Assembly (NCBI GenBank): GCA_001603075.1 | Contig: LVBB01000080.1 | Coordinates: 1-38,165 of the forward strand | DNA length: 38,165 bases | Source: Phycisphaerales bacterium Planc_01 | GTDB lineage: Bacteria; Planctomycetota; Phycisphaerae; Sedimentisphaerales; Anaerobacaceae | Reading direction: 5' to 3' | Shown: in pieces, positions 1-38,165 of the stretch | How the letters are laid out: each line of letters begins with the position of its first letter | How positions within the stretch are numbered: the first letter of the stretch is position 1 | Notes under the pieces: generated by a model | Databases searched by the model: none | The model's input: only the letters and a program-made list of their open reading frames with translations | What the model was told of the DNA's origin: nothing | Position numbers and translations under genes: made by a program

Positions 1-343
1 CGCCTCGAATCCTGCTCCATCAAGACACAGCAATTCTCGGGCCGAACAGGATTGGGTCCGGTACTTTTTTCAGGGCGAGCGGAGAACGGTAGAAGCGGGG
101 ATGGGTGGGCCGGAGGCCGGGGCGAAGGTTGGAAGGGTGTGAAGGGGCAAAGGGTGCGAGGGGGGGCAGCAGGCCGGAGGCCGCGCATCTCGTTGCTCAT
201 ATCTCGAACCTCGTTTCTCGTGAAGCGTCGGCCCGGTGGGGCTCAATAGTCAGTTGGCGGTTATCGGAGCGGTGAGACGCCGCACGTTTTCTCTGGTGAC
301 AACCCACAAAATCGCGCACAATGACTGCTCGCAGGTTACACAT
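1..343. other. Left-edge stretch without a convincing gene
   Basis: I see no supported gene here. A 65-codon open frame at 52-249 is Gly/Arg-rich, has no ribosome-binding site and looks like G-rich intergenic sequence. Bases around 185-225 contain short, degenerate CTCGTTTCTCGT/CTCATATCTCGA units, similar in style to the CTCGTATCTCGTATCTCGT run near 36005-36025. They may be remnants of the same simple dispersed repeat. No tRNA, terminator or clear promoter was found. Confidence 0.5.
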
Positions 344-365
344 GACAGATGGTAGTTCATCTGTC
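344..365. promoter_or_regulatory. Perfect inverted repeat upstream of darTG, candidate operator or 5'-leader hairpin
   Basis: GACAGATG (344-351) and CATCTGTC (358-365) are perfect 8-bp arms around a 6-base centre, ending 57 bases before the preferred darT start. The repeat lies inside the N-terminal extension of the longest open frame, which argues against a start at 321. Toxin-antitoxin operons are often autoregulated at such palindromes; that role here is inference. No clear -35/-10 pair could be placed beside it. Confidence 0.45.
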
Positions 366-422
366 CATATGTGCCTGCGTCAGGTGTTGTTGTGTCGTGC
401 AGTTGCGTGGGAGATGGTGCGT

Positions 423-1073
423 GTGACCTCTGTTCCTACTAGGCCGAAGATTTACCATATCACCCACATAGATAACCTGCCCAGCGTCCTGGAACGTGGT
501 TGTCTGTGGTCGGAAGCACGATGCCTGGAGGAAGACCAGCAGTGCACCGTTGTGGGAATGTCGCGGATCAGAGAGCGTCGCCTGCAAGAAATAGAGGTTA
601 GCTGTCATCCGGGAACCAAAGTCGGATGGTACGTTCCGTTCTACTTCTGCCCAAGATCGATCATGCTCTATATTCTGCACAAGGGGAATCACCCTGACAT
701 CGATTATCGGGGTGGTCAGCAGCCCATTATCCATCTGCAGGCCGATCTGAAGCGGGCCGTGAAATGGGCGGACGAGAACGGGCGGTATTGGGCGTTCAGC
801 GACCGTAATGCGGGTGCCTATTACGCGTCCTTTTACAGCGACCTCGCTGCTCTGGACGAGATAAACTGGGATGCGGTTGCCGCGACGGACTGGCGGGACC
901 CTGCGATCCACGAGGGCAAGCAGGCGGAGTTTCTGATGCTGGATTCGTTTCCATGGGGGTTGGTGGAGATGGTGGGCGTCATTGGCCAGCAATCCTCGGC
1001 TGGCGTCAGTCGTATCCTTGCAGGAACAGAGCACAAACCACTCGTCAGCGTCCACAGAGACTGGTATTATTGA
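423..1073 (+). CDS. darT: DarT-like DNA ADP-ribosyltransferase toxin (DUF4433 family)
   Basis: DarT enzymes use NAD+ to ADP-ribosylate thymidine in single-stranded DNA, blocking replication. With the start chosen here the protein is 216 residues, the usual family size. Visible family features are the N-terminal YHITHIDNL segment (about residues 11-19), the Arg-rich MSRIRERR stretch (46-53) expected to contribute the NAD/catalytic Arg, VPFYFCPRSIMLY (71-83), and KQAEF (166-170), whose Glu169 matches the catalytic glutamate. The tail ends HRDWYY. The frame opens at 321, but I prefer GTG 423 because GGGAG at 409-413 sits 9 bases upstream and the extra N-terminal residues have no family look; ATG 414 is the alternative. 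The partner darG follows after 20 bases. Codon use is less GC-biased than in the housekeeping genes, consistent with acquisition. Confidence 0.85.
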   Translation: MTSVPTRPKIYHITHIDNLPSVLERGCLWSEARCLEEDQQCTVVGMSRIRERRLQEIEVSCHPGTKVGWYVPFYFCPRSIMLYILHKGNHPDIDYRGGQQPIIHLQADLKRAVKWADENGRYWAFSDRNAGAYYASFYSDLAALDEINWDAVAATDWRDPAIHEGKQAEFLMLDSFPWGLVEMVGVIGQQSSAGVSRILAGTEHKPLVSVHRDWYY

Positions 1074-1093
1074 AGGGCGTTGGAGATGCAGAT

Positions 1094-2155
1094 ATGATTG
1101 AGTTAACGCAAGGCGACATCCTGAGGGCGCATACGGAGGCCCTGGTGAACACAGTTAACTGTGTGGGCGTTATGGGGCGCGGTATTGCCTTGCAGTTCCG
1201 TAAAGCGTTTCCCGAGAACTACAAGGCCTATGAGCGCCTATGCGATCGGAAGCAACTGCATCCCGGCCAGATATTCCTGTACGACCTGGGGCGTTTGGAA
1301 CCACCACGTTACGTCATCAACTTCCCGACCAAGCGTCATTGGAAGGGCAAGAGCAAGTTGGAGGACATTCGAGCCGGGCTTATAGCCTTGGTACGGGAGA
1401 TTCGGATTCGGGGGATTCGTTCGGTAGCTATCCCGCCTCTTGGTTGCGGGTTGGGCGGTCTCGATTGGGATGTTGTCCGGCCGATGATCGAAGACGCTTT
1501 TGATGCGTTGCCCGAAGTTCGTGTGGAGGTCTACGAACCGAAGGGAGCACCCGAGCCGGAGGCCATGGTGGACCATACGGAGACACCGCGCATGACGCCG
1601 GGGCGTGCGGCTCTGCTGGGGCTGATGCGTCGCTACCTAGGCGGCCTGATGGACACATCAGTGAGCCTGCTCGAAGTGCACAAGCTGATGTACTTCCTCC
1701 AGGAGACGGGGGAACCCTTGCGATTGGACTATGCCAAGGCAGTGTACGGCCCCTGTGCAAAAAACCTCAGACACGTTCTGAGCCGGATCGAAGGACACTT
1801 CATAACCGGTTATGGCGATGCTGAGGACAAGCCGGATCGCAAGATTGAACTCAAGCCGGAGGCTAGTCATCTTGCGGAGGACTACCTCAAGAAGCACGAA
1901 GCGACTCGCGAGAGGCTGGGGCGTGTGGGCAACTTGATCGAAGGTTTTGAAACGCCATACGGTATGGAGTTGCTGTCCACCGTGCATTGGGTGGCGACCC
2001 GGGAAGACGCTCAGACTCAGGACGAAGTCCTATCGCGAACGTATGGGTGGAACGAACGCAAGAGAATGCTCAAGCCTGATCACATTCGAATCGCATGGCA
2101 AGTACTAAGGCACAAGGGATGGCTCGGCACAGAGCCTCTCAGTGCCCATCATTGA
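1094..2155 (+). CDS. darG: DarG-like macrodomain antitoxin (DNA ADP-ribosylglycohydrolase)
   Basis: DarG removes the ADP-ribose that DarT places on DNA and, through its C-terminal part, is reported to bind DarT. The protein is about 353 residues. Residues 1-155 form a macrodomain: IELTQGDIL at the start, VNTVNCVGVMGRGIA (the NCVGVMGRG ADP-ribose loop), KRHWKGKSKLEDI, and AIPPLGCGLGGLDW, the second phosphate-binding loop. After a Pro/Glu-rich linker, residues from about 165 form the family's helical C-terminal domain (LLEVHKLMYFLQE, YGPCAKNL, YGMELLSTVHWV). ATG 1094 has GGAG at 1081-1085 and begins at the conserved IEL strand; upstream codons of the same frame overlap darT and are not used. 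The toxin-first gene order matches known darTG operons. Confidence 0.88.
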   Translation: MIELTQGDILRAHTEALVNTVNCVGVMGRGIALQFRKAFPENYKAYERLCDRKQLHPGQIFLYDLGRLEPPRYVINFPTKRHWKGKSKLEDIRAGLIALVREIRIRGIRSVAIPPLGCGLGGLDWDVVRPMIEDAFDALPEVRVEVYEPKGAPEPEAMVDHTETPRMTPGRAALLGLMRRYLGGLMDTSVSLLEVHKLMYFLQETGEPLRLDYAKAVYGPCAKNLRHVLSRIEGHFITGYGDAEDKPDRKIELKPEASHLAEDYLKKHEATRERLGRVGNLIEGFETPYGMELLSTVHWVATREDAQTQDEVLSRTYGWNERKRMLKPDHIRIAWQVLRHKGWLGTEPLSAHH

Positions 2156-2213
2156 GTTCCCAGAGCGATCTGCTCCACTCATGCGAACGATTCGTGCATC
2201 ATTGAACCCGTGC

Positions 2214-3524
2214 CTATCGCAGCTTTTTGTGGGTGAATTTCCTTGCATCTTCGCCCGTATATTCGGCGACGATCTGGCCTTTGCCGTAGAGTTTCCACTT
2301 GTAGATGACGAGGCCTTCGAGGCCGACGGGGCCGCGGGCGTGGATTTTGTTGGTGCTGATTCCGACTTCGGCGCCGAGGCCGTAGCGGTAGCCGTCGGAG
2401 AAGCGGGTCGAGCAATTCCAGAAGACGTTGGCCGAGTCGACGAGAGCCATGAATCGTTCGGCCTTGTCCTTGTCGGCGGTGACGATGGCGTCGGTGTGGC
2501 CGGAGCCAAAACGGTTGATGTGGTCGATGGCGGCGTCGAGGCCGTCGACGACCTTGATCGCCAGGACCAGGTCGAGGTACTCGGCGGCCCAGTCGTCGTC
2601 GGTGGCGGGCTCGCAGACGATTGCGGCTCGGGTTCGGGGGCAGCCGCGAAGGCGCACGCCCCTGGCCTCCAATGCGCCCTGGAGGGCGGGCAGGAGGGTC
2701 TCGGCGATCGCGGCGTCGACCAGGAGCGTCTCGGCGGCGTTGCAGACGGCGACGTATTGGCACTTGGAATCGACGGCGATGGCGACGGCCATCTCGGGGT
2801 CGGCGTCGGCGTCGATGTAGACGTGGCAGATGCCGTCGGCGTGGCCGAGGACGGGGATGTTGGTGTGGGTCATGATGTGGCGGACGAATTCGTTGCTGCC
2901 GCGTGGGACGATCAGGTCGATGTGGTCGTCGAGTTCGAGCATGTCGGCGACGTCCTGGCGGGTTTCGAGCAGGGCGATCCAGCCGGAGGGCAGGCCGGCG
3001 GCGTCGCCTGCGGCGGCGATGGTCTCGGCGAGGATGCGGTTGGTGTGAGCCGCTTCGCTGCCGCCTTTGAGCAGGACGGCGTTGCCGCTCTTGAGGCAGA
3101 GGGTGGAGATCTGGACGAGGGCGTCGGGGCGGGACTCGAAGACGACGCCGATGACGCCGATGGGGCAACTGACTTTGTAGAGTTCGAGGCCGGCGTCGAG
3201 TTCGGTGGCGGCCAGCGTCCGGCCGACGGGGTCGTCGAGTTTGATCAGGCTGTGGATGCCGGCGCAGACGTCGGCGAGTTTGGCCTCGTCGAACTTGAGC
3301 CGCTTGAGCAGCGGGGGGGCGAGGCGGCTGCGCTCGGCCTCGGCCAGGTCGCGCTGGTTGGCGGCGACGATGTCGCTGCGGCGCTGGGTCAGGGCCTTGG
3401 CGATTTCGGTCAGGGCGGCGTTCTTGGCCTCGCTCTTGATCGCGGCCAGACGGATCGAGGCCGTCTTGGCCGCCGTCGCACGCTCGCGGATTGTCGTTTT
3501 GTTTGACATTTTGGCCTTTACCAT
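2214..3524 (-). CDS. proA: Glutamate-5-semialdehyde dehydrogenase (gamma-glutamyl phosphate reductase)
   Basis: ProA reduces gamma-glutamyl phosphate with NADPH in the second step of proline synthesis. The 436-residue length is normal. Recognisable blocks include CPIGVIGVVFESRPDAL, NAVLLKGGSEAAHTN, DLIVPRGSNEFVRHI, VLGHADGICHVY, the catalytic-Cys block VAVCNAAETLLV, GSGHTDAIVT, and FWNCSTRFSDGYRYGLGAEVGISTNK near the end. This last block is split here only to name its key residues, Ser-Thr-Arg-Phe and Gly-Ala-Glu-Val-Gly. Two starts are possible: ATG 3524 with GAGG 4 bases upstream, or ATG 3509 with AAAGG 5 bases upstream and a more typical MSN beginning. A promoter is placed at 3555-3583. 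It is a lone gene, convergent with darG; proB is not nearby. Confidence 0.96.
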   Translation of the reverse strand: MVKAKMSNKTTIRERATAAKTASIRLAAIKSEAKNAALTEIAKALTQRRSDIVAANQRDLAEAERSRLAPPLLKRLKFDEAKLADVCAGIHSLIKLDDPVGRTLAATELDAGLELYKVSCPIGVIGVVFESRPDALVQISTLCLKSGNAVLLKGGSEAAHTNRILAETIAAAGDAAGLPSGWIALLETRQDVADMLELDDHIDLIVPRGSNEFVRHIMTHTNIPVLGHADGICHVYIDADADPEMAVAIAVDSKCQYVAVCNAAETLLVDAAIAETLLPALQGALEARGVRLRGCPRTRAAIVCEPATDDDWAAEYLDLVLAIKVVDGLDAAIDHINRFGSGHTDAIVTADKDKAERFMALVDSANVFWNCSTRFSDGYRYGLGAEVGISTNKIHARGPVGLEGLVIYKWKLYGKGQIVAEYTGEDARKFTHKKLR

Positions 3525-3554
3525 TTAACCTCGGTCTCGTACGATAAGTGGCCG

Positions 3555-3583
3555 ATTATACGAGATCGGCTCCCGGCGATCAA
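3555..3583 (-). promoter_or_regulatory. Promoter for proA
   Basis: Read on the minus strand: TTGATC (3578-3583), a 17-base spacer, and a perfect TATAAT (3555-3560). Transcription would start near 3548, giving a leader of about 25-40 bases. Confidence 0.7.
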
Positions 3584-3595
3584 CATGCCCTCTTC

Positions 3596-3666
3596 GCGGG
3601 TGTAGCTTAGGGGTAAAGCTCCAGCCTTCCAAGCTGGCCACGCGGGTTCGATTCCCGCCACCCGCT
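3596..3666 (+). tRNA. tRNA-Gly (anticodon TCC)
   Basis: The acceptor arms GCGGGTG (3596-3602) and CACCCGC (3659-3665) pair fully. The anticodon stem CCAGC/GCTGG encloses the loop CTTCCAA with anticodon TCC. The T arm GCGGGTTCGATTCCCGC is canonical. The discriminator base is T (3666) and CCA is not encoded. No good plus-strand promoter was recognised in the 70 bases upstream. Confidence 0.97.
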
Positions 3667-4127
3667 TTTCCGGTCGAGGGGGGGGCATTGGTGCGGTCTG
3701 GGCGTCCTGGTTGTTGCGGAGCGAACGGCTCGCCTGCGGCGGGGCGGGGCGTCTGCATTGCGTCACTGTGGCGTCGTGCGGTGGTTGTGTATCGGCGGAT
3801 CGGTTCATCCTCGCGGTCGCTTCGGTTCTTTCATCCTTGCAGCAGAAGTCACATGCTCATTGTGGGATTCGTCTCGATCGCCGTCATCGTCGAGCCGGGT
3901 GTCACGCGTGACATGGCCGGCGGTCGGTGGGGGTGGTGAGGTCCCACATCGTGGGGCGGGGGGCCAGATTTTCCCATGGGGTTCCCCGAAGGCTCATCGG
4001 TCATCCGGGACAGAGCAATTATCGGACGACCTGGTGGCGGCAATTCCATAAGCCCATTTCCAAGAAGCACTTAAGCTATTACGTTGTGACAGTCTGGCGA
4101 TCGGTCCCGCAAAAAAAACGACAGAAA
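3667..4127. other. Intergenic region between tRNA-Gly and the mraZ promoter
   Basis: Several short open frames cross this 460-base stretch on both strands. None has a plausible ribosome-binding site, a recognisable motif, or codon use like the neighbouring genes. I see no RNA gene. It ends in an AT-richer segment (about 4070-4125) leading into the mraZ control region. Confidence 0.5.
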
Positions 4128-4168
4128 GTGGTTTTGGAGATTGACTGAGTGGGAAGAAGTGGTACCAT
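4128..4168 (+). promoter_or_regulatory. mraZ operon promoter with MraZ-type repeat boxes
   Basis: TTGACT (4141-4146), a 16-base spacer and TACCAT (4163-4168) form a promoter. GTGGG (4149-4153) and GTGGT (4159-4163) are direct repeats with exact 10-base periodicity between the -35 and -10 elements, and a third GTGG lies at 4128-4131, two helical turns upstream. MraZ is known to bind TGGGN/GTGGG direct repeats with 5-base spacers and to repress its own operon, so occupancy here would block polymerase. The match is read from sequence; binding is inferred. Confidence 0.7.
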
Positions 4169-4203
4169 TTCCCAGGTACTGACTATCGAGTGGAGCAGTT
4201 GTC

Positions 4204-4677
4204 ATGCTGTTACTAACAGGCGAATACCAGCACGTTGTCGACGGCAAAGGAAGAGTGCTCGTCAGCAACAAGCTGCGGAATCAGATCGACGCCGACGCGC
4301 ATGGCAGCAACTTCTATCTCGTACTCGGCGCCAACGGCGTATTGTGCCTGTACCCGGAGCGGTATTTCGAGCAGATCGTGCTGTCGGTGGCCCCGGGGGC
4401 GACGGCCCCCGACGAGGCGGTCGCCTTCGAGCGGATCAGCTTCGCCCTGGCCAGCAAAATCGAGCTGGACGCCCAGGGCCGCATCCTGCTGAGCGACAAA
4501 CTGCGCAAGCGGGCAGGCCTCAAGGACGACATCACGCTGGTCGGCGTCAGGGACCATATCGAGTTGTGGAACAGCGAAGATTGGGAACAGTACCTGTCGG
4601 ACCACATGGGCCAGTACCAGAAGCAGATGACCCAGGCCCGGCAGTTCGTACTCCAGAAACAACACAAGGAGCTTTAG
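4204..4677 (+). CDS. mraZ: Transcriptional regulator / division-cluster protein MraZ
   Basis: MraZ is a double AbrB/SpoVT-fold DNA-binding protein that forms ring oligomers and controls the division and cell-wall (dcw) cluster. The 157-residue length fits. The two half-domains show the family pattern: LTGEYQHVVDGKGRVLVSNKLR (key residues Gly6, Asp13, Lys15, Gly16, Arg17) and, from about residue 85, KIELDAQGRILLSDKLRKRAG with the second D-x-x-G-R-I signature. ATG 4204 has GGAG at 4192-4195 (8-base spacing). It is the first gene of the unit and directly follows the GTGGG boxes, which supports autoregulation. Confidence 0.96.
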   Translation: MLLLTGEYQHVVDGKGRVLVSNKLRNQIDADAHGSNFYLVLGANGVLCLYPERYFEQIVLSVAPGATAPDEAVAFERISFALASKIELDAQGRILLSDKLRKRAGLKDDITLVGVRDHIELWNSEDWEQYLSDHMGQYQKQMTQARQFVLQKQHKEL

Positions 4678-4703
4678 CGCGACGCAGGAGGCAATAGACA
4701 CGG

Positions 4704-4904
4704 ATGAACGGAAGCCATTGCCAAGTAGTGGCCAGGACATTGGCCGGCCAGCGACCCATCGACGAGCAGACGCACGCGTCGCTGTCGGTGCTGACCGAGC
4801 GCCTGGGACGGCTCAGGAGCCAGGGAGGGCTTTTTTCCGCCATCGAATTCTCCCCTCACGTCCAGAAGCTCAAACGGCGCGTCGAGCCGGTATCGGTGGG
4901 CTGA
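4704..4904 (+). CDS. Small protein of unknown function between mraZ and rsmH
   Basis: This frame of 66 residues fills most of the 245-base space between mraZ and rsmH in the same direction. A strong AGGAGG lies at 4686-4691, 12 bases before ATG 4704, longer than ideal. The product is predicted soluble: a Gln/Thr/Arg-rich N-terminal half, a likely amphipathic helix around ASLSVLTERLGRLRSQGG, then AIEFSPHVQKLKRRVEPV. I do not recognise a family. Its location in a conserved operon, on the coding strand and without stops, makes it more likely a gene than chance, but an untranslated spacer remains possible. Confidence 0.5.
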   Translation: MNGSHCQVVARTLAGQRPIDEQTHASLSVLTERLGRLRSQGGLFSAIEFSPHVQKLKRRVEPVSVG

Positions 4905-4922
4905 GAGGCGTACGGACCAGGG

Positions 4923-5849
4923 GTGGATCGTGCGGATATCGAACATGTTCCGGTCCTCGCCGGACCATTGGCCGAACAGATAGACTTACCTCAGGATGGG
5001 GTGATGGTCGATGCGACCGTTGGACACGGAGGTCATAGTCTTCTGTTCGGTGCGACTCTGGGCCCCGAAGGGACGCTCGTGGGCCTGGACGTCGATCCGC
5101 GGTCGCTTCAACGGGCCGGCGAGCGACTGAAGGCCCTGGCCTGCAAGGTCGTCCTGCTCCAATCCAATTTCGCCGAGACCGCCGAGCGTCTTGTCGAATT
5201 GGGAATCGAAAAGGTGGATTTCCTCCTGGCGGACCTCGGCTTCAACTCGGCTCAACTGGCCGACGACGAAATGGGCCTGAGTTTTCGAGCCGAGGATATG
5301 CCGCTGGATATGAGAATTGACGAAAGCTTAACGACGACGGCTGCCGATATAGTGAACGGATACGACGAGAAGTCTCTGGCCGATTTGATCTTCGAATACG
5401 GCCAGGACCGGGCTTCCCGACGTATCGCCAGGACCATCGTTCGGCGGCGACAACAGGAACGGATCACCACGACAGGTCAATTGGTGGAAATCGTTTGCAG
5501 CGCCCTGAGAACACCTGGTGGCAAGCATCGGCCGAGAAAGCACCCGGCCACGCGGACATTTCAGGCGCTGCGGATCGCGGTCAATCGGGAGCTGGAGAAC
5601 CTGGATCGGCTGCTGGCCTCCGCGCCGCGACTGCTGAAACCGGGCGGCCGGCTGGCCGTCATCAGCTTTCACAGCCTCGAAGACGGGCGGGTCAAATGGG
5701 ATTTCAAACGGAACCAGCAGGCCGGTGTGTACCGCCTGCTGACCAAGAAACCCATCGTCGCCGACGCGCAGGAGATTGCGGCGAATCGGCGGGCGCGAAG
5801 CGCGAAGCTGAGGATTGCACAGAGGGGTGGGGGAGAGGTTCAAGTGTGA
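4923..5849 (+). CDS. rsmH: 16S rRNA (cytosine(1402)-N4)-methyltransferase
   Basis: RsmH (formerly MraW) transfers a methyl group from SAM to N4 of C1402 in the ribosomal P site. The 308-residue length is typical. The family motifs are present: HVPVLAGPL at the start, the SAM loop VDATVGHGGHS, DFLLADLGFNSAQL (family: LDLGVSSPQLD), GLSFRAEDMPLDMRID, RKHPATRTFQALRIAVNREL and VISFHSLEDGRVKWDFK. The start is GTG 4923; upstream only a weak AGGGG is seen. It lies downstream of mraZ, the classical dcw order. Confidence 0.96.
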   Translation: MDRADIEHVPVLAGPLAEQIDLPQDGVMVDATVGHGGHSLLFGATLGPEGTLVGLDVDPRSLQRAGERLKALACKVVLLQSNFAETAERLVELGIEKVDFLLADLGFNSAQLADDEMGLSFRAEDMPLDMRIDESLTTTAADIVNGYDEKSLADLIFEYGQDRASRRIARTIVRRRQQERITTTGQLVEIVCSALRTPGGKHRPRKHPATRTFQALRIAVNRELENLDRLLASAPRLLKPGGRLAVISFHSLEDGRVKWDFKRNQQAGVYRLLTKKPIVADAQEIAANRRARSAKLRIAQRGGGEVQV

Positions 5850-5956
5850 AGTGTGAAGTTTGAAGTGAAGGGTGGGTGTGCCGGGCACATCCTCGTGGAT
5901 ATCGAAGGACTCGTTCGTCGGGGAACGACTGGAAAAGAGAGAAACGGAGTGCAACC

Positions 5957-6958
5957 ATGACGTCAGATGCGAAGATCGGCTTGCTCCTGGGACTGGTGTT
6001 CATCTTTGTCATCGCCTTCATCATCAACGGGCTGCCGAATTTCGGGGACCGTTCGCGGGCGGAGGCGACCCCGATGATGAACATTCAGAACGAGAATTTC
6101 GGCGTCGCCGACCATGCCCGCATCGCCCAGGAGCGGATGGATTGGCGGGACCTTCTGGATGAAGAGGGTCAGGGCCTCGTGGCCGCCCCGACGACGGCCG
6201 AGCCCGAGCCGACTGTGGCCGGCGGTACTCTCGCGGCCGGGGCCGACGGCGGGGACGTTCGACGGGTATACACGCTCGACGATCTGGTCGGAGGCATGTC
6301 GGTCAAGATTCAGGAGGTGGTCAAGGGCCTGATCGAGACGGTCCCGGCGCAGGAAACGACGCAGCCGGCCCCGTCGATCGAGGTTCCCAGGCCCCAGGGG
6401 GCCCAGACCAGGCCGGCCGAGACGGCAACGACACGGACGAGCACGCCAACGCCGGCGTCCGGCACGACATCGACCGAGAAGTCGACGGCCGCGGTGGCCC
6501 CGAAGATCTACGTGGTCCAGGACGGCGACGTCCTGGCGACCGTCGCCAAGAAGGCCTACGGTCCCGAGGAGGGCAACCGATTGGTCAACATCAATCGCAT
6601 CTTCGAAGCCAATCGCGATAAGCTCAAGTCGCCCGACGAGATCGTCGTCGGCCAGAAGCTGGTCATTCCGCCCCTGCCGAAGACCGAGAGCGCCAAGACG
6701 GACGACGCCAAGCTGTCGGAGGCCCTGTTCGAGAAGGTCGAGCAGATCGGCAAGCGGAACGTGGCCGAGGTCCAGGCCCCCAAGCCCGCCGGGACCGTCT
6801 ACGTCGTTCAGGACGGCGACAGCCTCTGGAAGATCGCCGCCGGCCAGCTCGGCAGCGGCGCGCGATGGGAGGAGATCGTCAAGCTCAATACGGACACGCT
6901 CAAGAGCAAGGACGCCACTCTCGTGATCGGAATGCAGTTGAAGCTGCCCCCGAAGTAA
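5957..6958 (+). CDS. Membrane-anchored protein with two LysM domains
   Basis: LysM domains bind peptidoglycan N-acetylglucosamine chains. The protein is 333 residues from ATG 5957, which has GGAG 7 bases upstream; about 27 upstream in-frame codons have no family character. It begins with a short cytoplasmic segment and one hydrophobic helix (about residues 7-25, LLLGLVFIFVIAFIING), then a long Pro/Thr/Ala-rich linker. Two LysM units follow: YVVQDGDVLATVAKKAYG (about 181-235) and YVVQDGDSLWKIAAGQLG (about 278-333), both with YVVQDGD and ending in LVIPP or LKLPP. Its place between rsmH and an FtsL-like gene suggests a role in septal wall synthesis; this is inference. No catalytic domain is visible. 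Confidence 0.85.
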   Translation: MTSDAKIGLLLGLVFIFVIAFIINGLPNFGDRSRAEATPMMNIQNENFGVADHARIAQERMDWRDLLDEEGQGLVAAPTTAEPEPTVAGGTLAAGADGGDVRRVYTLDDLVGGMSVKIQEVVKGLIETVPAQETTQPAPSIEVPRPQGAQTRPAETATTRTSTPTPASGTTSTEKSTAAVAPKIYVVQDGDVLATVAKKAYGPEEGNRLVNINRIFEANRDKLKSPDEIVVGQKLVIPPLPKTESAKTDDAKLSEALFEKVEQIGKRNVAEVQAPKPAGTVYVVQDGDSLWKIAAGQLGSGARWEEIVKLNTDTLKSKDATLVIGMQLKLPPK

Positions 6959-7007
6959 CGGTCCGGCGGCGCCCCTGGCCGAGGGGGCTTGTCACGGCGG
7001 GGAGTCT

Positions 7008-7223
7008 ATGGCCTCTCGATTGTGTTTTGCCTTTGTCATCCTCTTCTTCGCGGCCACGCTGATCGTGGCCGTCCACATGCGCGGCGCCAACCGTCGTGCA
7101 TTCTACACGCTTCGGACCTGCACGGTCGAACAGCGCCGTCTCCAGCAGGAGTTGTGGCGCAAGCAGCTTCAGGTCGAGGTGCTGACGAATCCCGCTTCGG
7201 TCTCACAGCGATTGGGTCCGTAG
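7008..7223 (+). CDS. ftsL: FtsL-like small bitopic division protein
   Basis: The product is 71 residues with one N-terminal transmembrane helix (about 4-23, LCFAFVILFFAATLIVAV) and a short charged segment (VEQRRLQQELWRKQLQVEVL) likely to form a coiled coil, ending in LTNPASVSQRLG. This is the size class and layout of FtsL, which with FtsB/FtsQ activates the septal synthase. The gene sits between rsmH and ftsI, exactly where ftsL is expected. GGGGAG 3-8 bases before ATG 7008 supports the start. FtsL proteins are poorly conserved, so the name rests on position and topology. Confidence 0.7.
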   Translation: MASRLCFAFVILFFAATLIVAVHMRGANRRAFYTLRTCTVEQRRLQQELWRKQLQVEVLTNPASVSQRLGP

Positions 7224-7265
7224 GTCTACAGGTCCTGCAGGGCCGACGGGACCGATAACAATGGC

Positions 7266-9098
7266 ATGTATGAGGCAGTAAGGTCGAAGGCGATGCGAAC
7301 GGGGCAGGTAGAGAATTCGGGTCCCACCACCACTGAGAGCGCCGATGTGCGGCGTGAGCGGATCGCCATCACGGTGTTCGGCTCGCTGGTGGTGCTGGGT
7401 TTTCTGGGTCTGATCTGGCGCTGCTACCACCTTCAGTGCGCCTCGGCGGACCACTATGCCCAGTTGAGCCTTCGTCAGCAGTGCGCTTATCTGCCGCTGG
7501 AGCCGCAGCGCGGGGCGATCCTGGACTGTCGCGGCCGGGTACTGGCGGCCAGCAACCAGATTCGCACGGTCTTCGTCGATCCCAAGATCATCGACAACCC
7601 GAAGGAGACGGCCAACGCCCTGGCGCCGATCCTCGATTTGCCGGCGCATGAGATCTGCAAAATGATCACCGATCGAGGGGCGTTTCGATATGCGCCGATC
7701 ACGACGGGAGTCGATTCGGAGACGGCGGAGGCGGCGCGACTGATCCACGGGGTGGGGGTTCAGTATGGCTGGCAGCGGCACTACCCGATGGGCCGGCTGA
7801 CGAGCCATGTGGCCGGCTATACCAGCAGCGACAACCGCGGGCTCGGGGGCATCGAATACGAATTTGACGCGGAGCTGCGCGGGGAGGGGGCCCGGCACGT
7901 GTTCTTCGTCGACGTACAGCGGCGGCCCCTGTCGTTTGCCGTCGGGCAGCGCAGCGGCGACAACGGCATGCCCACCAACGGCGACAGCGTCATCCTGACG
8001 ATCGACAGCACGATCCAGCAGTTCGTCCGGGAAGAGCTGATCAAGCAGTACAAGGCGTTCGAGGCCGAGGCGGCAATGGCGATCGTGGCCGATCCCCGCT
8101 CGGGGGCGATCCTGGCGATGGTCTCGCTTCCGGACTTCGCCCCGGAGGACATCAGCCGCACCGATCCGAACTACTTCCTTAACCGGGTTCTGACCGACCA
8201 GTACGAGCCGGGCAGCATCATCAAGCCGTTCAGCGCCGCGATCGCGCTGGACACCGGGGTGGTCAACACGCACGAAACGATCTTCTGCGAGCACGGCAAC
8301 TACCGCGGCCGGGGCTTCGGGAGGATCGGAGAGTATCGCCAAGGCTTCGGCGACCTGACCCTTCGCGAGATCCTCCAGCATTCGAGCAACATCGGCATGG
8401 CCAAGCTCGGCCAGCGGATGGGCGCCGAGCGGTTGTACGAAGGGCTGACGCTGTTCGGGTTCGGCAAACGGATCGGGATCGACCTGCCGGGCGAGGGCGA
8501 GGGCCTGCTCCGTCCGCCGTCGGAATGGACCGGCTACAGCGTTACCCGCATCCCGTTCGGCCAGGAGATTTCGGTCACCGCTATCCAGCTCGTGCGGGCG
8601 TTGTGCATGCTGGCCAACGGCGGGCGTCTGGTGCGTCCGCACGTGATCAAGGCGGTCGTCAAGCCGGACGGCTCGGTCGTCGATACCCGACCACCGGCCT
8701 TGCGCGTCGGCTACGTCATCAAGCCCCAGGTCGCCAAGTGGATCGTTCAGGACGCCATGACCGCCGTGGTCAACGACGGCACGGGCAAGAAGGCCCAGCT
8801 CGAACGGTGGCAGGTCTTCGGAAAGACCGGCACCGCGCAACTGGCCCGCAGCGACGGTCGCGGCTATGAGGAGCGGGCCTACGTCGCGTCGTTCATGGGC
8901 GGCGCGCCCGCCGAGGACCCGCGAGTCGTCGTGCTCGTCTCCGTCCGCCGACCCAACTACGCCTTGCGCAAAGGCTACACCGGCGGCACCATCGCGGCCC
9001 CCGTCGCCGCCGCGATCATCGAACGGACCCTGACCTACCTCGAAGGCCCCCAAAGACCCGCCGCCACAGAGACCCTCGCCCGCACCGGCCGCCCGTGA
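7266..9098 (+). CDS. ftsI: Septal class B penicillin-binding protein (peptidoglycan D,D-transpeptidase FtsI/PBP3)
   Basis: FtsI cross-links septal peptidoglycan. The 610-residue protein has a short cytoplasmic tail, one transmembrane helix near residues 35-57 (ITVFGSLVVLGFLGLIW), a dimerisation/pedestal domain beginning LEPQRGAILDCRGRVLA, and a transpeptidase domain. The active-site motifs are complete: SxxK as S317-I-I-K320 in YEPGSIIKPF, SxN as S373-S374-N375, and KTG at 520-522 in FGKTGTAQ. There are no PASTA repeats. ATG 7266 is the upstream limit and lacks a strong ribosome-binding site; ATG 7293 is an alternative. It ends the division cluster: murE, murF, mraY and ftsW do not follow, and the next genes point the other way. 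Confidence 0.93.
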   Translation: MYEAVRSKAMRTGQVENSGPTTTESADVRRERIAITVFGSLVVLGFLGLIWRCYHLQCASADHYAQLSLRQQCAYLPLEPQRGAILDCRGRVLAASNQIRTVFVDPKIIDNPKETANALAPILDLPAHEICKMITDRGAFRYAPITTGVDSETAEAARLIHGVGVQYGWQRHYPMGRLTSHVAGYTSSDNRGLGGIEYEFDAELRGEGARHVFFVDVQRRPLSFAVGQRSGDNGMPTNGDSVILTIDSTIQQFVREELIKQYKAFEAEAAMAIVADPRSGAILAMVSLPDFAPEDISRTDPNYFLNRVLTDQYEPGSIIKPFSAAIALDTGVVNTHETIFCEHGNYRGRGFGRIGEYRQGFGDLTLREILQHSSNIGMAKLGQRMGAERLYEGLTLFGFGKRIGIDLPGEGEGLLRPPSEWTGYSVTRIPFGQEISVTAIQLVRALCMLANGGRLVRPHVIKAVVKPDGSVVDTRPPALRVGYVIKPQVAKWIVQDAMTAVVNDGTGKKAQLERWQVFGKTGTAQLARSDGRGYEERAYVASFMGGAPAEDPRVVVLVSVRRPNYALRKGYTGGTIAAPVAAAIIERTLTYLEGPQRPAATETLARTGRP

Positions 9099-9147
9099 GA
9101 GCTGTTGGGTCTGACGGTAGCGTATGCGAGAGCATCCTGGCCTTTGT

Positions 9148-9263
9148 GTGGCAGCCTCAAGCCCGCAGGGCTTGGGGATGGTTCTCGTCCAGGGCGCCCA
9201 TCTGCCATCGCCTCGGTGGCCAACTTCCCCATCCCCAAACGCTGGCACGTTTGAGGCTGCCAC
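9148..9263. repeat. 116-bp composite inverted repeat between convergent ftsI and mrdA
   Basis: Outer arms GTGGCAGCCTCAA (9148-9160) and its exact complement (9251-9263) enclose inner arms TTGGGGATGG (9172-9181) and CCATCCCCAA (9229-9238). A small GCCC...GGGC hairpin lies at 9161-9171. The layout is of two facing copies of one ~34-bp REP-like unit. It lies in the only gap between the division and elongation clusters and could fold as a two-way terminator. Part of the unit (CCATCCCCAAGCCCTG as read on the minus strand at 9166-9181) recurs at 36092-36107. Confidence 0.75.
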
Positions 9264-9286
9264 CCGGAGTGGCGCTGGTCTTGACA

Positions 9287-11443
9287 CTATCGGTTTGCGG
9301 CAGCGGGGCGGGTGGGGATGGGCATGTCGGCGGGGGTGCCGACGTAGCCGGCGTCGACGCAGAACTGGATGACGTCGCGAGCGACGGGTGCGGCGTCGCG
9401 GGAGCCGTGCTGGCCGCCTTCGATGATGACGGCGAAGGCGATCTTGGCGCCTTCGTTGTCTTCGGCGAATCCGGCGAACCAGGCGTGATAGGGCCTTTCG
9501 GTCGATCCGGTCTTGCCGAGGACCTTGACGCCCTGGGCGGCCAGTCCGCTGGGTCGGAAGGCATCGCGTCCGGTTCCTCCGGTTTCGTTGACGACGGCGT
9601 CCATGCCGTCGTAGATGACCTGGAGGGTCTCGGGCGCGATGTGCAGATCGTCGGTCTGCTCGGGTGGGACGGGCGCCTCGGGTTTGACGAACAGACGGGC
9701 GGGTCGAGCCAGTCCGCCGCGAGCGAGCGTGGCAAAGGAGTTGGCGACCTGGAGGGGGCTGGCCCAGAGGTTGCCCTGTCCGATGCCGAAGAGGCGCTTG
9801 TCCACATCGCGCAACGGCGGCAGTTCGTCGAGTGAGGCGATCGTTGTCGTGGGCCGTTGCCAACTGATCTGGCCCTGGGCCTGGATCAGTTGTCGTGGCT
9901 CGATTTCATCCGAGGGCGTGGGGGGGTAGTTCAGCGCGACGCGGCGTCCGTAGCCGAACCGGTAGAGCCACTGCTGGAGCACGGTTCGGTCGATGCGGTC
10001 GGCGACGTGGGAGAAGTAGATATTGCAGCTACCCTTGATCGCATTGCGGCCGTTGTTGTCCCAGCGAACGTCGTGACCGATGCCGTGGTCCCGGAAGATC
10101 CAGCAGCGGGGCCAGCCCTGGGGCGGGACCGCTGACGGGCAGTGGATGATCTCGTTGGCGGTGACGACCTTCTCCTGGAGTCCGGCGATCAGGATCAGAG
10201 GTTTGACGGACGAGCCGGGGGGGTATTGCTGGCTGATCGCTCGGTTCCACAGGGGGTGGTTCGGATCGCCGATCAGGGCGCCATACTCGTAGCGGACGCG
10301 ATTGAGATCGTATGTGGGGGTCGAGACGAGCGCGAGGATGTCGCCGGTGCGGACCTGGATCACCACGACCGCCGAGGGGGCGAGATAGTTGGCATTGAGG
10401 GTCCGGTCGGTCAGGTAGTTCTCGATCCGTCGCTGGAGCTCGATGTCGAGCGTCAGTTGGATGTCCTGGCCGAAGACGGTCTCGCTCTGGCGGATGAGTT
10501 TGCGGTCGATGTCGTAGACCAGCTCTCCGCGTCGGCCTCGCAGGATGGCCTCGCAGACGTACTCGACGCCGGGGCGTCGCCCACAGACTTCGCCTTCGCG
10601 GTAGCTGGCGAGGCGGTCGTGCTTGAGCAGTTCGGTGTAGTGGTCGGCTTCGGCCGGGCCGACCCAGCCGATGGTCTGGGCGGCGGTCGAGCCATAGGGG
10701 TACTGCCGCTGGCCCTTGGGGACGATGCTCACGTCGTTGATGTCCATGAACTCGATCTGGGCGGCGAAGATGTCGTCTTCGGTCTCCAGTTCGAGCAACG
10801 GCTCGCTGTCGTACATGCCGGCGAGGTCGTCGACGCGGGCGATCCGCCGCAGCCGCTCGGCCCGGTCGGGGTAGCGATGCGCGAAGTCGGCCTCGGCCTC
10901 GGACTGGGGGATGCTGTTGATTCGGCCGTCGTAGCGGGCCACGAGATTGGGGTCGGGCCCGCCGCGGACCCAGGCGATGAACGTCCGGAGGTTCCACTTG
11001 GCTTCATTGAGGCTCCGGATTCGCCCTTCGATCGTGCCGGGATCGGCGCCGAAGGCGCTGCAATCGTTGATGATTCGCTGGAGGTCCGCGCGTTTGATCT
11101 CGACCTCCTTCTGCAGGTCGTACAGGACCGAGGGATTGGCCCGGTCGCGGGCCAGCAGCTCCATCGCCTCGACGACGCGGTCGTCGTGGAATCGGGTGAG
11201 GCGGTAATCGACGGCGATCTGGAACTGGGGGCTGTCGGTGGCGAGGACGCGTCCTTTTCGGTCGAGGATCCGGCCGCGAAGGGTGTTGAGCTGGCGGGAG
11301 CGGCCGCGCTGGCGCTTGAGGGCGGCGATCTCGTCCTGGAGCGAGGAGTCGGCCAGCAACTGCATCTGCATCAGCCGCAGCAGGCCGATCAGCAGCAACG
11401 ACAGGCTCATTCCGATGAATATCTTGACGCGTTTGTCGTACAT
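9287..11443 (-). CDS. mrdA: Elongation class B penicillin-binding protein (PBP2/MrdA type)
   Basis: PBP2 is the transpeptidase of the rod complex, working with MreB/C/D. The 718-residue protein has one N-terminal transmembrane helix (about 7-25, IFIGMSLSLLLIGLLRLM), a pedestal domain starting LNTLRGRILDRKGRVLATD, and a transpeptidase domain with S411-S-V-K414 in PPGSSVKPL, S472-C-N474 in KGSCNIYF, and KTG at 644-646 in LGKTGSTERPYHAWFAGF. It is about 85 residues longer than E. coli PBP2; the excess lies in the region between the pedestal start and SxxK (about 100-280). It is the last gene of the mre unit, 16 bases after mreD. The name follows from context; by motif alone it is a class B PBP. 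Confidence 0.92.
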   Translation of the reverse strand: MYDKRVKIFIGMSLSLLLIGLLRLMQMQLLADSSLQDEIAALKRQRGRSRQLNTLRGRILDRKGRVLATDSPQFQIAVDYRLTRFHDDRVVEAMELLARDRANPSVLYDLQKEVEIKRADLQRIINDCSAFGADPGTIEGRIRSLNEAKWNLRTFIAWVRGGPDPNLVARYDGRINSIPQSEAEADFAHRYPDRAERLRRIARVDDLAGMYDSEPLLELETEDDIFAAQIEFMDINDVSIVPKGQRQYPYGSTAAQTIGWVGPAEADHYTELLKHDRLASYREGEVCGRRPGVEYVCEAILRGRRGELVYDIDRKLIRQSETVFGQDIQLTLDIELQRRIENYLTDRTLNANYLAPSAVVVIQVRTGDILALVSTPTYDLNRVRYEYGALIGDPNHPLWNRAISQQYPPGSSVKPLILIAGLQEKVVTANEIIHCPSAVPPQGWPRCWIFRDHGIGHDVRWDNNGRNAIKGSCNIYFSHVADRIDRTVLQQWLYRFGYGRRVALNYPPTPSDEIEPRQLIQAQGQISWQRPTTTIASLDELPPLRDVDKRLFGIGQGNLWASPLQVANSFATLARGGLARPARLFVKPEAPVPPEQTDDLHIAPETLQVIYDGMDAVVNETGGTGRDAFRPSGLAAQGVKVLGKTGSTERPYHAWFAGFAEDNEGAKIAFAVIIEGGQHGSRDAAPVARDVIQFCVDAGYVGTPADMPIPTRPAAANR

Positions 11444-11459
11444 GGCGATTCGATCCGAC

Positions 11460-11972
11460 CTAATGTTGGCGACGCCTGCGCCTCGATCGGTTCATGTGCA
11501 TCCACCAGCCCACCGGCAGGAATACGAAAGGCCCGATGACGCCCGAGAGGGCCGGCTGCCAGAAGCACTGGCGGGCGATGCTGAACGCGGCCGGCTCGGC
11601 CCGCAGATAGGCCAGCAGGTGGCTGGCGACGGCGGTGAGGATGCCCATGGCGAAGATGGCGGCCGCCTGGAAGGGCAGTCGCTGGATCGCGATGACGTTG
11701 TGCAGGTCGTTGAGCAGGGTCCCGAAGACGCCGAAGCTGATGATGCGCGGGCCCATGAAGCCGGCGGTCGGGCTGGCCAGGTCGGCGGCGAGACCGATGG
11801 CGAACGAGGCGATCACGGCTTCGGTCGGGTCGCAGCGGACGGCGAAGAACACCAGCAGGATCAGCAGCAGGTCGGGTTTGATGTTGGCGTTGAGGATCCA
11901 GATCATGTCCACGAACGTCGTTTGCAGGATGGCGGCGACGAGAACGAGCACGGCAAACCGGAGCCAACGCAT
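11460..11972 (-). CDS. mreD: Rod shape-determining membrane protein MreD
   Basis: MreD is a polytopic inner-membrane component of the elongasome. The 170-residue product is almost wholly hydrophobic, with about five membrane segments. It shows the usual beginning (LRFAVLVLVAAILQTTFVD), a KPDLLLILLVFFAV segment and a GLAADLASPTAGFMGPRIISF block resembling the family's G-x-x-x-D motif. The tail is strongly basic (RSRRRRRQH). It lies between mreC (56 bases upstream) and mrdA (16 bases downstream), as expected. Confidence 0.88.
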   Translation of the reverse strand: MRWLRFAVLVLVAAILQTTFVDMIWILNANIKPDLLLILLVFFAVRCDPTEAVIASFAIGLAADLASPTAGFMGPRIISFGVFGTLLNDLHNVIAIQRLPFQAAAIFAMGILTAVASHLLAYLRAEPAAFSIARQCFWQPALSGVIGPFVFLPVGWWMHMNRSRRRRRQH

Positions 11973-12028
11973 TCAGTCACACCTCCGGCCGGTCGCTGCG
12001 GCGGTCGTGTTGTTAGGCTCGAACGCCA

Positions 12029-12865
12029 TCACCTTTCGGAGACGATGACGGCCACGCTGGTCAGGTTGGCGATGTCGCAGACGGTCCGCACGCGGATGCT
12101 CCACAGCATCGGGTTGTCGGGGTCTCGTCGGGAATCGACCACCTCGGCCGCGACGATCGGGATGCTTGGGAAGCCCGGCGTGTTCAGGGCGTAGACGCGG
12201 TCGCCGGGGCGGGCCTGCCGCCCGGCGGGGACCTGGGAGATTTCCGCCATGCCCGAGCCGCGGCCCACCATAACGCCTCGCGCATCCAGCTCGTCCACGC
12301 GGACGGGAAGCCGCGACGTCGGGTCGGTGATCAGTTTGATCCGCGCTGTCTGGGCCGAGACGGCCGAGACGACCCCGATCACGCTCAGGTCGCCCAGCAC
12401 GTACTGTCCGACGGCCAGGCCGTCCTCCTGGCCCCGATCGACCATCAGCTCGCTCTGGGCCTGCCCGGTGAGAGAGATGACGCCGGCCTGCTGAAAACTC
12501 ATGCGGTTCCATTCCGGGACATTCCGAAGGCGGGCCAGCTCGTCGATCTTCCGCTGCGCCTCGTCCAACTGCGCCTCGCGGTTGGCCAGATGGTTTCGCA
12601 GCTTGTGGTGCTGGGCCTGGAGCTTGGCCAGTTTGTCCTGCAACTGCCGATGGGTGTCGGTCGTGCGTCCGGGTTCGTTCATCGGGGCCGTGCGCGACGC
12701 GACGGTCACCTGCCGCCCGACCGACAGCGGCCAACTGAACAGCCGCGCATAGGCCAACTGGAGCCTGCCCGTCACGGAGGCCGGGCTGAACAGAAAGATC
12801 AGCCCCCCGAGCACGCAATAGGTAAACGTCATTCGCTTGGATGTCTTGACCCACTTGCCTGTCAT
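12029..12865 (-). CDS. mreC: Rod shape-determining protein MreC
   Basis: MreC is a bitopic scaffold that joins cytoplasmic MreB to periplasmic wall synthases. From ATG 12865 the protein is 278 residues: a basic start, a transmembrane helix around residues 13-30 (TYCVLGGLIFLFSP), a coiled coil (about 60-105, rich in LQ/KL/RN), and beta-barrel repeats with the family's VISLTGQAQSELMVDRGQEDGLAVGQYVLGD region; key residues are Asp-Arg-Gly and Gly-Leu. The frame is open to 12931, but the extra Arg-rich residues are unusual for the family, and neither start has a strong ribosome-binding site. It is followed by mreD. Confidence 0.9.
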   Translation of the reverse strand: MTGKWVKTSKRMTFTYCVLGGLIFLFSPASVTGRLQLAYARLFSWPLSVGRQVTVASRTAPMNEPGRTTDTHRQLQDKLAKLQAQHHKLRNHLANREAQLDEAQRKIDELARLRNVPEWNRMSFQQAGVISLTGQAQSELMVDRGQEDGLAVGQYVLGDLSVIGVVSAVSAQTARIKLITDPTSRLPVRVDELDARGVMVGRGSGMAEISQVPAGRQARPGDRVYALNTPGFPSIPIVAAEVVDSRRDPDNPMLWSIRVRTVCDIANLTSVAVIVSER

Positions 12866-12943
12866 AACGATCGGCTCAATGGACACGGCACAAACCGCCC
12901 GGCGCCACGGACGACGCACAGGCCGGCCCATAGCACTACGCCG

Positions 12944-13999
12944 TCATTCCCACCCGCGTTCGCTGTGGTCCATTGTGTCTTTCCAGATCTCCAGGTTCTC
13001 GAGATAGACGCTTGTGCCCCGGGCCACGCAACTGAGCGGGTCCTCGACGGTGTGGACCTTCAGGCCTGTGGCATTGTTCAGGACGATGTCCAGCCCTCGC
13101 AGGCAGGAGCCCCCGCCGCAGATGTGAATGCCGTTCTCGATCAGGTCGGCCGCGAGTTCCGGCTCGGCCTTCTCCAGCGTCGTCGTGACCGCATCGATGA
13201 TCGCGGTGATGGGGTCCTTCAGCGCCTCGCGAATCTCCTCACTGGTGATGACGATTTTCCGGGGCAGGCCGCTGATGGTGTCGCGTCCGGCAATCTCCAT
13301 CGTCAACTCCTCGTCAAGCGGGGCCGCCGAACCGATGGCGATCTTGACCTTCTCGGCCCTCGCCTCGCCGATCAGGAGGTTGTACGTCTTCTTGAGATGA
13401 TTGATCACCGCCTCGTCCATGTCGTCCCCGCCGATACGGATTGACTCGGCGGTCGCGATGTCGGCCAGGCTCATGATGGCCACCTCGGTGGTTCCGCCGC
13501 CGATATCGACGATCATCGAGGCGGTCGGCTCGGTGATGGGAAGGCCCGCCCCGATCCCGGCGGCCATCGGCTCATCGACCAGATACACCTTGCGGGCGCC
13601 GGCGCGCTCGGCGCTGTCGACCACGGCGCGGCGCTCGACGGCGGTGATGCCGCTGGGGACCGCGATGACCACGCGCGGACGGACCAGGCCGCCCCGCCCG
13701 TGCACTTTGCGGATGAAATAGCTCAGCATCGCCTCCGTGACTTCGAAGTCGCTGATGACCCCATCCTTGAGCGGACGGATCGCGCTGATCGAGCCGGGGG
13801 TCTTTCCGAGCATCTCGCGGGCCACCAGGCCCACCGCTTCCCCGTCGTTCAGGACGATATTGGTCCCTTTGCGGACCGCGACCACGGATGGCTCGTTCAG
13901 GACGATGCCCTTGTCCCGGACGCACACCAGGGTCGAACAGGTACCGAGGTCGATACCCATATCCATGCTGAACATCCCGAGGATCGAATCCAATAGCAC
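12944..13999 (-). CDS. mreB: Rod shape-determining actin homologue MreB
   Basis: MreB filaments orient lateral wall synthesis. The 351-residue protein carries the actin-fold ATP-binding motifs: phosphate 1 MGIDLGTCSTLVCVRDKGIV (family IDLGTANT; here Cys-Ser replaces Ala-Asn), the GKTPG segment, VIAVPSGITAVERRAV, phosphate 2 MIVDIGGGTTEVAIMS, and the adenosine motif GIHICGGGSCLRGLD. The start is GTG 13999, well supported by AAAGGAG 7 bases upstream. The gene follows a 51-residue membrane protein gene and precedes mreC in a six-gene unit. The C-terminus (WKDTMDHSERGWE) is acidic and polar. Confidence 0.96.
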   Translation of the reverse strand: MLLDSILGMFSMDMGIDLGTCSTLVCVRDKGIVLNEPSVVAVRKGTNIVLNDGEAVGLVAREMLGKTPGSISAIRPLKDGVISDFEVTEAMLSYFIRKVHGRGGLVRPRVVIAVPSGITAVERRAVVDSAERAGARKVYLVDEPMAAGIGAGLPITEPTASMIVDIGGGTTEVAIMSLADIATAESIRIGGDDMDEAVINHLKKTYNLLIGEARAEKVKIAIGSAAPLDEELTMEIAGRDTISGLPRKIVITSEEIREALKDPITAIIDAVTTTLEKAEPELAADLIENGIHICGGGSCLRGLDIVLNNATGLKVHTVEDPLSCVARGTSVYLENLEIWKDTMDHSERGWE

Positions 14000-14071
14000 G
14001 AGGCGACTCCTTTCTCAGTTGGCCATTGGATATTGTCGCGGGCCGTAGGCGAGATCGTCAAGAGGATTCTG

Positions 14072-14227
14072 TCAGGGCATGCCAAAAATCGTGCCGTACT
14101 GGCTGTAGCACTGGATGGCCACGAAGGCGGCGGTCGCCAGCACCGCGCCGAAGGCGACGGCCAGAATGGCCGTGTAGAGATTGCTGGGCACGGCGATCTT
14201 GGCGGAGCGTTGGGGCATCGGACTCAT
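14072..14227 (-). CDS. 51-residue single-pass membrane protein upstream of mreB
   Basis: This gene is easily missed because of its size. ATG 14227 has GGGAGG (14239-14244) 10 bases upstream and the frame ends in TGA at 14072-14074, giving 51 residues. The product starts MSPMPQRSAKIAVPSNLY, continues with a hydrophobic helix (about residues 19-38, TAILAVAFGAVLATAAFVAI) and ends QCYSQYGTIFGMP. I recognise no named family. It lies between the coiled-coil gene (67 bases upstream) and mreB (73 bases downstream), all on the minus strand, so it is probably co-transcribed with the shape genes. A structural link to the elongasome is a guess from position. Confidence 0.7.
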   Translation of the reverse strand: MSPMPQRSAKIAVPSNLYTAILAVAFGAVLATAAFVAIQCYSQYGTIFGMP

Positions 14228-14293
14228 GTGGGGTCAACCTCCCGGCTTCGAGGCGACCGGGCCGACGGGCGGTCCGGTCGCGATGGATTCACG

Positions 14294-15166
14294 TCACAGA
14301 TTGGTTGCGGCGGCGTCCCCGATGCGAGGCGGCACCTGGATCCTCTCGAGAATGCCGACCGACTGATCGGGCCCGACTTCGAGGATGCGAACGTCACAGA
14401 CGAACTGCTGGTCTCGGGTGACATGGAACCGCATATCCGGGCGGACGCCGGCGGCCGAACCGATCGACAGCTCGGCCAGGGCGTTTCGGATGTCCACGGC
14501 GGTGACGCGCGCGTTCAGGTTGATGTCCCTGGCGACCGGGGCGGCCGGCTGGACGAGCCCGGTCCGCTGCGTCACGGGGGCCGGTGTTGCCGCAGCCTTG
14601 CCGTACTGCCGCAGATACTGGCTCAGACGCATCTCAAGGTCCTGGTTGGCCTCGATCAACTGACGGGTCTTCTCCTCCAACTGCGCGACGATGGCCATCT
14701 TCTCCATCAGTGCGTGGTCGGTCTCCGCCAGTTCCTTGCTCAGACGCGTCCGATCGGCTTCGAGAGCGGCCACCTGCTGCTGGGCCACCTGCGCCAACTG
14801 CATCTGACTGGATTGCAGTTCGTTGGCCTGCTGGACCGACGCGCCCATGTCCCGGACCCGCTGGGCCATCTGGGTGTTCTCCCGCTGGACGCTTGCGAGC
14901 TTGGCCTCGAGATCGGAGATGGTCACCTTCAGCCCGCTCATCTGGGCTTCGATGTCCCGTCGCATCTGGTCGGCCTGGTCCTTGGCGGCGGCCAGATCGT
15001 TCTGCGCGGCCTCACGCGCCGTACGGGCGGCTCGCCAGTCTCGGTCCAGCTTGTCGGCCCGTTCCTTCTGATTGGTCGCATTGGCGACGTAGGTCACCAC
15101 GATGCCGCACAGGAAGATGGAAAAGACTGTCAGCAGGACAATCAGAACCTTCGTAAGCGTACTCAA
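14294..15166 (-). CDS. Membrane-anchored coiled-coil protein, first gene of the mre unit
   Basis: The product is 290 residues: a short N-terminus, one transmembrane helix (about 7-27, VLIVLLTVFSIFLCGIVVTY), then about 150 residues of Ala/Gln/Glu/Leu-rich heptad-like sequence predicted to be a long coiled coil. A globular C-terminal part follows (about 210-290, NLNARVTAVDIRNALAELSIG ... FVCDVRILEVGPDQSVGILE; key feature, beta-rich VT/VR strands). The start is TTG 15166, supported by AAAGGAG 6 bases upstream and a promoter at 15324-15352. I know no named family. Topology places most of it outside the cytoplasm. It could be an envelope scaffold acting with MreC; this is inferred from operon position. 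Confidence 0.8.
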   Translation of the reverse strand: MSTLTKVLIVLLTVFSIFLCGIVVTYVANATNQKERADKLDRDWRAARTAREAAQNDLAAAKDQADQMRRDIEAQMSGLKVTISDLEAKLASVQRENTQMAQRVRDMGASVQQANELQSSQMQLAQVAQQQVAALEADRTRLSKELAETDHALMEKMAIVAQLEEKTRQLIEANQDLEMRLSQYLRQYGKAAATPAPVTQRTGLVQPAAPVARDINLNARVTAVDIRNALAELSIGSAAGVRPDMRFHVTRDQQFVCDVRILEVGPDQSVGILERIQVPPRIGDAAATNL

Positions 15167-15323
15167 GACAGGCTCCTTTCACCAATCAGTACGTTCTTGC
15201 AGATCTCCGACACCCCATGCTATCGGACGTTGGGCCATGTTTCTCAGGGCAGTTGGGAGAGCCTCATTCGTGCAAGAGTTCAGTAACTCCAACCCACGTC
15301 CCATACGACTACTGCGTACTATA

Positions 15324-15352
15324 ATTTTACGCCCAGGCCCCCAAAAGGTCAA
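15324..15352 (-). promoter_or_regulatory. Promoter of the coiled-coil/mreBCD/mrdA unit
   Basis: On the minus strand TTGACC (15347-15352) is followed by a 17-base spacer and TAAAAT (15324-15329). Transcription would start near 15317, leaving a leader of about 150 bases before the TTG start at 15166. No other good promoter was seen before mrdA, so the six genes may form one transcript of about 6 kb. Confidence 0.7.
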
Positions 15353-15586
15353 GTCATTTTTCCTAAATCGCCCAAATAGAATGGGCTTATGTGCTTTGCG
15401 GCGGCGACCGCCGCCGATAGCGATGAGGCCTTCATTGTTATCGGGCGTCGGATGAGGCTGTTCGTAGTGGGCTCGTAAGGGCCTATGGTGGGGCGATGTC
15501 CGCCAGAGGCGGATCGCCCCTACGGGGGGGATAACACCGGGCCGGTGCTGCGACAAGTTGAAGTGCCGAGGGGCCGGGCATGGCCC
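15353..15586. other. Divergent intergenic region with hairpins
   Basis: No gene is supported between the mre promoter and the prepilin promoter. Two hairpins are visible: GCGGCGG-CGA-CCGCCGC (15398-15414), and a larger palindrome at 15490-15520, GGGGCGAT...ATCGCCCC with inner TCCGCC/GGCGGA arms and a 3-base AGA centre region. The second looks like a REP-type dispersed element. Confidence 0.55.
15490..15520. repeat. REP-like palindrome
   Basis: Arms GGGGCGAT (15490-15497) and ATCGCCCC (15513-15520), together with inner TCCGCC and GGCGGA, give a near-perfect 14-bp stem with one unpaired base. It is followed by TACGGGGGGG. There is no T-run, so it is more likely a repetitive palindromic element than an intrinsic terminator. 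Confidence 0.55.
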
Positions 15587-15616
15587 TTGATCGTGGCGGG
15601 GGCAAAGCGGTATGAT
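15587..15616 (+). promoter_or_regulatory. Promoter for the prepilin-like gene
   Basis: TTGATC (15587-15592), an 18-base spacer and TATGAT (15611-15616). The predicted transcript starts near 15623, about 97 bases before the ATG at 15720. Confidence 0.6.
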
Positions 15617-15719
15617 GGAGGCGACGGGCATGGACCGGTCGCATGCCGACGGTCGTCGGGACGGCCTTGGGCGGCCTTCCTGTGGACCGTGCCCCCGACG
15701 CATCAGACGGAGCCGGACC

Positions 15720-16535
15720 ATGAAACGACATGCGTTTACGTTGATCGAATTGCTCGTCGTGATTGCCGTCATTGCCGTTCTGATGGCCATTCTCATGCCC
15801 GCGCTGAATCTGGCCCGCGACCAGGGACGCAAGATGGTCTGCGCGAGCAATCTGCACAGTCTGGCCCTGGCCAACGGCCTGTACGCCGCCAACAACGACG
15901 ACTGGGGGGTCCCGTGCCGCGTCTTCAACGACCGGGGAACGGTTCTCTGGACGGGGAACCCCGTTTTCCGCACGTACATCGGCTATAAAGGGGCCGAGGA
16001 CTTCCCCGATCAGTCCATCGTGCAGACCCCGAAGAAGTACAAGTGTCCGAGCGACCGGCAGAAGGTATGGGAGCATGCCTACGACGTCGAGCAGGGCAGC
16101 ACGACCGGGACGCTGGTCAGCTACGGCTTCAATATCGAAGACTGGTTTCCCTCCGTCGGGCAGCCCTCGTGGACGGCGACGATGGATATGGCGGTCTTGG
16201 GGTACAAGATGTCCACGATCCCGCACCCGGCCGAGAAGCTCCACTTCAACGAGGGACACGACTGGTGGAGCAAGTGGAGCGGCGCCAATTACATCGCCGG
16301 GTGGGACGTGCTGGGCCAGGACGGCAGCGTCAACGAGTACAAGCAGGTCGGTTGCGGCGGCCCGACGATGTACCGGCACAACCATTCGGCCAATCTGGCC
16401 TTTTACGACGGCCATGTGGAGAGCTGGCGCAAGGAGAAACTCTGGGTTCCGGAGCACGCGCAGGTCAAGCCCTATCAGCCGGGGGTCTGGGTGGTCAAGC
16501 GAGACATCTGGGAAGCCAACGGCGGGGGCTCATAG
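15720..16535 (+). CDS. Prepilin-like protein with N-terminal methylation motif (planctomycete pseudopilin type)
   Basis: The 271-residue product opens with a type IV prepilin signal: a short basic leader MKRHA, then FTLIELLVVIAVIAVLMAI (key residue Glu at +5 after the expected cleavage before Phe), which is also the first membrane helix. The globular part has the CASNLHSLALANGLYAANND segment and CPSD motif common to the planctomycete DUF1559-like/prepilin proteins. It also has HNHSANLAFYDGHVESW, the H-x9-DG-type signature near the C-terminus. Such proteins are numerous in Phycisphaerae; individual roles are unknown. ATG 15720 follows CGGAG; an open upstream extension is not family-like. Its last 20 codons and stop are duplicated at 18472-18534. 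Confidence 0.88.
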   Translation: MKRHAFTLIELLVVIAVIAVLMAILMPALNLARDQGRKMVCASNLHSLALANGLYAANNDDWGVPCRVFNDRGTVLWTGNPVFRTYIGYKGAEDFPDQSIVQTPKKYKCPSDRQKVWEHAYDVEQGSTTGTLVSYGFNIEDWFPSVGQPSWTATMDMAVLGYKMSTIPHPAEKLHFNEGHDWWSKWSGANYIAGWDVLGQDGSVNEYKQVGCGGPTMYRHNHSANLAFYDGHVESWRKEKLWVPEHAQVKPYQPGVWVVKRDIWEANGGGS

Positions 16536-16538
16536 CGC
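16476..16538 (+). repeat. Left copy of 63-bp perfect direct repeat (3' end of the prepilin gene)
   Basis: Bases 16476-16538 are identical to 18472-18534. The repeat covers the final 20 codons and stop of the prepilin gene plus three bases. It begins CAGCCGGGGGTCTGG and ends GGCTCATAGCGC, and the flanking bases differ on both sides. Confidence 0.95.
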
Positions 16539-16665
16539 GGCCGGGCGTCAGGCTCGGCACGCGATCCCTCAATCTCCCCATACCAAGCTTGATGTTTGTC
16601 GAACGCGACAGAAGCTGCGCGGGATGATGTATATTGCCGCAGGGTAGCTGCGGGTTCAGAGCTTC

Positions 16666-16893
16666 CTATGGTTGGTGATTCCTCAGGCGGAATGCAGCCT
16701 GGGATCCTTCTGTCTTCTTGGTGTGCTTGGGCATTGGCGTCGCGTATGGTGAGCCAAGGCTGTAGTTTGGCCCAAAACTGACCCCACAGGCTTTCAATTT
16801 GCCAATAGCCTGGAGGCTCTTGCACAGTTTCCCGGTGTCAACCATCGGGTTGTTCTTTCCCAGGCTCTCAATGTCTATGTTCTGACGTTTCAT
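16666..16893 (-). CDS. Small hypothetical protein, third in the protease unit
   Basis: This frame gives 75 residues from ATG 16893, only 4 bases after the stop of the protease gene, so translation may be coupled. The product is basic and Lys/Ser/Asn-rich (MKRQNIDIESLGKNN, then MVDTGKLCKSLQAIGKLKACG); no membrane segment or known motif is visible. A short hairpin CCGCAG-GGTAG-CTGCGG (16637-16653) lies just downstream. I cannot assign a family, and a chance frame is possible. Confidence 0.4.
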   Translation of the reverse strand: MKRQNIDIESLGKNNPMVDTGKLCKSLQAIGKLKACGVSFGPNYSLGSPYATPMPKHTKKTEGSQAAFRLRNHQP

Positions 16894-16897
16894 AGGA

Positions 16898-17794
16898 TCA
16901 CCAGACAATCTGCTTGTGCTGCCCCTTTACGTGAATCACGCCTCTGGTTCCTAACTTGCGCATGAAATCAATCATCAGGCTCCAGTAGTTCCGTATCAGC
17001 CTCGACAGTTCCGCGTCCTTTCCAAAGTCCTCTATCTCCAGTTTCAACTTGCGCCTGAGCACTTCCATTGAGATACCGTGGCCGTGAGAGTGCCATTCAT
17101 CGGCATCGTTCAATTTCTCGGCTATTTCTGCCGCACGCTTACTCCGCATGGCTGGGGTGACTTTGAGCTTCTTAGTTTTTGTGACCTTCCAATTGCGAAA
17201 CTTGTACTTGGCAAGCCATTGCTCCAGAAGAAATACTGAATGTTTTATCGCATGTTCATAATCGTACAGTTCTGCGGGGTCGAATTTGGCACACAGATAG
17301 GCCATTTCTGCGGTGGTTAGCTCTCCCTTCGTTGCCTTTTCCATCAAATCGCGGAACTTCTTCAGGTAACCAACCGCTGGGCGATAGCCTGTTCCATCTG
17401 GCTTGGGCAACTGAGGGTCGATCGGGCCAAGTACCGAGTAGTAGTCCATGTTTATCGAGTCGCCCGACATCACCAATACCGTCCCAGCAGACATGGCTGC
17501 ATCTGGGACATAGAAATGCACCCGGCGGTAGTGGTGCCGCAAAGCAGTAGCTATTCGCTGAGCCACTTGGAGATACCCGCCTTCGGTCCCCAGGAAGAAC
17601 GCCAATGACGACTTGCTGTGCTTCTGCATCTTCCGGCACTCTATGGCATTACGGATGATGTCATCGGTGCCATAGGCAATACGGCCTGAATAGGCAAGAA
17701 CGTCAGCCTTCAGTCGGTCCTCCAAACGTCCAAGTGCGGCGTCCAACTGTCCTTGAACTAGGGCATTCGCGTCTTGGGCCAGTATGTCAGACAC
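16898..17794 (-). CDS. Clp-fold serine protease, SDH (serine dehydrogenase proteinase) family
   Basis: The 298-residue protein carries the ClpP/SppA/SDH-type serine protease core. It has LAFFLGTEGGYLQVAQRIA (residues 64-82; Gly72-Gly73 likely form the oxyanion hole), YVPDAAMSAGTVLVMSGD (95-112, nucleophile Ser102 in the M-S-A-G-T motif) and YYSVLGPIDPQ (118-128, the downstream active-site segment of this family). Neither a signal peptide nor a membrane helix is evident, so it is probably cytoplasmic. The start is GTG 17794 preceded by AAGGGGAG; the gene begins 16 bases after the upstream 88-residue gene, indicating an operon. Substrates of SDH-type proteases in accessory regions are not established. 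Codon use is less GC-biased than in flanking genes. Confidence 0.8.
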   Translation of the reverse strand: MSDILAQDANALVQGQLDAALGRLEDRLKADVLAYSGRIAYGTDDIIRNAIECRKMQKHSKSSLAFFLGTEGGYLQVAQRIATALRHHYRRVHFYVPDAAMSAGTVLVMSGDSINMDYYSVLGPIDPQLPKPDGTGYRPAVGYLKKFRDLMEKATKGELTTAEMAYLCAKFDPAELYDYEHAIKHSVFLLEQWLAKYKFRNWKVTKTKKLKVTPAMRSKRAAEIAEKLNDADEWHSHGHGISMEVLRRKLKLEIEDFGKDAELSRLIRNYWSLMIDFMRKLGTRGVIHVKGQHKQIVW

Positions 17795-17810
17795 TGTCTC
17801 CCCTTCGAAG

Positions 17811-18077
17811 TTAGGCGTCTCTTTCCTCCTCGATTTTACGCCACCGCGTCTGAACAGCTTGCTTGCCGATCTCGATTCGTCTCTCGGCAGATAGCGCGGC
17901 GGCCCGAGCTTTTCCGCCTTTCAGACCGCCAAGCCTGCCTAACAAAACCGCTGCGGGGTTCTTCCCTTCCTTGATGGCCTTAGCCAATAATTCCCTTTCC
18001 CCGGAGGCATGATCGACTATGGCCTCGAGTTGGTTCAAGTCGAGTTTCTTGCTCTTCGGACGCTCTTTCATCTCCAT
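17811..18077 (-). CDS. Small basic protein with GRLGGLKGGKARAAAL motif
   Basis: This is an 88-residue product from ATG 18077; ATG 18071 is the alternative. The N-terminal half is charged (KERPKSKKLDLNQLEAIVD). The C-terminal half has PAAVLLGRLGGLKGGKARAAALSAERR (key: two Gly-Gly-x-Lys-Gly-Gly-like turns followed by Ala-rich, Arg-rich helix) and ends QAVQTRWRKIEEE. I recall short bacterial proteins with this GLKGG-KAR-Ala pattern but know no function; a nucleic-acid-binding role would fit the charge. The same frame stays open upstream to 18515 but without start-site support. The protease gene follows 16 bases later. Confidence 0.7.
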   Translation of the reverse strand: MEMKERPKSKKLDLNQLEAIVDHASGERELLAKAIKEGKNPAAVLLGRLGGLKGGKARAAALSAERRIEIGKQAVQTRWRKIEEERDA

Positions 18078-18216
18078 AGTATACCATCGGGGTTTTCTGG
18101 ATGCGACTTGAATTTTTGACCGCTCAAGTATATGCTTCGGCAACCGCCAAGGATGGTTCAGGCGTTTCTGGCCTGTCGGTGAGTGTTCTCGCCATTCCCT
18201 AAAAGGACATACGGCA

Positions 18217-18354
18217 ATGGGAAAGAACGAAAAGACGTCAAAGAATGTGGCCTCTAAGGCCAGCAAACTTCTCCGGACATCAAAGAGCAAAACGGTACGA
18301 TCCGTAGGCGCGTCGGCCTTGACCCAGGCCCCGGACAGAAAGAAGTCTAAGTAA
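18217..18354 (+). CDS. 45-residue lysine-rich protein, divergent from the protease unit
   Basis: ATG 18217 has AAAAGGA (18201-18207) 9 bases upstream. The 45-residue product starts MGKNEKTSKNVASKASKLL and ends ASALTQAPDRKKSK. It is highly basic, Ser/Lys-rich and soluble, and below the usual size cut-off of gene callers. The K-N-E-K-T-S-K and S-A-L-T-Q-A-P-D segments resemble a small family I recall from bacterial accessory DNA; the function is unknown. It reads away from the 88-residue protein gene across a 139-base intergenic gap. Confidence 0.65.
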   Translation: MGKNEKTSKNVASKASKLLRTSKSKTVRSVGASALTQAPDRKKSK

Positions 18355-18471
18355 GGCGGGTGTTTGTCCGGTCGCTTGATGACTTTCCGCTGGATTGCGG
18401 TCCTGCGAGATTTGTGTAACGCGTGCCGACAAGACGAGTGGCCTCTGCGCAAGTCAAGTTGTGGCCGATTC

Positions 18472-18534
18472 CAGCCGGGGGTCTGGGTGGTCAAGCGAGA
18501 CATCTGGGAAGCCAACGGCGGGGGCTCATAGCGC
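18472..18534 (+). repeat. Right copy of 63-bp perfect direct repeat
   Basis: This stretch is identical to 16476-16538. Here it has no gene upstream: it is a free copy of the prepilin 3' end, including an in-frame TAG, directly before the PAP2 gene's 3' end. Confidence 0.95.
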
Positions 18535-18559
18535 CGTCGGGTTTCAGCGGGCGGCAGGC

Positions 18560-19354
18560 TCAGAACTGACGCAGAAGGTTGATTCCGACCGCGGGGTCCT
18601 CGTGGTTACCGTAGTAGGGCAATACGTCGAATCCCGCGATCTGCGGCCCCTCGTGGCGGCGGGCGACGGTGTGGCCGACGACCCAGCCCAGGCAGGCGCC
18701 GAAAACGACGTCGCTGGCCCAGTGGTCGCCCTGGTCCATCATACGCCAGGCGACGACGCCGGCGCCGAGGTAGGCGGGCAGAGCGACCTTCAGGCCGTAG
18801 AACTCGTGCAGGACCGAGGCGACGGTGAACGAGCTGGACGTATGGCCGCTGGGCCAGGCCCAGATCTCGCCGTCGGGCTGGTCGTTGTTGCGGACGGCCT
18901 TGAGCGCGCCGGTGACGACGCCGTTGATCGTCAGGGCCGAGAGCATCGTGACGGCCCGCTGTTTGCTGACTTCGTTCTGCTTGTCGGCGCTGACGACGTA
19001 CCAGAGCGCTGCGGCGGGAAGGTGGAACGCAGGCGAGCCGACCACCTTGAGGGTCTCGCCGCCGAAGTTGCCGAATCCCTCGTGTCGGTCGAAGTGGTCC
19101 GCGACGTCGTCGTCGGCGTTGCCGTTGTGCATCGCCACACTGGCCAGTCCCGCCCAGGCGAGCAGGGCCAGGTTGTCCGGGTGTACGAACGTGGCCTTCG
19201 CGTCGGCCTTGAGCCGGTCGGGGAAGATCCGCAGATCGGCCTTGGCCGACTCGACCCAGCTCGGCGCGGCCTCGTCCAATTCGGCCGCCCCGCCCGGAAG
19301 CGACAGCGCCGAGACACACACGCACAGCAGATTCCTGACCCATCGTGACATCAT
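18560..19354 (-). CDS. Exported PAP2-superfamily phosphatase
   Basis: PAP2 enzymes are membrane-associated acid phosphatases of lipid phosphates, including undecaprenyl pyrophosphate. From ATG 19354 the protein has 264 residues with an N-terminal signal peptide (WVRNLLCVCVSALSLPGGAAE). The three-part phosphatase signature is present in order: KAVRNNDQPDG (about 170-180), PSGHTSSSF (about 186-194), and WRMMDQGDHWASDVVFGACLG (His and Asp of the third motif; quoted in parts). A further in-frame ATG lies at 19405. The C-terminus ends INLLRQF, with a Gly-Asn-His-Glu segment before it. The substrate cannot be deduced. Confidence 0.88.
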   Translation of the reverse strand: MMSRWVRNLLCVCVSALSLPGGAAELDEAAPSWVESAKADLRIFPDRLKADAKATFVHPDNLALLAWAGLASVAMHNGNADDDVADHFDRHEGFGNFGGETLKVVGSPAFHLPAAALWYVVSADKQNEVSKQRAVTMLSALTINGVVTGALKAVRNNDQPDGEIWAWPSGHTSSSFTVASVLHEFYGLKVALPAYLGAGVVAWRMMDQGDHWASDVVFGACLGWVVGHTVARRHEGPQIAGFDVLPYYGNHEDPAVGINLLRQF

Positions 19355-19437
19355 AGGCCGGCGATTGTCGCAGAACCCCGCCGACAAAGCAAGTCTGCGA
19401 TTCATGTCTCTGCCATGCTCTGGTGACCGTGGAGGGG

Positions 19438-20070
19438 CTACTTCAGTTCGACGGACCAGTAGGCGTGGTCGAGGAACTGCTTCCAGGATCGGTAGCGGTC
19501 GTGTCCGAGGTGGACGTGGAGCAGGCCGTTGTCCTTGGGCTTGACGGGCTGGCGGAAGAGGTCCATGCCGGCCTGCTTGGGGGTGCGTCCGCCTTTCTTG
19601 ACGTTGCATCGCGTGCAGGCGCAGACGATGTTCTCCCAGGTGGCCTTGCCGCCCAGACTGCGCGGCACGACGTGATCGAGGGACAGTTCGCTGGTGGGGA
19701 AATGTCTGCCGCAATACTGGCAGCGGTTGCGGTCGCGGGCGAAGATATTGCGCCGGTTGAACTTGACGTCCTTTCGAGGAAGGCGGTCGTAGAACAGCAG
19801 GCGGATGATCCTCGGCACGGCGATATAGAAATTGACGGTGGAGATCCAGTCGTGGCCGTTCGGCTCGAAGCGACGTCGGAACTGGCTGACCTCGCACCAA
19901 CTGGCGAAATCGTAGTTGGCATAGGAACCCTCTTCGAGCGAGACGACCTCGGCCAGGTCGCGGCACAGCAGAGAGAAGGCCCGCTTGACGCCGATGATAC
20001 GGATCGCCATGTAGTGCTTGTTGAGCACCAGGACGCTGCAATTCAAACCGGATTGGCTCTCATAAGACAT
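19438..20070 (-). CDS. HNH endonuclease family protein
   Basis: The 210-residue product has a conserved N-terminal region (VLVLNKHYMAIRIIGVKRAFSL; key Asn-Lys and Arg-Ala-Phe) and an HNH nuclease domain from about residue 110. That domain contains CQYCGRHFP (first CxxC), LSLDHVVPRSLGG (catalytic Asp-His), WENIVCACTRCNVKKGG (Asn and second CxxC) and RTPKQAGM. This architecture is the widespread single-domain HNH protein often found in planctomycetes and cyanobacteria; the role is not established and may be DNA repair. ATG 20070 has GAAGGG about 7 bases upstream and is preferred over ATG 20091. A promoter lies at 20101-20129. Confidence 0.88.
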   Translation of the reverse strand: MSYESQSGLNCSVLVLNKHYMAIRIIGVKRAFSLLCRDLAEVVSLEEGSYANYDFASWCEVSQFRRRFEPNGHDWISTVNFYIAVPRIIRLLFYDRLPRKDVKFNRRNIFARDRNRCQYCGRHFPTSELSLDHVVPRSLGGKATWENIVCACTRCNVKKGGRTPKQAGMDLFRQPVKPKDNGLLHVHLGHDRYRSWKQFLDHAYWSVELK

Positions 20071-20100
20071 TACGATGCCCTTCCGCAACAACTACAACCG

Positions 20101-20129
20101 ATCATACATCGAATCGGTGAGCAATGCAA
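20101..20129 (-). promoter_or_regulatory. Promoter for the HNH gene
   Basis: On the minus strand TTGCAT (20124-20129), 17 bases, TATGAT (20101-20106). It lies between the cold-shock gene and the HNH gene and implies separate transcription of the latter. Confidence 0.55.
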
Positions 20130-20216
20130 GAGGCACCGATAAAAACAGCGTCAAGAGGATTCTTGCGGGATGGCGAAGCGCCGGCGGCTTCGAGGGCAGG
20201 CGGCCCCGGCGCGGGA

Positions 20217-20429
20217 CTACTGGGCGCGGGGGGTCGGCTTGACGTTGGCGGCGCGGGGGCCTTTCTCTCCCTCGACGATGTCAAAGCTAACGGCATCTCC
20301 CTCTTCCAGCGTTTTGAATCCCTCCGCGGTGATGCTCGAATAATGCACGAAGACGTCCCGCCCGTCGGACGTCCCGATGAATCCATACCCCTTCCGTGGG
20401 TTGAACCATTTGACCGTCCCTTCCTGCAT
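20217..20429 (-). CDS. Cold-shock domain protein
   Basis: This 70-residue CspA-type RNA chaperone shows both RNP motifs: KGYGFI (RNP1, about residues 13-18) and VFVHYSSI (RNP2, about 26-33). It also has the usual start GTVKWFN and the block [23 protein letters not shown] 20429 has a strong AAAGGAG 7 bases upstream; an open extension to 20528 is not coding. The C-terminus is extended by PTPRAQ. It lies 95 bases downstream of the HU-like gene. Confidence 0.95.
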
Positions 20430-20524
20430 ACAAGTCTCCTTTGGGAAGACGTTTGGTGCGATTCGTCTGTGCTTGTGGCGTTCTGCGGCGCCGGCCGGGT
20501 CCGTGGGATGTGCGAGGGCGACTC

Positions 20525-20845
20525 TCACAACCTCGGCTTGGCGTCGGCCGATTCGGGGCTGGAACGACTGAGATTCTCCCTCATGAGCCGGCCCATCTTG
20601 AATTTGACGGTGCGCTTCGACGGCACCTCCACGCGTTCGAGCGTCTTGGGGTTCTGCGCGACCCTCGATGCCCGCGTCCGCGTCTCGAAGACACCGAAAT
20701 CCCTGAATTCCAAGCGGTTATCCTGACACAACTCCCTTACAATCTCGTCAAGGAAGGTCTGAACGATCCGTTTTACCGACACCCTCTTGGCCTGTGTGCG
20801 TTCGGCGATGCGGTCGATGAGTTCTTTCTTGGTTACTGTCGCCAT
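20525..20845 (-). CDS. HU/IHF-family DNA-binding protein
   Basis: HU-type proteins bend DNA and compact the nucleoid. The 106-residue sequence starts [16 protein letters not shown], contains the helical dimer body and the strand block [16 protein letters not shown], then the DNA-arm region [19 protein letters not shown] (Asn-Pro marks the arm). HU proteins are usually about 90 residues; the extra C-terminal 15 ([15 protein letters not shown]) is polar and probably disordered. AGAGAGG precedes ATG 20845. A promoter about 230 bases upstream implies a long leader. Confidence 0.93.
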
Positions 20846-21265
20846 ACATTACCTCTCTTGAAGGAAAGATCGCTTCAGAACAGAAACCGCATAGGGTTCC
20901 CCCGCCGTACACTGCAACAACGCGCCGCACCATATTGTCCAGCATCGCATCGAAGGCATTCGGAACCCTTATGGCCGACGAAGACCCTCCCTGCCAGTTG
21001 CGCCGACAGAATGTGCCCACCCAGGAGCGAATCTGCCACCGCCGACACGGAAAGGACAAGCGTCTGCAACCTACTATACAGTAAAGACTTCTATGCAACA
21101 AGTGCTTTTGACCAAAAAATTCCGCTCGCCGGGCCGGTTGCGAGCCGGTCTGCGTGGTTTGTATGGCGGCCGGCTGCAGCGTGGTCGGCCTGCGGCGTTG
21201 GCAGATGGCGAGGCGGGCTGTGGCGGACGCGGATACGCGTCGCCTCAAGAAGGCCGACAGGACGG
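20846..21265. other. Intergenic region: HU leader and divergent spacer
   Basis: No gene is supported. The part up to about 21067 would be the 5' leader of the HU-like gene. It is unusually long for this window (about 220 bases), but no strong hairpin or riboswitch core is recognised. The remainder lies between two divergent promoters. Confidence 0.5.
21073..21101 (-). promoter_or_regulatory. Candidate promoter for the HU-like gene
   Basis: On the minus strand TTGTTG (21096-21101), 17 bases, TATAGT (21073-21078). The -10 is good and the -35 is weak. Confidence 0.45.
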
Positions 21266-21294
21266 TTGACCGGGCGGAGGTTTGGGGTCATAAT
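21266..21294 (+). promoter_or_regulatory. Promoter for the signal peptidase gene
   Basis: TTGACC (21266-21271), a 17-base spacer, and CATAAT (21289-21294). The start near 21301 leaves a leader of about 140 bases. Confidence 0.65.
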
Positions 21295-21442
21295 GCGTTT
21301 TTTGTCCGGTTGCGGCCCGTCGGGGCGACCCGTTGCGCGTCGAGAGCCGGCCTTCGGAATCGCCGGACCGGACGCAGGGAGTCTCGGTCGCCGCCGCGTG
21401 GCGGGGCGATATCGTATTGACGAACGAACAGGACGACCGTGA

Positions 21443-23074
21443 ATGGCTGAAAGCAACCCCCCCAAAGCCCCCGACAAGAGGCCCGCTCACAAGCGAAAGG
21501 ACCGCGCCGGCGAGATCGCCAACACCTTCGAATGGTTGATCACCGCGTTCATTCTGGCCTTCGTCTTTCGCGCCTTTATCATGGAGGCCTTCCGCATCCC
21601 GACCGGCAGCATGGCCGACACGCTGATGGGCGCCCATTTCCAATTGCGCTGCCCGGAGTGTGGATACGGCTACCAGTACGGCTTCATCCCGAGCGCCTAC
21701 CGGATGCGGGACGACACGATCCCGCTGGGGCCGGTGGACGTTCAGCAGACGCGCTGCCCCAGTTGCGGATACCTGGTGCCCGCCAGCAACGGCAATCCGG
21801 TCTCCAACGGCGACCGGATCCTGGTGCTCAAGTGCCTCTATCAGTTCGTCGAGCCCAAACGGTGGGACGTCGTGGTCTTCAAAAACCCGATCAACCCCGC
21901 GGAGAACTACATCAAGCGTCTGATCGGCCTGCCGAACGAGCGGATCGAGATCATCGACGGGGACATCTACATCGACGGGCTGATCGCCCGCAAGCCGCCG
22001 TCGGTGCAGCGCGAGTTGTGGATGCCGGTCTACGACAACGACTACCGGCCGATCAATCCGAACCAGCGAGGCGCATTCAATGGCTATCGCTGGCAGCCCC
22101 CGTTCGACCTGGACGCCTCGGCCTGGGCCGTGAGCGAGACGAACCCCACCGCCCTGGTTCTGGACGGTCGGGCCGATCGGATCGAGACGATGACCTACGG
22201 GGGCCGCTCGGCCAACGATTTCAAGGTCGCCTACGCCTACAACGACGTCCGCACGTACCCGCGCATGCCCGAGTGCAGCGATCTGATGGTGCGGTTCTAT
22301 GTCGAGCCGCAGAGCGACGAAGGCCGCATCGGTGCGACGCTGAGCAAGTACGGCGTCGACTACCGGGCCTGGCTGGACCTGAGCGGCGAGATGGTCCTGT
22401 CGCGCCTCGACGGCGACGAAGAGACCGTGCTGGCCCGCGCCCCGGCCCGGACGCCGGCCTCCGGTGCATTGGCCCTGTTCAAGTTCGCCAATGTGGACCA
22501 CCGGCTGCTTTTCGAGTTCGACGGGAACTTGCTGACCGTGGATCTCGGCCGCTCGCCCGATGCATTGGACCGCAGCCGGATCGACTCGCCGGGCGTGCGG
22601 ATCTTCGGCGCCGGCAAACTGGCGCTCTCGCACGTGGCGATCTTCCGCGACATCCACTATCTGAGCCAGTCGGAAGGGGGGCGCATCCCCCGTGCGACGG
22701 ACGAGGTTCCGTTCACGCTGGATGCGGACGAGTTTTTTGTGCTCGGCGACAACAGCCCCAACAGCGAAGACGGCCGCTGGTGGGGGCCGCCGACGATGGC
22801 CAGCCGGGGGATGGAGCCGCCGCGAGCCGGCGTCGTGCCGCGCTATTACCTCGTCGGCAAGGCCCTGTTCGTCTATTGGCCCAGCGGTTTCGAGTTTCCC
22901 TGGCCCCGGCCTGTGAAGGACCTGCTGCTGCGCAACGCCGATCGAAACATGGGCGCGCGCGTACTGCACACGCTGGTCTCGCTGCGGTGGATTCCGAACG
23001 TCGGACGGATGCGATTCGTCTACGGGGGAATGAACACCGCCGAGCAGGGCACCGCCAGGAACGAGATCGATTGA
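21443..23074 (+). CDS. lepB: Signal peptidase I with zinc-ribbon and lectin-like insertions
   Basis: Signal peptidase I cleaves export signals at the outer face of the membrane. Catalytic features are intact: one membrane helix (about 31-47), the nucleophile Ser56 in RIPTGSMADTL, the general base Lys158 in NYIKRLIGLP, and box E FVLGDNSPNSEDGR near residue 431. The protein is 543 residues, against roughly 180-320 in most bacteria. Two extra parts explain this. The first is four cysteines as CPEC (70-73) and CPSC (105-108), a likely zinc ribbon right after the active serine. The second is about 220 residues (190-410) between Lys158 and box E with alternating beta strands (VRFYVEP, RAWLDLSGEMVL, HRLLFEFDGNLLTVDL, GVRIFGAGKLALSHV). 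This resembles a concanavalin/LamG-type jelly roll. The start is ATG 21443. Confidence 0.9.
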   Translation: MAESNPPKAPDKRPAHKRKDRAGEIANTFEWLITAFILAFVFRAFIMEAFRIPTGSMADTLMGAHFQLRCPECGYGYQYGFIPSAYRMRDDTIPLGPVDVQQTRCPSCGYLVPASNGNPVSNGDRILVLKCLYQFVEPKRWDVVVFKNPINPAENYIKRLIGLPNERIEIIDGDIYIDGLIARKPPSVQRELWMPVYDNDYRPINPNQRGAFNGYRWQPPFDLDASAWAVSETNPTALVLDGRADRIETMTYGGRSANDFKVAYAYNDVRTYPRMPECSDLMVRFYVEPQSDEGRIGATLSKYGVDYRAWLDLSGEMVLSRLDGDEETVLARAPARTPASGALALFKFANVDHRLLFEFDGNLLTVDLGRSPDALDRSRIDSPGVRIFGAGKLALSHVAIFRDIHYLSQSEGGRIPRATDEVPFTLDADEFFVLGDNSPNSEDGRWWGPPTMASRGMEPPRAGVVPRYYLVGKALFVYWPSGFEFPWPRPVKDLLLRNADRNMGARVLHTLVSLRWIPNVGRMRFVYGGMNTAEQGTARNEID

Positions 23075-23179
23075 TCCACCGAAGACCTGCGGCGAATCGA
23101 AGCACCACACGCACGGACGGTCGAAGCCGTGGCGGGCGGGACAGGTCATGCCAGCATATCATTTGGGAGGTGAACGGGA

Positions 23180-26100
23180 ATGAGGACATGGACGATCATT
23201 CTACTGACGGCGGCGGTTCTGTCACCGAGCGCTGCGGCCGAGGGCAGCGTGCTCGGGGGCCGGCTCTTCTCGCGGGGCGGCGGCCTGACGCCCGACGATC
23301 TGCGATGTGAGTATCTCGTCGATCCGCTCGGCATCGACGTGGCCGCGCCGCGATTGAGCTGGACGGTACGATCGAACCAGCGAGGCCAGCGCCAGACGGC
23401 GTATCGAGTCCTGGTGGCCAGCAGCCGCGAACTGATCGACAAGAAGGTCGGCGACCTCTGGGACAGCGGCAAGGTGATGTCGGACCGGACGACCCACGTC
23501 GTCTACGAAGGCAAGCCGCTGACCTCACAGATGCCGTGCTTCTGGACGGTGTGCGTCTGGGACAAGGACGACGCGCTATCGACGTGGTCCCGGACGGCGT
23601 CCTGGTCGATGGGCCTGCTCGATCAATCGCTGTGGAAGGCCCAGTGGGTCGGGTTCGATGCATGCCGGCAGCGCAAGACGGAGGCCGAGAAAGTGGACCT
23701 GTCGAAGGCCTCGTGGATCTGGTATCCCGAGGGCGACGCGACGGGCGCCGTGCCCGTGGGCCATCGGCTGTTCCGCAAGGAGTTCACCGTTCCCGAAGGG
23801 CGCCAGATCGCCTCAGCCGCCTGCGCGGTGACCGCCGACAACTGGTTCAAACTCTACGTCAACGGCCGGCCCGTCCACGACGGCGGCAACTTCAAAGAGG
23901 CCCGCGTCGTCGATATCAAGGACAGTCTCGTGGCCGGCAGGAACGTGCTGGCGGTCGATGCGGCCAACCAGGGCGACGCCGCCAATCCCGCCGGTGTTCT
24001 GGCCGTGCTGAATCTGCGGTTTGTCGATGGAAGTGCGACGGTCATCGTCTCGGACGATTCCTGGCGGACGGCCCCGTCGGCCCCGACCGACTGGATGATG
24101 CCGCAGTTCGATGCCGGCGACTGGGAACGCGCTGCAGTGGCCGCCGCTTACGGCGCCGGGCCCTGGGGCGAGATCTCGCTCGACGCGGCCCAATTGTTCC
24201 TGCCGCCCGTCCAACTGCTGCGGACCCGCTTCGTTCTGGATAAGCCCGTCCAACGGGCGACGGTGTACGCCTCGGCCCTCGGCGATTACCGCCTTTACCT
24301 CAACGGCCGAAGGATCGGCGACGGCTATTTCACGCCCGGATGGACCGACTATCGCATCCGCGTCTACTACAATACCTATGATGTCACCAAACAGCTCCAG
24401 AAGGGCTTCAACGCGATCGGGGCCATGCTGGCCGACGGCTGGTACAGCGGGTACATCGGATGGTATCACGTCCGCGACCACTACGGGACCGATCCGCGTT
24501 TCGCGGCGCAACTGGTCGTCGAGTACACCGACGGGACCACGAGGGTCGTGACGACCGACGGGAGCTGGAAGGCGACGACCGGGCCGGTCCTCGAAGCCGA
24601 TTTCCTGATGGGCGAGACGTACGACGCCCGTAATGAGGTCGCCGCCTGGAGCGAGGCCGACCTCGACGAGTCACAATGGTCCGGCGTCGACGTCACCGGC
24701 CGCATCGAGGCAAAGCTCGAAGCCTATCCGGGCGTTCCGGTCCGCCGGTTCAAAGAGATCAAACCCGTTGCGATGACCGAGCCGACGCCGGACGCCTTCG
24801 TGTTCGACATGGGGACGAATTTCGCCGGCTTCGCCCGGTTGCAGGTCAACGGCGCCGAGCCGGGGCAGAAGGTGGTCCTGCGCTTCGCCGAGCGTCTCAA
24901 TCCCGACGGCACGATCTACACCACCAATCTGCGCGGCGCCCGCGCGACCGATACCTACATCTGCAAAGGCCTGGGCAAAGAGACGTGGCAGCCCGAGTTT
25001 ACCTTCCACGGGTTCCAGTACGTCGAGGTGACCGGCTATCCGGGCCGGCCTCGACTGGGCGATGTCACGGGCATCGAGCTGACCTCCGATACCCCGGTGG
25101 TCGGACGCTTCGAGTGCTCCGACCCGACCGCCAACACGCTCTATCGCAACATCTGCCAGACGCAGCGGGCCAATTTCATCGAGATCCCGACCGACTGTCC
25201 GCAGCGGGACGAGCGGCTCGGCTGGACCGGCGACGCCCAGATCTACGTCCGGACCGCCACCTACAACACCGACGTGGCCGCCTTCTTCACCAAGTGGCTC
25301 GTGGACCTCGAAGACGCGCGCCTTCCCAACGGCGCCTTTCCCGACGTGGCGCCTCGCCTGGTGGCCGAGGGCGGCGGCACCGCTGCCTGGGGCGACGCCG
25401 GCGTGATCTGCCCCTGGACGATCTATCAGGTATACGGGGACAAGCGCGTCCTGAGCCGGCACTACGACGCGATGGCCGGGTGGGTCGACTATTGCCGTGG
25501 CACCACGACAAACCTCCTGCGCCCGGCCCAGGGCTACGGCGACTGGCTCAGCATCGAGGCCGACACGCCCAAGGACGTGCTGGCCACCGCGTATTTCGCC
25601 AACAGCACCCGGCTCGTGGCCCAGGCCGCTGAGGTGCTCGGTAAGCGCGAGGACGCGACGAAGTACCGCGAACTGTTCGACGCCATCAAGCGGGCGTTCA
25701 ACGATGCGTACGTCGGCGCCGACGGGCGGATCAAAGGCGACACGCAGACCGTCTATGTGCTGGCGTTGGCCTTCGATCTCTTGAGCGAGGAGAAGCAGGC
25801 GATGGCCGTCGAGCATCTGGTCGGCGACATCCGCGCCCGCAACTGGCACCTGTCCACCGGGTTCGTGGGGACCAAGGACCTGATGGCGACGTTGACGCGT
25901 TTCGGCCAGACCAACGTGGCCTATGCCCTGTTCCACAACGCGACGTTCCCGTCGTGGGGCTTCTCGATCCAGCACGGGGCCACGAGCATCTGGGAACGTT
26001 GGGACGGCTGGACGCCGGAGAAGGGCTTCCAGGACCCCGGCATGAATTCGTTCGCCCACTACTCGTTCGGCGCCGTGGCCGAGTGGATGTTCAAGACCAT

Positions 26101-26500
26101 CGGCGGGATCGATACGGACGGCCCGGCCTACAAGCACATCATCATCCGCCCGCGGCCTGAAGGGCGGCTCTCCTGGGCCAAAGCAAGTTACGATTCCATT
26201 CGCGGCCCGATCGCCACCTCCTGGAGCGTTCGCAAGACGACGGATCGTGGCGGGTGGGACCTGGCGCGCCATCCGCTGATTGCCGGGCGCAATTCCGTCC
26301 GCCAGTTCACGCTCGATGTGACGATCCCCGCCAACACGACGGCCACCGTGTACATCCCCACTGCCGATGCGGCCGGGATTACCGAAGGCCGACGCGCCGC
26401 GATGGACGCGCCGGGCGTGCTGTTCGTCGGCACCGACGGCGACAATGCGATGTTCGAAATCGGTGCCGGCAGCTACACGTTCAAGTCCGAGCTGCCGTGA
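23180..26500 (+). CDS. Exported alpha-L-rhamnosidase (GH78 family)
   Basis: GH78 enzymes release L-rhamnose from plant and algal glycans by inversion. The 1106-residue protein has a cleavable signal peptide (TWTIILLTAAVLSPSAAAEG) and the N-terminal beta domain typical of the family (DLRCEYLVDPLGIDVAAPRL; key Cys-Glu-Tyr and Pro-Arg-Leu-Ser-Trp). Further beta-sandwich domains follow (YLNGRRIGDGYFTPGWTDY), then an (alpha/alpha)6 catalytic barrel. The catalytic block DCPQRDERLGWTGDAQ is at about residues 671-686, and the SIWERWDGW block, with the presumed general-base Glu, is near 936-944. ATG 23180 has GGGAGGTG upstream. It lies 105 bases after lepB and is followed by a terminator. Rhamnose-containing algal polysaccharides such as ulvan are plausible substrates, but this is a guess. 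Confidence 0.93.
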   Translation: MRTWTIILLTAAVLSPSAAAEGSVLGGRLFSRGGGLTPDDLRCEYLVDPLGIDVAAPRLSWTVRSNQRGQRQTAYRVLVASSRELIDKKVGDLWDSGKVMSDRTTHVVYEGKPLTSQMPCFWTVCVWDKDDALSTWSRTASWSMGLLDQSLWKAQWVGFDACRQRKTEAEKVDLSKASWIWYPEGDATGAVPVGHRLFRKEFTVPEGRQIASAACAVTADNWFKLYVNGRPVHDGGNFKEARVVDIKDSLVAGRNVLAVDAANQGDAANPAGVLAVLNLRFVDGSATVIVSDDSWRTAPSAPTDWMMPQFDAGDWERAAVAAAYGAGPWGEISLDAAQLFLPPVQLLRTRFVLDKPVQRATVYASALGDYRLYLNGRRIGDGYFTPGWTDYRIRVYYNTYDVTKQLQKGFNAIGAMLADGWYSGYIGWYHVRDHYGTDPRFAAQLVVEYTDGTTRVVTTDGSWKATTGPVLEADFLMGETYDARNEVAAWSEADLDESQWSGVDVTGRIEAKLEAYPGVPVRRFKEIKPVAMTEPTPDAFVFDMGTNFAGFARLQVNGAEPGQKVVLRFAERLNPDGTIYTTNLRGARATDTYICKGLGKETWQPEFTFHGFQYVEVTGYPGRPRLGDVTGIELTSDTPVVGRFECSDPTANTLYRNICQTQRANFIEIPTDCPQRDERLGWTGDAQIYVRTATYNTDVAAFFTKWLVDLEDARLPNGAFPDVAPRLVAEGGGTAAWGDAGVICPWTIYQVYGDKRVLSRHYDAMAGWVDYCRGTTTNLLRPAQGYGDWLSIEADTPKDVLATAYFANSTRLVAQAAEVLGKREDATKYRELFDAIKRAFNDAYVGADGRIKGDTQTVYVLALAFDLLSEEKQAMAVEHLVGDIRARNWHLSTGFVGTKDLMATLTRFGQTNVAYALFHNATFPSWGFSIQHGATSIWERWDGWTPEKGFQDPGMNSFAHYSFGAVAEWMFKTIGGIDTDGPAYKHIIIRPRPEGRLSWAKASYDSIRGPIATSWSVRKTTDRGGWDLARHPLIAGRNSVRQFTLDVTIPANTTATVYIPTADAAGITEGRRAAMDAPGVLFVGTDGDNAMFEIGAGSYTFKSELP

Positions 26501-26538
26501 CGTGCGATCCGACGCACACACCTCGAAGTTGAAGCACG

Positions 26539-26566
26539 AGCCCCCTGTTACAGCAGGGGGCTTTGC
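26539..26566 (+). terminator. Intrinsic terminator after the rhamnosidase gene
   Basis: A 9-bp perfect stem AGCCCCCTG (26539-26547) / CAGGGGGCT (26554-26562) with a 6-base loop is followed by TTGCATTT. It lies 39 bases after the GH78 stop. Confidence 0.75.
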
Positions 26567-26597
26567 ATTTGGGGTCATGGACCACAAGCACCGCCGG

Positions 26598-27027
26598 TCT
26601 ATGGCCCGATCCCCTCGACAGGCTCCGCGCCCTGAAGGCAGACAAAGGGACAGGTCACACCGAGGCGCCCGCTGCCAAGGCCAAGGCCCGCACCGACCTA
26701 TGGCCCGATTCCCTCGACGGCGCTGCGCTCCGCTCGGGATGACAAACAAGGGCGGGGCTCCGCTCGGGATGACAAACCACACCACATGTACGCTGCCAAA
26801 AAGGGACGGCTCGATCATAGCTTGGTCATTTCGGCCGGAGCGAACTATCCCTCTATTGTCATTTCGACCGGAGCGAAGCATGCGCGCCCGGTGTCATTTC
26901 GACCGGAGCGAAGCGGAGCGGAGAAATCTGGCCTCGAATCGAACGTACGTGATTCCTGGGCAGCCCTTTCGACCTCCCCATTTGGCTGTGCTCGGGGCAG
27001 CGGCAGGAAAGGCCCAAGCGGCCGGTT
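26598..27027. repeat. Gene-free stretch filled with dispersed short repeats
   Basis: No gene is supported in the 430 bases before the GyrI-like gene. Three repeat sets are visible. CTATGGCCCGATYCCCTCGAC occurs at about 26600 and 26699. CTCCGCTCGGGATGACAAAC occurs at 26728-26747 and 26758-26777. GTCATTTCGACCGGAGCG occurs at 26825 (one mismatch), 26858 and 26893, the last continuing AAGCGGAGCGGAGAAATCTGG. Copies of the third set are 33 and 35 bases apart. Short open frames crossing the area have no coding character. Confidence 0.7.
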
Positions 27028-27498
27028 TCACGTCACCGGGGCGTAGATCTCGGTGAGAAGCTCGTCGGCGGAGACTTTGCGGGGGTCGTTGAGGTAGACT
27101 TCACGCGTCGGCCCGGTCACCTTCTTGTGGTTGCCCGCGATCCAGGCGAAGAGCTTCTTGTAGGTCGCCGCACACGTCTCATAGGGACCTTTGTGGATGA
27201 TCCTGGCCATCTGCCCGCCGGGCAGCTCGTAACAGGTGACGCGGTCGGTGCCGGTGACCTTCTTGGCGACGGGGACGACCACCTCGACGTCGGCGTTGCT
27301 CTGCTCGTTGGCCTTCATCGCTTCCTTGGGCGTCTCATGGCAGATGAAGGTGGGCCGTCCGACGATGTGGGCGCCGCTTCCGGCGGCGAAACGCCATACG
27401 GTGACGATCATCGGCCCGATCTCGGCGTACGTGCCGCGCTTACGCATGCCGACCACCAGTTGGGGTTCCACCTGACAAATGCTGACCTCGGTATTCAT
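27028..27498 (-). CDS. GyrI-like / AraC effector-binding domain protein
   Basis: The 156-residue product has only the GyrI-like small-molecule-binding fold (SOUL/GyrI superfamily), without a DNA-binding part. Visible family features are the N-terminal strand VSICQVEPQLVVGMRKRGTYAEI, quoted for its Pro and the Arg-Gly-Tyr turn, a CYELPGGQMARIIHKGPYE stretch with the characteristic H-x-G-P-Y-E, then AWIAGNHKKVTGPTREVYL and a C-terminal TEIYAPV strand. ATG 27498 has GAAGGAGG 6 bases upstream. Such stand-alone proteins may sequester or hydrolyse cyclic and hydrophobic compounds; the ligand is unknown. It is a single gene. Confidence 0.85.
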   Translation of the reverse strand: MNTEVSICQVEPQLVVGMRKRGTYAEIGPMIVTVWRFAAGSGAHIVGRPTFICHETPKEAMKANEQSNADVEVVVPVAKKVTGTDRVTCYELPGGQMARIIHKGPYETCAATYKKLFAWIAGNHKKVTGPTREVYLNDPRKVSADELLTEIYAPVT

Positions 27499-27632
27499 GA
27501 CGCGACCTCCTTCGGATCGAGCCGCCTTGCCCGGTTGCCTTACGCGTCGGCCCGGCTTGGGGTTCTCGGCTCGGCCGGCTCGAATGACGCACGCATCGTG
27601 GCCCCTTTTCCCAAATTTCTATCGCAGAAGGC

Positions 27633-27661
27633 TTGACGAATGCAACCTTTTGGAGCATAAT
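27633..27661 (+). promoter_or_regulatory. Promoter for tRNA-Leu
   Basis: TTGACG (27633-27638), 17 bases, CATAAT (27656-27661). The -10 element ends 14 bases before the tRNA 5' end, an ideal distance. Confidence 0.75.
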
Positions 27662-27675
27662 TCCGTTTCCGATTC

Positions 27676-27759
27676 GCGGATGTGGCGGAATTGGCAGACG
27701 CGCAGGCTTCAGGTGCCTGTGGGCTTAGGCCCGTGGAGGTTCGACTCCTCTCATCCGCA
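27676..27759 (+). tRNA. tRNA-Leu (anticodon CAG)
   Basis: The acceptor arms GCGGATG (27676-27682) and CATCCGC (27752-27758) pair, with discriminator A. The anticodon stem CAGGC/GCCTG encloses TTCAGGT with anticodon CAG. A long variable arm (GGGCTTAGGCCC) marks a class II tRNA, and the T arm is GGAGGTTCGACTCCTC. CCA is not encoded. Confidence 0.97.
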
Positions 27760-27894
27760 TTCCTTTCGATCGCCGGGAGGGCGAGGTCTCCGGCGGCCTG
27801 GTCAGGAGGGCAAGTCCTAACGAAATCCGCCGTCACACGCCGATAAGGATACTGTATGCGTCAAGACCGATGCCGCTCGTCCGGCACAGAGGGC

Positions 27895-27923
27895 TTGGCC
27901 CGGTCAATCCAGACCGATAAAAT
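27895..27923 (+). promoter_or_regulatory. Promoter for the membrane protein gene at 28004
   Basis: TTGGCC (27895-27900), 17 bases, TAAAAT (27918-27923), about 75 bases of leader. Confidence 0.55.
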
Positions 27924-28003
27924 GCCGACGATGAGGCCCGAAGGAGGGCCCAACGACAGATCTGGGCCAGTGTGGCGCTGCCGCCGGTGAGTGGGAGTAG
28001 AGT

Positions 28004-28690
28004 ATGGGTACCGTGGTGTGGGTTGTACTGATCGCGGCGGCGGGACAGGCTGCCGAGGGGGGGCAGTTGGTGCCGTTCGATATGATGTGGCGGTACATCA
28101 GTTCGCTCGGCCTGGTCGAGGCGTTGACGTTCATTTCATTCGGCTCGGTCTGCCTGTTCTACGGCTGGCGGGTGTTCCGCATCCTCGTGACGATCTGTTT
28201 CGGCCTCCTCGGCCTGGCCCTGGGCGTCTGGGCCAATCGGCGGCTCATCGGCGGCGACGTGATCTGGCTGTCGTTGATCTGCTCGATCTTCTTCGCGGTG
28301 CTGTCGGTGCCGTTCATGCGGTGGGGCGTGACGATCCTGGGGGCGATCTCCGGGGGCGTCCTGACGGCCGGCGTCTGGCTGGCGGCCGGACTGCCCGAAG
28401 AATACGTCTGGGCCGGCGGCCTGGTGGGCCTGATCGCCGGCGGCATGATCTCGTTCATCGTCTTCAAGATCGCCGTGATCCTCTTCACCAGCCTTGGCGG
28501 CAGCACGTTGATGGTCGTCGGGGTCCTGGCGATCATCTACCGATACATGGTCGAAGGCAAGGGCGCGCAGTTCGAGTCGTTCGTCCATACGAACCAGTGG
28601 TTCCTTCCCGTGCTGCTGCTGGCCCCCATGCTCGTCGGGATGTACTTCCAGAACAAGCTCAGCAAGACCGACCCGAACTGGGCCGGCTGA
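28004..28690 (+). CDS. Polytopic membrane protein, DUF4203/TMEM198-like
   Basis: The 228-residue product is hydrophobic throughout, with about seven membrane segments. It may start with a signal-like helix (VVWVVLIAAAGQAAEG). Small-residue-rich helices follow a pattern of repeated GLLGLALGVW, GAISGGVLTAGVWLAAGL and GGLVGLIAGGMISFIVFKI. That pattern, with Gly at helix packing positions and about 200 residues total, resembles the DUF4203/TMEM198 family; the assignment is tentative and the function unknown. GGGAG 6 bases upstream supports ATG 28004. The next gene, ffh, has its own promoter. Confidence 0.7.
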   Translation: MGTVVWVVLIAAAGQAAEGGQLVPFDMMWRYISSLGLVEALTFISFGSVCLFYGWRVFRILVTICFGLLGLALGVWANRRLIGGDVIWLSLICSIFFAVLSVPFMRWGVTILGAISGGVLTAGVWLAAGLPEEYVWAGGLVGLIAGGMISFIVFKIAVILFTSLGGSTLMVVGVLAIIYRYMVEGKGAQFESFVHTNQWFLPVLLLAPMLVGMYFQNKLSKTDPNWAG

Positions 28691-28778
28691 CGTCTTTCGC
28701 GGCGACCACATACCATCTCCAAGCCCTGCCAGGGAGCTTGCCCAGACACCCTCACGGCGCAGCGGGGGCATTTTGGCC

Positions 28779-28807
28779 TTGCAAAGGGGCCTGCCAGGCC
28801 GTAGCAT
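28779..28807 (+). promoter_or_regulatory. Promoter for ffh-rpsP-trmD
   Basis: TTGCAA (28779-28784), 17 bases, TAGCAT (28802-28807). It lies about 80 bases before the GTG start of ffh. Confidence 0.55.
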
Positions 28808-28888
28808 GAGACGATTGCCGACCGGGCCGGATGGGAAGGGATGGGATGCGGACCGGGCGGGCCGGTTTTGACATTCAGGGGAAATCCC

Positions 28889-30319
28889 GTGTTCGAGTCA
28901 TTGACGGAAAAATTCAATTCGGTCTTCAAGTCGCTGTCGGGACGCGGCCGCATCACCGAGTCCAACATCTCCGACGCCATGCGGGACGTTCGCAAGGCCC
29001 TGCTGGAGGCCGACGTCAACTACAATATCGTCAAGCAGTTCTGCAAGGACGTTCGCGAGGCGGCCCTGGGCGCCGAGGTCATCAAGAGCCTGCACCCCGG
29101 GCAGGTGATGATCAAGATCGTCAACGACGAGCTGACGCGGCTGATGGGTCCGGTCGATACGCGGATCTACTTCGTCTCGCCGGGCCCGACGATCATCCTG
29201 CTGGCGGGCCTTCAGGGCTGCGGCAAGACGACCACGGCCGCCAAGCTCGGCAACTATCTCGTCGCGAAGGGCCGCCGTCCTCTGATGGTGGCCGACGACC
29301 TCCAGCGTCCGGCGGCCATCGAGCAGCTCAAGGTCCTCGGCGAGCAGACGGGCATCCCCGTCTACAGCGAGCAGATCAAAGACGCCGTCAAGGTCGCGCG
29401 GAACGCCGTCAAGCACGCCAAAGAGAGCGGCAACGACGTGGTCATCGTCGACACCGCCGGCCGGCTGCACATCGACGAAGAGATGATGACCGAGGTGGCC
29501 AACGTGGCCAAGGCCATCACGCCGCACCAGATCTATCTGGTCTGCGACTCGATGACCGGCCAGGACGCCGTCAACAGCGCCAAGGAGTTCAACGACCGCC
29601 TCGAACTCGACGGCGTGATCCTCACCAAGCTCGACGGCGACGCCCGAGGCGGCGCGGCGCTGAGCGTCAAGGCGGTCACCGGCAAGCCCATCAAGTTCAT
29701 CGGCGTCGGCGAGAAGCTCGACAAGCTCGAAGAGTTCCACCCCGACCGCATGGCCAGCCGCATCCTCGGCATGGGCGACGTCGTCACCCTCGTGGAGAAG
29801 GCCCAGGAGCAATTCGACGCCGAAGAGGCCATCAAATTCCAGAAGAAGATGGCCAAGGGAAGCTTCGGCTTCGACGACTTCCTCAAGCAGATGCAGGCCG
29901 TCAAGAAGATGGGCGGCCTCAAGGACATGCTCAAACTCATGCCGGGCCTCGGCGGCCAGCTCAAGGACGTTGATTTCGACGGCAGCGAGCTCAAGCAGAT
30001 GGAGGCGATCGTCCACTCGATGACGCCGAAGGAGCGTCGCGATCCGGACCTGATCGACCCGCCGCGGCGACGTCGCATCGCCGCCGGCAGCGGGACCCAG
30101 CCGAACGACGTCTCCAGTCTGGTCAAGACCTTCAAACGCAGCCGCGACATGATGAAGGCGGTCAGCGGCGGCAGCTTCGGCGGGCTCAAAGCGCTCTTCT
30201 CCGGCGGGTTCAACATGGAGGCCATGAGCGCCCAGATGACCGGCGGACGCAAGATCAAGCAGCGATCCAAACGCAAACGCGTCATCAAACGACGGGGAAA
30301 AATCAAGAAGCAGCGGTAG
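28889..30319 (+). CDS. ffh: Signal recognition particle protein Ffh (SRP54)
   Basis: Ffh with SRP RNA delivers nascent membrane proteins to FtsY at the translocon. From GTG 28889 the protein has 476 residues. It has an N domain (FESLTEKFNSVFKSLSGRG ... DVRKALLEADVNY), a GTPase domain with P-loop GLQGCGKTTTAAKLG, ADDLQRPAAIEQL (family DxxRPAA; here Asp-Leu-Gln), DTAGRLHIDEE and TKLDGDARGGAAL, and a Met-rich M domain with the MTPKERRDPDLID segment, ending in a very basic tail (KIKQRSKRKRVIKRRGKIKK). GTG 28889 is chosen because AGGGG lies 7 bases upstream and it aligns with the family start; the frame's earlier ATG at 28841 does not. Confidence 0.96.
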   Translation: MFESLTEKFNSVFKSLSGRGRITESNISDAMRDVRKALLEADVNYNIVKQFCKDVREAALGAEVIKSLHPGQVMIKIVNDELTRLMGPVDTRIYFVSPGPTIILLAGLQGCGKTTTAAKLGNYLVAKGRRPLMVADDLQRPAAIEQLKVLGEQTGIPVYSEQIKDAVKVARNAVKHAKESGNDVVIVDTAGRLHIDEEMMTEVANVAKAITPHQIYLVCDSMTGQDAVNSAKEFNDRLELDGVILTKLDGDARGGAALSVKAVTGKPIKFIGVGEKLDKLEEFHPDRMASRILGMGDVVTLVEKAQEQFDAEEAIKFQKKMAKGSFGFDDFLKQMQAVKKMGGLKDMLKLMPGLGGQLKDVDFDGSELKQMEAIVHSMTPKERRDPDLIDPPRRRRIAAGSGTQPNDVSSLVKTFKRSRDMMKAVSGGSFGGLKALFSGGFNMEAMSAQMTGGRKIKQRSKRKRVIKRRGKIKKQR

Positions 30320-30336
30320 CGACGCGGACCGAGCCA

Positions 30337-30681
30337 ATGGCCGAAAAAGAGCCGAATTTCGTCCCGAACGTGAAAATATCTCTCGAAGAATACCTCGAAG
30401 AGGTTGCTCGATTCTGCGAAAATGAGTATGGTAAGAGGTTTCGCGGCCAGTTCCAGGACATGGAGGGCACCAGCGAGCTGGCGATGCTGGCAGCCCCGAC
30501 GGCTGCGGAGCTGACGGAGCTTCGTCGGGCGGTGGCGATCATGACGGCCGCCGAGAAGCACAACGCCGAGAAACTCTCGGACGAACAGGTGGAACGAATC
30601 GCCGAGGACGCCAAGGTCGATCCGGCGAACTTCGCCATCTTTATCAACGGATACAGCCTGACCTGTAAACGCGTTTCGTGA
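30337..30681 (+). CDS. Hypothetical protein between ffh and rpsP
   Basis: The 114-residue product is soluble and acidic: ISLEEYLEEVARFCENEYGKRF (N-terminal amphipathic helix), a helical Glu/Ala-rich middle (TAAELTELRRAVAIM), DEQVERIAEDAKVDP, and an uncharged end FAIFINGYSLTCKRV. It starts 17 bases after ffh and ends 55 bases before rpsP, so it belongs to the same transcript. I do not recognise the family. The position may indicate a translation or targeting role, which is inference only. Confidence 0.75.
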   Translation: MAEKEPNFVPNVKISLEEYLEEVARFCENEYGKRFRGQFQDMEGTSELAMLAAPTAAELTELRRAVAIMTAAEKHNAEKLSDEQVERIAEDAKVDPANFAIFINGYSLTCKRVS

Positions 30682-30736
30682 CCGGCACAGGGCCGCTCGC
30701 GGAAATTTGACATACGCTATCAGCGAAAGGAACAGT

Positions 30737-31276
30737 ATGGCAGTACGCATCAGAATGACCCGCATGGGTCGCCGGCACAGGCCGTTTTTCCGCATCAACG
30801 CGATGGAGTCCCGCGCGCCGCGCGACGGGCGAATCCTCGAGAAGCTTGGGCACTACGACCCGCTCGAAAAGGACGCCGCCAAGCAGATCGTCCTGGACCG
30901 CGAACGCGTCGAGTTCTGGCTCGGCCAGGGCGCGACGCCCACCGATACCGTCGCCGAGGTGCTGCTGCGCCAGGGGATCAAGACGAAATACGCCGAGGAG
31001 AAGGCCACCCGACGGGCCAAGGCCAGGGGCATCGCCCGCAAGCAGGGCAAGCTGTTCACCGCCACCGAGCGGATCGTAGCCGAGAAGAAGGCCAAGGAAG
31101 CCGAAGAGAAGGCCAAAGCCGAGGCCGAAGCCGCCAAGGCAAAGGCCAAGGCCGAAGCCGAGGCCAAAGCCAAGGCGGAAGCGGAAGCCAAAGCCAAGGC
31201 GGAAGCCGAGGCCAAGGCCAAAGCGGAGGCCGAAGCGGCCAAGGCTGCCGAAGCAGGCGAAGGCGCTGCCGAGTAG
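30737..31276 (+). CDS. rpsP: Ribosomal protein bS16 with long Lys/Ala/Glu repeat tail
   Basis: bS16 is a 30S assembly protein, normally 80-100 residues. Residues 1-80 match: AVRIRMTRMGRRHRPFFRI, ESRAPRDGRILEKLGHYDP and RVEFWLGQGATPTDTVAEVL (family GAQPSDTV). A further 100 residues follow: a basic stretch, then a near-perfect repeat of KAKAEAEA-type units (about residues 115-175) predicted to be a single long charged helix. The DNA there is a degenerate tandem of AAGGCC/GAAGCC units. ATG 30737 follows GAAAGGA. The next gene is trmD, with rimM absent between them. Confidence 0.93.
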   Translation: MAVRIRMTRMGRRHRPFFRINAMESRAPRDGRILEKLGHYDPLEKDAAKQIVLDRERVEFWLGQGATPTDTVAEVLLRQGIKTKYAEEKATRRAKARGIARKQGKLFTATERIVAEKKAKEAEEKAKAEAEAAKAKAKAEAEAKAKAEAEAKAKAEAEAKAKAEAEAAKAAEAGEGAAE

Positions 31277-31288
31277 CGGCGAGGCGCG

Positions 31289-31984
31289 ATGCGAATCGAC
31301 GTCCTCACGCTCTTTCCGGAGATGTTCGCCTCTCCGCTGGGCCACGGGATCCTCCGGCGGGCACAGGAGCAGGGGCTCGTCGAGATCGTTTTGACGAACA
31401 TCCGCGACTTTGCGATCGGCGAGTATCGCAAGGTCGATGACAAACCGTATGGCGGGGGCCCCGGCATGGTCATGATGCCGGGCCCCGTCTTCGACTGTTT
31501 CGAGCACGTCCAATCGCTCAGTCCCCAGTCCGGCCGGGTCATTCTGCTGACGCCACAGGGCGTGCCCTTCAAGCAGGCCAAGGCCGCCGAACTCAGTGCC
31601 CAGGACCGGCTGATCCTCATCGCCGGACGCTATGAGGGCTTCGACGAGCGCATCCGCATCGGACTCGGCGCCGAGCAGATCTCCATCGGCGACTACGTCC
31701 TCAACGGCGGCGAGTTAGCCGCGATGGTCGTCATCGACGCGGTCGTCCGCCTCTTGCCCGGCGCCCTCGGCGACGAGGACTCCGCCAGAGACGACTCGTT
31801 CAGCGACGGCCTGCTCGAATACCCCCACTACACCCGTCCCGAGACCTTTCGCGGCATGAAGGTCCCCGACATCCTGCTGTCCGGCGACCACGGCAAGATC
31901 GCCCAGTGGCGCCGCGACCAGTCCCTCGAACGCACCCGCCAACACCGCCCCGACCTGCTTGACGACAGGGACAGTCGCCGGTAG
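31289..31984 (+). CDS. trmD: tRNA (guanine(37)-N1)-methyltransferase
   Basis: TrmD methylates G37 next to the anticodon and prevents +1 frameshifting. The 231-residue protein shows the trefoil-knot SPOUT motifs: [40 protein letters not shown] (quoted in key parts: Asp-Asp-x-Pro-Tyr-Gly-Gly-Gly), [28 protein letters not shown] (SAM-binding), and [15 protein letters not shown], where Asp is the catalytic base. It then has [25 protein letters not shown]. It lies 12 bases after rpsP. rplS, which usually follows trmD, is absent. Confidence 0.96.
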
Positions 31985-31987
31985 CAT
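31959..31987 (+). promoter_or_regulatory. Promoter inside the 3' end of trmD for the next gene
   Basis: TTGACG (31959-31964), 17 bases, TAGCAT (31982-31987), overlapping the trmD stop. The leader to ATG 32062 would be about 68 bases. Confidence 0.5.
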
Positions 31988-32061
31988 TGGTCCTGGTTGC
32001 TTTGCAGTCACATCCGGCCTCGGCCGGGAAGACGCGAATCGCGGGATGTGGGAGAGTGCTC

Positions 32062-33246
32062 ATGCGATGTCCGACGTGCGGTAGCGAGAACATAGACGGA
32101 ACAACTGAGTGCGTTTCGTGCGGCCAACCGTGCCCCGTGTCCCAGTGCCCGCCGCCGACCGTGCAGATCAAACTCAGCGGTGCGGCTGTCGCTTCTGCCG
32201 TCCTGGCGGCGCTGGCCTGGCTTTGTTTCGTGCCGGCTGTGATTGCGGAGACGGATCGATACATTCTGAATCCCGACTCGGACTTCGTCAAATCCGCGGC
32301 CCTGGTGACCCTCTTTGGCACCCCCCTTGCGTTCATCCTGGGGATCGTCGGCCTGGTCGAAATCAGTGGAAGTGGTGGCCGTCGAACGGGACGCGGTTTT
32401 GCCGTGATCGGCACGGGCGCTCCGTTGGCAATGGTCCTCCTGATGACCTATGCGCCTGCTGTCCCGCTGAGGAGGAGTTCCGCCAGAAAAATGGTCTGCG
32501 GCGTGAATCTGGCGGGGATCGGCAAGGCGATGTGGATCTATGTCAACGATTACGATGACAAGCTGCCCGTTGCAGGGGGACGGGGCACGGTGTGGGGGCC
32601 GGGATTGGCCAGTTGGAGCGCCGGCCAGCGAGCCGATGCCTTCGGCCTCGATCCCAACGGCGCCGGCGGGCAGGCGACGATCAGTTCGAGCCTGTACCTG
32701 CTCGTTCGGTACATCGAGGTTCCCGCGAAGTCCTTCGTTTGCAGCAAGGACAGGGGGGGCAGGGAGTTCGATCCGACGAAGTACCGCATCGACGGCAAGA
32801 GACTGACGGACGTCTGGGACTTCGGCCCGAACCCAGCCAGGCACTGCAGCTATGCCTATCATCAACCCTATGGCCCCTATGCCCTGACGACGTACGCGGA
32901 ACCTGGCATGACTGTGGCCGCCGATCACAATCCGTGGATCGATGGGCCGAAGTGGAAGGCCGACGACTTCGCTGCATTCCGACCGGTTGTGGGGTCTGCC
33001 GCCGTCGGTGATGAGATGGGGCTCGGCAACGCCAAGGCGCACGGGCGAGACGGCCAGAACGTTCTGTTTCTCGATTCGCACGTGGAGTTCATGCGCCGAC
33101 CTTTCCGCGACATCGAGAACGACAACATCTACACCGCCTGGGACGGCGACGACAAGGCCCGCGGGCGGGCGCCGACGCCATACGACAGCCAGCCGGCCGA
33201 TCCACGCGATTCGCTGCTTCTCAACGATCCACCGCTGAAGCCGTAG
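32062..33246 (+). CDS. Zinc-ribbon, membrane-anchored protein with prepilin-like C-terminal domain
   Basis: From ATG 32062 (GGAG 7 bases upstream) the protein has 394 residues. It begins with a zinc ribbon, CPTCGSENIDGTTECVSCG (two CxxC pairs), then a DUF4190-like pair of membrane helices (ASAVLAALAWLCFVPAVI and TPLAFILGIVGLVEI) with a third near residue 115. The rest resembles the globular domain of planctomycete prepilin-like proteins: KMVCGVNLAGIGKAMWIYVNDYDDKLP, key Cys and Asn-Asp-Tyr; the CSKD block; and HGRDGQNVLFLDSHVEFM near the end. It lacks the FTLIELLVV prepilin signal, which its membrane module replaces. The function is unknown. Confidence 0.8.
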   Translation: MRCPTCGSENIDGTTECVSCGQPCPVSQCPPPTVQIKLSGAAVASAVLAALAWLCFVPAVIAETDRYILNPDSDFVKSAALVTLFGTPLAFILGIVGLVEISGSGGRRTGRGFAVIGTGAPLAMVLLMTYAPAVPLRRSSARKMVCGVNLAGIGKAMWIYVNDYDDKLPVAGGRGTVWGPGLASWSAGQRADAFGLDPNGAGGQATISSSLYLLVRYIEVPAKSFVCSKDRGGREFDPTKYRIDGKRLTDVWDFGPNPARHCSYAYHQPYGPYALTTYAEPGMTVAADHNPWIDGPKWKADDFAAFRPVVGSAAVGDEMGLGNAKAHGRDGQNVLFLDSHVEFMRRPFRDIENDNIYTAWDGDDKARGRAPTPYDSQPADPRDSLLLNDPPLKP

Positions 33247-33312
33247 GGTGTGCCCCGCACACCGACCCTGGCGCGCGGCGATGGATGGGATGGTGGGCGT
33301 GGCCCACCCTAC
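33243..33312. repeat. REP-like palindrome pair, copy 1
   Basis: The element runs from GTAGGGTG to CACCCTAC (outer inverted repeat). It contains two hairpins, GGTGTGCCCCGCACACC (33247-33263) and GGTGGGCGTGGCCCACC (33292-33308). This two-palindrome layout is that of a bacterial interspersed mosaic element. Confidence 0.8.
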
Positions 33313-33328
33313 GGAGGCGCGTGGAATG

Positions 33329-33398
33329 GTAGGGTGTGCCTCGCACACCGATCCTGACGCACGGCGATGGACGAAAAGGTGGGCGTGGCCCACCCTAC
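33329..33398. repeat. REP-like palindrome pair, copy 2
   Basis: This is a second copy with 86-base period relative to copy 1. Its hairpins are GGTGTGCCTCGCACACC (33333-33349) and GGTGGGCGTGGCCCACC (33378-33394). Copy 2 ends just before the transposase remnant. The stem differences between copies are few. Confidence 0.8.
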
Positions 33399-33414
33399 GG
33401 AATGGCGAGGGCTG

Positions 33415-33762
33415 ATGATGCCGAATTACCGTCGGCGATTCTTTCCGGGAGGCATGTTCTTCTTTACAGTGGTGACCGCGGAGCGTCGGCGTCTGTTCTG
33501 TGATGCCTGGGCCCGCCGATGCCTGCGCCGCGCGATGGCCTTGGTCCGGGCCGAGCGGCCGTTCGAGACGACCGCCATCGTCCTGCTGCCGGAGCACTTG
33601 CACTGCATCTGGCAGTTGCCCGAAGGCGACGCGGACTTCTCAACTCGCTGGTCGTGCCCGGCGAATGAAATGGTGGGCGTGGCCCACCGTACGGGGTCGG
33701 CCAGGAGGGGTGCGGGCATTTCTTCTTCCGGGGGGCTGAACATTTTTTTTCGTTGGGGGTAG
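33415..33762 (+). pseudogene. Truncated REP-associated tyrosine transposase (RAYT)
   Basis: Residues 1 to about 79 match the TnpA-REP/RAYT family: MPNYRRRFFPGGMFFFTVVT, a helix with Arg-rich RRCLRRAMALVRAERPFE, AIVLLPEHLHCIWQLPEGDADFSTRW. The metal-binding H-x-H (His61, His63 in EHLHCIW) is intact. After about base 33650 the sequence stops resembling the family, and the downstream region that should carry the catalytic tyrosine is missing. The frame instead runs through a REP palindrome (33672-33688) and into filler to 33762. Copies of the same palindrome lie directly upstream. The gene is therefore a remnant, probably cut by recombination between REP copies. Confidence 0.82.
33672..33688. 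repeat. Solo REP palindrome at the RAYT breakpoint
   Basis: GGTGGGCGTGGCCCACC is identical to the core palindromes at 33292 and 33378. It is followed by GTACGG (the other copies have CTACGG). Its position about 20 bases after the end of RAYT homology points to REP-mediated truncation. Confidence 0.8.
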
Positions 33763-33924
33763 AAAACGCGCCGTAGCATATTCCGCCGGTCGGGGGTTGT
33801 TGCTATTTTGATTGAAGGAATCACCTCCCGTTTGCCGAAGGGTGCCGGCAGAGTCTCGCGAATGCACCCAACCGTCCCAAACCTTCTGCATGAGGCAGAC
33901 GACCTGTAAAGGAACGAACAAACG
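33763..33924. other. Short spacer upstream of the methyltransferase/ATP-grasp gene
   Basis: No gene is seen. A possible but weak promoter is TTGGGG (33753-33758), 15 bases, TAGCAT (33774-33779). Confidence 0.35.
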
Positions 33925-35958
33925 ATGGACGCAAAACCTGGATCCGCGAATCCAAAACCGCCCGACAAGGGCAAAGCGACTTCCGGCGGGACCAAGTCCC
34001 TCGGGCCGGTCCCCAACCTCGAGGAGCACGTCAACAGCGAGTGGTGGCGGCAGATCTTCAACTCGACCTATCTCAAGACCGACGGCGACGTGGTGGACGA
34101 TCTTGGCGTGACCGCCAAGGAAGTGGACGCGTTCTGCGAGATCCTCAAGCTCCAGAAGGACCAGCGTCTGCTCGACGTCTGCTGCGGCCAGGGTCCGGAC
34201 GTGCTCGAACTGGCCCGTCGCGGCTTCGCCAACGTCGAGGGGCTTGACCGCTCGCACTATCTGATTCAGAGGGCCCGGACGCAGGCCAAGAAGGAAGGCC
34301 TGAATGTCCGGTTCAAGGAGGGTGATGCTCGCAAACTGCCTTACGCCACCGACACGTTCGACGTGGTGACGATCCTGGGCAACAGCTTCGGCTATTTCGA
34401 GACGATCGAAGACGACATGCGCGTGCTGAAAGAGGTGCGGCGCGTGCTCAAGCCGTGGGGCCGCCTGCTGATCGACGTCGCCGACGGCGAGTACCTGCGG
34501 CGCAAGTTCCAGCCCCGCAGTTGGGAATGGATCGACAAGCACTATTTCGTCTGCCGCGAGCGGTCGCTGTCGCTGGACAAGCAGCGTCTGATCTCGCGCG
34601 AAGTGGTCACCCACGTGGAGAAGGGCGTAGTGGCCGACCAGTTCTACGCCGAGCGGCTCTACAGCCGCAAGGGCATCCAGGAATTGCTGACGCGGGCGGG
34701 CTTCAGCGACGTGATCGTCCACGGGCAGATCTCCGGCGATTCCCAGCGCAACCAGGACCTGGGCATGATGGAGAAGCGCATCATGGTCACCGGGTCCGTG
34801 CGGAAGGAATGGACGCCCCGCAAGCGCAAGAAAGACTTCAAGAACGTCACCGTTCTGTTCGGCGACCCGGCCAAGCCGGACCCGCTCAAGCCGCTGTGCG
34901 TCTTCGACGACGACGATTTCTACACGATCGACCAGCTCAAGAACGCCCTGCGCGAGCTGGACGCCTATCGCTACACGTACCTGAGCAACCACGACACCCT
35001 GATCGACGACCTGCGAAAGCTGATCGGCAAGACGGATTTCATTTTCAATCTGTGCGACGAAGGGTACGGCAACGACCCGCGCAAAGAGCTGCACGTGCCG
35101 AGCCTGCTGGAGGTGCTGGGCATCCCGTACACCGGGGGCGGGCCGCAGTGCCTGGCGTTCTGCTACGACAAGTCGCTGGTTCGCGGCGTGGCCAAGGAGA
35201 TGCAGGTTCCGGTGCCCGAGGGCTTCTTCATCAAGCCCGAGGACAGCACGTTCGAGCTGTCGTTCGCCTTCCCGGTGATCTGCAAGCCGAACTTCGGCGA
35301 TTCCAGTTTCGGCATCACGCAGCGCAGCGTCAGCAACACCGTCGAGGAGCTGGTCAACGCGATCACGGAGATTCGCGAGAAGTTCGGCTATGAGAAGCCG
35401 ATTCTCGTCGAGGAGTTCCTGACGGGCAAGGACTTCACCGTGGGGATCATCGGCAATCCGCCGGAGTCGTATACGGTGCTGCCGATCATCGAGGAGGACT
35501 ACTCGATGCTGCCGCCCGAGCTGCCGCGACTGTGCGGCTACGAGGCCAAGTGGCAGCCGGACTCGCCGTACTGGCAGATCAAGTCGATCCCTGCCCAACT
35601 GCCCGAGGAGACCGAGAAGCTCGTCGTCGAGTGCTGCCTGAAGCTGTTCGAGCGGCTCGAATGCCGTGACTACTGCCGCTTCGACTGGCGGCTCGACGCC
35701 CAGGGCACACCGAAGCTGCTCGAAGTCAACCCCAATCCCGGCTGGTGCTGGGACGGACACATGGCCAAGATGTCCAAGATCGCCGGCATCTCCTACTCTG
35801 AGATGCTCGAAGCGATCCTCAAGGCCGCCGAGGACCGCCTCGGACTCCAGGCCGCCCGCGCCAAGACCGCCAACGGCACCCGCAACGGCCAGGCCAACGG
35901 CATCGTCGCCATCGACGCCGCCCGAACGGCCGTCGAAGCCGAGTGCCCCAAGACATAA
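33925..35958 (+). CDS. Fusion of SAM-dependent methyltransferase and D-Ala-D-Ala-ligase-like ATP-grasp domain
   Basis: The 677-residue protein joins two enzymes. Residues about 40-290 are a class I methyltransferase: motif I LLDVCCGQGPDVLELARRG (82-100), the acidic VEGLDRSHYLI, LPYATDTFDVVTILGNSFGYFE and LKPWGRLLIDVADGEYLR. Residues about 300-650 resemble D-Ala-D-Ala ligase: EVLGIPYTGGGPQCLAFCYDKSL, VICKPNFGDSSFGITQRS (ATP-binding Lys), ILVEEFLTGKDFTVGIIG, and the metal site RFDWRLDAQGTPKLLEVNPNPG. The Ddl N-terminal HGxxGEDG signature is replaced by LCDEGYGNDPRKE, so it is probably not the cell-wall Ddl. A disordered Lys/Pro N-terminus and an Ala/Asn-rich tail flank the domains. It may modify an amino acid or peptide and ligate it; substrates are unknown. 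Confidence 0.85.
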   Translation: MDAKPGSANPKPPDKGKATSGGTKSLGPVPNLEEHVNSEWWRQIFNSTYLKTDGDVVDDLGVTAKEVDAFCEILKLQKDQRLLDVCCGQGPDVLELARRGFANVEGLDRSHYLIQRARTQAKKEGLNVRFKEGDARKLPYATDTFDVVTILGNSFGYFETIEDDMRVLKEVRRVLKPWGRLLIDVADGEYLRRKFQPRSWEWIDKHYFVCRERSLSLDKQRLISREVVTHVEKGVVADQFYAERLYSRKGIQELLTRAGFSDVIVHGQISGDSQRNQDLGMMEKRIMVTGSVRKEWTPRKRKKDFKNVTVLFGDPAKPDPLKPLCVFDDDDFYTIDQLKNALRELDAYRYTYLSNHDTLIDDLRKLIGKTDFIFNLCDEGYGNDPRKELHVPSLLEVLGIPYTGGGPQCLAFCYDKSLVRGVAKEMQVPVPEGFFIKPEDSTFELSFAFPVICKPNFGDSSFGITQRSVSNTVEELVNAITEIREKFGYEKPILVEEFLTGKDFTVGIIGNPPESYTVLPIIEEDYSMLPPELPRLCGYEAKWQPDSPYWQIKSIPAQLPEETEKLVVECCLKLFERLECRDYCRFDWRLDAQGTPKLLEVNPNPGWCWDGHMAKMSKIAGISYSEMLEAILKAAEDRLGLQAARAKTANGTRNGQANGIVAIDAARTAVEAECPKT

Positions 35959-35973
35959 CCCGCCTGATGCATC

Positions 35974-36001
35974 GGAGAGGGGCGCCCCCGCGCCCCTCTC
36001 C
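35974..36001 (+). terminator. Strong hairpin after the fusion gene
   Basis: GGAGAGGGGCGC (35974-35985) and GCGCCCCTCTCC (35990-36001) form a perfect 12-bp stem with a CCCC loop, 16 bases after the stop. No T-run follows, so termination efficiency is uncertain. The next bases (36005-36025) are a CTCGTAT simple repeat. Confidence 0.6.
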
Positions 36002-36074
36002 GCGTCGCTCGTATCTCGTATCTCGTCAGACACCTCACGGTCCGTGGGCATTTGCGGATGGTGAACTGAGCTGT

Positions 36075-36107
36075 CAGGCGGTCCATCGCCTGCCATCCCC
36101 AAGCCCT
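36075..36107. repeat. Hairpin plus dispersed CCATCCCCAAGCCCTG unit
   Basis: CAGGCG-GTCCAT-CGCCTG (36075-36092) is a perfect hairpin that runs into CCATCCCCAAGCCCTG (36092-36107). The latter is identical to the complement of 9166-9181 and nearly identical to 28709-28723. It appears to be a dispersed REP-like unit. Confidence 0.6.
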
Positions 36108-36145
36108 GTGGACGGGATCTGGCGCGGAAACACGGGCGAAGAGCG

Positions 36146-36174
36146 TTGAATCGGGTCGGCTCCGGCGTTACAAT
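36146..36174 (+). promoter_or_regulatory. Promoter for the DUF2283/aldolase pair
   Basis: TTGAAT (36146-36151), 17 bases, TACAAT (36169-36174), with about 28 bases of leader before ATG 36208. Confidence 0.65.
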
Positions 36175-36207
36175 CCACAACGCGTTTCCCGACAGGAGAT
36201 TCAAGAA

Positions 36208-36426
36208 ATGAAGATGAGCTATTATCCGGAGACGGATTCGTTGTATATCGATCTGGTGGATCACTCGAGCACCGAGAGTCGAGAGGTCTCCGAAGGGGTC
36301 GTCCTTGATTACGATGCAGACGGCAATCTTGTGGGCATCGACATCGACAATGCCAGCAAGAAGCTCGATCTGAGCGAACTGACGTTGAGCAGGCTTCCCA
36401 CCGAAAGCCATACCCTCTCGCGGTAG
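36208..36426 (+). CDS. DUF2283 family protein
   Basis: This is a 72-residue all-beta small protein with the family pattern: MSYYPETDSLYIDLVD (Y-x-x-x-x-D-x-L-Y-I), SREVSEGVVLDYDADGNLVGIDIDNAS and a C-terminal LDLSEL segment. DUF2283 proteins are often found beside toxin-like or mobile genes, but no partner is visible here; the downstream gene is an aldolase 15 bases away. AGGAG lies 11-15 bases upstream of ATG 36208. The function is not established. Confidence 0.85.
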   Translation: MKMSYYPETDSLYIDLVDHSSTESREVSEGVVLDYDADGNLVGIDIDNASKKLDLSELTLSRLPTESHTLSR

Positions 36427-36441
36427 GATCGGCAGGGGACT

Positions 36442-37077
36442 ATGGTGACAGGGATTTCGCAGGATGTGATCGAGCGGTTCGTGGGGGCTTGTCGCGAGGC
36501 CCAGCGGCGCGGGCTTCTGCGGTGCAGCAGCGGGAACCTCTCGCAGCGCGTGGATGGCGGGCGGATGCTGGTGACGGCGACGCGAAGCTGGCTGGGCCGG
36601 CTGACTGCCGACGACGTGGCGCTGTGTCGGATCGACGACGGCGCGTGCCTCGACGGCCGGCCGCCGACGGTGGAGGTGAACCTGCACGCGGGCATCCTTC
36701 GCGCCCGGCCGGAGATCGACGTCGTGTTGCACTTTCAGTCGCCGCACGCCACGACGCTGGCCTGCTGCGAATCGCGCGGCGTCAACTTCTTCGTGATCCC
36801 GGAAATCCCATTCTACATCGGCCCGATCGGGCGCGTGCCGTATCTGACGCCCGGCTCGCAGGAACTGGCCGACGCCGTCGTCGCGGTCATGCAGGATCAC
36901 AACCTGGCGCTGATGGCCAATCACGGGCAAGTGACGGTCGCGCGTGACCTCGATCACGCGATCCAGAACGCCGAGTTCTTCGAACTGGCCTGCCAGATCA
37001 TTATCCACGGAGGCGAGAAGGTGATACCGCTGTCGGACGAAGCCGCCCGCAACCTGATGGCCCTCGGCGCCGTCTGA
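36442..37077 (+). CDS. Class II aldolase/adducin family protein with altered metal motif
   Basis: Family members (L-fuculose-1-phosphate aldolase, ribulose-5-phosphate epimerase, rhamnulose aldolase) use zinc held by three histidines and cleave sugar phosphates. The 211-residue protein has CSSGNLSQRV (phosphate loop), VTATRSWLGRLTADD, PTVEVNLHAGILRARPEI with Glu78 as the expected general acid/base, VLHFQSPHATTLAC, and LMANHGQVTVARDL with His161. The usual H-x-H pair reads His97-Phe-Gln99, so one canonical zinc ligand is replaced by Gln; His102 is nearby. The start ATG 36442 follows CAGGGG, and the gene is probably co-transcribed with DUF2283. Activity may differ from the family or use a changed site. 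Confidence 0.85.
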   Translation: MVTGISQDVIERFVGACREAQRRGLLRCSSGNLSQRVDGGRMLVTATRSWLGRLTADDVALCRIDDGACLDGRPPTVEVNLHAGILRARPEIDVVLHFQSPHATTLACCESRGVNFFVIPEIPFYIGPIGRVPYLTPGSQELADAVVAVMQDHNLALMANHGQVTVARDLDHAIQNAEFFELACQIIIHGGEKVIPLSDEAARNLMALGAV

Positions 37078-37102
37078 CCGAACGCAACGCCGCCTGTGAC
37101 AT

Positions 37103-38165
37103 TCAGCGCCCGGCGGTCGGGCGAGGACAGGCGTCGGCCAGTTCGAGGAGGCGCCTGACGAGGATCTCGCCGGTCCGCTCGCCGAGGCAGGTGCGGGTGA
37201 TGTAGTTGTAGCGGTCGAAGCTGTCGAAGTCCTCCTTTGTGAGGATGTAGCCGAAGGCGTCGTTGGTCAGGCCGAAGAGGAAGTTGTGCCGGCCGTGCAT
37301 CTTGCGTTTGAGATAGTAGCCGATATTGGGCATTGCCTCGCCCGGCATCGTCGCCATCTGGGCGTCGCCGAGGTTCACAACGTGGATCCGCGTGGCGATG
37401 TGCCCGTCGTCGTCCAGCGCAAAGCCCAGAGGCGAAAGCTGCACGACGGTCCGCAGCATGTCGTTCTCGACCGGCAGGCGCATCGTCGCGCTTTCGCAGA
37501 CCAGCGCCGGGTCCTCCTGGACCGCCGCGGCTGCCACGATGCGCAGCGCTTCATCGGCCAGCAGGTGGCCGATGCGAACGCACTCATCCCACGTCTGGAC
37601 GTCCTTGCCGTCGGGGCCGCGACAGTCGGCGGTGACCATGCCGCCGAGCGCCGAGTTCATGAAGATGCCCACACCGCCGCCCCGCGCCTCGATCCGCTCG
37701 TACAAAGGGCCGACGAAGTCGGGGCTGAGGATGCCCTGGTCGGCGCCGAGCACTTCGGGATGGCAGGCGTAGTTGACGAGCGTGGCGATCGGTTTGCGGT
37801 CGCGGTCCACGACCTGCAGGACGTGACATCGCGGGTCGTAGAGCCTCTCGGCGTAGTAGTTGTAGGCGATCTTGCCCTGGGCGTTTCCCGTCGCGATCTT
37901 CGCCGCCGCCGGGCGGAGGTCGGCTGCGGCGGCGTCGATTGCCTCGGCCAACGCCGCGCAGACGCTGTCGAGATACGCCAGGTCACACGAGGTCTTGCCT
38001 TCCCGGTCGGGAAAGCCGTAGCAGTCCGGGGCGCTGTGCGTGTGCGTGGCGCCGATCAGGATGTTGGCGGCCGGCACGCGCGCGACCTGCACGCGGACCT
38101 TCTCGCACAGCACGCCGGGGAAGCCGAGGAAGTCGGTGCTGCAAATGGCCATGCGGGTGCCGTCC
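37103..38165 (-). CDS. Neutral/alkaline ceramidase-like hydrolase, N-terminal part beyond the window
   Basis: This open frame runs off the right edge, so the 5' end is missing; about 353 codons are visible. The sequence matches the neutral/alkaline non-lysosomal ceramidase N-terminal-type domain common in planctomycetes. It has ILIGATHTHSAPDCYGFPD (H-x-H-S zinc/active segment), VNYACHPEVLGADQGILSPDFVG (C-H-P with zinc-ligand His), a GIFMNSALGGMVTADC block (family: nGaqGd), and GEAMPNIGYYLKRK plus FGLTNDAFGYILTKEDF near the end (E-P-x-x-x-G and N-D-x-x-G-Y motifs). The substrate is not deducible; many such proteins act on other amides. It is convergent with the aldolase gene (25-base gap). Confidence 0.85.
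   Translation of the reverse strand, partial: DGTRMAICSTDFLGFPGVLCEKVRVQVARVPAANILIGATHTHSAPDCYGFPDREGKTSCDLAYLDSVCAALAEAIDAAAADLRPAAAKIATGNAQGKIAYNYYAERLYDPRCHVLQVVDRDRKPIATLVNYACHPEVLGADQGILSPDFVGPLYERIEARGGGVGIFMNSALGGMVTADCRGPDGKDVQTWDECVRIGHLLADEALRIVAAAAVQEDPALVCESATMRLPVENDMLRTVVQLSPLGFALDDDGHIATRIHVVNLGDAQMATMPGEAMPNIGYYLKRKMHGRHNFLFGLTNDAFGYILTKEDFDSFDRYNYITRTCLGERTGEILVRRLLELADACPRPTAGR

Follow-up and report, generated by a model that had tools for sequence, protein, structure and literature searches.

A protease cassette bracketed by a 63-bp direct repeat at the 3' end of a pilin-like gene

According to the comparisons presented here, the window, meaning the whole 38,165-nucleotide stretch analysed, contains foreign DNA in the form of a compact protease cassette, inserted where a pilin-like gene has its 3' end. 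The cassette lies between two copies of a 63-bp direct repeat. The best-fitting origin of this repeat is that the target was copied as the module went in, and we put the chances about even that the window holds a foreign module inserted with a 63-bp target duplication, an event referred to as "insertion with long target duplication". Two sets of observations are new: IS1-like transposons and phage immunity regions carry relatives of the protease as passengers, and at further loci there are copies bracketed by repeats. The protease thus belongs to a mobile family.

The insertion site

Coordinates, strand and description of the features are as follows.
15720-16535, plus strand: target gene, pilin-like protein with an N-terminal methylation motif (PF07963), left intact
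16476-16538, no strand: left repeat copy, 63 bp; 5' of it lies the native 3' end of the pilin-like gene, 3' of it the element
16539-18471, no strand: inserted GC-poor segment, 1,933 bp, of DNA absent from five congeners
16666-16908, minus strand: small partner protein, 80 aa, whose ORF overlaps the protease end
16898-17794, minus strand: predicted SDH-type ClpP-fold serine protease, 298 aa (PF01972, Ser102, structure model)
17811-18077, minus strand: GGLKGGKAR-type small protein, 88 aa (ORF list, locus comparison)
18112-18131, no strand: palindrome TTGAGCGGTCAA (protease orientation), between divergent small genes
18217-18354, plus strand: 45-aa basic protein, assigned to the phrog_5079 type at 33.2 bits and divergent from the protease operon
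18472-18534, no strand: right repeat copy, 63 bp, with the element on its 5' side and native DNA matching the G001 empty site on its 3' side
18560-19354, minus strand: native downstream PAP2-superfamily gene, the right-hand neighbour in empty sites

Direct comparison of 16476-16538 with 18472-18534 found the same base at 63 of 63 positions and different adjoining bases on either side, bearing out the perfect 63-bp repeat that an earlier note on this DNA had described. With up to 3 mismatches allowed, a 40-base part of the repeat matched these two places and nothing else in the window; 100 shuffles gave no match. The earlier note had assigned the last 20 codons and the stop of the gene to the repeat; the stop stands (TAG, 16533-16535), but the codons number 19 and are joined by 3 bases past the stop. 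The gene was correctly described as left whole, and the window has an attachment-type repeat at a gene 3' end. The pilin-like assignment comes from the N_methyl motif PF07963 (30.7 bits, Pfam cut-off 21.2); a match of the protein to DUF1559 fell under the Pfam cut-off.

The empty site that the earlier note had proposed to look for, made up of the pilin-like gene, a single repeat copy and the PAP2 gene, was found in three of the five congeners (G001, G004 and G005), and the cassette DNA is absent from all five. The source genome (G000) and G001 differ at 2 of the 63 repeat bases and by 8% over the pilin-like gene. Because the two copies in the window are identical while these genomes differ, the insertion would be younger than the split of G000 from G001, unless the copies have been homogenised. 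The insertion amounts to 1,933 bp plus one repeat copy. The GC content of the insert is 53.2%, whereas the adjoining 5 kb have 64.2% on one side and 63.7% on the other, in agreement with the less GC-rich interior noticed before. This composition and the empty sites in relatives uphold the earlier reading of a compact protease cassette inserted at a gene 3' end. Between about 2.2 and 26.6 kb, a stretch that includes the insert, the contig is collinear with G001. Beyond 27 kb its alignment with contig C10 of G001 is inverted in parts. When the source genome (5.65 Mb) was queried with positions 16400-18600, a single place matched at E <= 0.001, so the repeat was not found in any other pilin gene there. 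The cassette protease also occurs at one place only in this genome.

The cassette and its mobile relatives

The largest cassette protein is a predicted SDH-type peptidase with a ClpP fold. It scored 50 bits against PF01972 (SDH_protease; gathering cut-off 31.3), Ser102 is invariant in 46 of 46 aligned rows, and the structure model (pLDDT 92.8) matched 7eko_B with a Z score of 14.6 over 184 residues at 4.2 A, which agrees with the earlier description of a Clp-fold protease. The Pfam score, the fold and the invariant serine liken it to the SDH-type ClpP-like serine proteinases (PF01972, NF047768). However, it fell far under the cut-off of the NF047768 equivalog (67.5 against 250 bits), which suggests a separate subfamily, and its 298 aa exceed the 171-195 residues of the best-matching ClpP chains. 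As the earlier note had said, the cassette has no recognisable recombinase (Pfam on four proteins, ORF list for the remaining ORFs), and none of the four cassette proteins matched a known anti-phage defence system in PADLOC at E <= 0.1.

ORFs of the partner type were counted behind the protease with a profile that was iterated on the same regions: 56 of the 78 genome loci have one, as do 29 of the 44 viral loci, compared with 0 of 105 control regions. The GGLKGGKAR-type protein directly precedes the protease in many transposase-linked loci too. The other loci scanned showed no 45-aa protein of this type close to the protease, and its matches are in two plasmid records and no phage record. The palindrome at 18112-18131 is a possible operator; a similar motif precedes the transposase in locus L048.

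Genome contigs, many of them short, were scanned for relatives and the best 80 of 301 were taken, so that counts out of 80 and out of 118 describe the best-matching part of the protease family. An IS1-like transposase is linked to the protease in 15 of these best 80 loci. Inverted repeats with an 8-bp target duplication were found in three of the 15 (L216, L102, and L112 with one mismatch), and a convincing end pair is lacking in the other 12. Locus L243 likewise has terminal inverted repeats with an 8-9 bp target duplication. L064 has a 13-bp end pair and L048 a left end, judged by eye. The transposons that carry the protease encode a DDE transposase with weak IS1 matches, and their inverted repeats start with GGTAGTG. 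In L206 the transposase scored 36.5 bits for NCBIfam IS1 (cut-off 100) and equally for IS481 (36.6), and it was over the cut-off for Pfam DDE_Tnp_IS240; Pfam DDE_Tnp_IS1 was over its cut-off in L104 (25.0 against 24.1) and not in L206 or L242. The 8-bp duplications and inverted repeats of these relatives are like those of IS1-family transposons, for which an excerpt of PMC3031569 gives a target duplication of 8-10 bp. The window copy differs in lacking both the transposase and the inverted repeats, and its repeat is 63 bp long. The IS1-like transposase of the relatives had no match in the source genome, and the search for an inverted repeat at the ends of the window element gave only scattered partial matches with 3 mismatches, none in paired end positions.

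In a quick tree the window copy shares a clade of four rows (SH-aLRT 100) with two transposase-linked copies; its closest relatives, L047 and L048, are both linked to the transposase. In the same tree L110 fell in a four-row clade (99) with three transposase-linked copies. The congener G001 has an intact sister transposon carrying another protease. Distant SDH-type protease matches in G002 (31%) and G001 are distinct from the window cassette. The insertion in genome G617 is not clean, as it replaces 382 bp of native DNA present in G514 and G682.

Phage contigs with the protease number 45 in all, and in 10 of the 10 tested the protease follows a CI-type or S24 repressor. A member in a lambda-like region of NZ_CP130669.1 also follows a repressor. 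The viral members thus share their post-repressor position with the accessory genes of prophage immunity regions (the rex position). However, the window copy lies outside a phage context, and an exclusion activity is only proposed.

Repeat-bracketed copies and restriction-modification insertions

The protease is bracketed by its own direct repeat of 27-60 bp at five further unrelated loci. The repeat is 55 bp at the end of an IspD-TPR gene in L107, 46 bp near the end of a PCC-domain gene in L093, 27 bp (a hairpin with a T run just after groEL) in L115, and 60 bp around the protease module in L110. In L111 it is 55 bp and corresponds to the 5' end, not a 3' end, of a DNA methylase gene (PF01555, 148 bits). 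The six loci, window included, have six unrelated repeats. The repeat copies are mismatched in L093, L110 and L111, and all 4 mismatches of L093 fall within the first 20 of 46 bases. Insert GC is under that of both flanks in the window, L107, L093 and L115, with no clear drop in L110 and L111. A search for the empty site of L107 found none: order-level relatives have the IspD gene, with neighbouring genes unmatched within the stretches examined, and the sole genome examined of that genus (G303) is the same genome. The five other loci may also carry target duplications.

When repeats scoring at least 25 within 1,000/700 bp were counted, a count outside which L111 falls, they were found at 6 of 118 protease loci (window included) and 7 of 748 control anchors. 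Without the window the comparison is 5 of 117 against 7 of 748 (Fisher P 0.015), and without both the window and L130 P is 0.048. The 48-bp repeat of L130 looks like a dispersed repeat; it remains within the 6 of 118. Five of the seven control repeats are 72-141 nt and resemble paralogous coding DNA by appearance. A limit of 25-70 nt, chosen after the data were seen, gave 5 of 117 against 2 of 748 (P 0.0007), or 4 of 116 without L130 (P 0.004). The 49-bp repeat of L191 and distant repeats in L098, L077, L067 and L055 look dispersed by eye and were left out as evidence.

Restriction-modification (R-M) genes have been described as inserted with long target duplications (Nobusato et al. 2000; Furuta et al. 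2010; as excerpted through PMC1643837, PMC3031569, PMC3874152 and PMC4978471). As far as these excerpts go, the window resembles those cases in having a gene unit without mobility genes between long direct repeats, with the repeat duplicated in only one of two related genomes, and the protease family resembles them in repeats that vary case by case. According to an excerpt of PMC3874152, some R-M units give short target duplications and have imperfect inverted repeats, while the duplications of others are long and variable; the protease family shows both of these insertion forms. The insert in the window lies between long direct repeats, relatives have its empty site with one copy, and repeats differ between insertions. 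The differences, again from the excerpts, lie in the payload (a ClpP-fold protease with a small partner in place of R-M genes), in repeat size (27-63 bp here compared with the order of 100 bp quoted for R-M) and in the host phyla. The R-M payload of the published cases is absent, and only L111 also has a DNA methylase gene. How recombinase-free units enter with a long target duplication is a question raised, according to the excerpts, with the H. pylori R-M cases (2000), and no later explanation was found in the open-access literature searched. The protease module, or IS1-like transposons carrying it, was also undescribed in titles and abstract starts of the open-access literature, several queries being broad.

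The protease module offers the same anatomy as R-M insertions with a different payload, at several unrelated sites, and since sister copies move as ordinary transposons with 8-bp duplications, the family provides a natural comparison of two insertion modes. Judging from genomic context, the module may act in phage exclusion or addiction, which makes it a candidate for a new protease-based system of this kind. Tentatively, and with some doubt, the protease and its partner can be seen as a module, selfish or defensive, with three ways of spreading: on IS1-like transposons, in phage immunity regions, and by insertion with long target duplication but no recombinase. Long target duplication would then be a general means of insertion for addiction-like or defence modules and not limited to R-M.

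Origin of the repeat

In the proposed insertion with target duplication, a module of protease, partner and two small genes, closely related to the modules of IS1-like transposons, would have arrived without the transposase and inverted repeats of its transposon relatives. A recent insertion at the 3' end of the pilin-like gene would then have duplicated 63 bp of target, the gene keeping its own end and the far side receiving the copy. The repeat may have formed by a long staggered break or a repair template switch followed by fill-in, and the module would spread through benefit to the host or addiction (phage exclusion or toxin-antitoxin-like). No enzyme known to us cuts with a stagger of 63 bp. 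The edges of the repeat are soft in places: in the window the 13 bases that come next still match at 9, giving 72 matching positions when the copies are extended to 76 nt, and in L093 the similarity fades inside the repeat. Pure copying explains soft edges less well than an element that arrived with a diverged gene-end copy of its own.

Such an element could, in line with the mobilisation in trans raised in the earlier note, be a non-autonomous integrative element, with the repeats as attL and attR, a tyrosine recombinase acting in trans and an attP copy of the gene end restoring the gene. Integrases classically target gene 3' ends, and a length of 63 bp is usual for att sites; as in integrase-borne elements, the repeat equals the last codons and the gene is whole, and the soft edges would fit too. 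The source genome encodes three tyrosine recombinases that pass the Pfam cut-off: XerC, a XerD-like protein that falls slightly short of the XerD cut-off, and a 488-aa protein in no NCBIfam family over cut-off. However, all three are on other contigs, none being found on the window contig at E <= 1e-5, and the insert has no integrase gene, unlike integrase-borne elements. The other bracketed modules also sit at unrelated targets with unrelated repeats and no integrase in their inserts (Pfam scans and ORF lists), the repeat occurs at one genome place only, and an element from outside the genus would already need the gene end of this genus. This origin is considered unlikely. Circular or tandem DNA carrying the cassette and a short homologous gene end could instead have entered by one RecA crossover, which would yield exactly the observed product and account for the soft edges and for the mismatched copies in L093, L110 and L111. 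This is judged rather improbable, as the cassette would have to be joined to the gene end of this species beforehand, 63 bp is near the lower homology limit for RecA, and the protease is found at one place only in the source genome.

The transposase linkage of L047 and L048 and the intact sister transposon of G001 would suit a decayed IS1-like protease transposon that lost its ends, with the repeat as an independent tandem duplication of the gene end. However, the inverted-repeat matches are scattered and unpaired, the repeat brackets the element exactly, two coincident events would be needed, and the 45-aa gene was not seen in the other loci scanned, which makes this origin very improbable. 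Even less credit is given to an assembly artefact that joined a cassette from elsewhere at a shared 63-mer: the genome is a draft of 162 contigs, but a false join would need the same 63-mer beside the cassette elsewhere, and the collinearity with G001 runs across the insert. Recombination among pilin paralogues, raised in the earlier note, was rejected, since the search of the genome with the repeat region gave no second place for the gene end; among the matches listed, the other pilin matches in G000 extend over no more than about the first 190 bases of the gene.

Repeat, insert and empty site

The window is contig C80 of the 5.65-Mb draft genome G000, and the features on which the argument depends are as follows.

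15720-16535: target gene with an N-terminal methylation motif
16476-16538 and 18472-18534: 63-bp direct repeat, two copies
Within the insert, minus strand (ORF list): GGLKGGKAR-type protein, 88 aa
Within the insert, minus strand (ORF list): protease, 298 aa
Within the insert, minus strand (ORF list): 80-aa protein
Within the insert, plus strand (read from the sequence): 45-aa protein

Comparison of both copies bore out the earlier note's description of the repeat as perfect over 63 bp. The left copy consists of the target gene's last 19 codons, its stop and 3 bases, so the stop was correctly placed in the repeat but the 20 codons claimed are 19. The 1,933 bp between the copies are indeed less GC-rich, at 53.2% compared to ~64% in the flanks, and a search of the element's ends for inverted repeats found none.

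A 3.7-kb query across the region had matches in all six genomes of the genus, including its own. The earlier note had proposed a search for an empty site, and one was found in three congeners. In G001, query positions 1-837 and 2753-3679 align to contiguous DNA, meaning the native flanks are joined, and the two matches overlap by 81 bp, representing a single repeat copy; G004 and G005 have the same order. G003 matched on the side of the PAP2 gene (the native right-hand neighbour) only, within a 4-kb stretch, and the best match in G002 was short and also PAP2-side. The insert DNA itself had no match in the five congeners. In the alignment the left copy is native on its upstream side and the right copy on its downstream side. 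G000 and G001 differ at 2 of the 63 repeat bases, with target genes 92% identical, yet both window copies are identical to each other. The insertion is therefore younger than the G000/G001 split, unless the copies have been homogenised.

The protease family and its settings

The claim of a Clp-fold protease held up, as the protein matches PF01972 (50 bits, cut-off 31.3) and its AlphaFold model (46 sequences; pLDDT 92.8) has a predicted ClpP fold, although the NCBIfam SDH model gave only 67.5 bits (cut-off 250). The model matched 6x60_B (Foldseek E 3.4e-6) and 7eko_B, to which VIA aligned 184 residues (Z 14.6, rmsd 4.2), and Ser102 is invariant in 46/46 aligned rows. An iterated profile detected a small ORF 3' of the protease in 56/78 genome loci and 29/44 viral loci compared to 0/105 control regions further downstream, the profile having been iterated on the very regions in which it was counted.

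A same-strand ORF of at least 120 aa lies within 500 bp upstream of the protease in 33/45 viral contigs, and all ten that we chose for testing matched CI-type helix-turn-helix or S24 families. On three Rhizobium plasmids (L034, L036, L038) the protease adjoins, on their 3' side, genes for multiubiquitin and a ThiF-type adenylyltransferase; a DUF6527 gene is named at L034 and L036. Locus L037 (NZ_CP130669.1) has the protease in a lambda-like immunity/replication region, although the record itself is typed as a conjugative plasmid (IncI2).

Bracketed loci and transposon-borne relatives

Repeats spanning the protease were sought across the same family loci as in the other counts, and five besides the window have a repeat bracketing a short unit.

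L107: 55 bp without mismatch; closing codons plus stop of an IspD-TPR gene
L093: 46 bp with 4 mismatches; close to the end of a PCC-domain gene
L110: 60 bp with 2 mismatches; close to a contig end
L115: 27 bp without mismatch; hairpin plus T run directly 3' of groEL
L111 (2287-4053): 55 bp with 4 mismatches; start of a PF01555 DNA methylase gene that lies just 5' of the protease, its 5' end recurring after the module; larger unit

These repeats are unrelated to one another. No IS1-like transposase match lies inside the bracketed units, Pfam found no recombinase in the L111 methylase ORF or the six L110 ORFs scanned, and none was recognised by eye in the remaining ORFs. Repeats scoring at least 25 within 1,000/700 bp of the protease occur at 6/118 loci (window included, L111 falling outside this count) compared to 7/748 control anchors in the same loci. 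The enrichment is modest, since it stands at 5/117 (P 0.015) without the window and 4/116 (P 0.048) when L130, whose repeat looks like a dispersed one, is also left out. At L191 (G327) a perfect 49-bp repeat with GGGACAGCTACC lies ~1 kb to each side of the protease and resembles the repeats of REP-associated transposases.

A DDE transposase that matches IS1 weakly occurs in 15/80 genome loci (the best 80 of 301 protease relatives), and in 14 of them it shares the protease's strand and lies 235-356 bp 3' of it. Its Pfam DDE_Tnp_IS1 scores were 25.0 bits at L104, barely above the cut-off of 24.1, and 19.5 bits, below it, at L206. Of the 15 checked for ends, three have inverted repeats and target duplications, the latter 8 bp and exact at L216 and L102 and with one mismatch at L112. 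A sister IS1-like transposon in G001 (G001:C3, L243 1369-4017) has inverted repeats matching at 17/17 bases and an 8-bp target duplication, CATTCTTC. Its GGLKGGKAR protein shares 61% identity with that of the window across 77 residues, and its SDH-type protease differs; the element suggests a family of transposons centred on ClpP-fold proteases. The protease genes of transposase-linked L047, L048 and L059 contain in-frame stops, so these transposon passengers decay.

In a quick tree with SH-aLRT support, the window, L046, L047 and L048 make up a clade of four rows (100), of which two are transposase-linked. L110 groups with L102, L104 and L112 (99), all three transposase-linked, and L093, L111, L107 and L115 fall in tree regions without the transposase. 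These positions indicate that transposase-free, repeat-bracketed insertion spans more than one lineage.

Proposed mechanism and possible function

The arrangement in the window is like that left by insertion with long target duplication, which is described for restriction-modification (R-M) genes in PMC3874152, PMC3031569 and PMC4978471. Some R-M units, according to PMC3874152, have inverted repeats and duplicate a short stretch on entry, and others produce variable duplications that are long, on the order of 100 bp. The target could have been duplicated through a long staggered break or a repair template switch. The soft edges of the repeat also fit two other routes. In one, which seems unlikely, the element brought a copy of the gene end in the manner of an attP site and a recombinase acted in trans; G000 has three tyrosine recombinases (XerC, an XerD-like protein just below the XerD cut-off and a further one of 488 aa), none of them on the window's contig. 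In the other, which we consider quite unlikely, a circle or tandem carrying the gene end integrated by a single crossover.

Members of the family lie 3' of prophage repressors, next to multiubiquitin operons and in transposons, which suggests a defence or addiction role; PADLOC models did not match the four cassette proteins. A palindrome 5' of the small gene, TTGAnCGnTCAA (18112-18131), is a possible operator. A motif like it occurs 5' of the transposase at L048, ~1131 bp after the protease start, and an operon in genome G617 is flanked by a 20-nt repeat whose core is similar. Elsewhere in the window, 33243-33410 and 33665-33699 hold near-identical GTAGGGTGTGCC...CCCACCCTACGG repeats with cores GTGGGCGTGGCCCAC, and 31082-31252 is repetitive with units of 12-48 nt, probably coding, as judged by eye, for Ala/Lys/Glu runs.
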